A stretch of 49,559 nucleotides of DNA from IMG/VR virus record IMGVR_UViG_3300020183_000122, positions 1-49,559 of that record, one strand, 5' to 3'. Positions within the stretch are counted from its first letter, which is position 1. Every line of letters starts with the position of its first letter. Origin of the DNA: a virus. This document shows positions 1 to 49,559 of this stretch, piece by piece. Under the pieces are notes generated by a model. That model saw nothing but the letters and a program-made list of their open reading frames with translations, was not told the DNA's origin and did no database searches. A program made the position numbers and the translations under genes.

Positions 1-559
1 CCGAGAGGACTACTGTTCCTACGTTGCTTGCTAGACCATTAAATAACAAATTAATTCCTGTGCCACTTGGATGTGAAACAGTCATAGCAAGTTGTCCACC
101 GGCATTAAAGAAGTAACGCGCAGCATCACCATTAGCAAAAGTTGCTGTATGTGTAAATGTTAAGGCTGAACTCCAACTAGCAGCACGTGAAACAGCATTG
201 GCTGCAGTTGAACCTTGAGTTACTGCATTTAAACGACTGGTGAATATTGAAGTTAAGTTTGTTGGCAATGCGCTATGATATGTAATTATGCCGCCAGCTA
301 CAGGCACAGAAATACTTGAAATACTAGTGCCTTGGTGACTTGCAGCGTTAGCACAGTTGGAAATTAATGTAGCCCATTGACCTACAGCAGCAATGCTTTG
401 TCCTGCACTTACGTTTGCTAAGGCAGTTTGACCGTATCCCTTATCACTACCACCAGTTGCCCACACAGCATTTAATGTGCCTGAAGTTGTAGTAGGATCC
501 CCGCCAGCAAATGTATTTAAGTCGGCAGCTTGTATTAATCCAAATTGTGCGTAACTCAT
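1..559 (-). CDS. Tail-fibre/appendage-type structural protein (3' end outside window)
   Basis: The frame opens at an ATG (complement of 557-559) with residues MSYAQFGLIQAAD and stays open for 186 codons to the window edge, so the C-terminus is missing. The product is rich in Ala, Ser, Thr and Gly. It includes a stretch reading SWSSALTFTHTATFANGDAA followed by RYFFNAGGQL and MTVSHPSG, which looks like a beta-rich virion surface protein. It is the last gene seen in the minus-strand tail block, 14 bases after a tail-fibre-like gene, so a role in the distal tail or fibres is inferred from position and composition. A weak ribosome-binding sequence (AGGATT) lies upstream. No receptor-binding fold can be assigned from this part. 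Confidence 0.7.
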   Translation of the reverse strand, partial: MSYAQFGLIQAADLNTFAGGDPTTTSGTLNAVWATGGSDKGYGQTALANVSAGQSIAAVGQWATLISNCANAASHQGTSISSISVPVAGGIITYHSALPTNLTSIFTSRLNAVTQGSTAANAVSRAASWSSALTFTHTATFANGDAARYFFNAGGQLAMTVSHPSGTGINLLFNGLASNVGTVVLS

Positions 560-573
560 TTTTTTTAATCCTA

Positions 574-1815
574 TTATCTTATCATTACAATGGCTTCAAC
601 AAAGCCTTCTTCTTCTGTATATTTATCTGTTAACGAACGACCTATGGTGTTAAACGCATTGGCTTCTCCCTCAAGTGCTGCTCTGGCTTTACCATGCCCT
701 GCACTGACAAGACGCTGTCCTTTTCGTACTTTACCACTAACCTTTACTTGAACTCTGCCTGAAACCGCTACAGGAGGATGTGTCTTATCATCTCCTGCCA
801 TGCCGTTCATTAGATATGCAGCAGTATTTGATATAACGCCAAAGACATCTTCGCTTAATTCATATTTAACTGCAGTGATTTCTGCTGGTCCACCTAGTTG
901 CACTACAGTGCCAGCATCATATTCTGTGTCAGCCTCAAATCTTTCTGCTAAGTCAGCATATGTCGCTGTTAATCTTGATCCACTGCTCAATGCCCAGTTA
1001 CCTGTAATTGTACCGGCAACGCTATTTGCACCTGTAGATAATACTGTACCTAAAAATGCTGTTGACGCTGCAGTTGCAGCATTACCTACATTGCCTGCAT
1101 AGGTGGGCAAAAATAATGCAACGTTACTGTTACTATATGCCGTACCGCCGCCAAAAACATTAGCCCCGTTACTATACATTAAGTTATCGCATAATAGTCC
1201 CTTGTATGGCGCACTAGCACCTGGAGTAATATACATATTACCGTTAGCTAGTATCATTGAGTTACCAGTAAGACCACCGGTTACTGTATATGTGCCGTTT
1301 ATATTGCCTGCAGTTGCATTGCCGCCTGTAGTAATTACAGTTGTGGTTAAATTAGCCACGTTAGTAGTACCGCTTAAGTTAGCATTGCCTACATTGGCAC
1401 TTGTAATTACTGTAAGATAGTTAAATGTTGCAGCATTAGCATTACTATTATTAGTAGCAACAATATTATTTGCTGATAGATTACCTGTAACAGTAACTGC
1501 ACCGAAACTTGTATTACCACCTGAGCTAGTTGCTGTTAGAGCTAGCCATGCTGCTGCATTGGATTCGCCGTCAGTTGGACAGACATACAAAGTTGTATTG
1601 TTTGTATTGTACCATAGCTGTCCTGCTAACGGGTTAGCTGGTGGTGCTGTATCTGCGAAATTTTCAAGCATATGGACAAAGTTAGTGTCAAGAGACTGTC
1701 CATAACCAGCGTAGTTTCTACCAGGTAATCCTAAAGATGTGCTAGTAGTGTTTATTGTACCATCAGCAATGGTAGTTAGTACTGTTCCATCGCTTTTAAC
1801 AATCGTATATGCCAT
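574..1815 (-). CDS. Tail-fibre-like protein, 413 aa
   Basis: This is a 413-residue virion protein. The N-terminal about 100 residues (GLPGRNYAGYGQSLDTNFVH, then NPLAGQLWYNT) form a type common at the start of tail fibres in aquatic T4-like phages and probably attach to the baseplate or a partner fibre. The middle (about 105-280) is Asn/Thr/Gly/Ala-rich low-complexity sequence with recurring TVTGNLS or NANLSGTTNV-like units, as in beta-structured shafts. The C-terminal about 130 residues start at YADLAERFEAD and contain GTVVQLGG, a conserved terminal domain of many phage fibres. GGAG lies 9 bases before the ATG, and a late-promoter-like GATAAATA lies further upstream at 1835-1842. Family knowledge supports tail fibre; the receptor is unknown. 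Confidence 0.75.
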   Translation of the reverse strand: MAYTIVKSDGTVLTTIADGTINTTSTSLGLPGRNYAGYGQSLDTNFVHMLENFADTAPPANPLAGQLWYNTNNTTLYVCPTDGESNAAAWLALTATSSGGNTSFGAVTVTGNLSANNIVATNNSNANAATFNYLTVITSANVGNANLSGTTNVANLTTTVITTGGNATAGNINGTYTVTGGLTGNSMILANGNMYITPGASAPYKGLLCDNLMYSNGANVFGGGTAYSNSNVALFLPTYAGNVGNAATAASTAFLGTVLSTGANSVAGTITGNWALSSGSRLTATYADLAERFEADTEYDAGTVVQLGGPAEITAVKYELSEDVFGVISNTAAYLMNGMAGDDKTHPPVAVSGRVQVKVSGKVRKGQRLVSAGHGKARAALEGEANAFNTIGRSLTDKYTEEEGFVEAIVMIR

Positions 1816-1834
1816 ATGCTAAACTCCGCTCTTT

Positions 1835-1842
1835 TATTTATC
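1835..1842 (-). promoter_or_regulatory. Late-promoter-like octamer GATAAATA
   Basis: The minus strand reads GATAAATA, one base from the T4 late -10 consensus TATAAATA, 20 bases before the ATG of the 413-aa fibre gene and just after the stop of the gene upstream. The same octamer precedes several other late-type genes here. T4 late promoters need only this element, with no -35 box, and are read by gp55-polymerase. Confidence 0.5.
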
Positions 1843-2457
1843 TTATATTGTAATCAAATTAGTAAGGGCTTGTATTCTTACTGTATAATCGATCTGAATT
1901 TGTCTATTTAAAGACTTTTGTACTGGATGGAAAATAACATGAGTTAATAGTCTTGTTATTGTTTCTCCTGCGCTGTCAGTACCATAGTATGCTAATAATC
2001 CTAATTCATCAAAAATGTAGTCACTATCAGTTTGGGTGCTATTATCAAAGGCGTCCTGCCCTGGAGGTTCACCGTAGTCTAATAAACATTGCACTAAAAT
2101 GTCGCTATATAATTGCCCCGACGTATGATTTACTGTCATTTTATTACGTGTAGGGTCTAAATTTAATACGCTAGTATCGTCAACAATTTTAGCATATGTC
2201 TCGTTGTATAGCGCAGCGTTGATACCTGTAGTGTTTGGGGGTAAATAAGTTATTATACCTGTCTCATCTACGCTAGCTCCGCCATTACCAAAAGCCATTT
2301 GAAAGATTTGTCCATAGCCCCTGCTACTTAAAGTATCAGCTAAACTAACTGACATATTTTCATAATTAATAGCGTTATTTTTATCAACAAAAACCTCTAA
2401 GGAATTAGGGTCATATATCTTTAAAAAGCCCTCAACTTTGTAGGGAACATTTATCAT
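1843..2457 (-). CDS. Conserved-type virion protein of unknown function, 204 aa
   Basis: This is a 204-residue protein without a signal peptide or membrane segment. I do not recognise a named family with certainty. The sequence has an N-terminal VEGFLKIYDPNS segment and a C-terminal part (about 150-204) ending in HPVQKSLNRQIQIDYTVRIQ. That ending resembles short proteins encoded beside tail-fibre genes in aquatic T4-like phages. Its ATG overlaps the stop of the 56-aa gene (TAATG), so the two are probably translationally coupled. AAGGGG lies a short distance upstream inside that gene. Position between the giant structural gene and the fibres suggests a baseplate or fibre-attachment role, which is inference. 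Confidence 0.65.
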   Translation of the reverse strand: MINVPYKVEGFLKIYDPNSLEVFVDKNNAINYENMSVSLADTLSSRGYGQIFQMAFGNGGASVDETGIITYLPPNTTGINAALYNETYAKIVDDTSVLNLDPTRNKMTVNHTSGQLYSDILVQCLLDYGEPPGQDAFDNSTQTDSDYIFDELGLLAYYGTDSAGETITRLLTHVIFHPVQKSLNRQIQIDYTVRIQALTNLITI

Positions 2458-2627
2458 TAGGTATCGCCCCTTTTCTGCACTAACACTTGACCTGTCTTTG
2501 CATCATAAATCTTTACATGTGTTGTAATATTAACGCCGCTGTTTTCATTTGGCTTATTAAGATGTATCTTAACATCTTTATTAGGATTTTGCTTATTTTC
2601 AGGGGGATTTATTACAATTTTGCTCAT
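2457..2627 (-). CDS. Small hypothetical protein, 56 aa
   Basis: A short frame of 57 codons starts at an ATG (complement of 2625-2627) with residues MSKIVINPPENK and ends KTGQVLVQKRGDT. It is charged, with no membrane segment. It fills the gap between the giant gene and the 204-aa gene and shares the base A with the next start codon (TAATG). A late-type octamer GATAAATA lies 5 bases upstream of its start, leaving almost no leader. The tight packing on both sides supports a real gene; the function is unknown. Confidence 0.6.
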   Translation of the reverse strand: MSKIVINPPENKQNPNKDVKIHLNKPNENSGVNITTHVKIYDAKTGQVLVQKRGDT

Positions 2628-2632
2628 AGTTT

Positions 2633-2640
2633 TATTTATC
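2633..2640 (-). promoter_or_regulatory. Late-promoter-like octamer GATAAATA
   Basis: GATAAATA on the minus strand lies between the stop of the giant gene (2643-2645) and the ATG of the 56-aa gene (2627). It has the same AGATAAATAAAA context as the copy at 1835-1842. The distance to the 56-aa start is very short, so a transcript from here may mainly serve the 204-aa gene downstream. Confidence 0.4.
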
Positions 2641-2642
2641 TT

Positions 2643-5600
2643 TTAATATATGTTGGAGTTTAAGAATATAGCAGCAGAAGTTGTGCTTATTGACAAAGGA
2701 TCTCCCAACGTTGTATTATATGTATAACTATTCCAAGTCCTATTATAATTAGAAGCAATCATTCTATTATTTGGCAATAGGCTAAAGACCTCAGTATATT
2801 TTGGTATAGACAATTGCATACCTGTGCCATTTGCTCCTCTTTGTAAATTACCTACAGTATTCAAGTCAGGATCGCAACTAAAGAATTTTATATATTCTCC
2901 ATTTATTATTAAATCACGACCTTCAATTACTGTAATCATTAATTCATCCCCTTCTTCAAGATACTCTGAATTTTCAGTAATTATTAATGTCGGACTTAAA
3001 GCTTCGATTTCTACTTCGAATTGTGTTTTTGGTATTTCAATATTTTTAGTTTCATTACGTACAAGTATACCGCATAGAACTTCTTTGTTTGCGTATAGAC
3101 CAAACTCATATCCATCATCTGTTGGGGCCATTACCATATACATATGTGCTTCGCTTTGTGTAACCTTACTAAGGTCGTCTAAGTAAATTTCATTATCTAT
3201 ATCATTTAATGCATGACGTAGGAATGTTCTTGTCTGACTGTTGGCACGATAAACTGCAGGTTGATTATTTTTATCAACAAGATTTAAATAGCTTTCTTCA
3301 TTTGGAGTTGCGTTTGGGATCATGCTAGTAATAATTACTTCATCTCCTGGCTCAATCGTTGTGAGAATACTTAATTCGTTTGCAGCATTAAGTCTTAAGT
3401 GACTAGAAGGTAATCTATAACCATTAACTGTAACCCACAATCTATCTACATTACTTTGTTCCCACTGAGTTACTGTAATTGTACCTGAGGCATTATTTAA
3501 TGCAAAGATGTCTCCTTGTCTAGTTGCACTTATAGTAAATTCATTTAAACTTGAAGTAGTACCTGTACCTGTGCCGGCACCTGTAGCTATAAATATTGTA
3601 CCAACATTATTATCTACTGCACCTACTAACGTAAAGTCGGTATCTCCTACAGTTAAAATTTGATATTCATAATCTGTTATTAAGGCTGTAGCTACTGTTT
3701 CTGGAGCGACTGTCTTAACATAATAAGTTGTTCCGTCAATAATGTTGCTACTACTCATAATAGCATCACCAATATTTGCTCCAACTTCAGTAAACAATAC
3801 TGGAGTATTAATAATTAAACCATCTGTACTCTCGACCGTAATTCTGTCGGTCGTAGCATTAGTATCAGTAGCTGTTGTTAAAGTAATTACAAACAATCCT
3901 GCTCGCCATATGTATCCGTCGCTAATATAGGCTGATACCATTTCTACAGGATAATTTGGTTGAGCATATGCTGGATTATATGGTTCAGTATATAAATCTA
4001 CTATAGTGGTTGAAATTATATGCACGTAATACTTGTTATTATTCAATTGGGTAGATCCTTCTACGCCATCAATTTGTACAAATGTATTTTCCGTTAACGC
4101 ATGCGGTATTCCTGTTTGTACTCTTACAGCGGGTTGCCCACCAATCTGAACTAATATAAATCCAGTATCGTCTGTAAGAGCTATTTGATTGCCATCTTCG
4201 TCCTTTATAGTAAATTCTGAGGCATTTATTATAGTATCTACAAAATAAGTTGTACCTAATAAACTTATACCGCCTAATGAAGCCTGTAATGCTTTACCAG
4301 TACCAGAACCTACAGTAGCATTAGCAGTAAATGTTCCATAAACTACTGGAGTTCCAACATAGCCTACTGCGTTCCAATTAGTATCTCCTAAAACTTCAAT
4401 TCTATATTGCACACCATTTGTTAAACTATCTGCAGATGATCTAGAAGTTTTAAATAACGCAGTTTGTCCTACTACAAAATTAGCAGTACTACTACAAGTT
4501 ATAACATTAGTTGTTGATGAAGTTCCTGTAACATTAGTTTCCGCTATAGGACTAGAAAGTGTATTGCTGATAAAGATAATGTTAGCTACAGTCAAACTAT
4601 TGACTAAAACGGGCATAGCACCAGTGTCGTTTGTTAATTGTAATGCTGGTCCACCTAATGTTTCACTTATTACAAATTCTGTGCTATTGAGAATTTCTAT
4701 AATATAATATATTTTTCCTGCTACTATTCCGTCTAGTACAGGACTTTGGAATATAATAGTGTCATTTACGTTAAGTTCCGTAGTAGTATATCCTGATGCT
4801 AATGTTAACCAATTTAAATTTTCATCATATGTTACTATGCTAGGTGTATTTTGGTCATATGTTTGTATGCTAGGAGTATCTTGGTCATAACTTCCAATAG
4901 AATTATTAGTGCTTTCTACCACTAACTCTAGGAAATCACCACCGAGAGTACCTGTTACACCAAATTCAGTATTAAAGTATTGTCTATCAGTTAAATTGTA
5001 AGATGTTATTGCTACAACACTATTTGCTGGAGGAGGGCTTACAAATGTAAGTGTATCTAAGGATGAATTAATAGTGTACTGACTTCCTGTTTGACGTAAA
5101 CCATTAATTTCTACAATTGCATTTCCAGGATTATCTTGTCCCACAAAGTAAGATAATGCAAACTGAGACGTAGAGCCATTACCATTAAACAATTCAGTTT
5201 GTGGTAAAGTATATCCATATTGAATTGGGCTAGTTTCACCAAAGAATGAATATACTAGATAATCTATGTCCTGATCATATTGATCTGCTAATAATACTTT
5301 AGCCTGCACGCTATCCGACTGTATACCAATAGCATAATCATATGTTATGAATATACCGCCACCTGAACCTTCTGCAAGTAATATTGTTGGTCCTCCTAAA
5401 GTTGCACTAATAGTAAATTCATTATCATCAATTATATTATTAATATAATATGTTGTTAATGGCACCAAATTTGCTCCGCCAAATGTTACAGTCTCACTAA
5501 ACTTAATAGGATCATTAACACTTAATAATGCAGTAGTATTAATTGTAATAGCATTATTTGTATTTTTAGTTTTAAATACTGAACCGGTTATACCATAAGT

Positions 5601-8600
5601 TAATAAAGAACCATTATGATACATAACTGGATCCGTATATACTAGACCTGAACCTATTTGTATTATAACACTCATTGGTCCTTCGCCGGTAAGCGGACCA
5701 TCGAGCAATTCTACAGCAGGACCTGCGATTCCGCCGCTTGCAGACGCAGAAATTATAATTGCATTTCTAGCATTACTAATTTCCTTGACATAATAGTTGG
5801 TATCTTCTAATAGTCCCCCGTATGTGTCGCCTGTAAATCTTACTATTGTATTTTGTACAAAATATGAAACGTCAGTGCAAATAATATAATTACTTACACT
5901 TTCTGTTTTTATAACCGTAATTTCAATTGGTTCAGTGCCTGGCTGAATTAAACCGCTGCCTTGAAATACACTAGCTGAGTAGTTACAATTTAAATTTATT
6001 TCTTGGAATCCAGTTATAAGATTTGCACGAATAGGATCAGTCTTAGTACTTGATTTTACTAGCTGATCGCTGTTACCCACTTCATATACATCAATTCTTA
6101 ACTTATCCATAATTGGACTGAATGGCAATGGATTTGTCAATGTAATATAATTGTTTACATAATTTACTGTATAGTCTATTCCCTCGTACAATCTTGTGCC
6201 TAAATTAGTGGTTCCATTTATTTGGTATACCGTTAATTGTGCAGTAGTTTCACTTGTGATTTGTATACCTTCGTGTGAATGTCCATGAACATGACGCATA
6301 GGCCCATACATATATTGAACTTGATCTGCTGTATCAGGATCGTACTCTACAGAAATTGAATTATATCCAACATGTTGGTATTCAGTTACTTCCCAATTTG
6401 TGCCTGCTCTCGTTGAAACAGTCATATTTAAATTGTCTGTAACTATACCTGGTACTAATTCTTCTGGGCCATAACCAAACACAAACGGTGAGCCAATAAC
6501 TTCATAAGCAGGGGAGACTATATTAAAGAAATTATCAATGTCCCAAGTTACGCCATCATCATATGATCTTATAGCTGTATTATTATCTCCAACAACAGTA
6601 AATCTTGTTTCTGCACTATCAAAATTTATAGCATTTAGATTTTCTGTGACACCACTTGTTTGTGTAACCCAATTAAATCCATCACTACTAGTTCTAACTT
6701 CACCATCGTTACCTACAGCCATGTAGATATTGTTTTGATATATAACATCGTTAAGTTTTGGTTCGTATGGATATTTGTACATTAATGTTTGTTCAGGTAT
6801 AGATCCTATACCAGATAAACCTACTGTACCTGTACCCGATGTTGTACCTGTTGCTGTAAACACAACTCCTGGCGTATTTGTTGCTGCGCCAACTAAAACA
6901 AAATTAGATGTTCCTGGATTTAATATTGTGTAGGTCTTACCGATTTCTAAATTGCCTGCAGTTACATCTGAATTTATTGTTATGAAGTTACTTGACAAAA
7001 TGCCAGTAACAGTATATGAAACGTCATCGTCAATGATGTCGAATGGTTTAGTAAATCTTACTGTATCTCCTACAATAAATCCTAGAGTGCTGCCTACAGC
7101 TATTTTCTGTAAGCTTGATCCTAACACTAAATTTACGTTTGTTTCGGTGATGCCTTGCCATGTGCCCGGCTGTGTTGATGTATAGATAGCACCATTATCA
7201 CCGACAATTATAATATTAGTGCCATCACTAGTTATACTATAGAAACCATTTTGTGTAGCTGAACCTGCACTTGTCCAGTTATAACCATTAGTACTATAAA
7301 GAATAATGTTTGTACTAACTATTTCGGTTAGTCCGCTGCTATAATCATAACGCTGACCTTTACCAACTGCTATCCAACCGCTAAACAAACTAGTGCTTAC
7401 ATAACTTATACCATATAGTTCTTGTGTTAAGTTACTATCAAATCTAAACACTTCCTGCCAAACTGTTGAGTTTGTACTTAAAACTATCTTATTACCTACA
7501 GCAACATAAACTCCATTATTATAAGCTACACTATTTAAACTTAATGCACCATTTGATAATGGTATAGCATACTGACTAGTTTTTCCGAAAGGTATTAGTT
7601 GTCCTGCAGTAGTCCATGCTGTGGAATTTACACTGCGTATAATAGGTGTTGCGCTATTCGTACTGGTCATTACATAATAAGTGCCTGAGTATATTACGTC
7701 ACTTAATCCTAACGGTTCATTTGCAATTTTTGCAATATCCCAATTTACATCGTCAATATCTACAGCAAAGGCTGAGTATGTTGGTAAGTTTGCTGGTGCA
7801 AAATAACGTGTACCAACAAATATCAAACTTTCCATATTAATATTTGTTGGATAGAAAGCCTGCGCTTGTAGTTGCGTGTCTAGAGGAAATTGTTGATCTG
7901 GTTCAAACGCATTACCTAAGTAGTTGTTATTTGGATAACGTGTTCCAGTAACTAATTGAGTTGTGTCAACACCAGGCATATCAACAGTTGGTTGATAGTA
8001 TCCTATTATACGATCTAGACCATTTAATACTCTGTCACCGCTGTTTAACAATTCCCATTTACCATATACGAATTCAGGGTCATTATTACTTACAATACAT
8101 CTGTATACATTATTATTATATTTGACTATGCTTTGATTAAAGTAAAACGGTTCAGGCAAGAATGTAAATGCTCCTGCTTTTGCCATTGTCATATTTCCAC
8201 TAGAATTAGTTAATGAGAATGTTGAGCCTCCTGGCTGATCGCTTATTGTAATTGTATTACTACTCTTTGTTAAAATATAATAAGGAGTACCCAAAGTTAC
8301 GCCCCCAAATACTGTGCCAGAAAATATTATTGTATCATTTATATTAAATTCGCTTGCATTTGTAACAGTAATGATGTTTGATGCAATACTGCTAGCAGTT
8401 GTAGTTGTATATCCATTATAGTTAAAATCATTAATATTAACATGCTGAGTTAATAATGGATTACTGTAGACTTCAAATGTATTTGCACTTAACACCTTAA
8501 GATAATACTGATTAGCTACACCAGCAGGTGTTCCTTGACATATTACATTTTCAAGTTGTCCATTTGCACCTATCGTTTCAACTACTATGGTTAAATTATT

Positions 8601-11600
8601 ATTTGGTGTTGTGCCACCAATTAAAACTCCTGCTATAGTAATAGTATTGTCTGTTGCAAAGCCTGATCCAGCATCTTGAATTTGTACTCTATATCCGCCT
8701 AATATATAACTTACATCGAATATTGGAGTGCTAGTAATTTCTTGATCTAATACAACAGTTTTAGTTTCACTACTTAAAGCAATAGTGGAACCGCCTATTG
8801 AACTTGATAATGTTATAAAAGGTTCGCCGGCACCAGTCATTGGTCCGCTATCTGCTGTTAAATCTTCCTCTGGTCCTCCTGGACTTAAAGAAATCTTAAA
8901 GCTTGTATTGGACACAATTGAGCTAGGTACTACATAGTATTGAACACCAATAACTATACCACCTAAACCAGAACCACTAAAAATTATTGAAGCATTATCA
9001 TATAAGTTGCTAGTATCAGAAGTTAATAATAAATTTGCACTTGTAGTTGCTGTTACCGTAGTTTCTAATACACCAATTGTTTTAATAAAATAAGTTGTTC
9101 CGGAAGTTAATCCACCTAAGTCTTGATCTAGAGTAAATGGCATATTAACATACATGTTTGTAGTGCCATCTACAACTTCAACAATATATACGTCTTCTAT
9201 TGCTAATGCATTAATACCGGTTAAGGATGCCATAACACTACGTGATATTAAGTTGCCGATTGTAAAGACATCTATATTCACGTATTGAGGGCTTGTATCG
9301 TAAAAAGTAAATAATTGACCATCTACTTGTCCAGGGCTTACTGGAAGTGATACATTCATTACTATATCAGTATCAGCATCGGTTAATTGTACAACCTCAG
9401 CTTGACTTGTACCTAATCCTGTTGTATCTGTAGCACTTGCTACGGTAGTTACAGCAAATGTTGTGCCGTTGATACTTTCACTTAAAGTTATTATTTGTAG
9501 GTCAATAATAGAACTTACATAATATATTACGCCTTCTAATATATTACCGAAATTACTTACAGTTAATCCAGATATTTCTAGGTTACTAAATGTAATAGGT
9601 TCATTGACTGCCAACCCAGTAGTACTATCTAAAAACACATAATTACCTGTGCTATTAGTTTCAGTCAAAATGTATGTAGTTGGATTTTTACTTTCACTGA
9701 TAGTAAATGTTTGTTCATCTAGAATGCTTGTAACATAATATGTTTGGTTCATTCTAATGTTGCCGGCATATAGAGGAGGATCTATTACTCCTGGTAGTGT
9801 AAAGAACAATGGAATATTCGTATACAAGCCGGTTGTGCCACCTGTACCTATAGCTGTGATTGGTACTGTTAATGCATTTACATTAGCTGAGGCTCCTGTA
9901 ATTGTACGTATACCCGAATAATCTACACTAATAATTGTTTTGTTAACAATTTCTGCTGTGTAAAGTTTACATCCTGCTGGACTTACTGTATAGTCTGCTA
10001 AATTAATACTTGAGCCACCATTAGTTAAACTTACTTTAAAATTCTTTTCATCTACAATTTCACTTATATAATAAACTGTAAATCCTTGTAGACCACTTGT
10101 GCCCACATCGCCAATCATTTTAATTGGCATTCCAATGGTAAAGCCTATAGTAGAGCCGGAACTATTAGGCTCACCTGTATCATCATCATATGGTTCAAGT
10201 TCAATAGTATCGTTAGTACCATCAAAATCTACAACTGTTCTTTCAAAACTCGACCATTCAACACCGTCACTGTTATCAATAGTAATTGAAGTTGGTATAC
10301 TTTCTACAGTGTTTATTGGGAAGACTACTCCTTGTGCGCTAGCTAAAATATTTTCGATAGGCGGAGTTGTGCTTTGTAATGATATTATTGAGCTACTTAC
10401 TCTTTCACTGTTTTCATAGGTACCTGCAAAGAAGGATCCATAAAATGCATCGGCTCTCCAATCTGTAACCTGACTATTATATGTTGTTCTATCAAAGCGT
10501 AGATTGATATTATTTTCTCTCACAGGCATAGCACTGCTAATTGTGCTAGCTTTTGCACCAAAATTAAGTGTATGTGAGCCAGAGCCTTGATTATAAAGTG
10601 TAACTCTATCAACATCATTAACTGCATCATCAAAACTAGTATAGAGAGCAATAATTGTAAATGGTGCGTTTTCTAATACATTGATGTAATACCATTGATT
10701 GTTATCTAAACCACCAACATTAATACTGCCTGGATTATTTTTATATCTTAATAAATTTCCTGTACTCAAAGAAGGTGCAAATATTTTAATTGTATTTGTT
10801 AGTTCGTTAATATCGCTTACAGTGAAATCAATTACTAGTGCAGGATCAATAATAATTTCTGGTAAGAATACATATCCTAATCCTGGATTTATTACAGTAA
10901 CACTTACTACACTGTCTAAACTCATAACTGCTTCTAGTACAGCCGGTACTTTTGGTTCTGGATATAAACTTGCTGTGCCAGTACCTGTACCTGCACCGGT
11001 AGCTATAAAGCTTAAGCCAATAGTATTACTAGTTGCACCGATTAGCGTAAAGTCAGTAGGATTATTGTTAAGTCCTAAAGATTGTATAATATAGTTTCTA
11101 CCACTTATAAAAGTGCCTGCTTCTGTTAGACCTATGTCTATATAAGCTGTGACCTTAGGTGGTTCAGTATATTGACTGCCACCGTCAAGTAGTAATACAG
11201 GCGGTAAGTCAATATAAATATTTTGTCCTGGTAAATGATCAAATACTGTGGTACTATTTAATCCGCGCACTAATCCGCTTAGTGTGTTTAATGCTCTATT
11301 AACGTTGGAGTATCCAATTAATTCATAACTTTGTTTAGTTGGGTCACTTGGATCATAAATTTTAATTACGCCGTTTATAGGGAACCCACTAGCGTTGTCA
11401 ACTATTATAAAGTTACTTGCTAATGTAACATAGCTGCCTAATGTAGTAATTAAGAAATCATTTTGCCCAGTTATGCTTACTCCATAATTATTATACCACT
11501 GAGTATATTCTGCATTTTGCCAAATGTCATTACCAGGCAAATATTGATAACCAGTATTTGGATTTTGATAAACTAGTTCAGGGCTTACAAACTGATTAAT

Positions 11601-14600
11601 ATCAAAGGCGAATTGTGCGGGCAAATCAAAGTCAGTTATATTGCCTTGATATATTTCCTCACCTGTATATTGAATTAAGAAGTCTTTTATTACAACGTGA
11701 TAGGGCTTAACTTCATTGACATAACCTTCTAGGAAAGTTTGATTATCGCTTTGAAAAACCTTCAATGGTATTAGTTCTCTAATCTTGTGACTAATATCGA
11801 CAAGACTTGTTTTATTTAACCATGGTAAGTAATTTTGTGACTCCACAGTTTCACTTTGAATATAATCAAATAACAATATTAAACTTTGATTTCTTAAAAT
11901 TAAAAGTTCATTAGTATAAATCTGTTCATTTAATGCACGAATTATCCAACGAGTTGGACCAGAAGGATATACATCGTATGTGTCAGTATCAAAGAAGTTA
12001 TCTCCAAATCCTAATCTACCTTTTGAGTAATCCCATAAAGTACTACTAAACTCAATTGTACCATTTTGTAGACCAATACGGATCCAACTCTCTTTGCCGG
12101 TTATATTATCCTCGTCATAAATATACCATTCAGTATTACCATCACCGTTAGTAGCTACAGAAACTATCGTGCCATAAGGTACTTGTAATTTAGATAGGTC
12201 TGCATATAAAGGAACACGCAGTGCTGCTCTAGTACTATTATCATAGCCAGGAGCCCACCAATTAATATTATTAACATAATCTCTAGTATTATAAATTAAA
12301 ACTTGTTCGCCATTAACCTCAATATAACCTTTATTGTTTAAGAATGTAGCACCGGGACGAATTTCATTAATTGGATACTTTGCTAGTTCAGCATTAGCAA
12401 AAGTCAAATAATTTTTTAAAGCCAAATTTCTATTATAGAAGAAACTTTGTCTTGGTCTTGCTAGTATACCGGATTGTACTGCCTTAGGTAAATATGGATT
12501 AGGTACTATTTGCCCTGGTTCATCTGTACCCGGACTATAATTTACTACGCCTGATAAACTATCTAACAACTTGTCGTAAAGACTAGTTGGATATATGCTG
12601 TCTACTGTTGGGAAACCAGGCAAGAAGTCGTCAGGATTATTAACTCTTATTAAATTAAATTCATTGTGACTTTCTGCTGCTGTACTGCCAGTGGAGTAGC
12701 CTACGTGTAATACGCTATCATCTGCATTTAAATATGATTGAGAATTATATAATGCAAAAGCATTAGGCAATAATGGCGCTAGATAAGCTATGCCTGATGC
12801 TAGGGGATTAGCAATATAATTACTTATTGTTGTATCTGATAATGTTTTTCCGCGCTGTTTTGCAATTATGCCAGTATCTCTTACCCAAAAGTAATATAGT
12901 AAAGAATTACCACCATTATTATCATTAACAGCTTCTACGCTAAAATTATTAATATTATATGGTATGCCGGGTCCTTCATAATTTACAGGTATCTGTTCAG
13001 AAACTACCCATGAATAAATTGCAACGTCACTATTTGGAAACAAATTTGCCCAATATCTTGCATTGTAAGCTGGATCGTTTTGATGATAATTTAAATATCT
13101 TATATTTGAAGTGTCGAACCATATTTGTCCAACATTTCGTGCGCCCCACATTTCACCAGTATCTAAGAATATACTATAGCCGGCTGGATCGTTATTACAT
13201 ACATAATCAATATTTGGTCTTACTGCGCCTAGTATTTTGCCTTGCAATGGATCAACATAATCTAAATGAACAAGTGTATTATTTGTAGACGCACTAAAAA
13301 TTTGAGTATTTTGTATTTTTGTAATGTCAACTACTTCTGCACTTTCTCTAAATATTTGCCAGTCATTTAATCCATTCAAATTAACAAAGGTTGTAACTTG
13401 ACCGTCTGTAAAGTCGGGTCTAAAGTTTGGAGTGCCCACTACAACCCTATTTTCATTAAAGTCTAAAGTTGTGCCATATCTTGGTTGTGAACCATAATTT
13501 AAATTTTGATCATTTACACATTGTGCGTAAACAAAAGCACCCACATTATTAATATTTTCATTATAAATGCCGATGTAATCATACATATACACCGCGCCTG
13601 CGTTTACAAAACCTTCTATAAACTGTGTGCAATTATTATCAAAAACAGTATCATTATCTAGGTTAGCGTCATCAGTAAAATCAAATAATGTTTGAGCATA
13701 ACGTGTTCCTACAGGAGCACTTACTACAATACTATTATTTGATGTATTAAATTTAACAAAAGTACCAAATTGTGTAGGACCTGTTAAGTGTGGGCACTGT
13801 ATGGTTTGAGTATTTGTATATAAAGTAAATCCTAACTCGGTTAATGTGTCAATTTCTGTTACGCTGATATTTAACTTTTCATTTATCGGTGCAAGATCAT
13901 TATCTAACAATTGAATTACTAAAATACCATTTGTTTGGCTTGCGACTATATTAGTGATGTTTGCAGAATTGATTGCTTCCATCACACTTTCAGCATCACC
14001 TGCAGTCAATAAAATATAATAACCATTTATTAATAATTTTCTATTTGTAGTTATAGAGACTGATTGATTTCCTGTTATGCTACCATATTTTTGAGAGCCG
14101 TTCGTATATCTGTACACCGCGCCTTCTTCATTTGCACTATTCAGTGCAAATGGCGCACCTATAATTATTTCATTACCATATCGATTTGATGATACGCTTG
14201 TGCCGAATCCTGTGCCTGTACGTTGAGTGTTCGGGCTATCAATAGCTTGTACTAATACAAAATTATTACTACTGATATTAATAACATCGCCTGCTCTTAA
14301 AAAGCCTGCATAATAAATGTTAGATCCAATTACATAATAATTGTCATCTGTAACATTTATACCATTTACACTTACATATAAAGGTGTACTTTGTATTGTT
14401 GCAGATATAGTTAATGGACCAGCTTTAGTAGCTAAATTAACAACTGTATTTGTGCTTCTTGATGTTTTAATAGTAATCGTTGAACCAACTATGCTACCTA
14501 CATAGTAAACTTGATTTGCTATAATATTTGTATCTAACAAGTCATTACCTGTAAAGACAATTGCATCATTAGGATTAATATTTGCTATATCGTTTAAAGT

Positions 14601-17600
14601 GATTGTATTAGATGAGCCGTCTAATGTGCTAGTTGCTGTTCTCGATAATGTTGAAGGAGTCCAAGCTAAAGGAAATACTTGCGGTTGACCATTGATAGAA
14701 GGAGCTTGAGTTTCTATATTTTGTATAAGTCTTTGATATACATAAGACGCTCCAGTATTTTCAACAGATACACTATAATCTTTACTTGGCGCGCCAACAA
14801 CTAATGTGTCTCCGTAATAATCAGTAGAAATAGAAGTACCATATGCTTCTGCGGATACACCAGTAATTACGCTAGAATATTGATAAGTTACTTGGCTTGC
14901 TTGACCAGTTCCACTACCTACTCCTGTTGCGACAAAATACAATCCTACTAGGTTGTCGTCAGCACCTACAGCAGTAAAGTCTGTTGGATCTTCTAATACC
15001 TTACCATTACCGGTTCCCACAGCAGTAGCCGTGAATACTGTACCGATTTCATTTGATGCAGCACCTATAGTTGTAAAGTCGGTAGTTCCTTGTGAAACGA
15101 TTTGATATGTTTGTCCTATAGTTATGCTAGTAGCTACAATTTCATCACCTAAAGATGTAATTTGAAATGTTTGACCTACTGCAAAATAACCTGCTGTATA
15201 TGGAATATTGCTCTTTCTATAAACAAATATTTTATTATCGTCCTTTGCTGAGATGTATAACCAATTTGTATCTCCGGAGAATGCTAAGGCTTCGCCCCAT
15301 TCTCCTGTTGCACTTGCATGTCTGCTTATCTCTTGATATGTTACAAAGTCGTCAGTGACTGGAGTATCATTGATAGTGTAAACATAAACTTTTGGTGTGC
15401 CCGTTGGTTGTGACACAATATATAAATTTTGTGCGTGTGCTAAGGCAGTACCATAACTTGTAGTTTCGGTTATAGTTTCATTTAACTGATAATTTTCGTA
15501 AAGATCATTATAAGTGTAACGATATAAACTACCTATATCTTTGTCAGTTATTAAATATCCAGCAATACTATCATAACCAACTGCACTACCAAACTTAGCA
15601 CTATTTTGTTTTGTAAATTCTTCTTCAAATTTATAGTTAATACTCTTGCGATATACTGCCCAACTGCCGCTCTCAGCTTCGTCTACCCAAACAGTGTTTT
15701 TTACAAATTCAGTATCAATTAACGGTAGTGAATTAATTTGAGAAGCATTAGCTACTCTTGCTGTTTGAAACTTATAGGCAACACCTTGACCTGTTACAAT
15801 ATTAACATTATTTGTTAAATTAAATGTTAATTCAATTATTACTTTATTTTGATCAAGAATTTCTTGGCAAATATAATAACCATCTACTATTGGACTAAAA
15901 TTAATAATTGCAAATGGTTGAAATTTCGTTAATCCATGAGGCTGTTTAAACGTAACAGTACTAAAATTTTGATTATTATTAATTTGTACACTTATTACAT
16001 TTCCTATGACTTTAGGAGTATAAATTTGAAAGTCAGCAAGATAATTAGCTATCCATACAAATTGATTGACATAAAATTCATTTAAAGTAACAGGAACACC
16101 GTTGGCTCCTATAGCTGAAGGTAATTCGCTAACGTAATATGCTAGCATTTTAACATCATTAACATTTGCATAACCAGCGTTTGGATATATGTCGCTGTAA
16201 CTTGTAGGTTCTATTGTAGGTAGTACATTTGGATTAGATATTGGCTGACTGTAATTAAACAATGAATATATAGGTACTTGTTGCTGTATACCGGGTGTAT
16301 AAACACCATTAGTTAATGCAACTGTGCCAGGATTATTAGTTAATAATTTTTGTTTTAATCTAAATTCAACAAAGTTGTCATTCAATACTCCACCAAAAGC
16401 CTGTGATTTAATAGCCCAATTTTCATAAACTGTATAATCAATACCGCCTTGCGGTAATTGCGCTCCTTGGAAGGCTGTCAATGCATTCAATGTACCTTTA
16501 TTTTTGATGAAGTTTTTATATACATTAATTTGTGTAATATCTGTTAAATCTGCGATTGCTAGATAATCTCTAGGACGATATCCTATTAATGAGAATGATA
16601 ATAAGTCTGCATCTTTTTCAAGGTTAGCAACATCTGTATTGTAATACAATGCACTTTCATAACTTCTAGTACTGCTATTAGGCAGTAATCCTTTTTGAAT
16701 TTCATTGTAATCAGTTTCTTTCCATTCATCTTCCTGAAAAATATTGTTTGGTTGAATAATTGTCGATGCAGTAAAAAACTTATTTTTATACTTAACGATA
16801 CTGCCCTTTGTATATTTGACTTCTTTTTTCCATTGTTCAATATTATCTTGGTTATAGATAAAGCCGCTAGCAGTAACTGTTCCGTTCCAATCAGCAGTTT
16901 TAGTGCCATACAGTTTAATTCTTACTTGTCTTAAACCTGTTATTAAGTTATAAATGATATCATCAAATAATGTCACATTATCAAAGACGATTCCATTTTC
17001 AAATGCGCTTAAATTAAATTGTCCATAAGCAATAGTATCACCCTTATTTTGTGTTTTGACACTAAAAAGTGTATCATTTCTTACAATTGATAAATCCTTC
17101 AACTGTATTGGATAAAGATTTTGATTTAATATAAAGTTTTGTTGTTGTATAGTTAATGGTTGTACTACAAGTCCTGGTTTATCAATATTAAGTTCTGTAG
17201 CCCAAGGATTTAAAGTTACAATACTACTATCTTGCCAACCCATCTGTGACCAATATAAAAATTCTAATACCATTTGTTGCCAAGTTACAGGTACAGCGTT
17301 TGTAATTTGATTAAATTGTGCGCCTTGTTGTTGTATATAATTGCCATAGCTCATTAAGAATTGTGACAACTCTTGTGCTGTTGAAAACGTTGTACCATAT
17401 GGAACATACTCTAATGTAGTGCTGTAGTTTTTTGCTACTTTTACAGTCATATTTTCTACAACCAAATTATCTAACTCGCCGTCAAAAATTGGTTTAACTA
17501 TTGTAAAATAGGCGTACTGTTGATTATTACCAAATACACTATATCCTTCTCTTACTTTTTGTACAATTACTGCACTATAAATAATTCTATCACTTGGTTG

Positions 17601-20600
17601 ATTTTCATATAATAATAAATTATAACTTTCGTCAGGTATTAACAAACTAGCATTTGTGTTATTTGGTGTACCCTTTTCAACATAAAACTTTAATAATTTC
17701 TTATCACTAAATCCTGCCATTCTATAAACAAGTCTAACATCTAAATTATACAATAGTTCTTTAATATTGGTAGTACTGTCTAATCCTAGTTGTTTTTCAA
17801 AATCAACTATCCAATTAATATAACTTGTTTTTGCTGTACCGTTACCATATATTTCAATGTTAGCAGGTACAAGATGGCTGCGATCATTTACTAAGTATTG
17901 GTTAAATTCTTCGCTGTAACGATAATTGTCTAGGTCGGCACCTAAGTTATAAAACTTAGCTGGTTTAGTTAATGCCATTAATCTCATCAAGTCAAATGGC
18001 CAAGTTGAACTACGGCGATAACTAAACTCTACCGGACCGTCGTCTCCTACCAACCAGTCTTTATTAAAGTTCTTACTTATATAATTGCCTACTGTAGAAT
18101 TAATAGGCGGTACAATTTTTCCTTCGCTATCAACAGGCAATACTTCTAGCAATCCCGGACGTATAAATTCAGGAATAATTCTTATATCACCATTATTATA
18201 ATCTATACCTGCTGCTAAATCTTCCCACATTACTAAGTTATTACTTGTATATGGAGCAGCACCATATTTTTCATCCCACCATTCTGGTTTGTTTACATAT
18301 CCAATCATTTCCCAAGGTGTTTTATTGGGCATAGTAGTATCAAAGAAGTAACTGTTAATACCTCTCCAATAACCTTGAAGTATAGGACCTTTACTTAATT
18401 TGTTTTCACTATTTCTATAATTGAATGAGAAAGGATTAGTGCTTGAATAAAATTGACGTTTATAATTTAATCTGTTTTGACCGACCCAATCTAAGAACAT
18501 TGTGCTATACATGCTCAGAAATTCATCGTATGAGTAATCGCTAGGTCTAAAATATCCAGGCAATATTTCATAATCTCTAATTGGAATAGTTGATCCTAAT
18601 TTTAGGTTGTTATAAATTCTACTTTCAAACTCTAAAAGTACTTGATCTCTATAGTCAGTAAGCACTCCAGTGACAGGATCATAATCTCCGTATAATTGAT
18701 TATATGATCCATCATGACCCTTAATAAAGTAAGTAGGTATTTGATAACCATCATCAAAAATAACTTGTGGTATAAAAGATGGATATAGTCCTAATTTAGT
18801 AGGTGTATTTGGAACAAAGCTACCATATGTCTGATTGTATTCGTTGATTGTAACTTCGTCGCCTTCTTGTAACTCTATTAAAACTGTTAAAGAAGGAGCA
18901 GTAGAACTTACAACATAATCAACATCACGTATCAGTTGTTTAACTATAGGTAATCCAGATGTTGGATATATTGTTCTGTAAACTAATACACCGTTATAAT
19001 TTGCTACATTGAAGTCATAAACTCTAGACAATCCAAACACACTGCCTGTGCTATTGTTATTAAAGAAATAAGTATTGGTTGCGTACACGCTTCTGTTTGG
19101 TAGCATGTCCGACCAAAAGAATGATTGACTTCTATTTTTATATGCAGTAATTTGCTCCAATGCATCGTCAAGCATGAATGCAGGTGTAGACCCTATATTA
19201 TATGAGGTTTTAGTTATAACATCAACTAATAAAGTTTTAAATTTTACGTACTCACGACTATTATACAATATTGAATTTAATAGGTTATGATTTGGACCGC
19301 GCATAAATGCAGCAGGTAAAACCAAGCTAGCACTATTTTGTATAATTCTGTTACCCCAGGGTACAAGATTACCTAAATCTCTATAATTATTTGAACCAAA
19401 AACTACGCCTGTGATATTTGGATTATTATAGAATATACTTTGATATTGTCCGCGGATATCACCTATGTTCACAGTTGTAATATCTGTATTAAATGGGTCA
19501 TTACTTAAATTAATTGGTATTGTATAGCTTGCTTTTGTGCTTACTTTTTCACTTATCATTAAGATTTGTATTACAGTATCAATATCCTGAGTTAGATTGA
19601 TAGTAAAAATTGTATTTGTTCCATCAATTACATAAGAGTACTCATCAGTTGACATTAAATTATTATTATTATATACCTGTAATACAGGCCAATATAAGTT
19701 GGTTTGATCTATGGGCGTGATGTCAGATTTTACCAAGAAAGAAATAGTATCTCCATTTTGTAATAGTCTGGGAGGCACTGTAGCGTTATACTTGTATTGG
19801 AATAGTTGGTATTGAGTGCTTGGAGCAACAGCAGTCTGCCATCCTAATAATCTTTCTCTTTCTGTTCTTGTAATGTAATTATAAACATAACCTATGTTTA
19901 TATTTTCTGTTACAGGTTCTGTTGTTATAACGTAATTAAATGTATCTTTGTTTAAGCTTACCTCAAAGCTTATATCTCCTACATTATTAAGTTCGCTATA
20001 TTGTAGGGGAAAACCTAATACACTATCTTTAGGACCCTCTCCTATACCATAAGCAAATAATTTTGTACCTTCAAAACTTGAACCTTTATATACAGTTCGG
20101 TCGCCTATGCTTATTCCATTACTATCAAATATGTCGAATAAGGGAGGTTGATTGACTGTTGTTTTTTGTTGCCCTTCTAAATATTCTAAGCCGTCAAAGT
20201 AAAATGTTAGACCCTGATAATTGTAACCTCTAGTTACTACTGTTTGATCATCAGATAATATTTCTCCGTCAAACGCTTCTGTAAGTGTTATAACTGGAGT
20301 TGAGCCTGGTATAATAGTTGAAAAAGAAACTACATAAATTTTTGATTTAATACTTAAAATACTGTCATTAGCGAAAATAATTCTGGCTCCTGAAAACAAT
20401 TGATAACTTGTATTATTTTCATTACCTGCTACAAATGAAGTATTAGTTACAGTATTGAAATTTGTTGGATCGTCCCATGCTACAGTAATAGTTAATACTG
20501 TTACACCTGTTATATTTGTTATTAATGAGTTTAAAGGTAAAGTTTGTAATTGATCACTAATATACATATCAGTGGTTAAAGTACCTTCAATATCATTGGC

Positions 20601-23594
20601 ATTAATTGTAATTGTTGTTTCAGTTTCGCCAGCAGTCATAGCTGTTGGTGTTACAGCAACCGCAGGTGCAACACTGACTGTATATGTTCCTATACCTCCT
20701 GTACCTGTGCCCAATGCTGTTATTGTAGTTCCTACAGTTACGCCATCACCAGATATAGTTGATCCTACTGTTATAGTTCCAGTAGTAACGGATAATACAT
20801 TTAAAGTGGTGCCTGTTAATGATGCCACAAACTCTGCTCCCACTCCATTGATAGTAGCTGTAGGTAGTGAATAAGTTTGAACATCAGGCCAATAAACTGT
20901 TTGACCTGCTACATCACTAAATGCATCAGTTGTTCTATAATCAATAAAATCTACAGGAGCTTTACCTACAGTGCCACCCTTATACAGTTTTAAGTTTGGA
21001 TAAAATTCTATAATTGGACGTTTTGCTTTATTTTGTGGGGTAGCATATAAATTTTCAATGTCTGGATTTTGATTGTAAGTTGCAGTATCTTCAATTACTT
21101 GTTTATGGAACCAACGATTACTACGTGACCAGGCATTACGATTAATACTATTTCTAGCTATAGTAATATAATCTTGATCTAATGGAATATAAAGTGCGTT
21201 ATCATATGGATCAGTGTCAAAAGGCAAAATGTCATAAGGTGTATATGTATTTTTTGTAAAGGGTTCTGGTACTACCAATGTATTAGTTGGTACTAATTCT
21301 ATTCCTCGTTCAGTACCTACACCCTCAACATAGTATTGACCCTCAAGATAGCTTACTGGTATTACGTCACCGATAAATTCAACTTTTAATCCATTAGTAA
21401 ATTGTACACCATTTTCACTAGTAAAATTTTTCTTGCCTAATATATCAAGTTCAACATTTAATGTGTTAAAATTATTGCCGTCTATAATTTTAATAATACC
21501 TACTTTTAATGGGCTGCTTCCATCTTGATAATATAATTTATTAAGGGGTGCTGATATATAAGGTATTTTTAGTATGTATCCTAAAGTATTTTTGTAAAAA
21601 CCTAAGTTAATAAATTCTTCGCCGTATTGTGGAATAATCTTTTGATTAACTGGTATAAGTCCTGTAGGTATTAATTGTAAGACTGGATCATTTGGATCAC
21701 CCAAATAGTTTATAGTAAAGAACCAATCATTAACATTATAATTAAAGCCTTCTTCATATAAACCTTGATTGATGTTTGCAGTCATGTTGCCAGAAGCTGT
21801 GGTTAAAACATGATCTTCTATTGCTGCACCATAACCTTCTATTGCTACACCAGTAGTCCCTGCATCAAAGTTTGTTGCTACAAATCTTTTAATATACGCA
21901 CTGCCAGTAGTGTTTACCTGTGCTACACTTCCATAAGGACTTGCATATACAGTATCTCCTACGTTATATGTAATACCTGTAGTATCTGCTAATGCATTCC
22001 AATCTGTGTCACCCAACGTTTCAATAACATAAGCTATGCCTGGAACAAATGAACCACCATTTACTAAAACTGCTCCACAACTTGCCCAGTCAGTGTCACC
22101 TAGTATAGATATTTCATAAGTGTTACCAACAGTAAGTGAACTTGCGCTGGTTGTACCTGTGCTTGTTGCTGTAAATCTTTGTTCAAACGCTTTACCTGTG
22201 CCTATGCCTACACCTGTAGCTATAAATGCTAAACCAACTGTATTATCATCAGCTCCTATAATTGTAAAATCTGTAGTGCCTACTTCACTAATAAAATATG
22301 TTTTTCCTATAGTGAAAAATCCTGCATTTGTTTCTGTTGCGCCTACTGATGTCCAATTAGTTTGATCATATTCACTTATTGAATATCTACGTCCTACAAC
22401 AAAAGAACCTGAATTTACTTTTGTATTAAGAGTAATATTAAATGTTGTTGCACTATCAATTTCACTTACGTAGTAGATTGTATTTGGGTTGGTAGTATTA
22501 TAAGAACTAATGTTACCAAATGTAACTGGATTAAATGTGATTGTTTGACCTACATTTAAATTAGCTGTAGTATTTGCTGTTAAAAGACCAGTACTACTGT
22601 CAGTATTAGTAATGTTGATTAATTCAACACCGCCTGTAAATCCTAAATTTGTATCATAATTACTTTGGTCATAAAAAGTATTAACTTGTGCAACTTCGTT
22701 TGGAATACCTGTATTATAAAATAAAACAGTTAGTCCGTTAAGACTGGTAACGCCATCGATGCCGTTACTAAGTGAACTTAATTTAACACCGTTTAAATTT
22801 GCAAAACTTGTTGTACTAACTACACCAACAGGATTATTACCTGGGAAGTCAAATTCATCCTGAACATTTGCTGCAGGTACATTAAATGTTACAATGCCTG
22901 TTGTTGCACCATTATTAGTTACACCAAAAATTTCTCTTGTATATAAATTCGGCTGAGAAGGACTGTAGCCTGTAACACCTGGTTCGCCTTGTATCCAAAA
23001 ATTGGTATTTTGGTTTACATAAAAGTTATATTCGCCGCCACGTATTAAAGTAATAGTTGGATTATTTGTTCCAGATGCAGCGCCTAATTCTTTTATATTG
23101 TATGCGTTAGGTAAATCTGTTACAACATAATCTTGTGCGACAAACACTGTGCTTGAACTAACCTGTACTGCTGGCGGACCTTCTGGTAACCAATAGTATT
23201 CATTATAGTTAATAACTGCATCTAGATTTGTAAAACTGTCCCAACTATAAAATTCACTTTCAAATAATCTATTATTATCAGTCGATATTCCATTGCCTAA
23301 CTTTATTGCATCAAGAATACCAGGATAGCTTAAAAAGTCTTTAGCTACTTCTTCATCTTTTTTCGTAAAAACAACGCCTGGCTCTAATTGATAATCTCTT
23401 CTAACTTTAGTTGGTTCAGTTACATAATAGTCATTGGCATTAAGTCCATAACCAAATCGTGAACCTATATAGCCCTGATTTTTCTGCAAAGTTGGGGGAT
23501 TTACTAATTGATCCAATGTAGCCGCAAGAAATTGGCTATTCGTTGGGGTTTGAAATATTTCCGGTAGAAATTCAAGTGTTCTTATTCTAGTCAT
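2643..23594 (-). CDS. Giant baseplate/tail structural protein, 6983 aa
   Basis: One uninterrupted frame of 6983 codons starts one base after the gp6 stop. It sits where T4 has gp7, the baseplate wedge initiator of about 1030 aa, so a wedge or distal-tail role is inferred from position. Residues 1-230 form a compact start ([29 protein letters not shown]). Residues about 1700-2400 are Tyr/Trp/Asn-rich and look like conserved baseplate sequence. Residues about 2660-3400 carry FG-GAP-like propeller blades ([18 protein letters not shown]). Residues about 5250-5690 carry BNR/sialidase-like blades ([17 protein letters not shown]). Two small modules recur throughout: one around GTTDFTxIGA...FxATGxGxGTG, another around YYVxxI...FxIS...GG...LT. 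A histidine-rich [11 protein letters not shown] lies near residue 5770. The last about 220 residues end with a distinct domain ([22 protein letters not shown]). No transmembrane or signal segment was noticed. The length is far above any T4 tail protein; it could be a fusion replacing gp7-gp12. Confidence 0.85.
4827..4886 (-). repeat. Tandem 30-bp repeat (two copies) in the giant gene
   Basis: Two adjacent 30-base units, 4827-4856 and 4857-4886, differ at 4 of 30 positions. They encode the repeated peptide YDQ(D/N)TPSI within [19 protein letters not shown], with a third degraded unit (YDENLNW) following in the protein. The length is a multiple of three, so copy number can change without breaking the frame. 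Confidence 0.8.
6530..7850 (-). other. BNR/sialidase-like beta-propeller region of the giant protein
   Basis: Residues about 5250-5690 hold successive blade-like units of the pattern ...[10 protein letters not shown]...ST(N/D)...W, for example [41 protein letters not shown] and [14 protein letters not shown]. The S-x-(D/N)-x-(G/N)-x-x-W core is the Asp-box of BNR/sialidase and YCF48-type propellers. Such domains commonly bind glycans or proteins. Catalytic residues were not identified, so binding rather than hydrolysis is the safer reading. Confidence 0.65.
13380..15620 (-). other. FG-GAP-like beta-propeller region of the giant protein
   Basis: Residues about 2660-3400 contain repeated units with FG-x-S/A-V...G-D/N...hydrophobic-V-G-A/S-P...G-A-V-Y-x-Y. 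Examples are [56 protein letters not shown] and [20 protein letters not shown], each followed by an aromatic strand such as GAVYRYTNG or GAVYMYDYI. This is the integrin-alpha/FG-GAP blade pattern; about six to seven blades can be counted by eye. It points to a ligand-binding or assembly module. Confidence 0.65.
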
Positions 23595-23595
23595 T

Positions 23596-26500
23596 TTATC
23601 TTTCTTGCAACTCTGCAGGAGTTAATGCAGCAATTACTACAACATCATTTGATGTAGCTGCATTAACAAAAATCTCATATGGTGCAGATTTAATCTCATA
23701 CAAATCACCGAACTGTGCTTCAGGATTATTTGGTACAAGTACAGCACTATTAATTAAATCACCACATTCATTATGTAGATAGGCACTAAGTTCGCTGAAA
23801 TAAAATGTTTCACCGAAGTTCCAATTATTGATGTTAAAGTAATTATTCATAGCAGTTAATACAGCACTACGTATTTCACTATCACTAGCACTTGTATCTA
23901 CATTTTTAATTACTTTTATTGTTCCTCTAAGTGCTGCGTCTGCTTTAATTCCAAATAAGGGTTTAAAAGTAACGCAGTTTAAAATTACGCTATCACTCAA
24001 CATTTTATAATCATTAATTTTGCCGTATGCAATATTTAATTCTGTTGTAGTTGGCTTATCTGGATAAGGTACTGTATTAGTTGTATCAACTAACCAATTA
24101 TTATATGCAGTATAATAACTTTGCGTTACTACATATAAGTCAATTATGTTTGTTGTAGCTGGATCAATACGTGTAGTATTGTTGCTATTATGACGATATT
24201 GGAAACTTAAGCCCTGTCTGCCAGGTTTCATAGTATATAGTGGTTGTAGTACTAAACTATACGAAGGCGTTGTTACTGTAGGATCTTGTACAGTTTTATA
24301 GAAAACATTATACTTTTCATAACTATCAATTTCAGCATATGCATAAAATAATTGTCCTAATGGATAATCATATTTTACTACTTCAATTTGATTTTTATTA
24401 CTATATTGATATTCAACTTCACTTGTAGGAACAATTTGTTCTCTTGTTAAATTGATTGGATCTTGAATTGTAACGAAAAATACATACTTACCGATGTTTG
24501 CAGCATCCGTTTGCACACCAGTTACAGTTTCAAAAAAATCTGGATTTAATATTAAAGTTTTATTATTAACATCTGTACCTGAAACTTCTACTTCAAAATC
24601 ATTAATATAACCGTCGCTTTCAACAGTTTGACCAACAATATTTACTTTAATATCTCTTGATAATGAAGTGTTTGAATATGGTATAGTATTTATTGATAAG
24701 ATGTTTATGTAATCTTGTAAAATTTTACCACTGAAAGGATCATAAACTAATTCTCCTGTGCTAAAGGCAAATCTAATATCTTCAACACTGCCGAAATAGT
24801 AAGTCAATGATTTATAAGTTACGCTATATCTATTATTACCCAAACTTAAAAAATTAACAAAATAATCAGGATCTTCATATGGACGTATTGACCATCTTTG
24901 TTGATCTATTGCTAATGAATTATTAAAGACTAAGGAGAAGCTGAGTTGTAGTTCCATCCTGTCAACACATTCATTTACTATAATAGTATTAAGTTTATTT
25001 TCAAATACAGGTATAACTTGTGTACAAATTGCGCCTTGTGGAATAAAGCCATTTAATGTAACTGGTCCTGTTCCATTTGCAAAGTTTCCTTGACCGTTAT
25101 TATTACCGTCTCCATTTATGTTAAGAACAGTAGTCCAAATACTTGTAGGATTGTTAGGTCCTGGTATACCAGAAACTAGTCTATTTTTATCGTTAAAATA
25201 AAATCCTATTGGTGCTGTAAATTGTACTAAAGCACCTTGTGTAATATATTTGGCATTATTGCTATTAAACAGACCAATTGCTAAGGGCACATCATTGTTT
25301 AAGTTAATATTATAAAAATATCCTGTTTGACTATTTGCATCTACTGTACTGCTATGCCAGTAAACTGTGCCGTCACCGCTAGCAGCATCTAAGTTGTAAC
25401 GCTCATAGTTTTGAATATAGTATTGATTTGCCTTATTTGAAGCAAGAACGGTTGCCAAATCAACAGATAAGAATTCGATAATATCACTTTGGTCAACAAT
25501 AGTTAAGTTTAAAAATCCATCAATATCAGTTTGATATAAAGCACCATCACTACCAAAACTATTAAGGCTTGAATATTTGCCTGTTGGATCAAGTAAATCT
25601 AAATTTTTGCTTACGCCTACGCTACTACGGTTTACTGCTTTTGATTTTATTATTGAACTGTATAAAGTATAGGGGAAATTATTATAATCTTCACCATTAA
25701 CCATACGATTTTGTGTATAGTAACGTGTTGGTGCGCGTTGTTTTATATCAGGCAATGTTTCACGTGCCTGAGCATTAGATACTGGGTTAGTAAGAGTTAA
25801 TCCAACAGTCAGTGTTTCAATTTTGCCAACTCTACTGATGTAATTAAATGATACACTAATACCTTGCATTTCGCTTGGATCGATTGTATAAGTTAAACCA
25901 TTGCCAGCACGTACATAGGCTCTAAATGCTCCTACAGGAATTTTACTGAATACGCCGTCTCCAAATACATATGTTACTTGATCGTTAAATCTACTATTGA
26001 CACTAAAGATTTCTCTATTGCTACCTTCGGTTTGTAAATATGCGTTGGCGTAAACACTATCTACTTGACGCCATAAAATTCTTGTATTATTATCTGCACT
26101 TAATTGATATAACCAAGTATCAGTATTATTGATGCCCTCAATGTTGATATCAACTATTTGATTTGATATTTGCTGAGTAAAATTAAAATCTACGTTTTGT
26201 AATATACCTTGTTTAAAGTAAAAGAAAAATCCAGTATCGCCACTACCATATCCTAGTTGGTCGTTCCTGTAACACAAATTAAAGCGTCCGCTGGGAGCCG
26301 GCGGAATTTCATATAAGTAATCTTTACCAACGCTACTTACACTTACTAGTTCAAAAGACATAGTTGTACCGTCTATACTAGTTTGAAAAGGGGCGATTGG
26401 TAATGTATTAGTTGGTATTTTTATTGAATATTCGCTAGTTACCACACCTAATATATCGCTTACATTTCCTGGTCTACCTATTTTTTGTGTGTCGATAAGT

Positions 26501-26988
26501 GCAGCGTTAATGATTGCATTAAACTGCTCTAAGAAAAATATATTAGCTGGGTCATTCCATAGAACAGGTACATTACTTAAGTTAGTACCATTTAAATCTA
26601 TAACATTCTGTGTGGTTGATATGCTTGTGATTTTAAGGTAACCTTCAGAACACAGATTACGTTTTGGCGTATAGCTTACAAGATTTGCTAACTTAATAAC
26701 ACTATCACGGCGTTCGGCTGTGTCTAAGAAATTTTCACGACTATTAAGATCATTACGAAATGCTAGACCTTGACCCATAAAGGCCATAACGTCTAGTAAT
26801 GCAATATATTCACTACTTTCGATATAATCATTAAATGTTTCTGGATAATAGACACGAAGATAATCTATGAAACTTTTACGCAAAGTTTCATAATCATAGC
26901 TAAGGAAATCGGCTTCACGAAAAGTTTGATAGATTGCTTTCCAATCATTTACACCGAACAATGCAGCTTGTCTTGAACTTGTAGCCAT
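23596..26988 (-). CDS. gp6: Baseplate wedge protein gp6, 1130 aa
   Basis: This is the baseplate wedge subunit; in T4, gp6 forms the inner ring of the contractile baseplate with gp25 and gp53. The N-terminus carries the family hallmark: [20 protein letters not shown], then [20 protein letters not shown] and [20 protein letters not shown] (residues about 28-90). The C-terminal about 150 residues ([20 protein letters not shown]) match the gp6/J-type end. At 1130 aa it is much longer than T4 gp6 (about 660), as in other environmental T4-like phages. It lies between gp25 and the giant gene, with one base between its stop and the next ATG. A late-type GATAAATA is at 27007-27014. Confidence 0.93.
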
Positions 26989-27006
26989 AATAAAACTCTG
27001 TTTTAG

Positions 27007-27014
27007 TATTTATC
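27007..27014 (-). promoter_or_regulatory. Late-promoter-like octamer GATAAATA before gp6
   Basis: GATAAATA on the minus strand starts 26 bases upstream of the gp6 ATG (26988), in the only sizeable gap (49 bases) between gp25 and gp6. The spacing suits a short leader from a T4-type late promoter. Confidence 0.5.
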
Positions 27015-27037
27015 AATATGAAAAACTGGGTTTTTAA

Positions 27038-27487
27038 CTATTGTAATGAAGCTGAGTTTAATCCGCTGTTAAAGAAAACGCTTAAAACTTGCGGATTATT
27101 AAAGGGTGCAACAGCTACTTGTAATTCAATTAATATGCCATTTTGCACGGGACTTGCTTTAACTGTATTAACTTGCAATCTAGGATCAAGTGTTGCAACT
27201 CTACGTAACTCAACTTCTAATTTGCCCTGTACGTCTGGTGTATTAGGCTCAAATATAAATTCCCATAAACTGGTTCCATACTGCGGTTGTCCTACCTTTT
27301 CGCCTATGCGAATGTTTAAAGCGTTCATAAAATCTTGTATTACAAGTTTTTCATCTGTAAGTTTAAACTTTTTTCCATAAACTATGGGTTCTCTAATTCC
27401 CCCTGGACCTCCGTCAATTCCATTTACCATGTTGGAAGACTTAGGTTTGTTTGCATTGATTGTACTAAATCCAAGATATTGTGGCAT
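27038..27487 (-). CDS. gp25: Baseplate wedge protein gp25, 149 aa
   Basis: This is a small wedge protein of the gp25/lysozyme-like fold (T4 gp25 is 132 aa), conserved in contractile tails and in type VI secretion (TssE). Family features are visible: the segment LVIQDFMNALNIRIGEKVGQ (about 47-66), then the diagnostic PQYGTSLWEFIFEPN (about 67-81), followed by a strand pattern with VELRRVATLDPRLQVN. It is encoded between gp5 and gp6, the usual T4-like order. Despite the old lysozyme name the family is structural. AATAAATA lies just before the start, but too close to it to be a convincing promoter. Confidence 0.94.
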   Translation of the reverse strand: MPQYLGFSTINANKPKSSNMVNGIDGGPGGIREPIVYGKKFKLTDEKLVIQDFMNALNIRIGEKVGQPQYGTSLWEFIFEPNTPDVQGKLEVELRRVATLDPRLQVNTVKASPVQNGILIELQVAVAPFNNPQVLSVFFNSGLNSASLQ

Positions 27488-27499
27488 ATTCTTTATTTA

Positions 27500-30400
27500 T
27501 TAAATGATTGTGCCGTCAGGTAGTACTCTAGCTCCGGGCGGAAGCCTTCTAAATCTTAAATAAAATGCTCTATACTGCTGCGGTATTTGATTTATATTAT
27601 ACTGCGTGGGATTTGTTGGTGTTATAGGTAGTTGTGTACTAACTGCTGTGCTGCTTATTTGATTTTGAGCAGTAAGACTATCTACTTTATTCTTGGCAGC
27701 TAATATTTCAGGGCTTCCTTGTGGATAGTTTGAAGCAATAAAGTCATAATCTTTTTTAGCTAAAGCAAGGTTTCTTACCTCAGTGCTTAATGCTTCTGCT
27801 TCTTTAGCTTGTAATGCTCTAGTAGATATACCTGCTCCAATAACTGTTGTTGCTCCTGTATTAGTAGTTACTATACCCTGAGCAACTTGATTAACAGTTT
27901 GTCCATCAGTGGTAGCATCGTTGATTATATTTTTTGGAATACCACTAACCCCTTGATTTGCAGGATTATTACGATTATTTGCATTAACTCCCCTGTTAAG
28001 AACTTGCTGTCTGGCTTTTTCTCTAATCTTGTTTAGTTCTTGTATTTGAAGTTCACTTACTCCCTCAATGAATATAGGAGCAGGTATCTTAGGATCGCCT
28101 ATAGTGCTTAAAATTTGTTTATTAATACCCGCTCTGTTTACAGTTTTGTTTTTACTTACACCTTTCCTTATTTTACGTTTGCCGCCAAACAATGCTGCTA
28201 CAGAAGCTACAGCATTCATAACGTTAAACGCAGTGCCTAATGCTGCTGAACCCGCCTGTACTATACTATCAAATCCTGCCTTAGCTGATGAGAAGATACC
28301 AGCAATACCTCCTCCTGCTGGACCTCCAAATATTTGTTGAGCAAATTGCCCTGATTTACTTAAACCTACGGTTACTCCAGTTAATTCTCTTGTTTTAGTA
28401 GCGAAGCCTACAGCTTTTGAGGCATTCGTAATTGCTGTAAATGTGTCTCTTATTTGTCCTGGTAATACTTTAATAGCTGTACTAATAGTTTGTACTGCGT
28501 TATTAATAGTAGTTACGTAACCGCCAATACCAGGTATACTTCCTAACCCGCTAGCAAGAGCATTGCCTGCTAGGCTAAATTGCCCAGCATTTAAAAATAA
28601 ACCTGCAGCTTTTATACTTTGTGCAGCACCAAGTGCTGTGTTTTGTAGTCCTAACAATTTGGTCTGAGAGGCTAAACCTGCCTGAGCAAAAGCACTGTTA
28701 ATATTAACTGTACCAGTAATATTATTTTTAAAATTAGCCTTTAATTGATTTGTAAATGTACTGGTATATGTATTAGCAGCGTTAATAAATTGGTTACTGA
28801 CATAACCAGCCAATCCGCCCTGTTTTGAACCTTTAATACTGAAATTTGTAAATCTTTCTATACCCTTAGCTGCTGCCAATGCACCAAGATTGATTGGCTG
28901 TCCGGCTTCTAGTTTGCCAATACCTTCTTTGACAACACTTAGTGCTGCACCGGTAGTGCCTTTATTGTAATCAATTTTACCAGCAAATTTAGGATTTCTT
29001 TCCATAAATTGTATTGCTGCTGAAATTGGTTTGTCTGATGAATTCACTGCATTTACAGCTTGATTACCTAAATTTACTGTCTGTGCAATCTTATCTGTTT
29101 TACGTGCTATGGTAGCTGCAGTACTGCTACCAGTAGATTGAGCGACCCTACGCGCTACTGCTGCTGTGCTGGTAGTGGCTGCTGCTAATGTAACTCCTGC
29201 TTCTTGATTTGGAGCTGCAGTACCTGTTATAACACCAGCTTGTATTAACTCAGTTTGGGCTCTTTGATAAGAAGAATTAGCTGCGCCTGCTTGCGATGTA
29301 TAACTTGCGATTAATTCTTGGAAGTTTTTAGCTCCTGCTTTGCCAGTAAACAAATTTGTAGCAAAGGCTCGTTCTGGTGGCATACCTTTGTTGATATTAT
29401 TTTCAATAAGAGTGGCTGCGCCTGGTTTCAATATACCGCCACTTTCCAACTGGCTTATTGGCATTCCAGCAGGTCCTACACGTATTTCCTTTTTTCCATT
29501 TACATCAACAATTGCGTAACCGTTTTTATTGCTGCTTGCGAAAGGAGAATTAGCATTAACTTGACTTTGCGCAGCTAACATTGCTCCTGCATTCAAATTA
29601 TCAATATTTTTACTTACTCCTGATAATGATGGACTGTTTGACATAATGCCACTAGCAATTTGTCCTTCAAGTTGTGCTACTTCTTTGTTAATTTTTGCAA
29701 CCTGCTCATTTGGAGCATCTGGAAGTGCGCTTGATTTTGACAAATCAACTTTTAAATCAACACCCTTATTACTATCATCCCAAGGATAGTGCGCAGGCAC
29801 TCTACTACAAATTGATGCCATTGCATTGGGTACGCTAACAAAGCCTTGATCTGGTGTCCATATATTATCAATGTTTGTAACAATATCACTGCCCTTTACA
29901 TCTTTAGCAATTAATGGACTAGTTAATGTGTTTATTAATACAACTTTACCCTTTATAAATGTTAATAAAGATCCGCTAAAACTAGCTACACCGCCACTTT
30001 CTATTGATAATCCTAAACCACCCTTAATAGTCATAATCATACCAGAACTTAAATTATATTCTGAACCAGCTAAATGTTTTGTTTTCTTAGCACTAGTAAG
30101 TTCTAAATCGCCGTTAGTATTAATTTTTGTATTTTTGTTGCCATTGATATTAACATCACGATCTGCGTGTATGTTAATATCCCCTTGACTTCTCATGTTA
30201 ATACTATTGGTAGAGTACATATCAATAGTACCTTCTTTACCAAACTCAATATATGATTGACCATTACTATGAAGTATTGATAAAATCTGATTTTTATCGT
30301 GCATCATTATTTGATGCCCGCCAGCAGTTCTAACTCTTACTAATTGGTCTCTACCTAATATATCACCGTCATCCATTACAATGCTATGGCCACCGCGTCT

Positions 30401-31192
30401 ACCTATAACTTTAAGTTGTGATTGATCTATGCCTTCATCTAATGCTTTAGGTAAATTTGTATCATCAAATCCACCTGCATAAATTGGTCTGCCGGGAGTG
30501 CTTACTCCCCAACCAACCCTTGATGGACTTTCTCTTGTAGCACTTGAACCTATTACGCCTAAAATAGCATCACGTATTAAACCTTGTTGTTGTAATATTG
30601 CCGCAGTATAACTATGTACAGGCGTAGGTTCCTCAAGATAGCTTACGCCAGTTGAAATCGCAGGGTTATTTGTATTAAGTCCAGCTGCTGGTAATCTTAC
30701 AGCATCTGCCATGCTAGCAGCTTCTCCCTTGTTAGGTACTACATCTTCTCTACCGCCAATAGCAGGCACCATATGTAAAAGTAAAGGATTAGGAATACCC
30801 CCTATCCAATAACCTTGACTTGGCTTTCCTTGAACAAATATACATAAAACTCTAGATCCTAAGTCAGGCGGACTATACCACATTCCATAGCTTGACGGAT
30901 TGGTTTTATAACTACCGTATGTATCCTCTCCGCTTGTAGCTAAAGTAGCCCCAAAGAAAGGACTTAAAAAATAACAAGTTACCCAGCATTTATCGTCCTC
31001 AGGATTTGTATTAACGTTTTCGCTGCTTTCTATCCAAACACGAATTGCACCTTGTCTAAAAGGATCAATATTATCTTTGACTACGCCGACTACTGGATAA
31101 GGATAGGTTATGGCACTACTGCCACCTGGTTCGCTAGCTGCTGCCGGCTTATTAAGTATTGCCATTCCATCATTCGATTTTACTATTGACAT
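27500..31192 (-). CDS. gp5: Baseplate central spike/hub protein gp5, lysozyme-less, 1230 aa
   Basis: This is the tail spike and hub protein. Residues about 30-145 form the gp5/VgrG OB-fold (VVGVVKDNIDPFRQGAIRVW, later PPDLGSRVLCIFVQG and GYWIGGIPNP). Residues about 264-400 are the beta-helical needle, with short alternating repeats such as GDINIHADRDVNINGNKNTK and a GGHSIVMDDGD start. The roughly 120 residues between them show no T4-type lysozyme motif, so this gp5 probably lacks muramidase activity. The remaining about 800 residues are Ala/Gly/Asn-rich with several helical stretches and end in YLRFRRLPPGARVLPDGTII. This long tail is absent from T4 gp5 and its role is unknown. It is followed by gp25. 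Confidence 0.88.
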   Translation of the reverse strand: MSIVKSNDGMAILNKPAAASEPGGSSAITYPYPVVGVVKDNIDPFRQGAIRVWIESSENVNTNPEDDKCWVTCYFLSPFFGATLATSGEDTYGSYKTNPSSYGMWYSPPDLGSRVLCIFVQGKPSQGYWIGGIPNPLLLHMVPAIGGREDVVPNKGEAASMADAVRLPAAGLNTNNPAISTGVSYLEEPTPVHSYTAAILQQQGLIRDAILGVIGSSATRESPSRVGWGVSTPGRPIYAGGFDDTNLPKALDEGIDQSQLKVIGRRGGHSIVMDDGDILGRDQLVRVRTAGGHQIMMHDKNQILSILHSNGQSYIEFGKEGTIDMYSTNSINMRSQGDINIHADRDVNINGNKNTKINTNGDLELTSAKKTKHLAGSEYNLSSGMIMTIKGGLGLSIESGGVASFSGSLLTFIKGKVVLINTLTSPLIAKDVKGSDIVTNIDNIWTPDQGFVSVPNAMASICSRVPAHYPWDDSNKGVDLKVDLSKSSALPDAPNEQVAKINKEVAQLEGQIASGIMSNSPSLSGVSKNIDNLNAGAMLAAQSQVNANSPFASSNKNGYAIVDVNGKKEIRVGPAGMPISQLESGGILKPGAATLIENNINKGMPPERAFATNLFTGKAGAKNFQELIASYTSQAGAANSSYQRAQTELIQAGVITGTAAPNQEAGVTLAAATTSTAAVARRVAQSTGSSTAATIARKTDKIAQTVNLGNQAVNAVNSSDKPISAAIQFMERNPKFAGKIDYNKGTTGAALSVVKEGIGKLEAGQPINLGALAAAKGIERFTNFSIKGSKQGGLAGYVSNQFINAANTYTSTFTNQLKANFKNNITGTVNINSAFAQAGLASQTKLLGLQNTALGAAQSIKAAGLFLNAGQFSLAGNALASGLGSIPGIGGYVTTINNAVQTISTAIKVLPGQIRDTFTAITNASKAVGFATKTRELTGVTVGLSKSGQFAQQIFGGPAGGGIAGIFSSAKAGFDSIVQAGSAALGTAFNVMNAVASVAALFGGKRKIRKGVSKNKTVNRAGINKQILSTIGDPKIPAPIFIEGVSELQIQELNKIREKARQQVLNRGVNANNRNNPANQGVSGIPKNIINDATTDGQTVNQVAQGIVTTNTGATTVIGAGISTRALQAKEAEALSTEVRNLALAKKDYDFIASNYPQGSPEILAAKNKVDSLTAQNQISSTAVSTQLPITPTNPTQYNINQIPQQYRAFYLRFRRLPPGARVLPDGTII

Positions 31193-31205
31193 ATACTTCT
31201 ACTCA

Positions 31206-33641
31206 TTAAGGTCCAAATGGTGGATCACCACGCCATCCTAACTTACTTAGTGGATTAGCAAACGGATCTGAATTATTAACTCCGGCTAAAGGATCCAAAC
31301 TACCAGGACCATAATCATATCTTGTAGGGCCATATCTAGGATTATTGATCGGATTATTATCATCAGTACTAGAATTATTAGTGGGACCTATTCCAAATGG
31401 ATTTTTTATTCCAGCTCCTTCTCTTGTAGGACTTTGTACTGGTGGCCCTGGTAATTGATCAGGTCTTAATCCTGTTCCGTCTACTGTAGTTCCTACTGGG
31501 TCTACTGCAGTGTTAGCGTTACGTTGTCTAATTGCATTAGCTACTGATGCAACGTCCTTAACAATTAGTTGTAAGTCTTGAGTAAATTTTCCTTGACTAA
31601 ATTTGCTTGTAACTCTAACTACTTCATATACTACCCCAGGACTTATACTAGGATCCTGTTGCATAGTCATACCAATTGATCTATTAATATCAAAAACACC
31701 TGTTTGAGTGTTATAATCTTTTCCTTCATAAAACACTATTTCAACAAAATTTTTGCCACCTGTTGGTTTAATAGTAAAGCCATCGCCCCCGTAAAATCTT
31801 TGATATAAACTATTAACACTTGTTGATGTAGGCGCAAGATAGTCTGGATCACCTAAAATAGAAATCTTGGCAGTAGCAAATGATTTGTCGTCATAAATCT
31901 GTGTTAATATTGTATTTTGACTGGTTAATCCTAAATTTTCTGCAGTTTGTGTACTTTGTCCTGATGGTCTATTTGACAATTGTACGTCAGGACTTATTGC
32001 ACTTGCATTTAAACCTGCAAGATTTATTTGATAAGCTAAATTAATTTCTTGTTGATAATCTAATACTTCTGTATTTTGACCTGTAAAATAATATCTATAA
32101 GATTTTTGTATACCATAAAAATCTTGTTCTGGTACTACGTTATCTGTATATAAAAAAGGTATTTCAAATTTTTCAATCATATATAAAATATCATAAGCCC
32201 AACTGTTAATTTTATTATCCCATCTAGGATTACTTAATTCGGGTGTAACACTATACCAATATATTGGCTGTGTATTGTCAATAATTATATCTGGATTTTT
32301 ATTTTTAGCTTCATAATTATCTTCTATTCTTAATAAGCTTACAGTCATAAAACTACTTTCTTTTATAATTGTTTCTATTGCCTTAACAATTGGAGTATCA
32401 GCTTGAAAAGGTATAGTTTTAGTTGACTTATCTGGAAAGGATCTATATTCTGTAAATGGATTACTTTGTTCGCTAGTTTTTGCTCCGCTAGTAGATCCAT
32501 TATATCTTTGTTCGCTATTATTTCCATCATAAAACATAGGACTGTCTTCTATGCTTTTTGCATCAGGTTTAAATGCAACAGCATAGTGAACCATTTCTAA
32601 AATTTTTCCTTGATCAAAAAGCTGTTGTTGTTGTTGATTAAGTGCAGTAAACAATCCTTTGCTGCCCATTAAGCAATCTAAGATAGTTACTCCTTCAACA
32701 GTAGTCGGAGGAGGAATATGTCCATATTTTAATCCAAATGCTTGCATAGGCGTAAGTTTAGCTGTGCAATCATATGTGGTAGTTACACCTAATTTAAATG
32801 TCACTTTATGAAGAGTGATGTCAAAAAATCTTTCAAATACTCCAGCTGTTATAGATGATCCACTAGCCTCTACTCCTCCCATTACACTTTCTCTACTTTG
32901 TATAGGATTTCCAGCTATGTCATAACCATAAAATCTAATTCCTATAACATACTGCATTCTTAATCCGTTTAAGTTAACACTGCCCTGAGAACCTCCAGTG
33001 AGTGTAGCATTTAAACTTCTATCATATTGTTGTAATGTGTTTGCTGCTCTAGTCAACTCACTTAGAAAACTAAAGCCATATGGTTCTGTTATGTTAAATG
33101 AAACGTCATATTCTGCTGTTGATCCGCCTGTACCACTGCCGGGATTTGCCTGATTTATTACAAGATTATCAATATAATAATCTAATTCCATACCAGGAGC
33201 ACGATTTTGTTCTGGGCCTAATCCACCGCTCTGTGCTATTAAAAATGTACCGCCACCAGTAGATGCTAATACACGACCGGTAAGAGTATCAAACGCTTCT
33301 ATGCTTGTTCTACCAGTTGCTAAAAACGCTTGATAGGCATCAGCACTCAACATATAAAGAGATATATTATATGTATAACTTGCAAAATACCCTAACGGGT
33401 TCATTAATCTACGACCTATAGTATTAGGTTCAGATCCTACGCCATTGTTAGTATTAGGATTATAATCAGTTACTGGGGTAATTTGTATATTTGCTATATC
33501 TTTTGCTAGCTTATTATCAGTTAAGCTAGGAAAAGAATTGCCTTTATAAACGAAATTAAAGTCAGTTTGATTTTTACTTGGGTTTTTAAATTCACCCAAG
33601 TCATCTGGTACTCCTCCCTGACTTTTGAAACTGAAAGCCAT
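31206..33641 (-). CDS. Baseplate hub-type structural protein, 811 aa
   Basis: This protein lies between gp53 and gp5. The N-terminal third (YTYNISLYMLSADAYQAFLA, about 90-110) and the segment ELDYYIDNLVINQ resemble uncharacterised structural proteins of aquatic T4-like baseplates. Near residue 680 the sequence SPGVVYEVVRVTSKFSQGKF, followed by TQDLQLIV, matches the closing strands of tail-hub proteins of the gp27/gp44 type. That supports a hub role, although T4 gp27 is half this length. The C-terminus (about 720-811) is a Pro/Gly/Asn-rich tail. AGGA lies 8 bases upstream of the ATG, and one base separates the gp53 stop from it. Calling it gp27 would be speculative. Confidence 0.7.
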   Translation of the reverse strand: MAFSFKSQGGVPDDLGEFKNPSKNQTDFNFVYKGNSFPSLTDNKLAKDIANIQITPVTDYNPNTNNGVGSEPNTIGRRLMNPLGYFASYTYNISLYMLSADAYQAFLATGRTSIEAFDTLTGRVLASTGGGTFLIAQSGGLGPEQNRAPGMELDYYIDNLVINQANPGSGTGGSTAEYDVSFNITEPYGFSFLSELTRAANTLQQYDRSLNATLTGGSQGSVNLNGLRMQYVIGIRFYGYDIAGNPIQSRESVMGGVEASGSSITAGVFERFFDITLHKVTFKLGVTTTYDCTAKLTPMQAFGLKYGHIPPPTTVEGVTILDCLMGSKGLFTALNQQQQQLFDQGKILEMVHYAVAFKPDAKSIEDSPMFYDGNNSEQRYNGSTSGAKTSEQSNPFTEYRSFPDKSTKTIPFQADTPIVKAIETIIKESSFMTVSLLRIEDNYEAKNKNPDIIIDNTQPIYWYSVTPELSNPRWDNKINSWAYDILYMIEKFEIPFLYTDNVVPEQDFYGIQKSYRYYFTGQNTEVLDYQQEINLAYQINLAGLNASAISPDVQLSNRPSGQSTQTAENLGLTSQNTILTQIYDDKSFATAKISILGDPDYLAPTSTSVNSLYQRFYGGDGFTIKPTGGKNFVEIVFYEGKDYNTQTGVFDINRSIGMTMQQDPSISPGVVYEVVRVTSKFSQGKFTQDLQLIVKDVASVANAIRQRNANTAVDPVGTTVDGTGLRPDQLPGPPVQSPTREGAGIKNPFGIGPTNNSSTDDNNPINNPRYGPTRYDYGPGSLDPLAGVNNSDPFANPLSKLGWRGDPPFGP

Positions 33642-33642
33642 T

Positions 33643-33960
33643 TTATATTCCTAATGCGGCTTTTAATGTATCTAGTTTAGGTACATAAATGGATAAACCT
33701 GCCACAAAATCAAAATAAGGATCAGGACCTAATACGTTTGGATTACGTGCTGCAAACACCCAATATAATCGTGGGTCCATATATAAATCATAGGCTAACA
33801 TATCAGGTCTAAATTGATAAACTCTTGGTATTTCAAAATAGATGTCACTCTGATATTTAGGTATTACTCTGTAATTTAAAAAATCCAAATACTTGCCTGT
33901 CTTATTAATAGGCGTCATGCTATATGGACTTGTTGAGGGATAAAAATTGTTGATAGCCAT
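33643..33960 (-). CDS. gp53: Baseplate wedge protein gp53, 105 aa
   Basis: This is a short form of gp53, the wedge protein that helps join wedges around the hub. The core motif is clear: FRPDMLAYDLYMDPRLYWVF, then AARNPNVLGPDPYFDFVAGL and IYVPKLDTL, which runs to the C-terminus. T4 gp53 is about 196 aa; only the conserved domain is present here. GGAGG lies 9 bases before the start, inside the last codons of the upstream gene. The start overlaps that gene's stop (TAATG), indicating coupled translation. Confidence 0.9.
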   Translation of the reverse strand: MAINNFYPSTSPYSMTPINKTGKYLDFLNYRVIPKYQSDIYFEIPRVYQFRPDMLAYDLYMDPRLYWVFAARNPNVLGPDPYFDFVAGLSIYVPKLDTLKAALGI

Positions 33961-35564
33961 TACCAGAAACCTCCACCGTTTCTTCTATTGCCTTGTAACA
34001 ATGCTCCTGTTGAATATCCTGCCAGACTAAATTCGTTACTAACTTCATTTCTACTTACTACAGGATAGCAAGTAATTGTCAAATTAATAGCTGTTGGAAC
34101 ATATGTAGGCGGGTTACTACCTTGCTGTAAAACACTCCAATCGGGCTCTGGGCTATAACCGCCTTGAGCAATTTGTTTACCTAGCTTCCAAATTTTGTCT
34201 ACCGGATTACCTTTAATTTGATTATTATATGTGCTTACACCCGGCGCTCCGCCTGCAGTAGGTGTAGCGCGAATATAATTAACATTGGTTGGCAGGTTAT
34301 ATATAAAGCTAGATATTACTAAAGGATGCTGATTGAATTGAAATTCTCCTAATCCATTTAAAAAACATAATGGAGGAGGTGTGCCTGGTTTTACAGTATC
34401 ATCTAATCCATAAAACATTTTTGTTGCACTGCGGAAAAAGTGTATCACAGCCATTAAATAATTTGCTTCAAAAATGTCCTGAGCAGTGAAATCTGCTTGT
34501 ATAGTAACTTGTTCCACTGCACTTCCCTTATACGCTAGTACTTTGTAATTACTATGTGTTAGCATCGTATTGTCATAATCTGCAGTATACGTTACATTAA
34601 TAGTTGGTGTGTATGGAAATATTACACCGTCGGTAGCACGCAGTGGAGCTAAAATACCAACACTATCATCATTGTTATTATATAAAATATTTGGTGACCC
34701 GGGAGCTAATGATAGTTTTACTCTCCAATCACCTTGTGCAGCTAAATTCGTTGCGTCCTGTTCTGTAAATCTTACTCTAGCAGTTTCCTCCTCACCCTCT
34801 AAACCTACACTAGTTCCAGCACTAAAAGGATTGGGTTGTGTACGTGGAGGTACTCCTGGGGACACCGCAGGGGGAGGGGCTGCTCCTGTTGCTCCGGCAA
34901 CTGGAGTAGGAATAGCAGGCTTTTTAGAGTTTAAATTTCCTATTAATTTTGATAAATCAGTAATTTGTTGATTTACTGTTTGTTGTGTAGATTTACCCCA
35001 ACTTTGATCATCAGTAAGTTTTGCATTAGCTGCTTTATTAGTATAATTTAGTGTTTCATTAAGTAGACTATTTGCTTTATCAAATGCGGCTTTAGCTTTT
35101 GCTTTGCCTGCATCAATTTCTGCCTTACTAGCATTTCTAGCTATAAGAGCATTAAGTTCACTTATAATATCTTTATTACTACTAACTTGCGGTACAATAC
35201 TTGCTTTAAGTACAGATAACTCCTTTTTAGTATTTGGCAATCCAGTTTGATCAGGCTTATTATATTCTATAAATTTATATGCATTTTCGCTAAATTTTAT
35301 TGCGGATTCGCCCTGATCTTCTGCTGCAGTAAAACTTGCTGTAAGCCCCTGTGATTTTAACAGGCCTTTGTTTGCTCTTTCATATGCAGCTATTCTGCTT
35401 GTTGCATCTTTGGCTTGATTTTTAGCATTATTAATTTGTAATAGCGCATTTTCTTTAGAAATTTTTCCCTGTCTCCAATCATTTTGTGTACTGGTGGCAA
35501 TAGTTTGAGACCTAGAAATTATTTCTAGATTTGTACGTAATACATCTGCTGGAGTTTGTGCCAT
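33960..35564 (-). CDS. gp48: Tail-tube cap/initiator protein, gp48-like, 534 aa
   Basis: The C-terminal half (about 265-534) resembles the T4 gp48/gp54 tube-initiator family: FPYTPTINVTYTADYDNTML, THSNYKVLAYKGSAVEQVTI, then ANYLMAVIHFFRSATKMFYG and PPPLCFLNGLGEFQFNQHPL. These proteins cap the hub and template tail-tube polymerisation. The N-terminal half is different: a helical, probably coiled-coil region (about 1-210, many K/A/N) and a Pro-rich linker (about 218-255). It is the first gene of the minus-strand tail block, with AGGA 8 bases before the ATG and a late-type octamer at 35610-35617. gp54 is the alternative assignment. The residues are seen; the choice of gp48 is inference. Confidence 0.72.
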   Translation of the reverse strand: MAQTPADVLRTNLEIISRSQTIATSTQNDWRQGKISKENALLQINNAKNQAKDATSRIAAYERANKGLLKSQGLTASFTAAEDQGESAIKFSENAYKFIEYNKPDQTGLPNTKKELSVLKASIVPQVSSNKDIISELNALIARNASKAEIDAGKAKAKAAFDKANSLLNETLNYTNKAANAKLTDDQSWGKSTQQTVNQQITDLSKLIGNLNSKKPAIPTPVAGATGAAPPPAVSPGVPPRTQPNPFSAGTSVGLEGEEETARVRFTEQDATNLAAQGDWRVKLSLAPGSPNILYNNNDDSVGILAPLRATDGVIFPYTPTINVTYTADYDNTMLTHSNYKVLAYKGSAVEQVTIQADFTAQDIFEANYLMAVIHFFRSATKMFYGLDDTVKPGTPPPLCFLNGLGEFQFNQHPLVISSFIYNLPTNVNYIRATPTAGGAPGVSTYNNQIKGNPVDKIWKLGKQIAQGGYSPEPDWSVLQQGSNPPTYVPTAINLTITCYPVVSRNEVSNEFSLAGYSTGALLQGNRRNGGGFW

Positions 35565-35588
35565 TAATTTATCCTAAAGAAAAACATC

Positions 35589-35596
35589 TATAAATA
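35589..35596 (+). promoter_or_regulatory. Perfect T4-type late octamer TATAAATA (plus strand)
   Basis: TATAAATA matches the T4 late consensus exactly and points at gp55, 110 bases upstream of its ATG. It faces the minus-strand octamer at 35610-35617. If active it would let late polymerase re-transcribe gp55 after the early promoter is shut off. The distance to the gene and the AT-rich setting keep confidence moderate. Confidence 0.4.
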
Positions 35597-35609
35597 GTAA
35601 TCTCATTGA

Positions 35610-35617
35610 TATTTATC
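35610..35617 (-). promoter_or_regulatory. Late-promoter-like octamer GATAAATA before the tail block
   Basis: GATAAATA on the minus strand lies 46 bases upstream of the gp48-like start (35564). It would be the leading late promoter of the long minus-strand baseplate block. Confidence 0.5.
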
Positions 35618-35649
35618 GTCATAAATTCACCAAAATTGTAATAAATTAC

Positions 35650-35678
35650 TTGACACTTTATACAGGGTCGTGTATCAT
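35650..35678 (+). promoter_or_regulatory. Sigma70-type promoter for gp55
   Basis: TTGACA at 35650-35655 and TATCAT at 35673-35678 are separated by exactly 17 bases. The -35 hexamer is perfect and the -10 has 5 of 6 consensus bases. Transcription would begin near 35685, giving a leader of about 20 bases before the gp55 ATG at 35706, with AGAGGA at 35697-35702 as ribosome-binding site. It is a host-polymerase early or middle promoter and the best in the window. Confidence 0.8.
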
Positions 35679-35705
35679 TTTTACAACAAAATTATAAGAG
35701 GAACT

Positions 35706-36602
35706 ATGTCTACAGCGAAAAAACCCGTAAATTACTTAAACAATAAAGATATCCTAAAAGAGATACACGCAAGTAAAACCAGCTATTGCAGTTTTTCAAG
35801 ACAGGAATATCATCAATATGATCTAATCATCGACATGCCGCAGAGCCCATTAGACAAGTCATTAGATCAATTATCTAAACTAAAAAACATCAAAACTGCT
35901 AGAGAAACAAGAGCAGCAAGAATTTTTAACCAGACTGGTACTAAAGTCAAATTAAAAGACATACCAATAACCGATTTAGTATTTCGTGTTATGACCTGGG
36001 AACATATCCCAGTAAGTCCAAAACAACCACGCAAGGTCATTAAAAAGAAGACAGCAGTAGATATACTTGAATTTGAAGAAAACGAAGAAGAAAGTTTATT
36101 TGAAGATTTAGAAATTGAAGATACTAAAGATGAAGTTGATGACATGGTACATGTTAAAGTGAACTTTCCCCCATTTCAACATTACAAGTTAGATGAAACC
36201 AATTCAGCAGTATGTGTAGGTAAAAGTCATTGGAAGGGCGGTGTTAAGACAGGCGACTTCAGCAAAGACCACGGCAAGATTTCTGACAAACTAGCACGTA
36301 TGTTTATCATGCTTTGCGAAAAATATGCCATGAAGTTTAACTGGCGCGGTTACACATACAATGATGAAATGCGTAACAGTGCTATACTTCAATTGACATA
36401 TGTTGGATTACGTTTCAATGAAGCAAAGAGTGCTAATCCATTCGCTTATTACACTGCTGCTATCACAAATAGTTTCTGCCGCGTACTAAATACCGAAAAG
36501 CGTAATCAAAATATTCGTGACGATATCTTAGAGATGAATGGATTGAATCCCAGTTTCACTCGTCAAATGCGTGATCAAAAGTTTAATGTTTATGAAGAAT
36601 AA
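35706..36602 (+). CDS. gp55: Late-transcription sigma factor gp55, long form, 298 aa
   Basis: This is the phage sigma factor that directs host RNA polymerase to late promoters. The core (about 190-290) has the family signature: KFNWRGYTYNDEMRNSAILQ, then NPFAYYTAAITNSFCRVLN and EKRNQNIRDDILE. The N-terminus KKPVNYLNNKD is also typical. Between them lie about 160 extra residues with a Glu/Asp-rich stretch (about 119-150); T4 gp55 is only 185 aa. The C-terminal hydrophobic-acidic end (FNVYEE) could bind the sliding clamp, as the T4 tail does. A GTG at 35670 is in frame, but it overlaps the -10 hexamer and cannot be on the mRNA. The ATG at 35706, with AGAGGA just upstream, is therefore the start. 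Confidence 0.88.
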   Translation: MSTAKKPVNYLNNKDILKEIHASKTSYCSFSRQEYHQYDLIIDMPQSPLDKSLDQLSKLKNIKTARETRAARIFNQTGTKVKLKDIPITDLVFRVMTWEHIPVSPKQPRKVIKKKTAVDILEFEENEEESLFEDLEIEDTKDEVDDMVHVKVNFPPFQHYKLDETNSAVCVGKSHWKGGVKTGDFSKDHGKISDKLARMFIMLCEKYAMKFNWRGYTYNDEMRNSAILQLTYVGLRFNEAKSANPFAYYTAAITNSFCRVLNTEKRNQNIRDDILEMNGLNPSFTRQMRDQKFNVYEE

Positions 36603-36646
36603 CCAAAAAACTTTAAGTAAATCAATAACTTATATAAAATATATAG

Positions 36647-37663
36647 ATGTCTAACTTATTTAAGAAGGCAGCAATCTTTACAGATATACATTTTGGTTTA
36701 AAGTCAAATAGTTTGGAACATAATCAAGATTGCGCCGATTTCATTGATTGGTTCATAGAAACTGCTAAGGCTGAAGGTTGCGAGACTTGCTTTTTCTTAG
36801 GTGATTATAATCACCATCGTGCAAGTATCAATATACATACTATGCAATATGGATTACGTGCATTAGAAAAATTAAATGACAATTTTGATAATGTTTATTT
36901 TATTCCCGGCAATCACGATCTTTACTATCGTGATCGCAGGGATATACATAGTGTTGAGTGGGCAAGGCATTTGCCAAACGTTCATATCATCAACGACTGG
37001 TTTAGTGAAGACGATGTAACTATCGCACCCTGGCTTGTAGGAGATGAATACAAGAAACTGCTCAAGTTTAAAACAAAATACTTGTTTTCGCATCTTGAGT
37101 TGCCACGCTTCTATATGAATGCCATGGTAGAAATGCCAGATCATGGTGAAATTAGCGATGAACATGTAGTTAGATTTGAACAAGTATATTCGGGACACTT
37201 TCATAAACGACAGTCACGTAAAAACATCTGGTACATGGGCAATGCTTTCCCACACAACTATGCTGATGCAGGTGACGATGCTAGAGGTATGATGATATTA
37301 GAATGGGGAGTTGATCCTATATTCAAATCATGGCCTAAACAGCCCACATTTAGAGTTTATAAACTAAGCGATATATTAGAAAATCCTGAAGGATATCTAT
37401 TGCCTCGTAGTAGTATTCGTGTGCATCTTGATATTGATATTAGTTATGAAGAGGCAAACTACATAAAAGAAACACTAGTTCCTAAGCATCAATTGCGTGA
37501 AATGGCACTAATACCTATGAAACTTGATCAGCACACGCTTGATCTTGCCCCAGGCGAGTTGAAATTTGAAAGCGTTGATCAGATAATTACAGATCAAATT
37601 AGCAATATTGAAAGTCAACATTATGACCCTAAAGTGTTACTTGAGATTTATAGAAACCTATGA
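36647..37663 (+). CDS. gp47: Recombination endonuclease subunit gp47 (Mre11/SbcD type), 338 aa
   Basis: This is the nuclease subunit of the gp46/gp47 complex, which resects DNA ends for recombination-dependent replication and host DNA breakdown. Metallophosphoesterase motifs occur in order: TDIHFG (about 12-17), GDYNHH (about 52), GNHD (about 88) and GHFHKR (about 183). These supply the Asp, Asn and His metal ligands. The length equals T4 gp47 (339 aa). Its stop overlaps the gp46 start (ATGA at 37660-37663), so the two are made together. No strong ribosome-binding site is visible before the ATG; the gap from gp55 is 44 bases and AT-rich. Confidence 0.95.
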   Translation: MSNLFKKAAIFTDIHFGLKSNSLEHNQDCADFIDWFIETAKAEGCETCFFLGDYNHHRASINIHTMQYGLRALEKLNDNFDNVYFIPGNHDLYYRDRRDIHSVEWARHLPNVHIINDWFSEDDVTIAPWLVGDEYKKLLKFKTKYLFSHLELPRFYMNAMVEMPDHGEISDEHVVRFEQVYSGHFHKRQSRKNIWYMGNAFPHNYADAGDDARGMMILEWGVDPIFKSWPKQPTFRVYKLSDILENPEGYLLPRSSIRVHLDIDISYEEANYIKETLVPKHQLREMALIPMKLDQHTLDLAPGELKFESVDQIITDQISNIESQHYDPKVLLEIYRNL

Positions 37664-39423
37664 TACTATTAAAAAACATTACATTAAGAAATTTTTTATC
37701 TATTGGTGCAGTTACACAGGCTGTGAACTTTGATAGCAAAGAATTAACATTAATACTGGGCGAGAACCTAGATCTAGGAGGGGACGGTGCTAGAAATGGT
37801 ACTGGCAAGACGACTCTCATCCAGGGTCTTTCATATGTATTGTTTGGTACTCCAATCAATCAAATTCGTAAAGATAACTTAATCAATCGTACTAATGCTA
37901 AAGGCATGATGGTTACATTAGAGTTTCAATGTAACGGTATTGATTATAAGATTGAACGCGGTCGTAAACCAAACATACTCAAATTTTATGTAAACAATCA
38001 AGAAGAAGAATGTATTAATGATGCTCAGGGTGAGAACAAAGAAACACAAGAACATATTGAACGTGCTATAGGTATGACTCCCGATATGTTTAAACATATT
38101 GTGGCACTAAATACATATAGCGAACCATTTTTAGCCATGAAGGCTAATGATCAGCGTAATATTATTGAACAGTTGCTTGGCATCACATTGTTGAGTGAAA
38201 AAGCAGAACTAATAAAAGAACAAATCAAAACAACCAAAGACAGTATAACTGAAGAAGAATACAAAGTAAAAGCAATAGAAGAAGCAAATAAACGTATACA
38301 AGAACAAATTGAAAACTTAAAACGACGAGCGAAACTTTGGGATGCCAAGCACGACGAAGATTTAAAGAAGTTAACAGAAGACCTTGAAGAACTGCGTAAG
38401 TTAGATATTGAAGCTGAACTTCAAGGTCATAAAGATTTAAGTTTATATAATCAAAATAAAAAAGATTTAGCCGATATTGATAAAGCAATCAATAGAGCAG
38501 AAACAGATATTGATCGTGAGGAAAAGGCACTTAAGAAAGCTGAAAAAGAATTAAAGTCATTGCAAGACCATAAGTGTCATGCTTGCGGTCAAGATATACA
38601 TGATGACAAACACAGCAAACTATTAAAAGAACGCGAAAAATTCGTAAAGACCACCGCAGCAACACTTGAAACATTGAATATTGAAATATCTCAGGTACAC
38701 AAAGCCAAAAAAGAATTAGGTACTTTAGGCAAACCACCAAAACTATATTACGATACAGAGCAAGAGGCGTTCCAACATCGAAGTATGGTTGATAGCCTCG
38801 TTAAGTCTATAGATGAAAAAACTAACGATTTAAATCCATATACTGATCAAATATCCGAAATGGAAAATAAGGCGTTACAAGTTGTTGACTTTAACAGTAT
38901 CAATTCATATAATAGACTTCTTGAACATCAAAAGTTCTTATTAGAGTTACTAACCAGTAAAGACAGTTTTGTACGTAAGAAAATTATTGATCAAAATCTC
39001 AGTTATCTCAACGCAAGGCTTACACACTACCTTGATAGGATCGGATTACCTCATCAAGTAATATTTTTAAACGATCTATCTGTTGAGATAACTGAGTATG
39101 GACGCGAACTTGATTTTGATAATTTAAGTCGTGGTGAACGCAATAGATTAATACTTGGTTTAAGTTTTGCTTTCCGTGATGTATGGGAAAGTTTATATTG
39201 CCAAATTAACACATTATTTATAGATGAACTAATTGACAGCGGTATGGATAGTATCGGTGTTGAAAACAGTATGGCAATACTAAAAGATATGTCACGTAAT
39301 AGAAACAAATCTGTATGGCTTGTAAGTCATCGTGAGGAACTTGCTGGACGTGTGCCTAGCGTGTTGCGTGTAGTCAAAGAAAATGGATTTACAACATATA
39401 ACACAACACATGATTTTGTATGA
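37660..39423 (+). CDS. gp46: Recombination endonuclease subunit gp46 (Rad50/SbcC type), 587 aa
   Basis: This is the ATPase partner of gp47. Visible elements are a Walker A-type loop with GARNGTGKTTL (about 43-53), a coiled-coil arm (about 175-300 and 325-420), a zinc hook CHAC (about 305-308), an ABC signature LSRGERNRL (about 489-497) and Walker B LFIDELIDSG (about 518-527). T4 gp46 is 560 aa, so the length fits. Its stop overlaps the ATG of the radical SAM gene (ATGA at 39420-39423). The chain gp47-gp46-radical SAM is therefore tightly coupled, which is unusual for a non-recombination gene. Confidence 0.95.
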   Translation: MILLKNITLRNFLSIGAVTQAVNFDSKELTLILGENLDLGGDGARNGTGKTTLIQGLSYVLFGTPINQIRKDNLINRTNAKGMMVTLEFQCNGIDYKIERGRKPNILKFYVNNQEEECINDAQGENKETQEHIERAIGMTPDMFKHIVALNTYSEPFLAMKANDQRNIIEQLLGITLLSEKAELIKEQIKTTKDSITEEEYKVKAIEEANKRIQEQIENLKRRAKLWDAKHDEDLKKLTEDLEELRKLDIEAELQGHKDLSLYNQNKKDLADIDKAINRAETDIDREEKALKKAEKELKSLQDHKCHACGQDIHDDKHSKLLKEREKFVKTTAATLETLNIEISQVHKAKKELGTLGKPPKLYYDTEQEAFQHRSMVDSLVKSIDEKTNDLNPYTDQISEMENKALQVVDFNSINSYNRLLEHQKFLLELLTSKDSFVRKKIIDQNLSYLNARLTHYLDRIGLPHQVIFLNDLSVEITEYGRELDFDNLSRGERNRLILGLSFAFRDVWESLYCQINTLFIDELIDSGMDSIGVENSMAILKDMSRNRNKSVWLVSHREELAGRVPSVLRVVKENGFTTYNTTHDFV

Positions 39424-40427
39424 ACCTAGCTACGTGGCATTGGCATATTGAAATTAGTAGTAAATGTACTTTAAAATGTACGAGATGCCCTAGAACAGAA
39501 GTACCTGATACATTGGTTAATACCGAATTGCATTTGGAATTTTTTAAAAGAAACTTTACTGAAGAGTTTGTAAAAAACAATGTTGAAAGAATAACTTTTT
39601 GTGGTGATGACGGAGATCCAATTTACGCACAAGATTTAATTGAAGTTATAAAGTACTTTAAAAAAATAAAACCAATTAGTATTACTATAATAACGAACGG
39701 TAGCTATAAAAGTAAAAAATGGTGGGTAGAATTGGGATCAGTACTTGATAGTAATGATCAATTACATTTTAGCATTGATGGCTACGATCAAGATACAAAT
39801 GTTTTATATAGAGTTAATAGTGATTTTAAAAGCATAATGCAAGGTATTAAAATAATAAGAAGATATAGTAGTTGTTATATGTTTTGGGACCTTATTATTT
39901 TTAAATTTAATCAAGATCATATAGACAAAATTACAAATTTAGCAAGAAGTTTAGGCTTTGATTTTTTACAAATTACCAAAAGTAGTAAGTTTGGAAGTAT
40001 AGATAAAAGATATAACAATGATATATTAGAACCTAGGCCTGAAAATATAGCACAAAGTATGTTATATGAAAAATCTACAATTTGTTTATCAAATAAAAAA
40101 ATGCCTGAGAATTTTTTAAACAAAGTAAAAAACTTATTTCACCATTTATCTGAAAATGAAACTATAACTCCATTATGTTTTACTGGGGTAAAAGGTTTAT
40201 TTATAAACAGTCAAGGAGATTTTTTTCCCTGTTGTTGGGTAGCTAATAGATATGATCAAAATAGTAATTGGTTACAGTTAGGCAAAAAGTTTAACTTGTA
40301 TAAAGAAAATTTGCAAGATGTTTTACATAATATTTTATGGCAAACTAAATTTTATAACAACCATTCAACTTGTAACCATAAGTGTAGTAAACAAAGAACA
40401 TTAATAAATTCTAGCTTTAATTTTTAA
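39420..40427 (+). CDS. Radical SAM enzyme with C-terminal Cys-rich (SPASM-like) region, 335 aa
   Basis: The N-terminus has the 4Fe-4S/SAM motif CX3CX2C at Cys16, Cys20 and Cys23 (SSKCTLKCTRCPRTE). FCGDDGDP (about 59-66) stands in place of the usual GGEP-type strand, and FSIDGYDQD follows at about 118. The C-terminal third carries further cysteines (PLCFTG about 253, FPCCWV about 270, STCNHKC about 317), as expected for auxiliary clusters of the SPASM/twitch kind. Such enzymes modify peptides, sugars or cofactors; the substrate here is unknown. The ATG overlaps the gp46 stop and has no clear ribosome-binding site, implying translational coupling. The gene is visibly richer in A+T than its neighbours (14 G/C of 60 in 39901-39960), which suggests separate acquisition. 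Confidence 0.85.
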   Translation: MNLATWHWHIEISSKCTLKCTRCPRTEVPDTLVNTELHLEFFKRNFTEEFVKNNVERITFCGDDGDPIYAQDLIEVIKYFKKIKPISITIITNGSYKSKKWWVELGSVLDSNDQLHFSIDGYDQDTNVLYRVNSDFKSIMQGIKIIRRYSSCYMFWDLIIFKFNQDHIDKITNLARSLGFDFLQITKSSKFGSIDKRYNNDILEPRPENIAQSMLYEKSTICLSNKKMPENFLNKVKNLFHHLSENETITPLCFTGVKGLFINSQGDFFPCCWVANRYDQNSNWLQLGKKFNLYKENLQDVLHNILWQTKFYNNHSTCNHKCSKQRTLINSSFNF

Positions 40428-40441
40428 AGATAACTAACAAT

Positions 40442-41017
40442 ATGCCTAATCCACAAAAACAAAAAGGATCAAGTTTTGAGCGTGAGATTGCTATTTTTTT
40501 AAGCGATTTATATAAAGAAAGCTTTATACGTGCTCCTGGCAGCGGTGCATATGTGGGCGGCAAAAATCAAGTTCGTACACAGATATTACACGAAGGCCAA
40601 ATACGTAGTTTTAAGGGTGACATTGTTCCAGGACAGAGTTTCCCAAAATTTAATGCTGAGTGTAAATCATATGCTGATTTTCCGTTCCATTTAGTTCTTG
40701 CAGGTGACTGCAAGGTATTAGATGCGTGGTTAGAGCAAATGGTGGGCGTTAGCGAACAGGGCGACATGAATATACTTTTCATGAAGTTCAATAGAAAAGG
40801 CAAATTCGTAGTAGTGCAATCAAATAAAACATGGGTAACTGATCAGTTCCTATATTATACATCAGCTAAACAGGGCGACTGGATTATTATAGAATTTGAT
40901 CATTTTTTTAAATTAAATAAAGACTTATTAAAACTATACTCAGGCACAAAAGACACCACGTCAGACACTGCACAAAATCAAATTATATCAAATCTTAAAA
41001 CAACTCATATGATTTAA
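40442..41017 (+). CDS. PD-(D/E)XK nuclease, probable Holliday-junction resolvase type, 191 aa
   Basis: The catalytic pattern of the PD-(D/E)XK fold is visible: GSSFEREIA with Glu13, RAPGSGA (about 30-36), GDIVPG with Asp60, and NAECKSY with Glu73-x-Lys75. The layout (Glu in helix one, short Ser/Gly segment, D...ExK) resembles archaeal Hjc and phage resolvase-like nucleases. The C-terminal about 60 residues are less typical. It follows gp46/gp47 by two genes on the same strand, fitting a role in processing recombination intermediates. T4 uses the unrelated gp49 for this; a general DNA nuclease is an alternative. It is the last plus-strand gene before the convergent gap. Confidence 0.72.
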   Translation: MPNPQKQKGSSFEREIAIFLSDLYKESFIRAPGSGAYVGGKNQVRTQILHEGQIRSFKGDIVPGQSFPKFNAECKSYADFPFHLVLAGDCKVLDAWLEQMVGVSEQGDMNILFMKFNRKGKFVVVQSNKTWVTDQFLYYTSAKQGDWIIIEFDHFFKLNKDLLKLYSGTKDTTSDTAQNQIISNLKTTHMI

Positions 41018-41023
41018 AATTTG

Positions 41024-41431
41024 TTTGGTCGAGGTTCCTCGACTCTCCTTGAGCAAGTCTAGTTTACTAGTAACCTGCAGATCTGGAGTATAGACACAAT
41101 TTTGTGTCGTATACCGAGAGGGCAATCGACAGGTTCGCGAACCCTCAATGAGCTTATAATTAATTTGTCTAGATGTTATAAGACATGCGTTGCTAGAGTT
41201 TAAACTCTACTACATGCCATAAACTTTATAGAGTAACCGGTAGCGTTATACAGCATAACAAGCTAGTATGACGGGCATAGACAACATGGGGACGGGCAGG
41301 CAAGTCTGACCTATGGTAGTGCTGTTATAGCACTACCATGGGTTCAAAGCGGCAAGTAATTTAAATCCATATAATAATTTAAAACATACTGAGTGAGCGA
41401 AGCGAACGAAGTAGTTGTCTGAAGGACAACT
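41024..41431. ncRNA. Candidate large structured RNA in a convergent intergenic gap
   Basis: The 414-base gap between two convergent genes holds no credible ORF but many perfect inverted repeats. They are 41028-41043 (GTCGAGG/CCTCGAC), 41088-41114 (GACACA/TGTGTC extended by GTATA/TATAC), 41118-41146 (GAGGG/CCCTC), 41153-41182 (CTTATAA/TTATAAG), 41187-41217 (inner TAGAGT/ACTCTA), 41231-41255 (TAGC+GTTAT/ATAAC+GCTA), 41308-41344 (11 perfect pairs ATGGTAGTGCT/AGCACTACCAT plus further pairs) and 41413-41431 (AGTTGTC/GACAACT). Possible long-range helices are AACCTG 41072-41077 with CAGGTT 41130-41135, and ATGCC 41214-41218 with GGCAT 41274-41278. G+C is 128/300 over 41041-41340, above the flanks. 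None of the large hairpins is followed by a U tract. No known RNA family was recognised, and the transcribed strand is unknown. Confidence 0.6.
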
Positions 41432-41662
41432 CTAAAAGAAAGGCAGTTGAGTTTTCTTAGTAGTCTCCAAATTATTTTCTATTAATTCATTAAGTATTTG
41501 TCTTTCTTTCCCAGACATATTGAGTATGTCCTGATAAGAACTACCGCCGCGCATATACCATGCCATAGTCATGGCTGATTTTCTTATTTCGTCGCAGTCT
41601 TTTTCGTAATTTTCTACAAGCTTCACTACTTCTTCAGAACGAAGAGTGAGAAGCTTTACCCG
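41432..41662 (-). CDS. Frameshift extension of the gp26-type protein (76 aa; GTG-only small ORF)
   Basis: This minus-strand frame encodes AMTMAWYMRGGSSYQDILNM followed by SGKERQILNELIENN and a KKTQLPFF end. That type is conserved downstream of gp26-like genes in T4-like phages, often called a baseplate-hub or tail-assembly chaperone. As a separate gene it has only a GTG at 41626 and no ribosome-binding site. Its frame is open back to the gp26-type stop, and a -1 slip at the heptamer 41662-41668 joins it in frame to that gene. The result is 275 + 76 = 351 residues, starting CGG GTA AAG after the slip. Like lambda gpG/gpGT, the pair lies beside the tape-measure gene, though divergently oriented here. 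Independent translation from the GTG remains possible. Confidence 0.72.
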   Translation of the reverse strand, partial: RVKLLTLRSEEVVKLVENYEKDCDEIRKSAMTMAWYMRGGSSYQDILNMSGKERQILNELIENNLETTKKTQLPFF

Positions 41663-42486
41663 AAAAAATCGGTAACGTTTAACGTGAATGGTTGCTTATA
41701 TTGGTTATTACAGTTACTGCACTTTATATCAAAAGGCTTTAGTTCACTAGCTGAACGTAAGTTTCCATTGTGATCACGTATTGTATTAAAAGTGATTTTA
41801 TCACAATTGGTTAAAAAGTCTAATATATAATCCTTTTGATCAACAACAGTATTAGGAGTTCTTATATAGACAATTGTTTTAGCAAGTATTTTAATAGTTA
41901 AATTAGTAATATCTGTTAAAGCACGTTGTGTTAGTTTAGCTTTATTTTCATCATCTTGTTCCATTTCTACTGCTGCTAATATCTTTTGTGCTTCAAACAT
42001 TCCCATGTTTGCTTCATTCATTTCTCTAAATATTAAAGGTCGAAATTTGAATGTAAGATCGCCGATTACTAATTCGGTATCGTAATCACCTGCTTTAATA
42101 TTACTTAATAATCCAATTAAATCTAGACCATATGTTGCTACATTTGAACATGCTGGGCATGTGGACTCTACTTCCATAGTGTGTGATCCTGCAGCGGCAC
42201 GTATTGCTACTAATGTAGCATCTAAATCTACGCTACTAATGGACCACGGATCTTTGATATCAGGAACACAACTTTTAATTAATTCATAAATTGCTGTACC
42301 ATTAAACAATGCGTCCGGCGTTTTTGCAGTTATTTCATCTATGGCAGTCATTGGATATATTGGAAGTTCGCCTGTATCTGGCATAGTTAATGTTTCAGGT
42401 GCATATCCTTTTCCGTTGCTGGGTAATTTTAAGTAAATTGCCGGTCTACGAAAATACTGTTTTAATGGGTTATTAATATCTGACAT
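41656..42486 (-). CDS. Baseplate hub/tail assembly protein, gp26-like, 276 aa
   Basis: This resembles the T4-type baseplate assembly proteins (gp26 and relatives). The conserved start reads NPLKQYFRRPAIYLKLPSNG, then ELPIYPMTAIDEITAKTPDA and LIKSCVPDIKDPW. Two CxxC pairs, CPAC (about 109) and CSNC (about 253), probably bind one zinc. I place the start at the ATG of MSDINNPLKQ (42486), because GAGGA lies 4 bases before it and homologues begin there from memory. An ATG nine codons upstream (42513) would read through that ribosome-binding site. The C-terminal codons GAT TTT TTC GGG TAA contain a slippery heptamer. It probably acts as a tail-assembly chaperone. Confidence 0.78.
   Translation of the reverse strand: MSDINNPLKQYFRRPAIYLKLPSNGKGYAPETLTMPDTGELPIYPMTAIDEITAKTPDALFNGTAIYELIKSCVPDIKDPWSISSVDLDATLVAIRAAAGSHTMEVESTCPACSNVATYGLDLIGLLSNIKAGDYDTELVIGDLTFKFRPLIFREMNEANMGMFEAQKILAAVEMEQDDENKAKLTQRALTDITNLTIKILAKTIVYIRTPNTVVDQKDYILDFLTNCDKITFNTIRDHNGNLRSASELKPFDIKCSNCNNQYKQPFTLNVTDFFG
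41662..41668 (-). promoter_or_regulatory. Programmed -1 frameshift site T TTT TTC
   Basis: On the minus strand the last codons of the gp26-like gene read GAT TTT TTC GGG TAA. T-TTT-TTC is an X-XXY-YYZ heptamer known to promote -1 slippage. The stop follows two codons later, and the -1 frame is open for 76 codons with conserved-looking sequence. No stimulatory structure downstream was worked out. Confidence 0.72.
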
Positions 42487-42516
42487 AAGTTCCTCAATTA
42501 GGTGTTTTTCCAAATA

Positions 42517-42524
42517 CTAAATAA
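42517..42524 (+). promoter_or_regulatory. Late-promoter-like octamer CTAAATAA for the tape measure
   Basis: ACTAAATAATA on the plus strand lies 46 bases before the tape-measure ATG. The same CACTAAATAATT-type sequence precedes the prohead core gene at 48204. It deviates from TATAAATA, so the assignment is tentative. Confidence 0.35.
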
Positions 42525-42535
42525 TAGTACAACGA

Positions 42536-42543
42536 TATTTATC
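42536..42543 (-). promoter_or_regulatory. Late-promoter-like octamer GATAAATA for the gp26-like gene
   Basis: GATAAATA on the minus strand is 50 bases upstream of the preferred start at 42486. It faces the plus-strand octamer at 42517-42524. A start of transcription near 42530 would give a leader containing the GAGGA ribosome-binding site at 42491-42495. Confidence 0.5.
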
Positions 42544-42569
42544 TATCGAAAAAAGGCGACTAAAATAAC

Positions 42570-45500
42570 ATGGATGAAGAACTGAATAAAGAAAATATTG
42601 CAAATTTAAATCAAAGTTTGCAAGATTTACAACGCCTTATGCAGCAACAAACTGGACTGATGCGCCAGCAAAATCAATTATCATTTTTACAACTAAATGC
42701 ATCGGAACGTGCTAAGATAAAACTTGATGAGTTTGGGCAAACAATAGCTGAAGATGATAAAATTGTTCAAGCTCATATAAAACAAATTGAATTGACTAAT
42801 CAACGTATGGCTGCATTGCGCGGCGCGTTTGATAATGTAACTTTAGGTGCTAAAAGTCTTTTTAATGCATTGACAGAAGCCAGCGGCGGAGTTGTCAAAT
42901 ATAAAGGTGTATTAGATAGTGTAGGCGGTGTATTTGACAATTTAATCAAAGGTTTTGGTCCTCAAAGTCAAATCCTTAATAATGGGTTACAATACACAGC
43001 TAAAGCATTGGTTGGTTTAGGCGGCTTAGTATTAGATCAAACTCAATACATGATTAAGTCTATGGACACCGTTGCTGGACTGGGTGTCACTAGTGGTATA
43101 TCAGCTAATCAATTAAGATTATTAGGTGAGAATGCTGGTTATAGTTACACTAACTTAGAAAAATTTGCTGCAATAACAGCTAAAGCAGGTAGAGACTTAC
43201 GTGCTATGGGCGGTAGTTCTAGTGCCGGTATAGTAGCATTTACAAGATTTGTATCTATTGGCGATGAACAATACAAAAAGTATAGAGCATTAGGAATTGA
43301 GCAAGATGCAGTAACAGAAATGATGCGTGAATTAGCATCAATACAAATTAGAAGTGGACAGGCTACAGGTCGTGGCGCAGGCGCAATGGATCGCTTGCAA
43401 AGCTCAACACTTAAATTAATTGATAACATGTTGGCACTTGCTGACATTACAGGTATTAGTGTAGACGAACAAAAGAAAGGTTTAGAATTTGCTGCTCAAA
43501 ATAGGAATTTCCAATTGTTTGCAGCAAGAGAAAGTATAAGAGCAGCGCAACTAAGAAAAACGAACACACCAGAGGCAAATAGAGAAGCGGATTTACTAGA
43601 AGCTAAAGCCAGTTCAAAACGTCAAATTGCAGGTTTAATTCGTCAAGAATTCGGAGAAGAAATCGCAACAGGGTTCTTACAAAGAGCAGCAGGAACAAAA
43701 ACTGGAGCATTAACAGAACAAAGTGTTCCATTAGAACTTTTACTAAGAGAACAGGGTGGCGCAGCTAAATTTATAGATGCAATTAATAATGCAATATCAC
43801 CTGAAGAAGCACAAAAAGCAACTTTAAACTTACGTGCAGCTATATTAACAGCAACACAAAGACAGATAGAACTTGGCAAAAGTTTTGAAGGTTTAGGACA
43901 AGCAGAAATTGATTTTCAAGAAACGTTTGGTGTATTTGGCGCTGGTGTAGAAACTGTAGTGCGCAATCTTGATCCTGAAAAGATTAGACAATCAGTAGAA
44001 CAAGCGGGTACAGGCTTCACCGACGCATTTAATAGCTCTATGGAGAAATTGAGCAGATTAACAAATGCACAAGGTGAATTTGTAGGAAAGGCAAATGATA
44101 ATATAATGAATGCTGCTGCCTCTATTGCAGCTTTTGAAAGATATGCGACATTGCAGCTTGCAACTATTATTGCAAGCATGAACCCTTTAATAGGTAATGC
44201 TACCAGTGCTGCAGCGAAATTGATAGCAGTCAGTGTCGCTGCAGGCGCTGCAGCTGCCGCGTTAACTGCTTTCGCATATAAACTATTACGAACTCCAACT
44301 AGTCCCGCACCTGTCCCCGGTAGTCCTACAGGTACTGGGGGTCCAGGCAAACCAGGCGGAAAAGTTGAAAAACGCACAGATAAACGCGGAAGAGATTATT
44401 ATGTTGATACTGCTACAGGTAAAAGAGTATCTAAGGAGACAGGTGAAGCAGCAAGTAGAAAACTCAAACTCAAACCAGGCGCATTATTAAGAGGTGGAGG
44501 CGGCATTGCAACATCTTTGTTAGCTCCATATGCTGTTGATGCAGTAGGAGGTGAAAGTAGTACAGCTGGCGCACTTACAAACATACTAGCTCAAACAGGT
44601 GGCATGGCAATGACAGGGGGAGCGGTTGGGTCAGCATTTGCTGGTGTTGGGGCACTCCCTGGTGCTATTATTGGTGGTGCTTTAGGTTTAGGTACTGGAT
44701 TATACCAAAGTGGCGGAGTATTGCTTGACAACCTTTTTGGGAAAAAGACATCTGCAGTTGATGTAGATGAACAATCACAAGATCAGCATAAAGAAAATCT
44801 TGAGCAAATGGAACGTGAATTAGGTATAGGCGAAACACAGATTGAAGAAATGCAAAAATCAGTAGATTTGGCATATCAACAATTACGAGAATTAGTTAAA
44901 ATAGGAGATGGAATAAATGACTTAACGCAAAAGATGCAAGAAGGATCTACTGAAGATATGGCTCAAAAGTTTATTGATGAGGGCGGACAAATATTTAAGG
45001 ATAAAGTTATAGATCCTGCAGGCAATACAGTATGGTCGGCTACTGATGCTTTCTTAAAAAGGCAAAGTACAATGATGGGAACCGCTCAACGTTATTATAC
45101 GGAAAGTGAAAAGCGACAACAGTATCAAAGAGAAAGAGCAGGGTCTACCCCACAATTGAACCGTCTAGCGGATGCAAGCACGCAAACTTTTGAACAATAC
45201 ACAAAGAATTTTGATAAAGGTGCAAGACCAACCAGATCCTTTGATGTAGGCACAGATAGCGGAGGTGGTACAATGGGGGCTGTTCCAGTACTGCCAACTT
45301 CACCTGGACTTAACTTTAACGCTAGGGGAGAGTTCGATAATTCTGCTCGGCTATCTACGGGTGGCACAAGTAGTAGTTCAGGACCAGGACAAGTAGATTT
45401 AACAAATGTCACATCAAAAAACGGTGCTTCGGCTAGTGTAAATAAAAAGTTTCAAAATCAATTTCAAGGATTAATTGATGATCTTGAAAAAACTGGATAC

Positions 45501-46079
45501 AAAATTACTAGAATTGATGGATATAACAGAAGAAAAGTTGCCGGGACCAATCAATGGAGTAGTCATGCTTATGGAGCTGCTATAGATATAAATCCAACAA
45601 AAAATATGCCAGGCCAAGCAGGAGATCTACCCGTTAATGCCGCCGCTATTGCAGCCAAATATGGTTTAGGTTGGGGCGGAAATTTTAGAAATAATCCTGA
45701 TCCAATGCATTTTAGTGCAAGGCATAATGAAGGTGGAAGCTTCCAAGCAAGATATGGAGCTATGCTAGAAGGCCCTATGAGTGGCTATCAATCTAATATG
45801 ACATATCACGGTACTGAAATAATAAGTCCTGCTCCTAGAGATAGCATATTACAAAAATACTTTACTGAAACTGCAACTAGTGAAAATAAACCTGTAGTCG
45901 CAGCAGATATTGGAGCATTGGTAAATACACAAAATAATACATTTAGAGAATTACTACGTGTTCAGCGTGAAAATTTTGGTAAGCAGCAATTACTTGTAGA
46001 AAAATTGGAAACAATATCTGATACACTAAAATCTAGCCAGCAAACACAAACTGACATTTTAAGATATACTAGGTCGTAA
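42570..46079 (+). CDS. Tail tape-measure protein with M15-type peptidase domain, 1169 aa
   Basis: This long, Ala/Gln-rich, mostly helical protein fits a tape measure: an N-terminal helical region (about 1-85), a central helical part with a hydrophobic Ala-rich segment near 550-570 and a Gly-rich hydrophobic region near 640-720, and a C-terminal coiled coil. Residues about 950-1060 form a peptidase M15/VanY-like domain: TGYKITRIDGYNRR, then SSHAYGAAIDIN (about 996-1007, His and Asp zinc ligands) and DPMHF (about 1043-1047, third His ligand). Such domains cut peptidoglycan cross-links or stem peptides. This would supply the wall-opening activity that gp5 lacks. It is encoded divergently from the gp26-like gene and directly upstream of the portal. 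T4 gp29 has no such domain. Confidence 0.8.
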   Translation: MDEELNKENIANLNQSLQDLQRLMQQQTGLMRQQNQLSFLQLNASERAKIKLDEFGQTIAEDDKIVQAHIKQIELTNQRMAALRGAFDNVTLGAKSLFNALTEASGGVVKYKGVLDSVGGVFDNLIKGFGPQSQILNNGLQYTAKALVGLGGLVLDQTQYMIKSMDTVAGLGVTSGISANQLRLLGENAGYSYTNLEKFAAITAKAGRDLRAMGGSSSAGIVAFTRFVSIGDEQYKKYRALGIEQDAVTEMMRELASIQIRSGQATGRGAGAMDRLQSSTLKLIDNMLALADITGISVDEQKKGLEFAAQNRNFQLFAARESIRAAQLRKTNTPEANREADLLEAKASSKRQIAGLIRQEFGEEIATGFLQRAAGTKTGALTEQSVPLELLLREQGGAAKFIDAINNAISPEEAQKATLNLRAAILTATQRQIELGKSFEGLGQAEIDFQETFGVFGAGVETVVRNLDPEKIRQSVEQAGTGFTDAFNSSMEKLSRLTNAQGEFVGKANDNIMNAAASIAAFERYATLQLATIIASMNPLIGNATSAAAKLIAVSVAAGAAAAALTAFAYKLLRTPTSPAPVPGSPTGTGGPGKPGGKVEKRTDKRGRDYYVDTATGKRVSKETGEAASRKLKLKPGALLRGGGGIATSLLAPYAVDAVGGESSTAGALTNILAQTGGMAMTGGAVGSAFAGVGALPGAIIGGALGLGTGLYQSGGVLLDNLFGKKTSAVDVDEQSQDQHKENLEQMERELGIGETQIEEMQKSVDLAYQQLRELVKIGDGINDLTQKMQEGSTEDMAQKFIDEGGQIFKDKVIDPAGNTVWSATDAFLKRQSTMMGTAQRYYTESEKRQQYQRERAGSTPQLNRLADASTQTFEQYTKNFDKGARPTRSFDVGTDSGGGTMGAVPVLPTSPGLNFNARGEFDNSARLSTGGTSSSSGPGQVDLTNVTSKNGASASVNKKFQNQFQGLIDDLEKTGYKITRIDGYNRRKVAGTNQWSSHAYGAAIDINPTKNMPGQAGDLPVNAAAIAAKYGLGWGGNFRNNPDPMHFSARHNEGGSFQARYGAMLEGPMSGYQSNMTYHGTEIISPAPRDSILQKYFTETATSENKPVVAADIGALVNTQNNTFRELLRVQRENFGKQQLLVEKLETISDTLKSSQQTQTDILRYTRS

Positions 46080-46080
46080 T

Positions 46081-46088
46081 CATAAATA
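46081..46088 (+). promoter_or_regulatory. Late-promoter-like octamer CATAAATA for the portal gene
   Basis: CATAAATA lies 22 bases before the gp20 ATG, in the 31-base gap after the tape-measure stop. It differs from TATAAATA at one position. Confidence 0.5.
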
Positions 46089-46110
46089 TTCTTATTAATA
46101 GAATTAGACA

Positions 46111-47910
46111 ATGTCCTATACAAGAAAGTTTTTAAATAAGTCAGGTTTCAGCAGTCCTATTTCTGGTATAAACAGCAATACGGGGGCTTGGAACAGTAAT
46201 GCTGGTCAAAATGGTTACCAAAATGGCGGTTGGAATAATACTGATTTTGGTTATAAAAATTACATGAGTAGACTGCCAGAAGTTTACACAGGTCACCCTA
46301 ATCGTATTGAACGTTATAACCAATATGAAATGATGGACGTTGATGCTGAAATTAACGCATGTCTAGATATTATAGCAGAGTTTAGCACACAAAAAAATCA
46401 ACATAATAAAACACCATTTCAATTTGAATTTAAAGATGATCCAACCACTCATGAAGTAAAAATACTTACTACTCAATTACAACAATGGTGTAAATTAAAT
46501 GAGCTTGATCAAAGAGTTTTTAAAATATTCCGTAATGTTATAAAGTATGGAGATCAAGTATTTGTTCGTGACCCTGAAAACTTTAAGTTATATTGGGTCG
46601 ATATGGTCAAGGTTATTAAAGTCATAGTTAATGAAAGCGAAGGCAAACTACCAGAACAATATGTCATCAAAGATTTAAATATTAATTTACAAAATTTATC
46701 AGTAGCTCAAAAAACAAATACAGATTTTGCAGCTAATCCTGCTACAGGCTTAGGTGGTACTGGCGGCGGCACTAATACACCATATACTGTTCCTGCTATG
46801 CCATATAATACGACAGGTAGCCGCTTTACATTAGGTCAAAGCGAAATGGCTATTGATGCAAAACACATAGTGCATCTAAGCCTAACAGAAGGTCTAGATC
46901 GTTTTTGGCCATTTGGTCAAAGTATATTAGAAAATATTTTTAAAGTTTATAAACAAAAAGAATTGCTTGAAGATGCCGTACTAATATATCGTGTACAACG
47001 TGCGCCTGAACGTAGACTGTTTAAAATTGACGTAGGTAATATGCCAAGTCATATGGCTATGGCATTTGTAGAACGTATTAAAAACGAAATACATCAACGA
47101 CGAATTCCTAGTGTGTATGGGGGCGCATCAATAGTAGACGCTACATATAATCCACTCTCAATGAATGAAGATTACTTCTTTCCAGTCACCGCAGACGGTC
47201 GCGGATCAAGTGTAGAAGTCATGCCAGGTGGGCAGAATTTAGGAGAGATTGACGATCTGCGTTATTTTAATAATAGGCTAGCGCGTGGATTACGTGTACC
47301 AAGTAGTTATTTACCGACTGGGCCAGATGATAGTGATAGAATATTAAATGATGGCAAGGTCGGCACTGCATTAATTCAAGAATATAGATTTAATCAATAT
47401 TGCGAACGACTTCAAAACTATATTGCATTGACATTAGATGAAGAGTTTAAATTATTTTTACGTTGGCGCGGATTTAATATTGATCCAGGACTTTTTACAT
47501 TATCATTTAATGCCCCCCAAAATTTTGCAAGCTATCGTCAAAGTGAATTGGATACAGCAAGAGTTAACACATTTACAGCCGTAGAAGCATTTCCTTACTT
47601 AAGTAAAAGATTTTTACTTGAACGTTTCTTGGGATTAAGTGAAGAAGAAATTGCTAAAAACGAGAAAATGTGGAGAGAAGAAAACGATAAAGACGAAGTT
47701 GAACCTCCAACAGGAAAAGATTTACGTAGTGTGGGTGTAAGTGTAAGTGATATTGAAAGTGATGAAAAGACAGGTGAAGAACTAGAAACTGCATCTCAGG
47801 GCAATGAAGCATTGCCGCCAGAAGTTGCAGGTCCGGTAAGTACTGCACCCCCCGGAGCAACACCTGCAGCAGGTGCAGCAGCACCTGCTACTCCGGGCAC
47901 AGTCGCATAA
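46111..47910 (+). CDS. gp20: Portal protein gp20, 599 aa
   Basis: This is the dodecameric head-vertex portal through which DNA is packaged and ejected. Strong family sequence is present: EVYTGHPNRIERYNQYEMMD then VDAEINACLDIIAEFS (about 56-90), HIVHLSLTEGLDRFWPFGQS (about 252-272), then IYRVQRAPERRLFKIDVGNM (about 292-311) and YFFPVTADGRGSSVEVMPGG (about 352-371). The length is close to T4 gp20 (524 aa), with extra sequence at the start (Asn/Gly-rich, 1-45) and a Pro/Ala-rich acidic tail (about 525-599). It is followed after 8 bases by a small gene and then prohead genes, the standard T4 head order. Confidence 0.96.
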   Translation: MSYTRKFLNKSGFSSPISGINSNTGAWNSNAGQNGYQNGGWNNTDFGYKNYMSRLPEVYTGHPNRIERYNQYEMMDVDAEINACLDIIAEFSTQKNQHNKTPFQFEFKDDPTTHEVKILTTQLQQWCKLNELDQRVFKIFRNVIKYGDQVFVRDPENFKLYWVDMVKVIKVIVNESEGKLPEQYVIKDLNINLQNLSVAQKTNTDFAANPATGLGGTGGGTNTPYTVPAMPYNTTGSRFTLGQSEMAIDAKHIVHLSLTEGLDRFWPFGQSILENIFKVYKQKELLEDAVLIYRVQRAPERRLFKIDVGNMPSHMAMAFVERIKNEIHQRRIPSVYGGASIVDATYNPLSMNEDYFFPVTADGRGSSVEVMPGGQNLGEIDDLRYFNNRLARGLRVPSSYLPTGPDDSDRILNDGKVGTALIQEYRFNQYCERLQNYIALTLDEEFKLFLRWRGFNIDPGLFTLSFNAPQNFASYRQSELDTARVNTFTAVEAFPYLSKRFLLERFLGLSEEEIAKNEKMWREENDKDEVEPPTGKDLRSVGVSVSDIESDEKTGEELETASQGNEALPPEVAGPVSTAPPGATPAAGAAAPATPGTVA

Positions 47911-47918
47911 ATAATATT

Positions 47919-48146
47919 ATGAAACTGTTTGAGATGTTTGACCCGCCAATAGCCGGTTATCAGGATGTATCAACTGATAATAGCCGTCCTATGAAAAAAA
48001 CAAGCAGAAAAACTAAATTAACATTAAGTCAAATACGCAAGTTACGCAGAATGATTGACGTAAGAAATTACGAACGAAAAGAGCATTTGGGCAAAATGCG
48101 CGAACAATATGGATTAAAAGCTGAAGCTCAAGCCCCTCAACTATAA
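47919..48146 (+). CDS. Small head-region protein (gp67 position), 75 aa
   Basis: This is a 75-residue basic protein. Its centre, KLTLSQIRKLRRMIDVRNYE (about 28-47), is followed by RKEHLGKMREQYG. A short protein of this type is regularly encoded just after gp20 in T4-like phages, where T4 has the prohead core protein gp67 (80 aa, but acidic). By position it may act in prohead core assembly; sequence identity to T4 gp67 is not evident. The ATG lies 8 bases after the portal stop, in a tight operon. A CATAAATA overlaps the portal stop but sits too close to this start to be its promoter. Confidence 0.7.
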   Translation: MKLFEMFDPPIAGYQDVSTDNSRPMKKTSRKTKLTLSQIRKLRRMIDVRNYERKEHLGKMREQYGLKAEAQAPQL

Positions 48147-48165
48147 AAAATTCCTAAAAACGCAA

Positions 48166-48194
48166 AAAAATAGCACTTATTGAGTACTTTTTTT
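48166..48194 (+). terminator. Weak terminator-like element
   Basis: Within the 97-base gap after the small head gene, an A-run (48164-48170) and an imperfect ACT...AGT stem lead into a run of seven T (48188-48194). The stem is short and mismatched, so this may just be AT-rich spacer. Its place before a fresh late-type octamer is the main support. Confidence 0.25.
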
Positions 48195-48203
48195 AACTAC
48201 TCA

Positions 48204-48211
48204 CTAAATAA
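48204..48211 (+). promoter_or_regulatory. Late-promoter-like octamer CTAAATAA before the prohead core gene
   Basis: CTAAATAA in the context CACTAAATAATT lies 32 bases before the ATG at 48244, with AGGAG at 48231-48235 as a clear ribosome-binding site. It resembles the copy before the tape-measure gene. Confidence 0.4.
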
Positions 48212-48243
48212 TTCTACAAAGCCATTAACCAGGAGAAATTACA

Positions 48244-49092
48244 ATGGAAAACAGGAAATTTGAGGAACTCATTGACCTCATAATCAATGAAAATGAAGAT
48301 AAGGCGCGTGAAGTATTTCATGAAATCGTAGTTGAGAAATCACGCGAAATTTATGAAAATATCATGGCTGAAGAAATGGGCATGGACGAGATGGTTGGTC
48401 AAACAGGCGGACTTCTTGATGAACTTCAAGCTGAGGTAGCTAGCGAAGAGGCTGGCGGTGTAGAAGAAGGTGAGGAAGCCGATGTAGATTTTGACGATGA
48501 AGCAGAAGAAGACGGTAAAGAAGAAACACATGATCTTGAAAAAGCTCATGACGACGAGGAAAACGATGCAGAAGATTTAGAAGATCGTGTCGCTGACGTA
48601 GAAGATAAACTGGATGAATTAATGGCTGAATTTGAGCAAATCATGAACGGCGGTGATATGTCAAACGAAGACATGTACCAAGAAGAAATGGGCTCAGAAA
48701 AAATGATGGACGAAGGCGATCATCCCATGGAAGAAGAAATGGAAGCCGATGACACTGTAGAAGAAGACATTATTGCTGAAGGTACAACTTTAACTAAAGT
48801 AAAAGTACCAGCAGGCGGTGACAACGGTGATCAGAAAAAGAGCCCGGTAACAGCAAATTCAGGTGCAAAGGGCATGGACAGCAAACCTGTTAAATTCTCA
48901 GGTGATGCTGAAACTGTACCAACAGGTCCAAAGGGTCCATCCAATGCATATGCTAAGGGCGAAAAACCTCTACCAGGCGCTGGATCATTCAAAAATGTAC
49001 CAGGTGGTTCTAAGGCAAAATTAGAAAATGCCCCAAAACCTAAGCACGGTGATGATGGTGCTAATAAAGTTAGCCCAGTGGCAAAAAAATAA
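48244..49092 (+). CDS. Acidic prohead core/scaffold protein, 282 aa
   Basis: This is a very acidic protein. The first about 50 residues are helical (FEELIDLIINENEDKAREVF, then HEIVVEKSREIYENIMAEE), a start typical of prohead core proteins in aquatic T4-like phages. Residues about 60-130 are a Glu/Asp-rich stretch, probably coiled, with LEDRVADVEDKLDELMAEF. Residues about 140-180 are Met/Glu-rich, and the last 100 are Lys/Pro/Gly-rich and probably disordered. Core proteins fill the prohead and are cut by gp21, whose gene follows 21 bases later. AGGAG lies 9 bases before the ATG. Whether it matches T4 gp67/gp68 or gp22 cannot be decided here. Confidence 0.78.
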   Translation: MENRKFEELIDLIINENEDKAREVFHEIVVEKSREIYENIMAEEMGMDEMVGQTGGLLDELQAEVASEEAGGVEEGEEADVDFDDEAEEDGKEETHDLEKAHDDEENDAEDLEDRVADVEDKLDELMAEFEQIMNGGDMSNEDMYQEEMGSEKMMDEGDHPMEEEMEADDTVEEDIIAEGTTLTKVKVPAGGDNGDQKKSPVTANSGAKGMDSKPVKFSGDAETVPTGPKGPSNAYAKGEKPLPGAGSFKNVPGGSKAKLENAPKPKHGDDGANKVSPVAKK

Positions 49093-49113
49093 TTAAGAGT
49101 AACTTGGAGACAA

Positions 49114-49559
49114 ATGGCTTTGTATCTAAAGGAACACTTAACATTCGATAGAGCGAATATAGTCGTGGAGTCGGTCTCAGAACAGGGCACCGAGCTGAAG
49201 ACCCTTTATATGAAGGGCATCTTCATTCAGGGCGGGGTAAAGAACGCTAATGAGCGTGTTTATCCCGTTGCTGAAATTGAGACTGCAGTGGAAACATTAA
49301 ACAAGCAGATCGTAGAAGGTTATTCAGTACTAGGCGAGGTCGATCACCCAGATGATTTAAAAATTAATTTAGATCGTGTAAGTCACATGATTACAAGCAT
49401 GTGGATGGACGGGCCGAACGGCTACGGCAAATTAAAGATTTTACCAACTCCAATGGGTCAACTTGTAAAGACTATGTTGGAGAGTGGTGTTAAACTAGGC
49501 GTTTCAAGTCGCGGATCAGGTAATGTAAGTGACTTGAACGGTAAGGTAAGTGATTTTGA
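49114..49559 (+). CDS. gp21: Prohead core protease gp21 (3' end outside window)
   Basis: This is the N-terminal 148 codons of the maturation protease, which cleaves core and capsid proteins before DNA packaging. The family pattern is clear: a start MALYLKEHLTFDRANIV, the first catalytic segment GEVDHP with His near residue 79, then MWMDGPNGYGKLKILPT. The Ser-bearing LGVSSRGSGNV lies near residues 128-138. His and Ser in this order match the herpesvirus-type protease fold assigned to gp21. TTGGAGA lies just before the ATG. The frame is open to the window edge and the C-terminal part is missing. Confidence 0.94.
   Translation, partial: MALYLKEHLTFDRANIVVESVSEQGTELKTLYMKGIFIQGGVKNANERVYPVAEIETAVETLNKQIVEGYSVLGEVDHPDDLKINLDRVSHMITSMWMDGPNGYGKLKILPTPMGQLVKTMLESGVKLGVSSRGSGNVSDLNGKVSDF

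Follow-up and report, generated by a model that had tools for sequence, protein, structure and literature searches.

The 414-nt gap at positions 41018–41431 (plus strand) of the viral contig IMGVR_UViG_3300020183_000122 (the window hereafter, analysed over its full 49,559 nt) is predicted to encode a structured noncoding RNA whose fold comprises about twelve helices plus two pseudoknots. This RNA would belong to a family that large T4-like and jumbo phages carry at one conserved slot, where the neighbours are gp46/gp47, a nuclease gene and the gene for the baseplate hub. From comparison of homologous sequences we consider the existence of this family, in the sequence type found in the window (clade 1), and its plus-strand sense to be very probable. 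What is new is the RNA family, apparently unannotated until now; a new mechanism is not proven.

A folded element between convergent genes

The gap extends from the stop of an endonuclease gene (41017) to a convergent small ORF (41432). It contains no ORF of at least 60 aa, and its G+C content is 41% compared with roughly 35% in the surroundings. The minimum free energy is −124.5 kcal/mol, and none of 100 shuffled sequences folds as well on either strand (z-score −3.94 for plus, −3.75 for minus). A preliminary description had proposed an undescribed, noncoding structured RNA at 41024–41431, richer in G+C than its surroundings, with at least eight helices including one of 11 bp. These limits agree with the extent found here (about 41024 to 41431), as do the other properties; twelve helices are backed by homologues. 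The features and their support are as follows.

40442–41017 (+): PDDEXK / RusA-like endonuclease gene, upstream of the RNA (Pfam PF24608, PHROG 244)
41018–41431 (+): structured noncoding RNA element, whole (fold z-score, shared slot, covariation, G-U excess)
41027–41044 (+): 5' hairpin directly 3' of the endonuclease stop codon (pair 41032 × 41040 covaries, neighbours compensate)
41045–41088 (+): near-invariant conserved block CTCCTTGAG ... GATCTGGAG
41045–41048 with 41085–41088 (+): possible CUCC/GGAG pairing within this block
41057–41060/41071–41074 (+): inner helix of this block (covariation 41059 × 41072)
41089–41112 (+): hairpin, helix 41093–41098/41103–41108 (three significant covarying pairs)
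41118–41146 (+): helix GAGGG/CCCTC, 41118–41122/41142–41146 (two significant pairs, 100% canonical)
41148–41186 (+): hairpin, 41148–41150/41184–41186 and 41153–41158/41177–41182 (five significant pairs), whose loop engages in pseudoknot 1
41165–41284 (+): pseudoknot 1, 41165–41170 with 41279–41284 (three significant covarying pairs, 97–98% canonical)
41189–41237 (+): helix GTTGCT/AGTAAC, 41189–41194/41232–41237, enclosing a variable hairpin and a conserved ACTACA..AACTTTA(C/T)AGAG block (one significant pair, two just below threshold)
41216–41276 (+): pseudoknot 2, 41216–41218 with 41273–41276 (41216 × 41276 significant, 98% canonical)
41244–41272 (+): hairpin 41244–41254/41262–41272 (eight significant pairs, many compensatory)
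41296–41305 (+): repeat A, G at 41296 and GGCAAGT at 41299–41305 (same-base covariation, permutations)
41313–41339 (+): 11-bp hairpin ATGGTAGTGCT/AGCACTACCAT, helix 41313–41323/41329–41339 (nearly invariant in clade 1)
41349–41357 (+): repeat B, G at 41349 and GGCAAGT at 41351–41357 (same-base covariation, permutations)
41413–41431 (+): 3' terminal hairpin AGTTGTCT/GGACAACT, preceded by an A+T-rich spacer and a GAGCGAAGCGAACGAAG block (three significant covarying pairs, 100% canonical)
41432–42513 (−): convergent small conserved ORF and T4-type baseplate hub gene, jointly (Pfam PF12322, synteny)
41432–41626 (−): small convergent ORF, 64 codons
41656–42513 (−): T4-type baseplate hub gene

The 64-residue product of the small ORF has a GTG start and a WYMRGG motif, and is retained in nearly all related contigs. 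A radical SAM protein gene (39420–40427, plus strand) lies within the gp55-gp47-gp46-endonuclease operon, and by far the largest ORF of the window (6983 codons) is at 2643–23594 on the minus strand.

Covariation was assessed in a MAFFT alignment of 126 homologous sequences (<95% identity) with an R-scape-like procedure, a G-test with average product correction. In its null the substitutions on each branch of a FastTree tree are redistributed over the alignment columns, so that phylogeny is preserved. At E < 0.05 there are 32 significant column pairs, of which 29 are canonical, the two pseudoknots included. Two of the three non-canonical pairs are register shifts of one helix; the third is 41296 × 41349. 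Single E-values are approximate, given a home-made procedure and a MAFFT alignment. A separate RNAalifold run on 28 sequences finds compensatory changes on both sides in 12 of 21 predicted pairs. Within the covarying helices, read on the plus strand, G-U pairs outnumber A-C by 343 to 49, which identifies the plus strand as the RNA.

Rfam 15 has no match in the window element either at gathering threshold or at E 10, and together with the covariation and the plus-strand sense this upholds the proposal of an undescribed RNA. The same description had recognised no diagnostic motif of RNase P, tmRNA or group I/II introns, and here too Rfam and ARAGORN are negative. At gathering threshold Rfam is unmatched in clades 1, 2 and 4; at E 10, three cultured phages give only weak sRNA- or terminator-like matches below gathering, with no RNase P and no tmRNA. 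ARAGORN finds no tRNA or tmRNA in the window or in 27 related loci, and the tRNA-like domain and tag reading frame of a tmRNA are not met. No Rfam RNase P model matches (permuted forms would escape), and a group I/II intron has no Rfam match, the element sitting between intact genes. An intrinsic terminator is contradicted by the lack of a U tract after a G+C-rich hairpin anywhere in 41018–41431, as the preliminary description had noted in saying that these hairpins are not simply terminators.

The likeness to GOLLD and ROOL suggested there stands for size, pseudoknots and phage origin, but neither Rfam covariance model matches. GOLLD and the present element are both large, ornate, pseudoknotted phage RNAs of unknown function. 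Many GOLLD members exceed 800 nt, and both GOLLD and ROOL are frequently close to tRNA islands (PMC12286853), whereas the window, like the 27 related loci, has no tRNA gene. ROOL, at about 660 nt, is similar to the element in size, in its occurrence in phages and prophages and in its unknown function; its sequence is unrelated. No description of a jumbo-phage noncoding RNA like this family was found in open-licence full texts, although an earlier report elsewhere is possible, and term searches of papers on CBB and fEgEco12 and of a jumbo-phage overview gave no mention of such an RNA.

One slot and several sequence types

The slot (nuclease gene, gap, convergent small gene, T4-type baseplate hub) is found in more than 150 related viral contigs. 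A search of viral contigs with both flanking proteins yields 148 loci of the same arrangement; these comprise 93 distinct gaps (88 below 600 nt), the median identity between pairs being 67%. The DNA pattern of the main hairpin occurs in at least 120 stretches, all at this slot as far as the contigs extend, and a scan of 84,980 bacterial and archaeal species genomes gives no exact hit for this clade-1 pattern. Wherever a contig includes the flanking genes the slot is retained, with rare exceptions. The RNA stays while the neighbouring nuclease is exchanged (PDDEXK, SegE, EndoVII), and among the matches listed one locus (L222) is without a recognisable endonuclease. Eight clade-1 contigs of up to 524 kb each carry one RNA copy per record.

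Some loci depart from the usual layout. An insertion of ~166 nt splits the RNA copy at L240 (1765–2283), and in L011, L050, L068 and L120 an extra 700–800 nt separates the RNA from the small gene. No RNA was detected next to the endonuclease of Salicola phage SCTP-2. Slot gaps are present in PA5oct, Atu_ph07 and RaK2 and no profile matches them; that of PA5oct (L444, 6058–7572) is 1.5 kb long with tiny annotated ORFs. Melnitz phage, reached via SegE, was rejected: its SegE context differs and the tmRNA reported for it is a different RNA.

Hundreds of other contigs carry one of two further sequence types at this slot, clades 2 and 4 (at least 120 matches each), and another type occurs in cultured jumbo phages. 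Clade 2 was reached via the baseplate protein of Sinorhizobium phage Phosso and has the order gp47-gp46-SegE-gap-baseplate. It shares CUCCUUGA..CUGGAG with clade 1, at a marginal profile match (E 0.015). Phosso itself (L164, 4986–6001) has a 1-kb, hairpin-rich noncoding gap beside RNase HI and endonuclease genes; one stretch resembles the 3' end of the RNA family, and there is no profile match. In a marine clade-2 subset (L301–L318) the SegE GIY-YIG nuclease gene and the RNA are jointly inverted relative to baseplate and gp46, as if they were one unit. In clade 4 the G-U and A-C counts are near-equal (46 and 40), a weak strand signal, so the RNA sense was taken from synteny.

Neither sequence profiles nor the covariance model R1 give significant detection across clades. 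That the four types form one family is inferred from position and architecture. All four share the slot, A/B repeats around a hairpin, an AUGNCUYC-like word 3' of the hairpin and a terminal hairpin.

Copies in cultured jumbo phages and the repeats A and B

121Q, CBB, GAP32, BF and Munch/7t3 carry an RNA type of their own, and their slot appears as a large unannotated gap or as small hypothetical ORFs. With the gap of Salmonella phage 7t3 as query, blastn finds 31 phages with 4–6 places each among the matches listed. Paralogues were counted in ten cultured jumbo phages (4–5 per genome): CBB, GAP32, BF, XbC2, 7t3, Hallingskeid, Kaldavass and SNUABM_12 have five copies each, 121Q and XaC1 at least four. 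All copies lie on the same strand except one in SNUABM_12, with 52–85 kb between them in most genomes. The spacing has a CV of 0.08–0.17 in the four genomes tested; five random points are as even in only 0.01–0.2% of trials (fractions 0.0001–0.0021), the related genomes not being independent. Copies cluster mostly by position across related phages, the exception being XaC1, whose four cluster together.

The 48 copies from the ten phages align over ~600 nt common to all, and 24 pairs covary significantly, 23 of them canonical. A sigma70-like promoter scoring at least 10 precedes 95% of 39 copies as against 7% of shuffles; upstream of the clade-1 RNA this promoter type is not enriched. All 38 non-slot copies have a same-strand gene close downstream, mostly within 100 nt. 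About ten further sites in 7t3 (W01) carry the promoter-like stretch of ~40 nt that precedes the RNA.

The repeats A and B flank the 11-bp hairpin, and the pair between them, 41296 × 41349, covaries as identical bases (GG 75, UU 22, CC 12). The sole non-canonical significant pair of the cultured-phage set is also a same-base pair (UU 24, CC 18) and lies in the equivalent repeats. In all four clades the longest word shared by A and B within one RNA exceeds all 2000 permutations. In cultured phages the repeat sequence varies among the paralogues of one genome, which speaks against one protein or target common to them. Two explanations by pairing were rejected: permuted controls do as well as an alternative pairing of B with the upstream strand beside A (C:B), and as well as pairing between the shared word and the remainder of the RNA. 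We cannot explain the same-base covariation.

Possible functions

No promoter signal was found ahead of the window RNA, which would therefore most likely be the 3' end of the transcript of the gp55-gp47-gp46-radical SAM-endonuclease operon, from which we infer it may be cut out. Over the window as a whole there is no enrichment of the T4 late promoter TATAAATA. The mode of action that we place first, short of calling it probable and by inference only, as there are no transcription data, is that of a stable trans-acting RNA: a compact scaffold that, in the course of infection, would bind or sequester a factor of the host or the phage. This reading accords with the complex fold, with the indifference to neighbours and with the presence of one copy in clades 1 and 2; a spaced cis element would fit one copy per clade-1 record less well than an RNA acting in trans. 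Against it, five separate copies that one phage group has long retained at even distances hint at a role that depends on position.

A rival reading is a replication-origin RNA: the transcript would form an R-loop at its own locus, where cleavage by RNase H would yield the replication primer, several copies being several origins. T4 oriF and ColE1 RNA II, a structured RNA of ~550 nt transcribed at a specific locus, are the models; we see no sequence in common between RNA II and the jumbo-phage RNA, and know of no conserved fold in the T4 oriF/oriG transcripts. We think this unlikely, though it is the best placed of the alternatives. It draws on the regular, mostly one-stranded copies, on neighbours that include gp46/47 and branch-resolving nucleases, and on an A+T content of 75% after repeat B compared with 56% in the RNA body. 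A promoter-like sequence with an A+T-rich stretch behind it would resemble oriF/oriG of T4, in the same superfamily, where a middle promoter and an A+T-rich unwinding element set the precedent (PMC3016281); the promoter ahead of the RNA is confined to cultured-phage copies. The promoter class of the copies, with a TGAAACG −35 element, has also been reported for CBB and GAP32, for CBB with many cases upstream of DNA-synthesis genes, and without mention of an RNA (PMC5259590). However, clade-1 contigs of up to 524 kb hold one copy only, the GC skew of GAP32 does not change at the copies, a purine-rich tract is not above shuffles, and the spacing is not independent in related phages.

Somewhat less plausible again is a cis-acting 5' leader of a long transcription unit, acting in antitermination (like HK022 put or EAR) or in control of the next gene. 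The same-strand gene soon after every non-slot copy examined and the promoter before most of them would suit a leader, but over 90% of CBB genes share a strand in any case (of 554 ORFs, 34 are minus-strand; PMC5259590), and the slot copy faces a convergent gene in all clades.

A DNA-level element (a cruciform, recombination or packaging site) or a bidirectional terminator might account for palindromic hairpins, direct repeats, the location between convergent genes and the near-invariant main hairpin of clade 1; it is very improbable given the G-U excess over A-C on the plus strand, the covarying pseudoknots and the missing U tract. A highly derived RNase P RNA, tmRNA or other known RNA missed by profile models is hardly credible, as it rests on the short look-alikes CCACGACCGUUGCA and ACAGAGCAACCCGC in cultured-phage copies (the RNase P resemblance being limited to short motifs) against the negative Rfam (gathering; clades 1, 2 and 4) and ARAGORN (tmRNA; 27 loci) searches.

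Taken at its widest, the finding would be of one family, a core component of large T4-superfamily phages with repeats that coevolve in identity, which one lineage has amplified to five regularly spaced loci marking replication or transcription units; we offer this whole picture as a tentative possibility only. A large and strongly conserved RNA has apparently been overlooked in the annotation of many cultured and uncultured jumbo phages, in several of whose genomes small hypothetical ORFs are annotated over it. As hosts are in culture, among them E. coli K-12 for one 121Q-like phage (Sharanji is recorded on MG1655), tests of its function are possible at once, and the regular spacing of the copies makes questions of jumbo-phage genome replication and transcription testable.
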